IMG/VR virus record: IMGVR_UViG_3300020469_000306
Location: 1 to 21,456 of that record
Direction: 5' to 3' (one strand)
DNA: 21,456 nucleotides
Origin: a virus
Shown: one piece after another, positions 1 to 21,456 of the stretch
Numbering within the stretch: position 1 is the stretch's first letter
Layout of the letters: every line of letters begins with the position of its first letter
The notes under the pieces: model-generated
The model's database searches: none
What the model saw: the letters and a program-made list of their open reading frames with translations, nothing else
Told to the model about the DNA's origin: nothing
Translations under genes and position numbers: made by a program

Positions 1-299
1 GCCTTGAAGACACCTCGGAGAGCTTCGGTCTTCCTGCCACTGCTGACTTTATGTTTGCGCTTATTAGCACCGAAGAATTACAAGACTTAAACCAAATAAT
101 GTGTAAACAATTAAAAAATAGATATGCTGATCCTAATATAAATAAAAGGTTCGTCATAGGAATTGATAAATCTAAAATGAGACTTTTTGATGTAGAACAA
201 GAAGCTCAAGAAGATATTATTGATGGGCCTGTATTTGATAATACAGACATAGGACAAAATATGAAACAACCTAATGAGCTTTTTAAGGATTTTACATGA
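1..299 (+). CDS. 41: Replicative DNA helicase, gp41/DnaB-like, C-terminal fragment
   Basis: The reading frame is open from the window edge (codons in phase from base 3), so the gene starts upstream and only about 98 C-terminal residues are present. The visible start reads SESFGLPATADFMFAL, followed by EELQDLNQIM and KQLKNRYADP. I recognise this as the end of the RecA-fold helicase of marine T4-type phages, the ring helicase that unwinds the fork and works with the gp61 primase. A gp61-like primase is present at 13286, which fits. The tail after residue 70 is acidic and probably disordered. The ATG at 51 is an internal Met, not the start. The Walker motifs are off the window, so the family call rests on the C-terminal segment only. 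Confidence 0.68.
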   Translation, partial: LEDTSESFGLPATADFMFALISTEELQDLNQIMCKQLKNRYADPNINKRFVIGIDKSKMRLFDVEQEAQEDIIDGPVFDNTDIGQNMKQPNELFKDFT

Positions 300-553
300 C
301 GCTTACTCCAAATTATAAATTACAAACTAGAAGAAAAAAAAATCAGCCATGGCAATATGAGGTACTTGAAACACAAACTCATTTAGTTGTCAGAAAATAT
401 TCTAAAAAAGCATTAGCATCTAATATGTGTCAACATTTAAATCTTGGTGGAGGTTTTGATGGTTTTACTCCAGCATTTATAGTGAGTGATGCACCTTCTA
501 TGGCACCAATAGATATAAATGAGGCATTTAAAGAAATCATAAATAACTTATAG
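296..553 (+). CDS. Conserved small phage protein, unknown function
   Basis: This 85-residue basic protein starts at an ATG overlapping the helicase stop codon (ATGA), so translation is probably coupled. The N-terminal half holds KNQPWQYEV and a run of beta-prone residues. The middle has HLNLGGGFDGFTPAF, a glycine-rich stretch that looks conserved. There are no membrane segments and no catalytic motif I can name. Similar small proteins with an RKNQPWQYEV-type start occur in marine T4-type phages as far as I recall, without a known function. Its place directly after the helicase suggests a replication-linked role, but that is inference. Confidence 0.72.
   Translation: MTLTPNYKLQTRRKKNQPWQYEVLETQTHLVVRKYSKKALASNMCQHLNLGGGFDGFTPAFIVSDAPSMAPIDINEAFKEIINNL
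514..521 (+). promoter_or_regulatory. Possible weak late promoter (TATAAATG)
   Basis: The octamer TATAAATG differs in its last base from the T4 late promoter word TATAAATA and lies 44 bases before the ATG at 565. It is inside the coding end of the preceding gene. In DNA this AT-rich such near-matches arise often by chance. The only support is that the next gene carries a capsid-targeting N-terminus and should be expressed late. Confidence 0.22.
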
Positions 554-564
554 GAGTTATTAAA

Positions 565-1914
565 ATGGAATCTTATGCAAATTTTTTAGCTGAATCAATA
601 GACCCTATTATTCTTGATATTTTGAGGGGTGTTAAATATTCTGAAAGCGATGCAAAAAATAAAACTATCATAACAATTCATGAAAATGATAGATTCACTG
701 CAAAAGAAAATTTAGAAAAAAAATTAAAAGCTAAAAATGTATCCTTTAAAGATGGAGTAAAGTCATCTAGTTCAATTGATATTTTATCTACTGATTTCAG
801 ATTCAATGATAAGGACTATAGAGTATTTTTTAAACCTGCAAAACAAGGTTCAGGAGCAGGTGATGAAATGACAGCATTGGGAGAATCATTTCAAGCATAT
901 GCATCTTCAGCTAGACAAAGTTTAGGTAGAATATTAATGTCAGGTGAGGATGTTTTTGATCTAAAACCTAAAAATGTTGATGCTGATAGAACATTAGAAC
1001 AATGTAAAAAATTGCCTTCAAATTGGATCAATACAGGAATTGTTATCGGTAACGCTTTTAATAGAGAGTTAGGATCTAGTACATACAAATTCCATAGAGG
1101 GTCTACATTAGTAAAACAGATTAATAATGAATATAAACTTCTTAGTAGAAAAGAAGGTATAAGGTTAAATATCAATAAATGGAACCCTGCAGACATATGG
1201 GCAGCTACCACAAATTTTAGATTAGAAACTGGATGGAATACTTTAGCAGAATTTAATCAATATTTGTTAGATAAGTTTATTGATAAGGAATTAATAGGTG
1301 TATCTCTTAAAATGCTCTCAGGTCCCACTGCCAAGAAAGAAATCTTTAATAAAGAAAAATCAAAACTTGAAGTAAGATTCAATTCATATGAAATAGTTAA
1401 TAAGAATAAAGATTTTTTTAGTGCTGATGTAGCTAAAGATGCCTATTTGTTTTATACCGTCAACGGTAAAAACCAATCGATGCAATTAAGAACTTTTTCT
1501 GCAGGAGTGTCTGGATGGCAGGGTGAAATAAAAGGTAAATCAGCTGCAGGAGGTAAAGTTGGTGGAGGTAATTTAGAACAGGCATTAATACTTGCAGGTA
1601 TTAGATCGACTAAATTTATAAATCAAACGAAATTCAAACCATATGCAAATAAAGGTGACGATAAAACTTTATTATCGTACATCACTATGTACAAGTATCT
1701 CTCAAAAGATAAAAGACAAAATCAAGAGCTCTTAGAGTTGGCTAGAAATCAATATAAGACCAAAGGTAAAGGTTGGTTTTATAGTAAATTTTTAAGTATT
1801 CAATATATTTACAATTTGATAACATCTGGTAAACAAAATGAGATTATGAAACAGATATCTCTAATAGCTTCCTCAAGTACAGACGTCAGTTCTGTATTTT
1901 ACAAATACTCGTAA
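565..1914 (+). CDS. Capsid-targeted protein, candidate PD-(D/E)XK-type nuclease
   Basis: The 449-residue product begins MESYANFLAES, which matches the T4 internal-protein capsid-targeting sequence (MKTYQEFIAEA type), including the L-A-E site after which the gp21 prohead protease cuts. This predicts packaging in the capsid and possible ejection into the host. The body holds YRVFFKPAKQGSGAG with a following TALGE, then KWNPADIW (residues 205-212), then LIGVSLK ending at Lys249. The order E, D210, SLK resembles a PD-(D/E)XK nuclease core with Ser in place of the second acid; this is inference from spacing and context. A Gly-rich segment (about residues 318-335) follows. The start is supported by TAGGAG upstream. 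If the nuclease reading is wrong, it is an internal protein of unknown role. Confidence 0.6.
   Translation: MESYANFLAESIDPIILDILRGVKYSESDAKNKTIITIHENDRFTAKENLEKKLKAKNVSFKDGVKSSSSIDILSTDFRFNDKDYRVFFKPAKQGSGAGDEMTALGESFQAYASSARQSLGRILMSGEDVFDLKPKNVDADRTLEQCKKLPSNWINTGIVIGNAFNRELGSSTYKFHRGSTLVKQINNEYKLLSRKEGIRLNINKWNPADIWAATTNFRLETGWNTLAEFNQYLLDKFIDKELIGVSLKMLSGPTAKKEIFNKEKSKLEVRFNSYEIVNKNKDFFSADVAKDAYLFYTVNGKNQSMQLRTFSAGVSGWQGEIKGKSAAGGKVGGGNLEQALILAGIRSTKFINQTKFKPYANKGDDKTLLSYITMYKYLSKDKRQNQELLELARNQYKTKGKGWFYSKFLSIQYIYNLITSGKQNEIMKQISLIASSSTDVSSVFYKYS
1878..1900 (+). terminator. Possible weak terminator at the end of the capsid-targeted gene
   Basis: TACAGA and TCTGTA form a 6-bp stem around a 7-nt loop, followed at once by TTTT. 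It lies inside the last codons of the gene ending at 1914 and ahead of a new promoter at 1966, where a terminator would make sense. The stem is short and AT-rich, so the call is tentative. Confidence 0.3.
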
Positions 1915-1943
1915 CAAATTTTTCCCAAAAAACACTGAAATCT

Positions 1944-1960
1944 ATTTTTGTCACAAAAAT
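1944..1960. repeat. Perfect palindrome upstream of first early promoter
   Basis: ATTTTTGT, a central C, then ACAAAAAT form a perfect 8-bp inverted repeat ending five bases before the -35 box of the promoter at 1966. It could be an operator or a small stem-loop. The 12-mer TATTTTTGTCAC at 1943-1954 recurs with one change (TATTTTTGTGAC) inside the promoter spacers at 3046-3057 and 3613-3624, which makes a protein-binding site more likely than chance. Confidence 0.45.
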
Positions 1961-1965
1961 AACTG

Positions 1966-1994
1966 TTGACTTTTATTAAAAAGTATCCGATAAT
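1966..1994 (+). promoter_or_regulatory. Early sigma70-type promoter P1 (type A repeat)
   Basis: TTGACT, a 17-nt spacer, then GATAAT lie in the gap before the metallopeptidase gene. The segment 1951-2008 is repeated almost exactly at 2409-2465, with two substitutions and one deleted base. The -10 box ends 27 bases before the ATG at 2022, leaving room for the leader with its AAGGAA ribosome-binding site. Confidence 0.75.
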
Positions 1995-2021
1995 TAATTA
2001 TAAAGTTAAGGAATAGTTATT

Positions 2022-2420
2022 ATGAATTATGTTGAAACAATAGGTGGTAAGAAATATCAGAGACAGCTTGCAGAGCAAGTTGTAGATTTTTGTATAAGAA
2101 GTTTAATGCCCCGATATTCTACATTAGATATATCTGTAAATATAGACGACTTGAACAAGGATAATGTTAAAGGTTGGTGCATGTCAATATGTCAAAGAGA
2201 ATTTGAAATAGAAGTTGATAAAAATCAATCAGATGAAAATTTAATTAAAACAATATGTCATGAGATGGTTCATGTATGGCAACATGCTTCAGGTAAATTA
2301 TATTGTGATCATTGGAATAATGTAGATCATACTGAAACTGAATATGCAAAAAGACCATGGGAAATACAAGCATATGAAATGGAAGAAACTTTACAAAAAA
2401 AGTTTTTATCACGAAAATAA
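2022..2420 (+). CDS. SprT-like zinc metallopeptidase
   Basis: This 132-residue protein has a clear HExxH zinc site, CHEMVHVWQHA, with His80, Glu81 and His84. A later Glu (Glu114 in RPWEIQAYEME) is well placed as the third ligand. This layout is typical of SprT-like minigluzincins, which in cells cut DNA-bound proteins. In a phage it could trim host DNA-binding proteins or DNA-protein crosslinks, but the substrate is unknown. No signal peptide or membrane segment is present, so it should be cytoplasmic. It is the first gene of the early-type array and has its own promoter at 1966. The stop codon lies within the next promoter repeat. Confidence 0.72.
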   Translation: MNYVETIGGKKYQRQLAEQVVDFCIRSLMPRYSTLDISVNIDDLNKDNVKGWCMSICQREFEIEVDKNQSDENLIKTICHEMVHVWQHASGKLYCDHWNNVDHTETEYAKRPWEIQAYEMEETLQKKFLSRK

Positions 2421-2423
2421 CTG

Positions 2424-2452
2424 TTGACTTTTATTAAAAAGTATCCGATGAT
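2424..2452 (+). promoter_or_regulatory. Early sigma70-type promoter P2 (type A repeat)
   Basis: TTGACT, 17 nt, GATGAT. The repeat containing it (2409-2465) copies the one at 1951-2008 and begins inside the last codons of the metallopeptidase gene. The -10 box differs from P1 by one base (GATGAT for GATAAT) and may be weaker. It would drive the gene at 2482. Confidence 0.62.
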
Positions 2453-2481
2453 TAATTATAAGTTAGAAAAAAGGAAAAAAA

Positions 2482-2778
2482 ATGATTAAAGTATACCAAT
2501 TAAATTCAGAAACATTAGATAAAATTTATCCACAGTCACCCTTTCAATATAGTAAAGATGATAAGAAACTATTTGATATTGATGAGCATTTGAATAGTTA
2601 TGTACATGTAGCTAATATTGATTGTACATCTCTCAATGATGCATTTCAAATTGGCAATATTGGTCCTAATAGTAAAATTGAAAGACTAAAGGAGATGCGT
2701 TCTATTTCAGTAGGTGATATATTACAATTAGGTGGTTATAAGTTCATCGTTGATGGCATGGGTTTTCATAGAATATAA
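2482..2778 (+). CDS. Small early-region protein, possibly YodL-like
   Basis: The 98-residue product is soluble and mixed in charge. Its C-terminal half carries DAFQIGNIGP, MRSISVGDIL and KFIVDGMGFHRI. This pattern of a GNIGP turn, an SVGD strand and a closing GF is one I loosely associate with YodL-like small domains of bacteria and phages; that is a memory match and not firm. Expression is expected from P2 just upstream, with AAAAGGAAAAA before the ATG as ribosome-binding site. No enzyme motif is visible. It probably belongs to the variable set of host-takeover genes, judged only from its size and position. Confidence 0.68.
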   Translation: MIKVYQLNSETLDKIYPQSPFQYSKDDKKLFDIDEHLNSYVHVANIDCTSLNDAFQIGNIGPNSKIERLKEMRSISVGDILQLGGYKFIVDGMGFHRI

Positions 2779-2791
2779 GAAAGGAAATAAT

Positions 2792-3031
2792 ATGGAAAAT
2801 ATATTCAAATTAAATAATTTAGAAGTTACAGACGTAGAAGTTGATGGTATTGATATGAAAGACTATCCAGACTTTTGCGATGCTTATATAGAATCTGCTA
2901 AATTCAAAGGAACTGGTGTTGAGCTAGATGACAATGAGTTAGTTGAATTACTAGAAGCTAATCAAGATGCTTTTTTTGAAGCAGTAAATGACGAAGTATT
3001 ATCTATTTGTGATAGACATTATTCAAATTAG
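2792..3031 (+). CDS. Small acidic phage protein, unknown function
   Basis: I place the start at the ATG at 2792 because AAGGAAAT stands seven bases before it and the previous gene stops at 2778; the longer frame from 2732 would overlap that gene heavily. The 79-residue product is very acidic. It contains DGIDMKDYPDFCDAYIESA and, further on, ELDDNELVELLE. The DYPDFCDAYI segment is one I have seen in small proteins of marine T4-type phages with no known role. Acidic small early proteins often act as DNA mimics or inhibitors, but nothing here proves that. It is probably co-transcribed with the gene at 2482. Confidence 0.7.
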   Translation: MENIFKLNNLEVTDVEVDGIDMKDYPDFCDAYIESAKFKGTGVELDDNELVELLEANQDAFFEAVNDEVLSICDRHYSN

Positions 3032-3034
3032 CTG

Positions 3035-3063
3035 TTGACTTTTATTATTTTTGTGACTATAAT
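3035..3063 (+). promoter_or_regulatory. Early sigma70-type promoter P3 (type B repeat)
   Basis: TTGACT, 17 nt, TATAAT, starting four bases after the stop codon of the preceding gene. The 32 bases 3032-3063 recur without change at 3599-3630. The first 13 bases of the repeat (CTGTTGACTTTTA) are shared with P1 and P2, but the rest of the spacer differs and contains TATTTTTGTGAC. Confidence 0.8.
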
Positions 3064-3095
3064 TAATATATAAGATGAAAAAGAAAGGAAATAAA

Positions 3096-3311
3096 ATGGG
3101 AAAAGTTAAGAATTTATTGATGGATATGCAGGATGATGTATACGCAATATTAGATAACGATACTATTCTTGGTTGCGAATGTTTTGAGGAGTTTCTAGCA
3201 AAAGTATGGAGACTTGATGGATTTGATGCATTGTTAGCAAAGTATAGTGCATATGATATCAAAGGTATATTACAAGATGGTTGGAATGATTATTGGGGAG
3301 GATACTTATAA
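3096..3311 (+). CDS. Small early-region protein, unknown function
   Basis: The start at 3096 is chosen over the in-frame ATG at 3075 because AAAGGAAAT lies just before it, the same arrangement as in the neighbouring gene at 2792. The 71-residue product is acidic and helical in outlook. It has ILDNDTILGCECFEEFLAKV in the middle and ends ILQDGWNDYWGGYL, an aromatic-rich tail. There is no membrane segment or known domain. P3 is immediately upstream. The stop overlaps the next start by one base (TAATG), so the two are probably translated together. Confidence 0.68.
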   Translation: MGKVKNLLMDMQDDVYAILDNDTILGCECFEEFLAKVWRLDGFDALLAKYSAYDIKGILQDGWNDYWGGYL

Positions 3312-3598
3312 TGATTTGTTCAAGTAGGTCAAGAGACAAGTTTGTCAAAGAAGGATTGAGTGGGAGTGCAGCTAAGTATAAGGCCACTTATTTGTATGTT
3401 TATCTTGCTGATAAAATTAAGTTAGCTCAAGCTAATGTTCGTAGAGATCCTGGTAATGAGCTTCATCAGTATTATTTAAACAATCTCAAGCGTAACAAAA
3501 CTATTCTTCTAAAAGAAAAAAATGAAGATAAAGTTAATTATATTCTAGATAAACTTTACAGTGATTTAAACTATGAATTTAATTTAGGTGGAAAATAA
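3311..3598 (+). CDS. Small basic early-region protein, unknown function
   Basis: The 95-residue product from the ATG at 3311 is basic and mostly helical, with repeated Leu and Lys and the segment ADKIKLAQANVRRDP. The start at 3311 is preferred over 3293 because GGGGAGG sits about nine bases before it and it overlaps the previous stop by one base. No catalytic motif is visible. A Lys/Arg-rich helical protein of this size could bind nucleic acid, but this is only a guess from composition. It shares a transcript with the gene at 3096, and its stop codon directly precedes promoter P4. Confidence 0.68.
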   Translation: MICSSRSRDKFVKEGLSGSAAKYKATYLYVYLADKIKLAQANVRRDPGNELHQYYLNNLKRNKTILLKEKNEDKVNYILDKLYSDLNYEFNLGGK

Positions 3599-3601
3599 CT
3601 G

Positions 3602-3630
3602 TTGACTTTTATTATTTTTGTGACTATAAT
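3602..3630 (+). promoter_or_regulatory. Early sigma70-type promoter P4 (type B repeat)
   Basis: TTGACT, 17 nt, TATAAT, an exact copy of P3 over 32 bases. The -35 box begins four bases after the stop of the gene ending at 3598, and GAAGGAAAAA at 3643-3652 then serves the ATG at 3660. Confidence 0.8.
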
Positions 3631-3659
3631 AAAGTATAAAGTGAAGAAGGAAAAATAAA

Positions 3660-3821
3660 ATGTTTAATTATGATACGATTATAAAGCAATTAGAAGCAAT
3701 GTCATCTACAGATCAAGATGAGTTTGCTAAGAAATTACTAGACAAAAATGGTGGATTAGCAGTAACCCTTTCTACTAAAATTAATATAGCCCATCAGGAT
3801 AAATTTTATGCTGATGAGTAA
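3660..3821 (+). CDS. Small early-region protein (53 aa), unknown function
   Basis: A 53-residue frame starts MFNYDTIIKQLEAM and ends HQDKFYADE. It is placed exactly where a gene is expected, behind promoter P4 and an AAGGAAAAA ribosome-binding site. The product looks like two helices joined by an NGG turn, with no cysteines or membrane segment. Its last eight bases overlap the start of the next frame. No family is recognised. Coding status is supported by the promoter, the ribosome-binding site and the overlap with the next frame. Confidence 0.6.
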   Translation: MFNYDTIIKQLEAMSSTDQDEFAKKLLDKNGGLAVTLSTKINIAHQDKFYADE

Positions 3822-3969
3822 TAGGGTTTTAGAAAAAAGAATCGATAATGCTATGACAGCTCTTGAATTTTGTAGAGATAGTAAATCGGAATGGGGTGTT
3901 CAATATTGGTCTAATGTTCTTGGTACTTTACTAAGAAAAATGAGAAGGAGTGTTGACTTTGTCAGTTAA
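3814..3969 (+). CDS. Small early-region protein (51 aa), unknown function
   Basis: This 51-residue frame overlaps the previous gene by eight bases. The product reads MSNRVLEKRIDNAMTALEFC at the start and is a probable single long helix with a tryptophan-rich middle (WGVQYWSN) and a basic end (LLRKMRRS). No clear ribosome-binding site precedes it, so translation is probably coupled to the gene before. Its last codons hold both the ribosome-binding site of the next gene (AGAAGGAG) and the -35 box of promoter P5. Confidence 0.55.
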   Translation: MSNRVLEKRIDNAMTALEFCRDSKSEWGVQYWSNVLGTLLRKMRRSVDFVS

Positions 3970-3981
3970 AGAAGATATAAT
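3953..3981 (+). promoter_or_regulatory. Early sigma70-type promoter P5, inside coding sequence
   Basis: TTGACT, a 17-nt spacer, then a perfect TATAAT. It shares TGTTGACTTT with P1-P4, but its spacer is unrelated because it lies in the overlap of two reading frames. Transcripts from it would begin near 3988. They would carry AAAGGAAT and the in-frame ATG at 4004, giving a shortened form of the next protein, and also the gene at 4117. Confidence 0.6.
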
Positions 3982-4120
3982 ATATGCTATAAAGGAATCC
4001 AAGATGATGGGTTTAGATAGTAAGGATGCAATTATTAATAGTGCATCTAGATTAGCTAACGTACCTGCTTCTTGGGTAAGTGATGTTTATAATGATATAA
4101 TGAAAGGAAATTATAAATGA
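3959..4120 (+). CDS. Small early-region protein (53 aa), TTG start
   Basis: The frame has no ATG before 4004, but TTG at 3959 is preceded at eight bases by AGGAG and gives a sensible N-terminus, followed by KEDIIYAIKESKMMGLD. The C-terminal part has SRLANVPASWVSDVYNDIM, a helix-turn-helix-like pattern that could bind DNA, though the protein is very short. An alternative TTG at 3953 is too close to the ribosome-binding site. A second start at 4004 (38 residues) would be served by AAAGGAAT on transcripts from P5. The stop overlaps the next start (ATGA). The family is not known to me beyond similar small phage proteins ending in SWVSDVY. Confidence 0.6.
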   Translation: MSVKEDIIYAIKESKMMGLDSKDAIINSASRLANVPASWVSDVYNDIMKGNYK

Positions 4121-4335
4121 GTAATCAGAGATTTGGTAAGACCCATAAGGCGTCCGGTTTTGATAACGGTGCAGGTATGAAACTACTTCAGTTTTTCAAG
4201 TATGCTAGAATAGAATGTGAGGATGCTGATAGAAAAGAAGCTGCTTTCTATTTTGGACAGATTGAAGATCATTTGAGATCTGGAAAAGGCCTGCCTTCAG
4301 AGCAAAATTCTATTATGAAAGTCCTCGGGTTATAA
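4117..4335 (+). CDS. Small early-region protein (72 aa), unknown function
   Basis: The start overlaps the preceding stop as ATGA. The product begins MSNQRFGKTHKASGFDNGAG and then has a helical segment, LLQFFKYARIECEDADRKEA, followed by a short end. The two cysteine-poor halves show no domain I can name. It is the last member of the early-type array; the intergenic gap after it holds a late promoter word instead of another TTGACT promoter. This makes 4335-4340 a likely border between early and late transcription units. Confidence 0.62.
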   Translation: MSNQRFGKTHKASGFDNGAGMKLLQFFKYARIECEDADRKEAAFYFGQIEDHLRSGKGLPSEQNSIMKVLGL

Positions 4336-4339
4336 TTAG

Positions 4340-4347
4340 TATAAATA
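4340..4347 (+). promoter_or_regulatory. T4-type late promoter (TATAAATA)
   Basis: A perfect copy of the T4 late -10 word lies in the short gap between the early array and the late block, 25 bases before the ATG at 4372. In T4 this element is read by host RNA polymerase with the phage late sigma factor gp55 and the gp33 co-activator. The octamer occurs by chance several times in DNA of this composition, so its intergenic place before a virion-type gene is the real support. Confidence 0.6.
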
Positions 4348-4371
4348 TTACGTCTAATTAACGAGGTTTCG

Positions 4372-5598
4372 ATGAAAAAATTTTCAACATATCTAGCAGA
4401 GTCTAACAACTCCCACATGGAACATTTGGAAGACAATGTTCTTAATAGAGGAGTTGATGGCGCTAGAGAAGCCATTAACTTTATACAATCTCTTCGTGAC
4501 ATGCTTGCTGGTCGTACTGACAATAGAATGAATGTATCAGTAAAATGGGATGGAGCTCCAGCTATATTTGCAGGAATAGATCCAACTGATGGCAAATTTT
4601 ATGTCGCAAAAAAATCAATCTTTAATACAACACCTAAAGTATATAAAACTCCAGCTGACGTTAAAAAAGATACTTCTGGGGATCTCCAAAGTAAAATGCT
4701 AAAAGCATTAAAACATTTACCTAAACTTGGTATTAAGGATATATGTGTACAAGGTGATTTTTTATATGAAAAAGGAGACCTTGAATTACAAAAAATTGAA
4801 AAAGAAAATTATATAACATTTCATCCTAATACTATATTATATGCAATTCCAGCTAAAACTCCCTTAGGTTCAAAACTTAAAAAGAGTGAAATAGGTGTTG
4901 TATGGCATACCACTTATACAGGTAAGACCTTTCAGACAATGGAGGCTTCATACGGTAAAGCTATAGCCTCACGTTTAAAAAAGACACCTAATGTTTGGTC
5001 AGTAGATGCTATATATAAGGATGTTTCAGGTAACCTTGGTATGACGTTTGAGGAAACAAGTCAGATTACAGCTGAATTACGTATTGCTGGTCAAATATTT
5101 AAAAAAACAAAAGCAAAATATCTCAATCAAATTTCTAATAATGAATTAGTTAAAGGTAAGATAAAAACGTTTCTAAACTCATATATTAGAGACGGACAAA
5201 GTTGGCCAACAGGTATGACTCTAGCACAATCCTTTATGGAATATATAACAGCTTTTTATGAAAAAGAAGAAGCAAAACGGAAGTCAGAAAAAGGTAAGGC
5301 CACGGTTAGAGAAAAGAAAAAAGAATTCATGAAAGTATTATCTGATCCAATATCATTAGCCAACATATTTAATCTTATGCATAAAATTGTTGTATGTAAG
5401 CATATGATAGTTAAAAAAATGGATCAAGCTGGTCATACTAAAACATTTTTAAAAACAAAAACTGGATATAGAGTAACAGGACAAGAGGGTTATGTTGCTA
5501 TAGATCGTATTGGTAATAAGGCTGTAAAACTAGTAGATAGACTTGAATTCAGTTATGCTAATTTCTCTCCAGAAATTATAAAAGGTTGGCAACGGTGA
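4372..5598 (+). CDS. Capsid-targeted KxDG nucleotidyltransferase-like protein (DUF6267-like)
   Basis: The 408-residue product starts MKKFSTYLAES, a match to the T4 capsid-targeting sequence with an L-A-E cleavage site at residues 8-10. Further in, VKWDGAPAIFAG carries Lys58-W-D-G, the form of motif I in the ligase and capping-enzyme superfamily, where the Lys is charged with AMP or GMP. QGDFLYEKGDLE (127-138) and EIGVVWHTTYTG (173-184) stand where motifs III and IV would be. I recall the same trio in cyanophage proteins of DUF6267. Enzymatic activity is inference; the C-terminal motif V is not clear. The start is supported by ACGAGG upstream and the late promoter at 4340. The gene overlaps the next one. 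Confidence 0.65.
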   Translation: MKKFSTYLAESNNSHMEHLEDNVLNRGVDGAREAINFIQSLRDMLAGRTDNRMNVSVKWDGAPAIFAGIDPTDGKFYVAKKSIFNTTPKVYKTPADVKKDTSGDLQSKMLKALKHLPKLGIKDICVQGDFLYEKGDLELQKIEKENYITFHPNTILYAIPAKTPLGSKLKKSEIGVVWHTTYTGKTFQTMEASYGKAIASRLKKTPNVWSVDAIYKDVSGNLGMTFEETSQITAELRIAGQIFKKTKAKYLNQISNNELVKGKIKTFLNSYIRDGQSWPTGMTLAQSFMEYITAFYEKEEAKRKSEKGKATVREKKKEFMKVLSDPISLANIFNLMHKIVVCKHMIVKKMDQAGHTKTFLKTKTGYRVTGQEGYVAIDRIGNKAVKLVDRLEFSYANFSPEIIKGWQR

Positions 5599-6320
5599 TG
5601 GCTAAGATAAGTCATCCAGAATATATTAATGATGAAGAATATAACTTTTATAAGAATCTAATAATTAAAGAAATGCCAAATGGTAATGTTGAACAGACAG
5701 CTTGTTTGTTTTGGCATAAGTTGGATAATGGTTCTTTTGGATCTGAGAATGATGGACCTTTACGAGATTGGTTACAAAATTGGCCTATATTTAAAAATGA
5801 ATTATTGAAAAGAGGCTGGGGATTTCATAGAGTATTACAAGCTGGTGGCAATTTAGGTATGTATGCAAGGTTTTATTTGAATCATTTTAAAAAAGTGGTT
5901 ACAATAGAACCAGATCCTGTCAATTTTTATTATCTTGTTAATAACACTCAAAGCGATAGGTGTACCAAGATACAGATGGCATTAGGTGCATCACAGGAAT
6001 TGATATATCTAAAAAGAAGAAATCCTACTAACAGAGGCACATTTACAACACAAGCTAAGACTGTGGATGTAAACACTGATGTTGAAGTAATGCAAACAAC
6101 AATAGATGCATTACAACTTCCTGATGTGGATTTAATACATTTAGACGCTGAAGGTGCTGAAGAAAAAATCTTATTAGGTGCAAAAGCTACAATAAAATTA
6201 TTAAAGCCTGCTATCATAACTGAATTAGGTAGAGGTCATGAATTTTTAAAGTCATTAGGATACTCATTTATTTTAAGTTCTCAAGCTGATTATTTATTCT
6301 TGCATAATAGTAATATATAA
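5598..6320 (+). CDS. FkbM-type SAM-dependent methyltransferase
   Basis: The 240-residue product has a Rossmann methyltransferase layout: VLQAGGNLGMYARF (79-92) as the SAM loop, VVTIEPDPVN (100-109) with Glu104 for the ribose, and IHLDAEGAEEKIL (180-192), the D-x-E-G-x-E hallmark of FkbM enzymes. FkbM enzymes methylate hydroxyl groups, often on sugars or nucleotides; the substrate here is unknown. The first SAM loop has QAGG where many family members have D-x-G-A-x-x-G, a mild departure. The ATG at 5598 overlaps the previous stop as TGATG, so the two are translationally coupled; a TTG at 5586 is less likely. It lies in the late block between two nucleotidyltransferase-like genes. Confidence 0.78.
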   Translation: MAKISHPEYINDEEYNFYKNLIIKEMPNGNVEQTACLFWHKLDNGSFGSENDGPLRDWLQNWPIFKNELLKRGWGFHRVLQAGGNLGMYARFYLNHFKKVVTIEPDPVNFYYLVNNTQSDRCTKIQMALGASQELIYLKRRNPTNRGTFTTQAKTVDVNTDVEVMQTTIDALQLPDVDLIHLDAEGAEEKILLGAKATIKLLKPAIITELGRGHEFLKSLGYSFILSSQADYLFLHNSNI

Positions 6321-6323
6321 ATA
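6316..6323 (+). promoter_or_regulatory. T4-type late promoter (TATAAATA)
   Basis: A second perfect TATAAATA overlaps the stop codon of the methyltransferase gene and precedes the 6400 gene by 76 bases. Transcription from here would start near the first hairpin repeat at 6325, so the repeats would form the 5' leader of this late mRNA. Confidence 0.5.
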
Positions 6324-6324
6324 T

Positions 6325-6388
6325 ACCAGTAGTTAGTCTTAGGAAAACCTACGTATGAAGAACCAGTAAGTCTCAGGAAAACCTGGCG
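6325..6388 (+). repeat. Tandem hairpin repeat in a late-gene leader
   Basis: Two imperfect copies, 6325-6353 and 6362-6388, share ACCAGTA, AGTCT and the core AGGAAAACCT. Each core closes a 4-bp stem around an AAAA loop: TAGG/CCTA at 6340-6351 and CAGG/CCTG at 6374-6385. The closing pair changes from T-A to C-G between copies, a compensatory change that supports RNA structure. A four-codon frame, ATG AAG AAC CAG TAA at 6355-6369, sits between them with an AGGA ten bases before it. The element could be a translational operator, a leader peptide or a protein-binding tandem site. Confidence 0.55.
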
Positions 6389-6399
6389 AGGATAATAAA

Positions 6400-8439
6400 A
6401 TGGATAAAAGCAAAACTAAAAAAATCAAAAGCAGTAAAACTGCTACAGGATCAAAGGGCGATGAAATCATCATATCGCCTAAATATAAAGACAAATTAGA
6501 TGAAGCAGTTGCAAAAACAGCTGTATTCAGTTTTGGTAGATATAATCCACCAACAAAAGGACATGAACTTTTAGTTAGCAAGTTACGTGATATAGCTCGT
6601 AAGGAAAAAGGCATACCTCTTCTATTTCTCTCCCACTCGTTCGACTCCAAGAAAAATCCAATACCATATTCCGATAAAATCAAATTAGCTATGATGGCAT
6701 TTGGTAAGGATATTGTGCGTCGTTCACGATCTAACGATATTATATCTGTTCTCAAAGAATTGAGTAGAGATTATGATAACGTTGTTATTGTCGCTGGATC
6801 TGATCGAGTACCAGATTACAAGAGATTAGAAAAGTATAATGGCAAAGATTATAAATTCAAATCTTTTAAAGTAATTAGTGCTGGTACTCGTGATCCAGAC
6901 GGTGATGAAGTTTCCTCAATGTCAGCAACTAAATTACGTGATGCTGTAAAAGGTGGAGATACAAAAAAGTTTAAAAAAGGAATTGCAACAAGATTGGCTG
7001 CAGTTTCTGATATGGTTTTCAACATGGTACGTTCTGGTTTACAGTTAGCTGAAGAATTAGAGCAAGAAGGATTATTAACAGAAGTTTTAAATATACAACA
7101 AAGAAGAAAACGTGGAATTATGATGCGTCGCTATAAAACTAAAATAGCAAGAGGACGTAAAATAGCTTCTAAAAAAATGGCTGGTATGGCCAAACTAAAG
7201 AAAAGATCCCAAAGGCGTGCTATACAATTAGTAAGAAAAAGATTAGCAGGAACAAGAGGAGCTAATTATAGAAATTTAACTCCAGCAGATAAAATGGCTA
7301 TAGACAAAAGAGTCTCACAGAAAAAAGCATTTATTCAAAAGATAGCTAAAAGATTGATGCCAGGAGTAAGGAAAGGCGAGCAAGATAGGTTAGCTCGTAT
7401 GAGATCAAAGAAAAAAGAATCAGTAAATACACAATTTACAAATATGATATTTGAGGCTAATTTTAGAGTGGATATAACAGGTCTTCCAACAATGTATATG
7501 CAAGGAAGTTCTGCAACAGGGGTTAAAACTGAATTAAGAAAATTAATTAAGAAACCTGAAGAAAATATTAGTGGTATTGAAAAAGTACTGCCTTCTGAAA
7601 TTAAAAAAGCATTTAGACTTAAAATGATGGGTAAAAGTGAAGAAGAGCCAATTGAAGAAATGCGTGTATCCGGAAGAACAAAAGGTGATAAAGTTAAACA
7701 ATATAGTCATGTTGTTGTGAATACACAAGCACCTAAAAGTAGACATGTAATGAGTTATCATAGTAGTGAAAAGAATGCACAAGATCATATGAATAAGATG
7801 CAAAAACATGTTCCAGCTAAGCTAAATATTGTCACTAAAACAGGTAAAAGTACAAAAACTGATTATTTTAACGAAGATGTAAATGTATTATTTGAAAAAG
7901 AAATAAGTAGAGTACCACCAGAAAATAAAGATAAAAAGAAGACAAAGAAGTCTGATGAAAATAAATTTAGTATGGATTATTATAGGAAGTATCATAGTAT
8001 ATATTCTGAAGAAAATCCTAAAGTAACAGCTGTAAAAAGGAAGCACGAAAGAGAACGTGATCAATTAGCAATTAGACATGCTAGAGAAAAAACAGCTGCA
8101 AAAGTTAGTAATGAAAATTACAAAGTGGAATTAACAGACTCACAGTTATTGTTTACAATCGACAAAATGATGAATGAGATAAGTAAACAGCCATATGATA
8201 TGCTAGATGAAAAAGCAAAGCAACGTTTACAAGATAAATCTAATAAAACTAATATTGATATAGAATCAATAATTTCTGTATATAATGAAGGTGTAAATAA
8301 TTGGAATGATGAAATGAATATGAATGAACAGCAAGCAGGTTATGCTCATGTTAATTCCTTTATTGCAAATAAGAAAATAGAGGTAAAACAAAATTTCAAC
8401 GAAAAATTTACAAATTTTATTAAGGAAACAAAAAAATGA
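6400..8439 (+). CDS. Modular late protein with N-terminal nucleotidylyltransferase domain
   Basis: The 679-residue product opens with a Lys/Ser-rich tail, then a cytidylyltransferase-fold domain of about residues 38-205. FGRYNPPTKGH (45-55) is the nucleotide-binding T/HxGH motif, GSDRVPDYKRL lies mid-domain, and SSMSATKLR (172-180) is the ISxTxxR motif. The closest functional model is an NMN adenylyltransferase, but substrate specificity cannot be read here. A highly basic helical region follows (about 233-345), then a domain from 353 with GLPTMYMQGS, and a Lys/Glu-rich C-terminus. Sites of the prohead-protease type occur at LAE 216-218, LTE 226-228 and IFE 350-352, which would split the protein between modules. 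GCGAGGAT serves as ribosome-binding site. Related basic modules occur in cyanophage virion proteins. Confidence 0.68.
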   Translation: MDKSKTKKIKSSKTATGSKGDEIIISPKYKDKLDEAVAKTAVFSFGRYNPPTKGHELLVSKLRDIARKEKGIPLLFLSHSFDSKKNPIPYSDKIKLAMMAFGKDIVRRSRSNDIISVLKELSRDYDNVVIVAGSDRVPDYKRLEKYNGKDYKFKSFKVISAGTRDPDGDEVSSMSATKLRDAVKGGDTKKFKKGIATRLAAVSDMVFNMVRSGLQLAEELEQEGLLTEVLNIQQRRKRGIMMRRYKTKIARGRKIASKKMAGMAKLKKRSQRRAIQLVRKRLAGTRGANYRNLTPADKMAIDKRVSQKKAFIQKIAKRLMPGVRKGEQDRLARMRSKKKESVNTQFTNMIFEANFRVDITGLPTMYMQGSSATGVKTELRKLIKKPEENISGIEKVLPSEIKKAFRLKMMGKSEEEPIEEMRVSGRTKGDKVKQYSHVVVNTQAPKSRHVMSYHSSEKNAQDHMNKMQKHVPAKLNIVTKTGKSTKTDYFNEDVNVLFEKEISRVPPENKDKKKTKKSDENKFSMDYYRKYHSIYSEENPKVTAVKRKHERERDQLAIRHAREKTAAKVSNENYKVELTDSQLLFTIDKMMNEISKQPYDMLDEKAKQRLQDKSNKTNIDIESIISVYNEGVNNWNDEMNMNEQQAGYAHVNSFIANKKIEVKQNFNEKFTNFIKETKK

Positions 8440-8558
8440 AAAAATTAGTGGAAAAAGCAAAAGATATGATTATTGCAGCATATGTAAAAATTATAAACAT
8501 TATTGAAGAGGCCTCTAAGAAAATAGTTGCCATTCTTAAAACATTAAAACCATGGTAG
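8436..8558 (+). CDS. Small amphipathic peptide (40 aa), unknown function
   Basis: The ATG overlaps the stop of the preceding gene (ATGA). The product is a 40-residue peptide, MKKLVEKAKDMIIAAYVKII at its start, predicted to be one or two amphipathic helices with Lys, Ile and Ala and a final KPW. There is no strong transmembrane stretch. It fills the gap between two late genes exactly, which argues for coding, but no ribosome-binding site is clear and no family is recognised. Confidence 0.45.
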   Translation: MKKLVEKAKDMIIAAYVKIINIIEEASKKIVAILKTLKPW

Positions 8559-8562
8559 TATA

Positions 8563-8913
8563 ATGCGATCATTTAAAGAATATGAACATATTGATTTAGT
8601 TTGTGAAGGTGCTAGTCATTTTGATGATTTAGTTATTGAAGAAGCTGAACATGAAGGTAAAAAAGTTAAATTAAACGACCCTATTAGAACATCAGAAAAT
8701 CCCAATAAAAAATTTAAAGTGTATGTTAAAAATGAAAGTGGTAAAATTGTTGTTGTAAGATTTGGGGATCCAAATTTAAGTATTAAAAGAGACGATCCTA
8801 ATAGACGTAAGTCATTTAGAGCAAGACATAACTGTGACAATCCTGGACCAAAAACAAAAGCAAAATATTGGAGTTGCTATCAATGGCGATCAGGATCTAA
8901 AGTAGATAATTAA
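8563..8913 (+). CDS. Late virion-type protein with SFRARHNCD module
   Basis: The 116-residue product has a short N-terminal region (MRSFKEY) reminiscent of a capsid-targeting start, then DDLVIEEAEHEG with an I-E-E site of the prohead-protease type at residues 25-27. The remainder, KVYVKNESGKIVVVRFGDPN, IKRDDPNRRKSFRARHNCD and KAKYWSCYQW, is a compact beta domain with two conserved cysteines. I have met this module in many marine phage proteins, alone or fused to head-maturation proteins, which points to a head-associated role. The role itself is not established. Only a weak ribosome-binding site is visible before the ATG. Confidence 0.7.
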   Translation: MRSFKEYEHIDLVCEGASHFDDLVIEEAEHEGKKVKLNDPIRTSENPNKKFKVYVKNESGKIVVVRFGDPNLSIKRDDPNRRKSFRARHNCDNPGPKTKAKYWSCYQWRSGSKVDN

Positions 8914-8920
8914 ATAAATA
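8913..8920 (+). promoter_or_regulatory. Possible late promoter (AATAAATA)
   Basis: One mismatch to TATAAATA, in the 34-base gap between two late genes, 28 bases before the ATG at 8948. The distance resembles that of the perfect copy at 4340. The near-match alone is weak evidence. Confidence 0.3.
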
Positions 8921-8947
8921 GTAAGAAATATTGTTAGGGAGATTACA

Positions 8948-9913
8948 ATGAATAAACACGGACTATCAGCTGATTTATTGAAAGCAGTTAGTGCAATTCT
9001 CAATGGGGAAACACCAATTGAAGAAAAAATGTCATCTAAAGAAAAGATGAAAAAAGGATTATATAACGATAACTCAAATGATCAGTCTGATGATGGTGAA
9101 GGTATGGATAAAGTTCAACCTAAAGCATTAAAGAAAAAATTTAAGGATCGTAAAGATAAAGACATTGACAATAATGGTAAAGTTGACAAATCAGATGAAT
9201 ATATTGATAATAAACGTAAAGCTATTAGTAAAGCAATGAACAAGGAAGCTATTAACGCACCAATATTAAAAACAGCTAATAACCATGATCCAAAGCATGT
9301 TAAACAGGCTATAGGTATTGCATCAGACCCTAGATACAAAAAGGGTAATATGACTGGAGCAGTCAAGGCTATGAATAAAATCTCCCCAGGCCTCCACAAT
9401 CATCCTCAAGTCAAAGCTGTACTTAAAAAGCAAAATGAAGCTGTAGATTTAGATACTAAGAATGTTGATAAAGCATTAAAGCACGATTGTGCTACACATA
9501 TAGTCCACGAGAAGTGGGGATCAGGTCAATGTATACCTGAAATGCATACAATTGAAGAAACATCTGAGGGTGAAGGAATTGTGACCCATTATGATATACT
9601 TTTTGATCATGGTATTGAAGAAAATGTTTCCGTAAAAGAATTAAAAATAATTAAAGAGAAACATCATGGTCACATGAAAAAAAAGAAGAATATGGAAATG
9701 AAACAATCTAATCCAGATAAGTTTGTACCTTTCAAAAAGAAAACAAATGAAGGTATGGCTGATTATGATCCAAATAATAAAACTCATGTTGCGTTGAGGA
9801 AAAAGGATCCTACATTTAGAAATCCAAACATTACTCCTGCTCAAAAAGCAGCAAAAGCTAAAAAGGGCGCAGATTCTTTAAAAAAGATGAAAAAAGCCTT
9901 TGATGGGGAATAA
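8948..9913 (+). CDS. Modular late head-type protein with EF-hand-like loop
   Basis: The 321-residue, Lys-rich product starts MNKHGLSADLLKAVSAILNG followed by PIEEKM, giving an I-E-E site at residues 24-26. Residues 72-83 (DIDNNGKVDKSD) fit an EF-hand calcium loop with Asp72, Asp74, Asn76, Gly77 and Asp83. A helical module with IASDPRYKKGNMTGAVKAM comes next, then a beta module with HDCATHIVHEKWGSGQC (179-195), and a basic tail. These modules recur in different combinations in late proteins of marine T4-type phages as I recall. A scaffold, core or internal head protein is the likely role, inferred from context. AGGGAG before the ATG is a strong ribosome-binding site. Confidence 0.68.
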   Translation: MNKHGLSADLLKAVSAILNGETPIEEKMSSKEKMKKGLYNDNSNDQSDDGEGMDKVQPKALKKKFKDRKDKDIDNNGKVDKSDEYIDNKRKAISKAMNKEAINAPILKTANNHDPKHVKQAIGIASDPRYKKGNMTGAVKAMNKISPGLHNHPQVKAVLKKQNEAVDLDTKNVDKALKHDCATHIVHEKWGSGQCIPEMHTIEETSEGEGIVTHYDILFDHGIEENVSVKELKIIKEKHHGHMKKKKNMEMKQSNPDKFVPFKKKTNEGMADYDPNNKTHVALRKKDPTFRNPNITPAQKAAKAKKGADSLKKMKKAFDGE

Positions 9914-9915
9914 AC

Positions 9916-10512
9916 ATGACTGTCGACCAAGAAACAGTTAAAAAAATGAAAAATGCTGATAAGTTGAAGCGAAATGCCACAACTAAAGATCAGATGGTGA
10001 GCGCGCTTAATAAATTAAATTATATCCGTAAAAAAGCAAAAGGTGAAATTTCTGAAGAAAATTGTTCAAGTGATTGTTGTGGTAAAAATACTAAAGTAGA
10101 GGATTGTACATGTCCTCCAGATTGTCCAGATTGTGATTGTAATGTGAATGAATTAGCATTAAAAACAGATAAAAAATTACCTAACCTTAAAGTACCAGCA
10201 AAAGGTCCAAAAGGAACATCAAAATATAGTAGGATGAAAAAGATGACAGTAAAAAAAGAACAAGTTATTGAAGGAAGGTTTTCTAAAGATGATGAAGAAG
10301 GAGCAGAACATATTGTAATGCAATTGAGAAAATCAGTTTCTATGAGAGGTAATAAAGAAGTTATGTTTCAAGATGGAAAAACAAAAAAAATTCCTTTTAA
10401 AGATGCACAAAGAGCTTTAGATAAATATAACAGAAGTAAACCTATGGATAAGATTAAATTACAAAAACAATATGAGAAGGACTATAGATCCTTTTCACAA
10501 GCTATTAAATAG
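9916..10512 (+). CDS. Late protein with a cysteine-rich insert
   Basis: The 198-residue product has a basic helical N-terminus, an I-S-E site at residues 45-47, and then eight cysteines in residues 50-75 (C50, C54, C55, C64, C66, C70, C73, C75) mixed with Asp and Pro. The C-terminal third (MQLRKSVSMRGNKEVMFQDG and ALDKYNRSKP) matches a small domain seen at the end of marine phage head-type proteins, as I recall it. The cysteine cluster resembles metal-binding stretches such as metallothionein-like or multi-zinc loops, but no known domain fits. GGGGA before the ATG overlaps the end of the preceding gene, from which it is separated by two bases. Confidence 0.62.
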   Translation: MTVDQETVKKMKNADKLKRNATTKDQMVSALNKLNYIRKKAKGEISEENCSSDCCGKNTKVEDCTCPPDCPDCDCNVNELALKTDKKLPNLKVPAKGPKGTSKYSRMKKMTVKKEQVIEGRFSKDDEEGAEHIVMQLRKSVSMRGNKEVMFQDGKTKKIPFKDAQRALDKYNRSKPMDKIKLQKQYEKDYRSFSQAIK

Positions 10513-10521
10513 GAGAGAATA

Positions 10522-10839
10522 ATGGCATTATATGGAAAAAATGACCAATATAGTGATGCACCAAAATTTATTGTTAGATCTGATACAGGTGAAACAGGTC
10601 AAGCACAATTTGGTAACACAGTATTTGGAGCAGATGGAGCAGAAGTAGCAGCTAGTAAAAAGATTGCACATACTGGTTGGGTTAAAAGAACTGTAGGTAG
10701 CGGTGGAAGATCAGGTAGAGAGCACTATGAAGTGTTAGTAGCTGGTGGAATTTCTGGTGATGCTACAGATTTTGCAAACACTGCAGCAACTGCAAATACA
10801 ACAGGTTCAGCAGACGATTCGATTTTAGCTGACAGTTAA
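10522..10839 (+). CDS. Small virion structural protein
   Basis: This 105-residue protein begins MALYGKNDQYSDAPKFIV and includes TGWVKRTVGSGGRSGREHYE and a C-terminal Ala/Thr/Asp-rich tail. Marine T4-type phages carry many proteins of this kind, with the start MALYG, a central TGW and a YE-V strand, and they are found among virion proteins. The exact position in the particle is unknown. It is rich in Gly, Ala and Thr and lacks cysteine and membrane segments. AGGAGAG precedes the ATG, and the gene lies within the late block between modular head proteins and a fibre-like protein. Confidence 0.68.
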   Translation: MALYGKNDQYSDAPKFIVRSDTGETGQAQFGNTVFGADGAEVAASKKIAHTGWVKRTVGSGGRSGREHYEVLVAGGISGDATDFANTAATANTTGSADDSILADS

Positions 10840-10851
10840 TAGGAATTTGTT

Positions 10852-11502
10852 ATGGCAACGAAAATAAGTGAATTAAATACATCAATACAAGCCGTTGCAA
10901 ATGATCTATTTATTACTGTAGTTAATGCAGCTAACGCTGCTACTATTGAATCTAAAAAAATTACGTTTCAGGGAATGGCAAATTCGCTACCAGGAGTATT
11001 AAATCTTTCTGGTAGTAATGGAATTGTAGTGGATACAATAACGGATGCAAACGCTATAGGACTTTCAGTCAATAGCGCTGCATTACCATTATTTCAATCT
11101 TTTACAATAACTAATCCAGAGACTAATGTTAGTCATACTCAAGCGGCTTCTTCTAATGACGCATTAGTCATTGAAACTGGAAGAAATTTTAATTTCTCTA
11201 TTCGTGCAAATAATACTATTACATTAGGAACATTTGAAGGTGCTAACGGGGAGAATATTGATTTAACTGCTAATAGTACACATGAAATATTCAGTTTGGC
11301 TAATAATCCTTCTATAGTTGGTAATACAACTTTAGGTACTGATAGTACAAATATAACAACATTCAATTCCATTCCAATCTTACCTTCGGTCAATACATCA
11401 GTAAGAGATGCCTTAACAGCTGTTGATGGAATGATGATATATAATACAGAAGATACAAAAGCACAAGTAAGAGCTGGAGGAGCTTGGGCTAACTTACATT
11501 AA
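10852..11502 (+). CDS. Fibre-like or virion surface structural protein
   Basis: The 216-residue product is rich in Asn, Thr, Ser and Ala and low in charge, as is typical of beta-rich phage fibre or fibritin-like proteins. It starts MATKISELNTSIQAVANDLF, has repeated N-x-T and T-x-G patterns in the middle (for example NTITLGTFEGANGENIDLTA), and ends with DGMMIYNTEDTKAQVRAGGAWANLH in outline. This closing segment is a common tip motif of marine phage tail or head fibres and may bind a partner or a surface. The N-terminal piece probably attaches to the particle. Host-range function is possible but not shown. Confidence 0.68.
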   Translation: MATKISELNTSIQAVANDLFITVVNAANAATIESKKITFQGMANSLPGVLNLSGSNGIVVDTITDANAIGLSVNSAALPLFQSFTITNPETNVSHTQAASSNDALVIETGRNFNFSIRANNTITLGTFEGANGENIDLTANSTHEIFSLANNPSIVGNTTLGTDSTNITTFNSIPILPSVNTSVRDALTAVDGMMIYNTEDTKAQVRAGGAWANLH

Positions 11503-11520
11503 TAAATTGAAATTGGTATT

Positions 11521-11925
11521 ATGGATAATTTAAATAACGCGAACTTTATGCTGTATGCAGCAAAACATTATGATAACAGTCAATGCTATGACATAGTTGA
11601 ATTTTACGATGATATAAAAAGATTTAAATATATCAAACGATTATTGAATAAGATAAAAGAACATAATGAAATAAAAGATAGATTAGTAATAAATCATTTG
11701 GTAGTCTTATATAATGTTTTTGGCCATGAGCCGACAAATAGGATGCTATTTTTAAAGTTGGATGGTTTACATGAATACTTGGTACCCTTTCTAATTTTTA
11801 TGGAAAGATTACCAGAAAAAATTATGAATATTGGTTTGCCAAATAAAATATTATTATGTAGTGATATTAAACCAAATGAAGGTATCATTACAGTTTTAAG
11901 GAAATATAGATGGCAGGCACAGTAG
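11521..11925 (+). CDS. Conserved marine T4-type phage protein, unknown function
   Basis: The 134-residue product starts MDNLNNANFMLYAAKHYDNS and is mostly helical, with CYDIVEFYDDIKRFKYIKRL and a later LVINHLVVLYNVFGHEP. I recall closely similar proteins in many marine T4-type phages next to the gene that follows here, always without a known role. No signal peptide or catalytic site is visible. The ribosome-binding site is weak (only TTGGT), so translation may be low. Its last 16 bases overlap the next gene. Confidence 0.7.
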   Translation: MDNLNNANFMLYAAKHYDNSQCYDIVEFYDDIKRFKYIKRLLNKIKEHNEIKDRLVINHLVVLYNVFGHEPTNRMLFLKLDGLHEYLVPFLIFMERLPEKIMNIGLPNKILLCSDIKPNEGIITVLRKYRWQAQ

Positions 11926-12401
11926 TAGATTTATTTCTTGTATATCAATTTATACGTAGATTGACTACACCTTTCAATGAATGGAAGGCTTTTCAATTAG
12001 GTATTATTGATGAGAGAGGTAAGATTCTTAAAAAAAGATCAACATTATCAACTATTGAAGAACGAAATGCATTTCGTATATTTGATGTTATGATCTTAAA
12101 ACTCAAAAAATTATTAGAAAAAGTCCCTGGAGGTAAATCCAAATTAGCCTCATATGCAGCTGCTTTATATTTAATAAAGGAATATAAAGAGGATATGAAT
12201 GAAAAGCAAATATCAATTCTAGTAGAAAAATCTATGGAAGAAGATATTGCAAATGCAGCGGGTGGTGGTCATATAGCAGGAATTGGTGTAGGTCCAGATG
12301 GAGAACCTGGTGTCACAAAAAAGAAACAGAAAGAATATAAAGATAAGAATAAAAAATCTGCTTCTTTATTAAGAAGAATTACAAAGTTAGGATTAAGATG
12401 A
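11910..12401 (+). CDS. Conserved late protein, possibly virion-associated
   Basis: The ATG lies inside the previous gene, with AAGGAAA just before it. The 163-residue product begins MAGTVVDLFLVYQFIRRLTT and continues with a helical domain that includes LKKLLEKVPGGKSKLASYAA. A Gly-rich linker (AAGGGHIAGIGVGPDGEPG) leads to a Lys-rich C-terminus. This order (VDLFLVYQF, VPGGKSKLA, AGGGxIAGxGVG) is the one I associate with conserved marine phage proteins reported as structural or assembly-related; the exact function is unknown. The VGPDGEPG tail resembles linkers that attach a protein to another particle component. It is followed directly by the holin-like gene. Confidence 0.7.
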   Translation: MAGTVVDLFLVYQFIRRLTTPFNEWKAFQLGIIDERGKILKKRSTLSTIEERNAFRIFDVMILKLKKLLEKVPGGKSKLASYAAALYLIKEYKEDMNEKQISILVEKSMEEDIANAAGGGHIAGIGVGPDGEPGVTKKKQKEYKDKNKKSASLLRRITKLGLR

Positions 12402-12856
12402 TGTTGACTGTTATAGGATCATTAATAGGTTTTGCTAGTTCTACTGTACCAGCAATTACTGATATGTTTGCTGCTAAGAATGAAAGATTGCATGAACTTG
12501 AAAAAATGAAAATGATGGCTCATCTAAGTAAGTTAGATCAAAAATTTGATTTAAAATCATTTGAAATAAAAGCATCAGCTGATGAGCATCAAAGATTAAT
12601 TGAGCATGATGTGTCAATGTCTAAAAATAGAGGATGGATTAGTGCATTACAAAGATCAGTAAGACCTGTAATAACATATGCTTTTTTTATTTTATTTTGT
12701 ACAATTGAGATAACTTTACTGATAGAAGCCATAAATACTGGGACGAACTTTTCTGAGGCTATTAATCTGTTATGGGATGAGGATACAAAAGCAATATTTG
12801 CAGCCATTATATCATTCTGGTTCGGATCAAGAGCAATAGAAAAGGCCAGGAAGTAA
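12398..12856 (+). CDS. Holin-like membrane protein (3TM GTA-holin type)
   Basis: The 152-residue product has a hydrophobic N-terminus (LTVIGSLIGFASSTVPAI), a charged amphipathic middle (about residues 27-85), and two C-terminal membrane segments, one around VRPVITYAFFILFCTIEITL and one around AIFAAIISFWFGSR. The RPVITY entry into the second segment is characteristic of the GTA_holin_3TM family. Holins make lesions in the inner membrane so that the endolysin can reach the cell wall. The start overlaps the preceding stop. No endolysin is visible in this window. An alternative view is a general phage membrane protein of the same fold. Confidence 0.66.
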   Translation: MMLTVIGSLIGFASSTVPAITDMFAAKNERLHELEKMKMMAHLSKLDQKFDLKSFEIKASADEHQRLIEHDVSMSKNRGWISALQRSVRPVITYAFFILFCTIEITLLIEAINTGTNFSEAINLLWDEDTKAIFAAIISFWFGSRAIEKARK

Positions 12857-13254
12857 TGGATACGGATACGAAAGTACAATTAGCAGAACTTAAGAAAGAA
12901 GTTTCGTTTACCGAATCTTTATTATTAAGAGTAGAACAACATCAAGAACAACTATTAGAAGTAACCACTGAATTAAAATCACGTCAAGATATTATGGAAG
13001 AACGACTAGCTACTGCTTTAGAGGAGCTCGCCCATATGCATAAAGACAATCATAGTAAAGATCGCGATCGCATAGAAAAATATGAAAAATTACATGCTCG
13101 TATCAGTGAAACTGAACGTCATATAATTGGTAAGATTGAACAGATGAATACAAGATTAGAGAGATTGGAGACGTGGAGATGGATGGTAATCGGTGGAGCA
13201 GCTGTCGTAGGTTTTCTTGTATCATTATTAGATTTTAAAAATTTATTTAGTTGA
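12856..13254 (+). CDS. Coiled-coil protein with C-terminal membrane anchor
   Basis: The 132-residue product is a long charged coiled coil for about 100 residues (QLAELKKEVSFTESLLLRVE and TRLERLETWRW). A single membrane segment, WMVIGGAAVVGFLVSLL, closes it, with a short LDFKNLFS end. The layout resembles XhlA-type haemolysin/holin-partner proteins. It directly follows the holin-like gene with a one-base overlap and AGGAAG as ribosome-binding site, so a joint role in lysis or membrane sensing is plausible. Its stop codon overlaps the -35 box of the next promoter. Confidence 0.65.
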   Translation: MDTDTKVQLAELKKEVSFTESLLLRVEQHQEQLLEVTTELKSRQDIMEERLATALEELAHMHKDNHSKDRDRIEKYEKLHARISETERHIIGKIEQMNTRLERLETWRWMVIGGAAVVGFLVSLLDFKNLFS

Positions 13255-13279
13255 CCTTTATTCAAATCTCCCGTATTAT
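13251..13279 (+). promoter_or_regulatory. Early sigma70-type promoter P6, primase
   Basis: TTGACC, 17 nt, TATTAT. The first twelve bases TTGACCTTTATT follow the pattern TTGACTTTTATT of P1-P4. It overlaps the stop codon of the last late gene, and the predicted start of transcription, six to seven bases past the -10 box, falls at or next to the ATG at 13286. It marks the change from the late block to the replication genes. Confidence 0.65.
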
Positions 13280-13285
13280 TAAATA

Positions 13286-14299
13286 ATGTCATGGATTGAA
13301 AATAAATACGCAAGTCTATTATCATCACAATTAGAACGATTTAAACGAATCAGCAATGGTTATAATTTTCGTTGTCCTGTTTGTGGAGACTCTCAGACTA
13401 ATAAATTTAAAGCAAGAGGTTACTTGTTATCTAAGGATAATACGTTAATATATTATTGTCACAATTGTAATTATAGTGCAAACTTTAACAAATTTTTAGA
13501 AAAAGTTAATCCCATTTTACATAAAGATTATGTAATTGAATCATTTCCAAATAGAAAACGTGAAGATAATAAATTACAATTCACTGAAGCTCCAAAACCA
13601 ATATATAATGATAGTCTTAAACCTTTAAAAAAATTAAAAAAGATCTCTCAATTACGCTGGGACCATCCTGTAAAAACCTATATACTTAATCGCAAAATAC
13701 CTAATCCATATCATGCTCAATTGTATTATTGTCCAGATTTTGCTGCGTGGGTTAATTATATAGTACCAGGTTTTTATACCTTACCTGAGAAGGATAAAAG
13801 GATAATAATTCCATTTATTGATAAGGATGGTAATCTATTTGGTTTCCAAGGAAGATCGACCAATCCTAATAATAAGATGAGATATTTAACTATAATGTTA
13901 GATAATACAGCACCTAAAGTGTTTGGCTTAAATAATGTAAATTTAAATGATAAATTTTATGTATTTGAAGGTCCTATTGATTCAATGTTTATAAACAATT
14001 CTATTGCAGTCGCAGGATCTGATATAATGAGTGTTTTAAGGCAATTGAATGTTGATAAGTATAAGGTCATTGTTTGTTATGATAATGAACCAAGAAGTAA
14101 AGAAATAGTATTGAAGATAAAAAAGACAATAGATGAGGGATATAATGTTTGTTTTTGGCCTGATAACATTAAACAAAAAGATATTAATGATATGGTTATG
14201 TCAGGGATGAAAGTTGCAGACATTAAATTAATAATAGATCAAAATAATTATAATGGTTTGCAAGCAAATATGAGATACAACTCATGGAAAAAAATATAA
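13286..14299 (+). CDS. 61: DNA primase, T4 gp61-like
   Basis: The 337-residue product carries an N-terminal zinc site, Cys30-P-V-Cys33 and Cys58-H-N-Cys61, which recognises the priming site, and a toprim-like catalytic core. The core holds FEGPIDSMF with Glu228 and VICYDNEPRSKE with Asp266, Asn267 and Glu268. T4 gp61 has nearly the same length (342 residues) and partners the gp41 helicase, whose end is at the window start. It makes the RNA primers for lagging-strand synthesis. No ribosome-binding site is visible before the ATG, and promoter P6 puts the transcript start at or very near this codon, so the mRNA is probably leaderless. The start MSWIENKYASLL is the only one that leaves the zinc site intact. 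Confidence 0.8.
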   Translation: MSWIENKYASLLSSQLERFKRISNGYNFRCPVCGDSQTNKFKARGYLLSKDNTLIYYCHNCNYSANFNKFLEKVNPILHKDYVIESFPNRKREDNKLQFTEAPKPIYNDSLKPLKKLKKISQLRWDHPVKTYILNRKIPNPYHAQLYYCPDFAAWVNYIVPGFYTLPEKDKRIIIPFIDKDGNLFGFQGRSTNPNNKMRYLTIMLDNTAPKVFGLNNVNLNDKFYVFEGPIDSMFINNSIAVAGSDIMSVLRQLNVDKYKVIVCYDNEPRSKEIVLKIKKTIDEGYNVCFWPDNIKQKDINDMVMSGMKVADIKLIIDQNNYNGLQANMRYNSWKKI

Positions 14300-14314
14300 G
14301 ATAGCGGGGATATA

Positions 14315-16612
14315 ATGGCTGATATAATAATAACAAAAAGAGATGGTACAAAAGAATTATTAGACTTAAATAAATTTCATAAAGTAGTTTCATGGGCATG
14401 TGATAAATTAAAAGGTGTTTCTGCTTCTGAAGTAGAGTTAAAATCTCATATACAATTTTTTGATCAGATGAAATCGTCTGACGTGCAAGAAACATTAATT
14501 AAGGCTGCAGCAGACCTTATAACTGAAGAATGTCCTAACTATCAATATGTTGCTGGTAGGCTTATTAATTATCAATTAAGAAAAGAAGTATATGGACAAT
14601 ATGACCCTATATCATTGTTTAAACACGTAGAAAACGTCGTAGAAAAGGGGTTCTATGAACCAGCATTGTTAGAATGGTATACTGTAGAAGACTATGAAAA
14701 ACTTGATAAAAACATAGATCATACCAGAGATGATATATTAACATATGCTGCAATGGAACAATTCAGAGGTAAATATCTAGTTAAAAACAGAACTACAAAT
14801 GAGATATTTGAGACACCTCAAATAGCCTATATGCTAATATCAATGACATTATTTAAAGATGAAAAGGTAGATAGGTTAGATAGAGTTATTGATTTTTATA
14901 ATTCATTATCTCTATTTGATATATCATTACCAACACCAATTATGTCTGGAGTTAGAACATCTGTAAGACAGTTTAGTTCATGTGTATTGGTTGAAACAGA
15001 TGATACATTAGATTCAATAAATGCAACATCTAGTGCAATAGTGAAATATGTTTCAAAAAAAGCAGGTATAGGTATCGGTGCAGGAAATATTAGAGCTTTA
15101 GGCTCTTCAATAAACGGGGGTTATGCCACTCATACAGGTGTAATACCATTCTTCAAACTGTTTCAATCAGCAGTAAAATCCTGTTCTCAAGGTGGTGTAA
15201 GAGGAGGTGCAGCAACATTATATTATCCATGTTGGCATCTTGAAGTAGAGGATATACTTGTCCTCAAAAATAATAAAGGAACTGAAGATAATAGAATTAG
15301 ACATTTAGATTATGGAGTGCAATTCAATAAGTTAATGTATGAAAGACTTATAAAAAATGAAAATATAACATTATTTTCACCATCAGATGTACCTGGACTT
15401 TATGAAGCATTTTATAGCGATCAAGAAAAATTTGAAGAATTGTATACAAAAGCAGAAAGATCATATAAGACGAGAAAAAGATCTATCAAAGCTATTGATT
15501 TATTTTCAGCTTTTATGACTGAAAGGAAAGATACTGGAAGGATATATTTAATGAATGTAGATCATGCTAATGATCATGGATCATTTAATCCAGAACTTGC
15601 ACCTATTAGACAATCTAATTTATGTTGTGAAATTGATTTACCAACAAAACCACTATCAAATATTAATGATGACCAAGGTGAAATTAGTCTTTGTACATTA
15701 GCTGCAATAAACTGGGGTAATATAAAATCCCCTGAGGATTTCAAGAAACCATGTGAAATGGCTGTAAGGGCATTAGATGCATTACTCACATATCAAGAAT
15801 ATCCTGTTAAAGCTGCAGAAGTAGGTACAATGAATAGAAGACCTTTAGGAATAGGTATAATAAATTTTGCTTATTGGATGGCAAAAAATAACATGAATTA
15901 TACTAATCCTAATTTGGATATGATAGATGAGTATGCTGAAGCATGGTCATATTATCTTATTGAAGCTTCAATTCAATTAGCTAGAGAAAAGGAGCATTGT
16001 TTATTAAATGATCAGACCAAATATTCTCAAGGTATATTTCCAAAAGACACTTATAAAAAAGATGTTGATGAATTGGTTGATAGAAAACCGACAATGAATT
16101 GGAATAAACTTAGAACAGATGTAAAGATATATGGTATTAGAAATTCAACATTAATGGCATTAATGCCTTCTGAAACATCATCACAAATATCAAATGCAAC
16201 TAATGGTATTGAGCCTCCAAGAGCATTTGTGTCAGTAAAACAATCAAAAGATGGTATCCTCAAACAAGTAGTACCACAATTTAGAAAATTTAAAAATAAA
16301 TATGAATTATTATGGGATCAGAAGTCCCCAGAAGGATATATAAAGATAGTATCAGTTCTACAAAAATGGATTGATCAAGGTATATCAGTAAATACATCAT
16401 ACAATCCTCAATTTTTTGATGAGGAAAAAATACCAATGAGTGTTATGTTAAAGCATATCATTATGTTCTATAAGTATGGTGGAAAACAATTATATTATTT
16501 TAATACATTTGATGGAGCAACAGATGAAATAGAAGCTCCTCAACATCATATAGAAGATTTTGACTTACCGGAAATAAATACTGAAGAGGACTGCGAAGCA
16601 TGCGTGTTATAA
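14315..16612 (+). CDS. nrdA: Ribonucleotide reductase class Ia, large subunit
   Basis: NrdA reduces ribonucleoside diphosphates to deoxyribonucleotides and forms a complex with NrdB, encoded next. The 765-residue protein (E. coli 761) keeps all key residues. Cys223 and Cys460 form the redox pair at the active site. Asn435, Cys437 and Glu439 lie in SNLCCEI, with Cys437 as radical site. Tyr727 and Tyr728 in KQLYYFNT are the radical-transfer path. The C-terminal CEACVL has Cys760 and Cys763 for reduction by glutaredoxin or thioredoxin. The N-terminus (KRDGTKELLDLNKFHKVVSW) is an ATP-cone-like domain that senses ATP/dATP. GGGGA precedes the ATG. The gene ends 13 bases inside nrdB, so the two subunits are translationally coupled. 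Confidence 0.95.
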   Translation: MADIIITKRDGTKELLDLNKFHKVVSWACDKLKGVSASEVELKSHIQFFDQMKSSDVQETLIKAAADLITEECPNYQYVAGRLINYQLRKEVYGQYDPISLFKHVENVVEKGFYEPALLEWYTVEDYEKLDKNIDHTRDDILTYAAMEQFRGKYLVKNRTTNEIFETPQIAYMLISMTLFKDEKVDRLDRVIDFYNSLSLFDISLPTPIMSGVRTSVRQFSSCVLVETDDTLDSINATSSAIVKYVSKKAGIGIGAGNIRALGSSINGGYATHTGVIPFFKLFQSAVKSCSQGGVRGGAATLYYPCWHLEVEDILVLKNNKGTEDNRIRHLDYGVQFNKLMYERLIKNENITLFSPSDVPGLYEAFYSDQEKFEELYTKAERSYKTRKRSIKAIDLFSAFMTERKDTGRIYLMNVDHANDHGSFNPELAPIRQSNLCCEIDLPTKPLSNINDDQGEISLCTLAAINWGNIKSPEDFKKPCEMAVRALDALLTYQEYPVKAAEVGTMNRRPLGIGIINFAYWMAKNNMNYTNPNLDMIDEYAEAWSYYLIEASIQLAREKEHCLLNDQTKYSQGIFPKDTYKKDVDELVDRKPTMNWNKLRTDVKIYGIRNSTLMALMPSETSSQISNATNGIEPPRAFVSVKQSKDGILKQVVPQFRKFKNKYELLWDQKSPEGYIKIVSVLQKWIDQGISVNTSYNPQFFDEEKIPMSVMLKHIIMFYKYGGKQLYYFNTFDGATDEIEAPQHHIEDFDLPEINTEEDCEACVL

Positions 16613-17646
16613 GTAAAGCGACTAAATCTCATCTCGAGCGTAATATGTTTTTTGATGGAGAAGTGGAAATAGCTAGATATGATCAAGTCAAGTATCCACA
16701 ATTTGAAAAGTTAACAAACAAACAATTAGGATTTTTTTGGAGACCTGAGGAAGTTGATATACTCAGAGATTCAAAAGACTTTAGAAAATTAACTGAGTCA
16801 GAACAGCATATTTTTACATCAAATTTAAAAAGGCAAATTCTATTAGATTCTGTTCAAGGTAGAGCTCCTAATCTAGCGTTTCTACCAATAGTGTCATTAC
16901 CTGAGCTAGAAACTTGGATAGAAACTTGGAGCTTCAGTGAAACTATACATTCGAGATCATACACCCATATAATAAGAAATATATACACGAACCCAGGAGA
17001 GGTCTTTGATACCATCATGGATATAAAACCAATAGTAGATTGTGCAAAAGATATTGGAAAATATTATGATGAATTGATTGAGAATCCTACAAAAAAGAAT
17101 CTTTGGTTAGCAATAAATTCTGTAAATGCATTAGAAGGGGTTCGTTTTTATGTTTCGTTTGCATGTAGTTGGGCATTTGCTGAACTAAAAAAAATGGAAG
17201 GTAATGCTAAAATTATTAAATTAATATGTAGAGATGAGAATATACATCTTGGATCTACCCAACAATTATTAAAATTATTACCAATTGATGATGCTGATTT
17301 TGTCACTATAAAACAAGAGTGTAAAAATCAAGTGGATCAAATGTTTGAAGATGTAGTCAAACAAGAAAAAGAATGGGCTGATTATTTGTTTAAAGATGGT
17401 TCAATGATTGGATTAAATGCAGATGTACTTAAAGAATATGTTGATTGGATTGCTAATAAAAGAAGAATAGCTATTGGAATGCAATCTAATGGTAAGGGTG
17501 GAACTAATCCTCTTCCATGGACTCAGAAATGGATTGCAGGAGGAGAAGTTCAAGTAGCGCCTCAAGAAACAGAAATAACTTCATATGTTATTGGTGGAGT
17601 GAAAAAAGATGTTGAAGATAATACATTTGCTGGTATGTCATTATGA
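16600..17646 (+). CDS. nrdB: Ribonucleotide reductase class Ia, small subunit
   Basis: NrdB houses the diiron-tyrosyl radical that starts NrdA chemistry. The 348-residue protein has the complete iron ligand set: Asp83 (LLDSVQG), Glu114 and His117 (SETIHSRSY), Glu179 (NALEGVRF), Glu213 and His216 (RDENIHLG). The radical tyrosine is Tyr121 in the same SRSYTH segment, matching E. coli Tyr122. The C-terminus (VQVAPQETEITSYV, about 310-325) is the usual docking tail to NrdA. It lacks the insertion that E. coli and T4 carry after YYDEL, so the protein is about 28 residues shorter than E. coli NrdB. The start is inside the end of nrdA; a later ATG at 16645 would remove conserved N-terminal residues. 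Confidence 0.95.
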   Translation: MRVISKATKSHLERNMFFDGEVEIARYDQVKYPQFEKLTNKQLGFFWRPEEVDILRDSKDFRKLTESEQHIFTSNLKRQILLDSVQGRAPNLAFLPIVSLPELETWIETWSFSETIHSRSYTHIIRNIYTNPGEVFDTIMDIKPIVDCAKDIGKYYDELIENPTKKNLWLAINSVNALEGVRFYVSFACSWAFAELKKMEGNAKIIKLICRDENIHLGSTQQLLKLLPIDDADFVTIKQECKNQVDQMFEDVVKQEKEWADYLFKDGSMIGLNADVLKEYVDWIANKRRIAIGMQSNGKGGTNPLPWTQKWIAGGEVQVAPQETEITSYVIGGVKKDVEDNTFAGMSL

Positions 17647-17831
17647 TCAATATAGCAATTAATAATTTTGTTAGATTAATTGTTATACCAACTATAGTAT
17701 TATATGCTTTATTATTATCCTTCCTTGCAATTCCACTTATGATAAGTACCCAATACAAAGCCGCAGGTTGGTTTTACTTAGGTATAATTATTTACTGTCA
17801 ATTTATTTGGCAGGGATATGTTTTAGGATAA
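17643..17831 (+). CDS. Small two-pass membrane protein (62 aa)
   Basis: The ATG overlaps the nrdB stop (ATGA). The product has two hydrophobic stretches, LIVIPTIVLYALLLSFLAIP and AGWFYLGIIIYCQFIWQG in outline, with a short polar linker, and no charged ends beyond one Arg. It is likely an inner membrane protein. No family is recognised. Similar tiny membrane proteins follow the reductase genes in some marine phages and may affect host membranes, though I cannot show that here. Confidence 0.6.
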   Translation: MINIAINNFVRLIVIPTIVLYALLLSFLAIPLMISTQYKAAGWFYLGIIIYCQFIWQGYVLG

Positions 17832-17835
17832 ATAT

Positions 17836-18006
17836 ATGTCTATAGAGAAAAAAAGAATTACTGTTAAATGTACTGATTGTACTGAAGAATATGACATTAT
17901 AACAGAAAGTGAAGAAAGTATATCTTATTGTATATTTTGTGGGTCATTTATAGAACCTGAAGAAGAAGATATATACACAGATGAATATGGAGAATATGAT
18001 GAATAA
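17836..18006 (+). CDS. Small acidic zinc-ribbon-like protein (56 aa)
   Basis: The frame runs ATG to TAA over 56 residues and contains two CxxC pairs, VKCTDC near residue 12 and YCIFCG near residue 32, spaced 17 residues apart, then a very acidic tail (EPEEEDIYTDEYGEYDE). This is the form of a zinc ribbon with an acidic C-terminal region. Such a protein could contact RNA polymerase, DNA or another protein, but no specific family fits. The start lies five bases after the preceding stop, with AGGATAAAT as a modest ribosome-binding site. The last eight bases overlap the following lipoprotein gene. Confidence 0.58.
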   Translation: MSIEKKRITVKCTDCTEEYDIITESEESISYCIFCGSFIEPEEEDIYTDEYGEYDE

Positions 18007-18370
18007 AATAGGAATTTTATTACTAACCTTTGCGATGAGTTCATGTAGTTTATCAAGTATAACTAACTTGATGCCACGTGATCATGATTCACACATGGTT
18101 GGTCATTGGGTTCATGCTAAAATGGCTCTTGATAGAGTAGATTGTAGTTATGAAATAGGCAGTAGAGGATGGATATATGTATCAGAGCAAACTGAGGCGT
18201 TATCTGTTTATACTGCATTTAGAAACGATCCTCAAGCTAAAAATATGGAAGATCTTGATAAACATGTGAATAAGATGTTATCTGGGGGAAGTGAAAAATT
18301 TTGTAAACTTGGAATTAAAATAGCTGATGGTAGATTGCAAGCTGCAAAAAAAGCATGGAGTGATAGATAA
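17999..18370 (+). CDS. Phage lipoprotein, unknown function
   Basis: The 123-residue product starts MNKIGILLLTFAMSSCSLSS, a short lipoprotein signal peptide with Cys16 as the lipidated residue. The mature protein would be anchored to the membrane and face the periplasm. It holds two more cysteines (DRVDCSYE and KFCKLG), a possible disulfide, and a helical region with HWVHAKMALDRVDC. The start at 17999 is chosen because GGAG lies six bases before it and the signal peptide then begins correctly; the upstream in-frame ATGs at 17981, 17987 and 17996 add charged residues before it. I recall similar periplasmic lipoproteins in marine phages; a role in lysis or superinfection exclusion is possible. 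Confidence 0.7.
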   Translation: MNKIGILLLTFAMSSCSLSSITNLMPRDHDSHMVGHWVHAKMALDRVDCSYEIGSRGWIYVSEQTEALSVYTAFRNDPQAKNMEDLDKHVNKMLSGGSEKFCKLGIKIADGRLQAAKKAWSDR

Positions 18371-18564
18371 TGAGTATATCTAAATTAGAAAAATTAATAG
18401 AAGAAACAAAAAATTCATATCAAAGTAATGAAATATCTAAAGATGAATATGTTTATACAATAAATCAGATAAAAGATATTCAAGCTGCTGAGGAATTAGC
18501 TGGAGATGAAATTGCTATTAGGCGTGTCGTAGAGATATGTGAAATAGCATTGACTATAGTATGA
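18370..18564 (+). CDS. Small helical protein (64 aa), unknown function
   Basis: The ATG overlaps the stop of the lipoprotein gene by one base. The acidic product is all-helical in appearance, with MSISKLEKLIEETKNSYQSN followed by EISKDEYVYTINQI and a second helix AAEELAGDEIAIRRVVEI. There is no cysteine-based metal site or membrane segment. Comparable small coiled-coil proteins with an ISKxEYxYxI core occur in marine phages. The last four bases overlap the start of the RuvC-like gene, so it belongs to the same operon. Confidence 0.66.
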   Translation: MSISKLEKLIEETKNSYQSNEISKDEYVYTINQIKDIQAAEELAGDEIAIRRVVEICEIALTIV

Positions 18565-19115
18565 TAATAACAGGAATAGATTATTCTATTTCATCACCTA
18601 GTGTATGTAGATATAATGGTGGAGATTTTAAGTTTTCAAATTGTGATATATTCTTCTTAACTGAACGTAAATCCCTACACAATAAATATAATAATATATA
18701 TGGAGAACCTCATCCTATATACTCAAGTCAAGAAGAGCGCTTTGATAACATATCGCAATGGGCCATTGATAAATGTATTGATAGCGATCTTGTTGTAATA
18801 GAGAATTATTCATTCGGATCAACAGGAATGGTCTTCCATATTGGAGAAAATGTAGGATTACTCAAGCATAAATTATTTAGTAAAAAAATAAATTATTTTT
18901 CTGTTGCCCCAACTGCAATAAAGAAGTATGCTACAGGTAAAGGTAATGCTAACAAGAATATGATGATTGATACTTTCATGGATAAAGAGAATATAAATAT
19001 AAGAGAAGAATTATCATTAAAAGAAAATAATATAACACCAACAAGTGATATTATAGATAGCTATTGGATATGTAAATATGGAGTAGATAATTATGATACA
19101 ATATCAAAACCCTGA
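18561..19115 (+). CDS. RuvC-like Holliday junction resolvase
   Basis: The 184-residue protein has the RNase H-fold resolvase residues. Asp7 lies in TGIDYSISS, Glu81 in VVIENYSFGSTG, and Asp163 with Asp166 in the C-terminal SDIIDSYWICKY. The segment APTAIKKYATGKGNANKNMM is typical of the RuvC DNA-contact region. It cuts branched DNA and probably resolves recombination intermediates before packaging, a job that T4 gives to the unrelated endonuclease VII. The start overlaps the preceding stop as ATGA. The protein is slightly longer than E. coli RuvC (173 residues). Confidence 0.8.
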   Translation: MIITGIDYSISSPSVCRYNGGDFKFSNCDIFFLTERKSLHNKYNNIYGEPHPIYSSQEERFDNISQWAIDKCIDSDLVVIENYSFGSTGMVFHIGENVGLLKHKLFSKKINYFSVAPTAIKKYATGKGNANKNMMIDTFMDKENINIREELSLKENNITPTSDIIDSYWICKYGVDNYDTISKP

Positions 19116-19275
19116 TGATAAAAAGATAATTGAAATAGAAGAAGATATAGGTAATTTTATAATGGTAAGATATATAGATCCTGATTATCAAACGAAATTG
19201 AAAGTAGCTAAAAAAGATATTAATTCTTTTATACAAAGAATAGAAAATAGTGGATGGATACAATGTATGAAGTAA
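19093..19275 (+). CDS. Small protein (60 aa), unknown function
   Basis: The gene overlaps the end of the RuvC-like gene by 23 bases and the next gene by 13. The product has an NPDDKKIIEIEEDIGNFIMV start, then a beta-rich middle and a short helix KKDINSFIQRIE, ending SGWIQCMK. No domain or motif is known to me. The dense overlaps are typical of this region, which supports coding. Translation is probably coupled to the resolvase. Confidence 0.55.
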   Translation: MIQYQNPDDKKIIEIEEDIGNFIMVRYIDPDYQTKLKVAKKDINSFIQRIENSGWIQCMK

Positions 19276-19640
19276 TAAGTGTTGTAACTACAACCAAACT
19301 ACATAATAACTTTGAGAGTTTTGAGCTGGAATGGATTCAGGATCATCCTAACTATTTACAAACTCTATCACAAAAAATAGCTCTTGCAGGAGATAAGATA
19401 TCCCGAAGAGATAGCGAATGGAATATAGAAACAAACACATGTGAAATAACTATACTCTTTAGAGATATAGAATCAGCCTTAGATTATATGAGAGACACAT
19501 ACATGCAAATGTATCAATTAGATGTCAGTAAAATAGTATATAATGATGTTCAATTTAAGGAATATTTATTAAATACAACAGTGTCAATACTTGATGGCAA
19601 ATATACTATAAAAGTTATATCATTTAAAGAAGTAAATTAA
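19263..19640 (+). CDS. Conserved-looking small protein (125 aa), unknown function
   Basis: The product starts MYEVISVVTTTKLHNNFESF at the ATG at 19263; another ATG at 19254 adds three residues and cannot be excluded. It has alternating strands and helices and contains TLSQKIALAGDKISRRDSEW and FRDIESALDYMRDTYMQM. The pattern of a short beta-alpha-beta domain with a final DGKYTIKVISF strand suggests a compact soluble protein. No catalytic residue set stands out. The stop directly precedes the TTG start of the oxygenase gene, so the two are translated in tandem. Confidence 0.6.
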   Translation: MYEVISVVTTTKLHNNFESFELEWIQDHPNYLQTLSQKIALAGDKISRRDSEWNIETNTCEITILFRDIESALDYMRDTYMQMYQLDVSKIVYNDVQFKEYLLNTTVSILDGKYTIKVISFKEVN

Positions 19641-20183
19641 TTGAATAACTATATAAAAAAATATGATAAAGTAATAAGTGAGGATTTTTGTGATCATCTT
19701 ATACAGCAGTTTGAATCTCATATAGGGCATCATGAACCTTATAAAGACAAAACAATGTCATTTACTCAAATACAATTATTTTCTCATAAATCATGGGATT
19801 CGTCAAGTGATCTTTTAATCAATGTTTTTAAAAAACATTTACAGCAATATAAAGAGGACTTCAATATTAATGAAAAAATGTGGCCACAAAAATATGGATT
19901 TGAGGGATTCAGAATAAAAAGATATATGCCCAATGATGTGGATGAATTTAAAGAGCATGTAGACGTTAGAGATCATAATACTGCAAGAAGATTTCTTGTC
20001 TTTTTTCTTTATTTAGATGATAATGAAAAAGGAACAACTACATTTTCTAATATGAATTATACTTCAGAATGTACAAAAGGATCTTTGTTAATGTTTCCAC
20101 CTTTATGGCCATGGCTACATGCAGGTCAAAAACCAATTAAAAAACCAAAATATATATTAGGGAGCTACTTACATTATGCCTAG
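19641..20183 (+). CDS. 2-oxoglutarate/Fe(II)-dependent oxygenase (prolyl-4-hydroxylase type)
   Basis: The 180-residue protein uses a TTG start directly after the preceding stop codon; the next in-frame ATG (residue 39) would remove the conserved N-terminal helix ISEDFCDHLIQQFE. The iron ligands are His106 and Asp108 in FKEHVDVRD and distal His160 in WPWLHAGQK. A nearby Lys (about residue 170, in KPKYILGSYLHY) is a likely 2-oxoglutarate contact. FLVFFLYLDDNEKGTTTF is the core strand of the family. The size fits small prolyl-4-hydroxylase-like enzymes found in cyanophages. The substrate is unknown; a protein or sugar target is possible. It overlaps the next gene by eight bases. Confidence 0.78.
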   Translation: MNNYIKKYDKVISEDFCDHLIQQFESHIGHHEPYKDKTMSFTQIQLFSHKSWDSSSDLLINVFKKHLQQYKEDFNINEKMWPQKYGFEGFRIKRYMPNDVDEFKEHVDVRDHNTARRFLVFFLYLDDNEKGTTTFSNMNYTSECTKGSLLMFPPLWPWLHAGQKPIKKPKYILGSYLHYA

Positions 20184-20451
20184 AAGAAAAAGTAAAAGTG
20201 ATGGATATAAATCCAAAGGTGAACGTCGCAATGTGTCGAGATCGGTAATAAAAGCAGTTAGAAGAGAACTAGATCCATGTATAGGTATGAATCATATTGT
20301 TAAAGCATGGAGAAAAGGATTGAATCCATGGCTCACATTACCTAATCCCAATAAAAAAGAGACTAACAAAATGTTTATTAAAGTCAAAGCAAATATAGCA
20401 TGGGGTAATCCAAACAGACCTGTGTCAACTAATATACAGAATAGAGATTGA
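20176..20451 (+). CDS. Small basic conserved phage protein, unknown function
   Basis: This 91-residue protein is highly basic at its start, MPRRKSKSDGYKSKGERRNV, followed by SRSVIKAVRRELDP. The middle reads WRKGLNPWLTLPNPNKKETN and the end is a short beta segment (FIKVKAN). I recall the KSKGERKNVSRSxxKAVRR segment from proteins of marine T4-type phages with no assigned role. Its charge suggests DNA or RNA binding. It overlaps the oxygenase stop by eight bases and the glutaredoxin start by one base. Confidence 0.68.
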   Translation: MPRRKSKSDGYKSKGERRNVSRSVIKAVRRELDPCIGMNHIVKAWRKGLNPWLTLPNPNKKETNKMFIKVKANIAWGNPNRPVSTNIQNRD

Positions 20452-20681
20452 TGATGGATATAGAAATATATACACGTGATGGTTGTGGTTATTGTGATAT
20501 GGCAAAGGAACTAATAAAAAGTAAAACTATGTCATATATGGAATATAATATTGGAATGAGACCAGAATATAAAACGGAATTATTAGAAAGAGCACCTAAT
20601 GTAAGAACTCTACCTCAAATATTTATTAGAGGTAAGCATATAGGTGGATATAAAGAATTAAGTGAGAATTATAATATTTAA
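20451..20681 (+). CDS. Glutaredoxin
   Basis: The product (76 residues from 20451) is a standard-size glutaredoxin with the CxxC active site in TRDGCGYCDMA (Cys12 and Cys15), TLPQIFIRGKHIGGYKEL as the glutathione-binding loop and cis-Pro segment, and no extra domains. It reduces disulfides with glutathione and is the expected electron donor for NrdA, encoded 4 kb upstream. Start codons at 20451 and 20454 are both possible, with GAG closest to the second. It belongs to the same + strand gene run as nrdAB, which agrees with a role in nucleotide reduction. Confidence 0.88.
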   Translation: MMDIEIYTRDGCGYCDMAKELIKSKTMSYMEYNIGMRPEYKTELLERAPNVRTLPQIFIRGKHIGGYKELSENYNI

Positions 20682-20695
20682 TAAGTGAGATTAAT

Positions 20696-21456
20696 ATGGC
20701 AGTGACGTTAAATATATTTGATAGCAAAGCTACCTCTGAAGGTCCTGAGACAAATGAGACTGATAGGAATTCAATGGGTGGTACTGAGATAATGAAATAT
20801 GGCTTACATAATAGGTTAGATAAGGATCTATTAAGCAATTTTCAAATTATATGTTCAAGAGTTAGAGAAATAAATCCAAATAAAAAAATTATTTATTGGT
20901 TACATGATTTACCAGGTGATCCTGAATCAGAGCATCTAAAGAATCAAGGCTGGAAAAGATTTGATAAATTGGTTTTTGTTTCTAATTGGCAGCTAGAGAA
21001 TTATTCTAAACATTATGGTATTCCATATTCTAAATGTGTAGTATTACAGAATGCAATAGAGCCAATTGGTACACATGATAAAGATTTTACAGGTAGAATA
21101 AAATTAATGTATCACTCTACTCCTCATAGAGGATTAGATTTATTAGTAGCAGTTTTTCAGAAATTATGTGAAATGTTTGATAACATTGAATTAGATGTAT
21201 TTTCTTCATTTGCAATATATGGATGGAAAGAAAGAGATGAACCTTTTAAGAAAGTATTTGATGTATGTAAATCTCATCCAAAGATTAATTATTTTGGTTC
21301 AGTATCTAATGAAGAAATAAGACAAGCATTACAAAGAAATCATATATGGGCATATCCTTCTATATGGCAAGAAACATCTTGTATGTGTCTAATGGAAGCA
21401 ATGTCAGCTGGATTATATTGTGTTCATCCTAACTTAGCAGCTCTACCAGAGACAGA
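20696..21456 (+). CDS. Glycosyltransferase, GT4-like, cut by window end
   Basis: The frame is open from the ATG at 20696 to the window end, 253 residues, so the C-terminus is missing. The product has a GGTEIMKYGLHNR donor-side loop early on, KKIIYWLHDLPG, FDKLVFVSNWQLENYSKHYG, and KLMYHSTPHRGLDLLVAVF. A Rossmann-type C-terminal half follows with AYPSIWQETSCMCLMEAMSAG, where the conserved Glu residues for nucleotide-sugar binding sit. This is the pattern of GT4 family enzymes. The acceptor is unknown; phage glycosyltransferases may modify the host envelope, phage DNA or virion proteins. GTGAG before the ATG is a moderate ribosome-binding site. Confidence 0.8.
   Translation, partial: MAVTLNIFDSKATSEGPETNETDRNSMGGTEIMKYGLHNRLDKDLLSNFQIICSRVREINPNKKIIYWLHDLPGDPESEHLKNQGWKRFDKLVFVSNWQLENYSKHYGIPYSKCVVLQNAIEPIGTHDKDFTGRIKLMYHSTPHRGLDLLVAVFQKLCEMFDNIELDVFSSFAIYGWKERDEPFKKVFDVCKSHPKINYFGSVSNEEIRQALQRNHIWAYPSIWQETSCMCLMEAMSAGLYCVHPNLAALPET

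Follow-up and report, generated by a model that had tools for sequence, protein, structure and literature searches.

A probable family of early sigma-70 promoters in a hypervariable small-gene locus of a T4-like marine phage

Genes and relatives of the locus

The stretch of DNA analyzed here (21,456 bp, hereafter the window) was judged from its gene content to be a fragment of a T4-like marine myovirus. Besides the end of a DnaB-like helicase gene and a DUF6267/phrog_455 gene, it carries cytidyltransferase-like, primase, NrdA, and RuvC-like genes. No match was found when a phage collection was searched for DNA similarity to the window, and the DUF6267 protein is at most 48.5% identical to those of named phages, the nearest being Stenotrophomonas DLP6, C48C1, Melnitz (a Methylophilales phage, 44%), and HTVC008M (a pelagiphage, 38%). 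The nearest relatives are two uncultured contigs, L030 (149.5 kb, the same as G001) and L119/L189 (18.1 kb), which are about 98-98.5% identical to each other; their DUF6267 proteins are 80% identical, and their helicase C-termini 89% identical, to those of the window. Because L030 and L119 are the only two syntenic relatives found, and are mutually 98.5% identical, few independent events can be dated in the window's own lineage.

Small genes and promoter-like sites lie between the helicase and DUF6267 genes (Table 1). As the initial annotation had stated, the genes between the promoters are mostly of unknown function; its further suggestion that they are host-takeover factors found no backing, the only clear fold examined being that of the SprT-like zinc protease. 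The HExxH motif of this protein is invariant, and its AlphaFold model (pLDDT 85) is matched best in the PDB by 6mdw, a DNA-protein-crosslink repair protease, a moderate match (E 0.003, TM 0.49). An N-terminus resembling MGKVxxxxMDMEE was observed in otherwise unlike small early proteins of the window (3096-3311), L194 (3780), L031 (1224), and G001 (near 16583). A 20-nt identity between the MGKV ORF and L194 was considered as a recombination joint and rejected, since the similar N-terminal motif in L031 and in the G001 gene points to a shared protein motif.

The T4 capsid-targeting layout, in which residues 4 and 7 serve targeting, and residues 8 and 10 processing (PMC9026906), is matched by the N-termini of the g565 (MESYANFLAES) and DUF6267 (MKKFSTYLAES) ORFs, the only two such ORFs in the window, and by that of Melnitz gene 15 (MQGFKTFLSEA). 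The pattern was found in 76 of 81 DUF6267 homologues, with L076, L080, and L273 listed as further loci, and the DUF6267 protein may be a packaged, injected head protein. Both genes are preceded, at about 27-32 nt, by CATAAATA or TATAAATA; the TATAAATA octamer is not enriched in the window. Melnitz gene 15 was rejected as a homologue of g565, as no match was obtained. A pattern search of viral contigs revealed no relatives of g565; some are present in DUF6267 loci.

Table 1. Features of the locus, with window positions.
Feature	Position	Strand	Remarks
DnaB-like replicative helicase, C-terminus	3..299	+	phrog_19, 4e-19; conserved left border
g296, small ORF	296..553	+	homologue in L030, 50%
g565	565..1914	+	phrog_1462; N-terminus like T4 capsid-targeting sequence; CATAAATA about 27 nt upstream
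Promoter cassette P1	1944..2021	+	-35 TTGACT 1966, -10 GATAAT 1989-1994; A-tract upstream; ATG 27 nt downstream
SprT-like zinc metalloprotease	2022..2420	+	HExxH, phrog_10499
Promoter cassette P2	2403..2481	+	-35 TTGACT 2424, -10 GATGAT 2447-2452
MIKV ORF	2482..2778	+	weak YodL-like match PF14191, 0.0012, below cutoff; 51-52% identity in L030/L119
MENI ORF	2792..3031	+	absent from L030/L119; at most 66% identity (74 residues) with ORFs of unrelated viral contigs
Promoter cassette P3	3015..3095	+	-35 TTGACT 3035, -10 TATAAT 3058-3063
MGKV ORF	3096..3311	+	only N-terminal MGKVxxxxMD motif common with small ORFs of L194, L031
MICS ORF	3311..3598	+	54% in L119; cleanly deleted in L030
Promoter cassette P4	3582..3659	+	-35 TTGACT 3602, -10 TATAAT 3625-3630
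MFNY ORF	3660..3821	+	53% to syntenic L030/L119; at most 79% to about 70 loci, other phages
MLMS ORF	3808..3969	+	66% in L030
P5, TTGACT-17-TATAAT	3953..3981	+	within overlapping genes
MTLS ORF	3965..4120	+	64% in L030
MSNQ ORF	4117..4335	+	78% in L030; last gene of early cluster
TATAAATA, late-promoter-like box	4340..4347	+	about 32 nt before DUF6267 gene; same box in L030
DUF6267/phrog_455 gene	4372..5598	+	PF19782 2e-102; conserved right border; capsid-targeting-like N-terminus

The promoter family

The pattern TTGACT-17-(T/G)AT(A/G)AT occurs five times on the plus strand within 1944-4335 (at 1966, 2424, 3035, 3602, and 3953), whereas 2000 dinucleotide shuffles of this interval gave a mean of 0.0025 and a maximum of 1; it is absent from the window's minus strand. 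A relaxed promoter scan gave no excess (54 sites versus 52 in shuffles), and two further 11/12 hexamer-pair matches within the same 10 kb, one of them antisense, indicate that such pairs arise by chance. The five annotated sites are all present but not equivalent, P5 being probably a chance match outside the cassette family. It has only the two hexamers in common with P1-P4, gave no match to the cassette profile (nhmmer, E=10), and is not conserved in L030 or L119.

P1 and P2 have a 36-nt exact repeat and are 95% identical over 59 nt, and P3 and P4 have a 32-nt exact repeat, whereas in 100 window shuffles the longest exact repeat was at most 20 nt (mean 15.4); the description of P1-P4 as repeats was confirmed. 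So was the placement of four of the five promoters at stop codons, which lie 3 nt before the start of P2, P3, and P4, and are spanned by P5; the stop upstream of P1 is about 50 nt away. Each of P1-P4 occupies the stop-to-start gap between neighboring genes. The UP-like A-tract of P2-P4 reaches into the end of the preceding gene (in P2, across the protease gene's final codons and stop), which explains why these promoters appear to start at stop codons. The -10 box of P2, GATGAT, is weak.

A cassette profile built from seven sites (four in the window, three in L030) detected, at E<0.01, 4 cassettes in the window and 12 in G001 (149.5 kb), 9 of the latter being absent from the profile-building set. 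All share a strand and point in the direction of the genes after them. The G001 cassettes are spread over 15.8-83.6 kb, with three in the interval homologous to the window's; three promoters are kept in unchanged order in the syntenic L030 and L119. Alignment on the -35 box revealed a common AAAAWAACTG before TTGAC, a 17-nt spacer, and TATAAT. From -46 to -40, A is found in 14, 14, 15, 13, 8, 16, and 13 of the 16 cassettes; T is found at -38 in 14 of 16 and is also dominant around -56 to -51. The A-dominated and T-rich segments together have the layout of a UP element. In most of the 16 cassettes the upstream stop is located between -34 and +3 relative to the -35 box, and in most the ATG follows the -10 box by 27-36 nt. 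The exact core CTGTTGACTTTTATTA occurs in 25 stretches of viral contigs, mostly non-promoter, and was for that reason rejected as a cross-phage mobile element.

Judged from their sequence, P1-P4 are likely to be genuine early sigma-70 promoters, and we infer early activity and use by the host polymerase. Their match to the T4-like early build and the family of 12 in G001 agree with the early role first assigned to them.

Gene turnover between conserved borders

The distance between the helicase and DUF6267 genes spans 855 to 5174 bp in 60 loci with both borders conserved, and the content of the gap varies. Hyperplastic regions are characterized by gene content that differs among relatives while the core genes on either side are conserved, and the interval is a further example of such a region, a hypervariable early-gene locus between the DnaB-like helicase gene and the late DUF6267 gene. 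Compared to L119, the window has g565 as an extra gene between g296 and P1, has an extra MENI-P3-MGKV block between MIKV and MICS, and lacks a 38-aa ORF found after P2. The g565 gene is absent from both L030 and L119, and in L031 it lies directly upstream of the DUF6267 gene, on the other side of the small-gene cluster, so that gene order changes too. The initial annotation had held that stable gene content would speak against it, and content was found to vary strongly; genes are gained, lost, and permuted among relatives, as it predicted, but, in the few events examined, not with endpoints at the repeats.

The clearest event is the loss of MICS from L030 relative to L119, a clean 280-bp deletion at 98.5% identity. 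The flanks align end to end without overlap and without detectable microhomology, and the MIKV ORF of L030 now ends with the NYPK tail of MICS, two reading frames having been joined. The downstream promoter is intact, no promoter lies between MIKV and MICS, and no promoter repeat lies at either end of the deletion. Ten other indels in relatives have ends 0-44 bp from an ORF start or stop; none of the ten has a sigma-70 site of at least 10/12 within 80 bp of its ends, although these relatives may have a promoter consensus unlike that used in the scan. In one case, upstream of the DUF6267 gene, a gene of ~780 bp was gained or lost between L075/L055 and L073/L076 at a 26-27-bp direct repeat, which is the coding start of two capsid-targeting-like proteins and not a promoter.

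For MENI and MFNY, the closer relatives, or the only ones, are found in unrelated phages; similarity begins at the RBS or ATG, with different promoters. MFNY was considered as a proven horizontal swap, which identity favors (79% versus 53%), and was rejected as such; one clade with L030/L119 is compatible with the tree test (p-AU 0.198), so that a swap is only suggestive. Upstream of MFNY in ~70 loci (L120-L188), varying sequences were observed, with a TTTACA-type promoter and changing AT-rich palindromes. The group of contigs with MENI/MFNY homologues also includes carriers of cytochrome b, all filed as viral. A full-length copy (PF00033, 2e-78) is found at 2423-3628 of L194, where it is preceded by a small copper-protein-like ORF (by eye), and copies 86-91.5% identical to it occur in L120, L121, L135, L138, L139, L141, and L142. 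One possibility is that cytochrome b is an auxiliary metabolic gene of T4-like phages.

Explanations and comparison with known systems

We consider it highly probable that the locus as a whole is explained by a family of early sigma-70 promoters combined with gene turnover at ORF borders. P1-P4 belong to a family dispersed through the genome, whose members would be strong early promoters used by the host sigma-70 RNA polymerase and would fire right after infection, as T4-like early promoters do within minutes and without phage protein synthesis. Each unit consists of a UP-like element that is rich in A/T, with the A-tract at -46 to -40, then GTTGACT, a 17-nt spacer, and a TATAAT-type -10 box, with the RBS and ATG ~27-33 nt past the -10 in P1-P4. 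The four promoters would divide the small early gene cluster into independently started, probably overlapping operons, with no terminators separating them. Genes would enter and leave at ORF borders, mostly through non-homologous or very-short-homology joins, while the resident promoters stay; promoter units would occasionally be copied within the genome. As a phage design this is ordinary, an array of early promoters at a hypervariable T4-like locus.

The likeness of the promoters might instead reflect constraint only, that is, an extended strong-early-promoter consensus with neither copying nor recombination. The long G001 consensus, which extends from the UP-like region into part of the spacer (ATTTTTGTGA), and the closeness of P3 and P4 to it, are in line with this reading. 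However, P1 and P2 are 87% identical over 67 nt, compared to 66-69% for window-G001 orthologous promoter pairs over the same footprint (identity 0.69 for both P1-g66004 and P2-g65518), and their common spacer TTTATTAAAAAGTATCC departs from the consensus. In G001, 90% identity is seen between the promoters at 16583 and 27368, which are separated by almost 11 kb, and three promoters of this genome have an identical 17-nt spacer. We therefore regard constraint only as rather unlikely. Pairs closer to each other than to their orthologues are not what constraint alone would give and, with ~67 nt per promoter, suggest occasional copying or conversion within the genome, likely although short of proof; such copying would account for P1 and P2 being more alike than orthologous promoters. 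A more specific proposal, that terminator-free promoter-only units copy between gene gaps (P1 to and from P2; G001 16583 to and from 27368) and give arriving genes resident early control, is put forward tentatively and is itself doubtful. If true, small genes that arrive without a promoter would fall under the early control already resident in the genome.

The initial annotation had favored a mechanism modeled on PeSLs, reportedly promoter-early stem-loop cassettes known from Arbiol 2010 and Comeau 2014 (cited in PMC4503421), in which the repeated promoters are homologous recombination sites that exchange gene modules between phages. It would fit the position of the repeats at gene borders, the closeness of P1 and P2 relative to their orthologues, the several gene differences from L119/L030 that fall between promoters, and the sharing of MENI and MFNY with unrelated phages. 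The structural and comparative findings nevertheless make it improbable, although a rare repeat-mediated exchange, for example P3 x P4, may have taken place. No stem-loop is found at P1-P4 (folding z-scores -0.32, 1.08, 0.89, and 0.35), no terminator-like site was found near them, and in P2-P4 there is no space for a stem-loop between the stop and the -35 box; thus, the defining PeSL feature fails. In addition, neither the MICS loss nor any of the ten indels ends at a detected promoter, the MIKV-MICS insertion contains P3 in its interior and not at its ends, and the similarity of shared genes to those of unrelated phages begins at the RBS or ATG, with unrelated promoters on the two sides. Elsewhere, PeSL-like arrangements were read directly in L194 (MGKV-like gene) and L196 (MENI), where a perfect hairpin and its T-run lie upstream of a sigma-70 promoter. 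Chance occurrence of functionless boxes in AT-rich sequence, which the flat relaxed scan and P5 would suit, is extremely improbable, and for P1-P4 the tests of repeats and conservation have already ruled it out, given the 36- and 32-nt exact repeats, the five exact-pattern sites, the conserved positions in L030/L119, and the 12 more copies in G001.

The initial annotation is therefore partly supported: its observation was largely right and its regulatory reading is likely right, whereas its recombination mechanism is unsupported by the events that could be examined. With the promoter family and ORF-border turnover as the preferred explanation, small early genes in this uncultured marine T4-like lineage turn over at ORF borders with resident promoters retained, and the locus is a natural counter-example to repeated early promoters alone driving gene swapping. 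The promoter consensus is also usable for finding early genes in this phage group.

T4-like early promoters have a UP/-35/TGn/-10 build with an A-rich segment at -40 to -44 (PMC2988021), and their -35 box is GTTTAC or, in RB49, RB43, and Aeh1, GTTGAC-like with G preferred at -33 (PMC1524935). The window's promoters have in common with those of T4, RB69, RB49, RB43, and Aeh1 the sigma-70 -35/-10 boxes, an extended consensus, and ~17-nt spacing, as well as the A-rich UP region around -40 to -44 and many dispersed, gene-sense copies before small early ORFs, novel ones included. The GTTGAC of the window family, with G at -33, is as described for RB49, RB43, and Aeh1 (PMC1524935, PMC2988021). Unlike T4-like early promoters, the window cassettes are very compact, fill the stop-to-ATG gap, and partly overlap the upstream gene; several family members have the spacer motif ATTTTTGTGA, and the TGn extended -10 is found only in some G001 copies. 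Melnitz and HTVC008M are marine T4-like relatives by their DUF6267 gene, and Melnitz has 31 predicted early promoters (PMC9004378); its helicase-DUF6267 gap holds one gene without an early array, in contrast to the array of small early genes in the window. PeSLs, in which an early promoter is joined to a stem-loop (terminator), resemble the window in having early promoters repeated at the borders of small variable genes in a hyperplastic region; the window differs in having no stem-loop or terminator, and the gene loss and indels observed among its relatives have their endpoints away from promoter repeats. The hyperplastic regions of T4-like genomes and the window locus both consist of a variable small-gene block between conserved core genes, with no essential difference between them.
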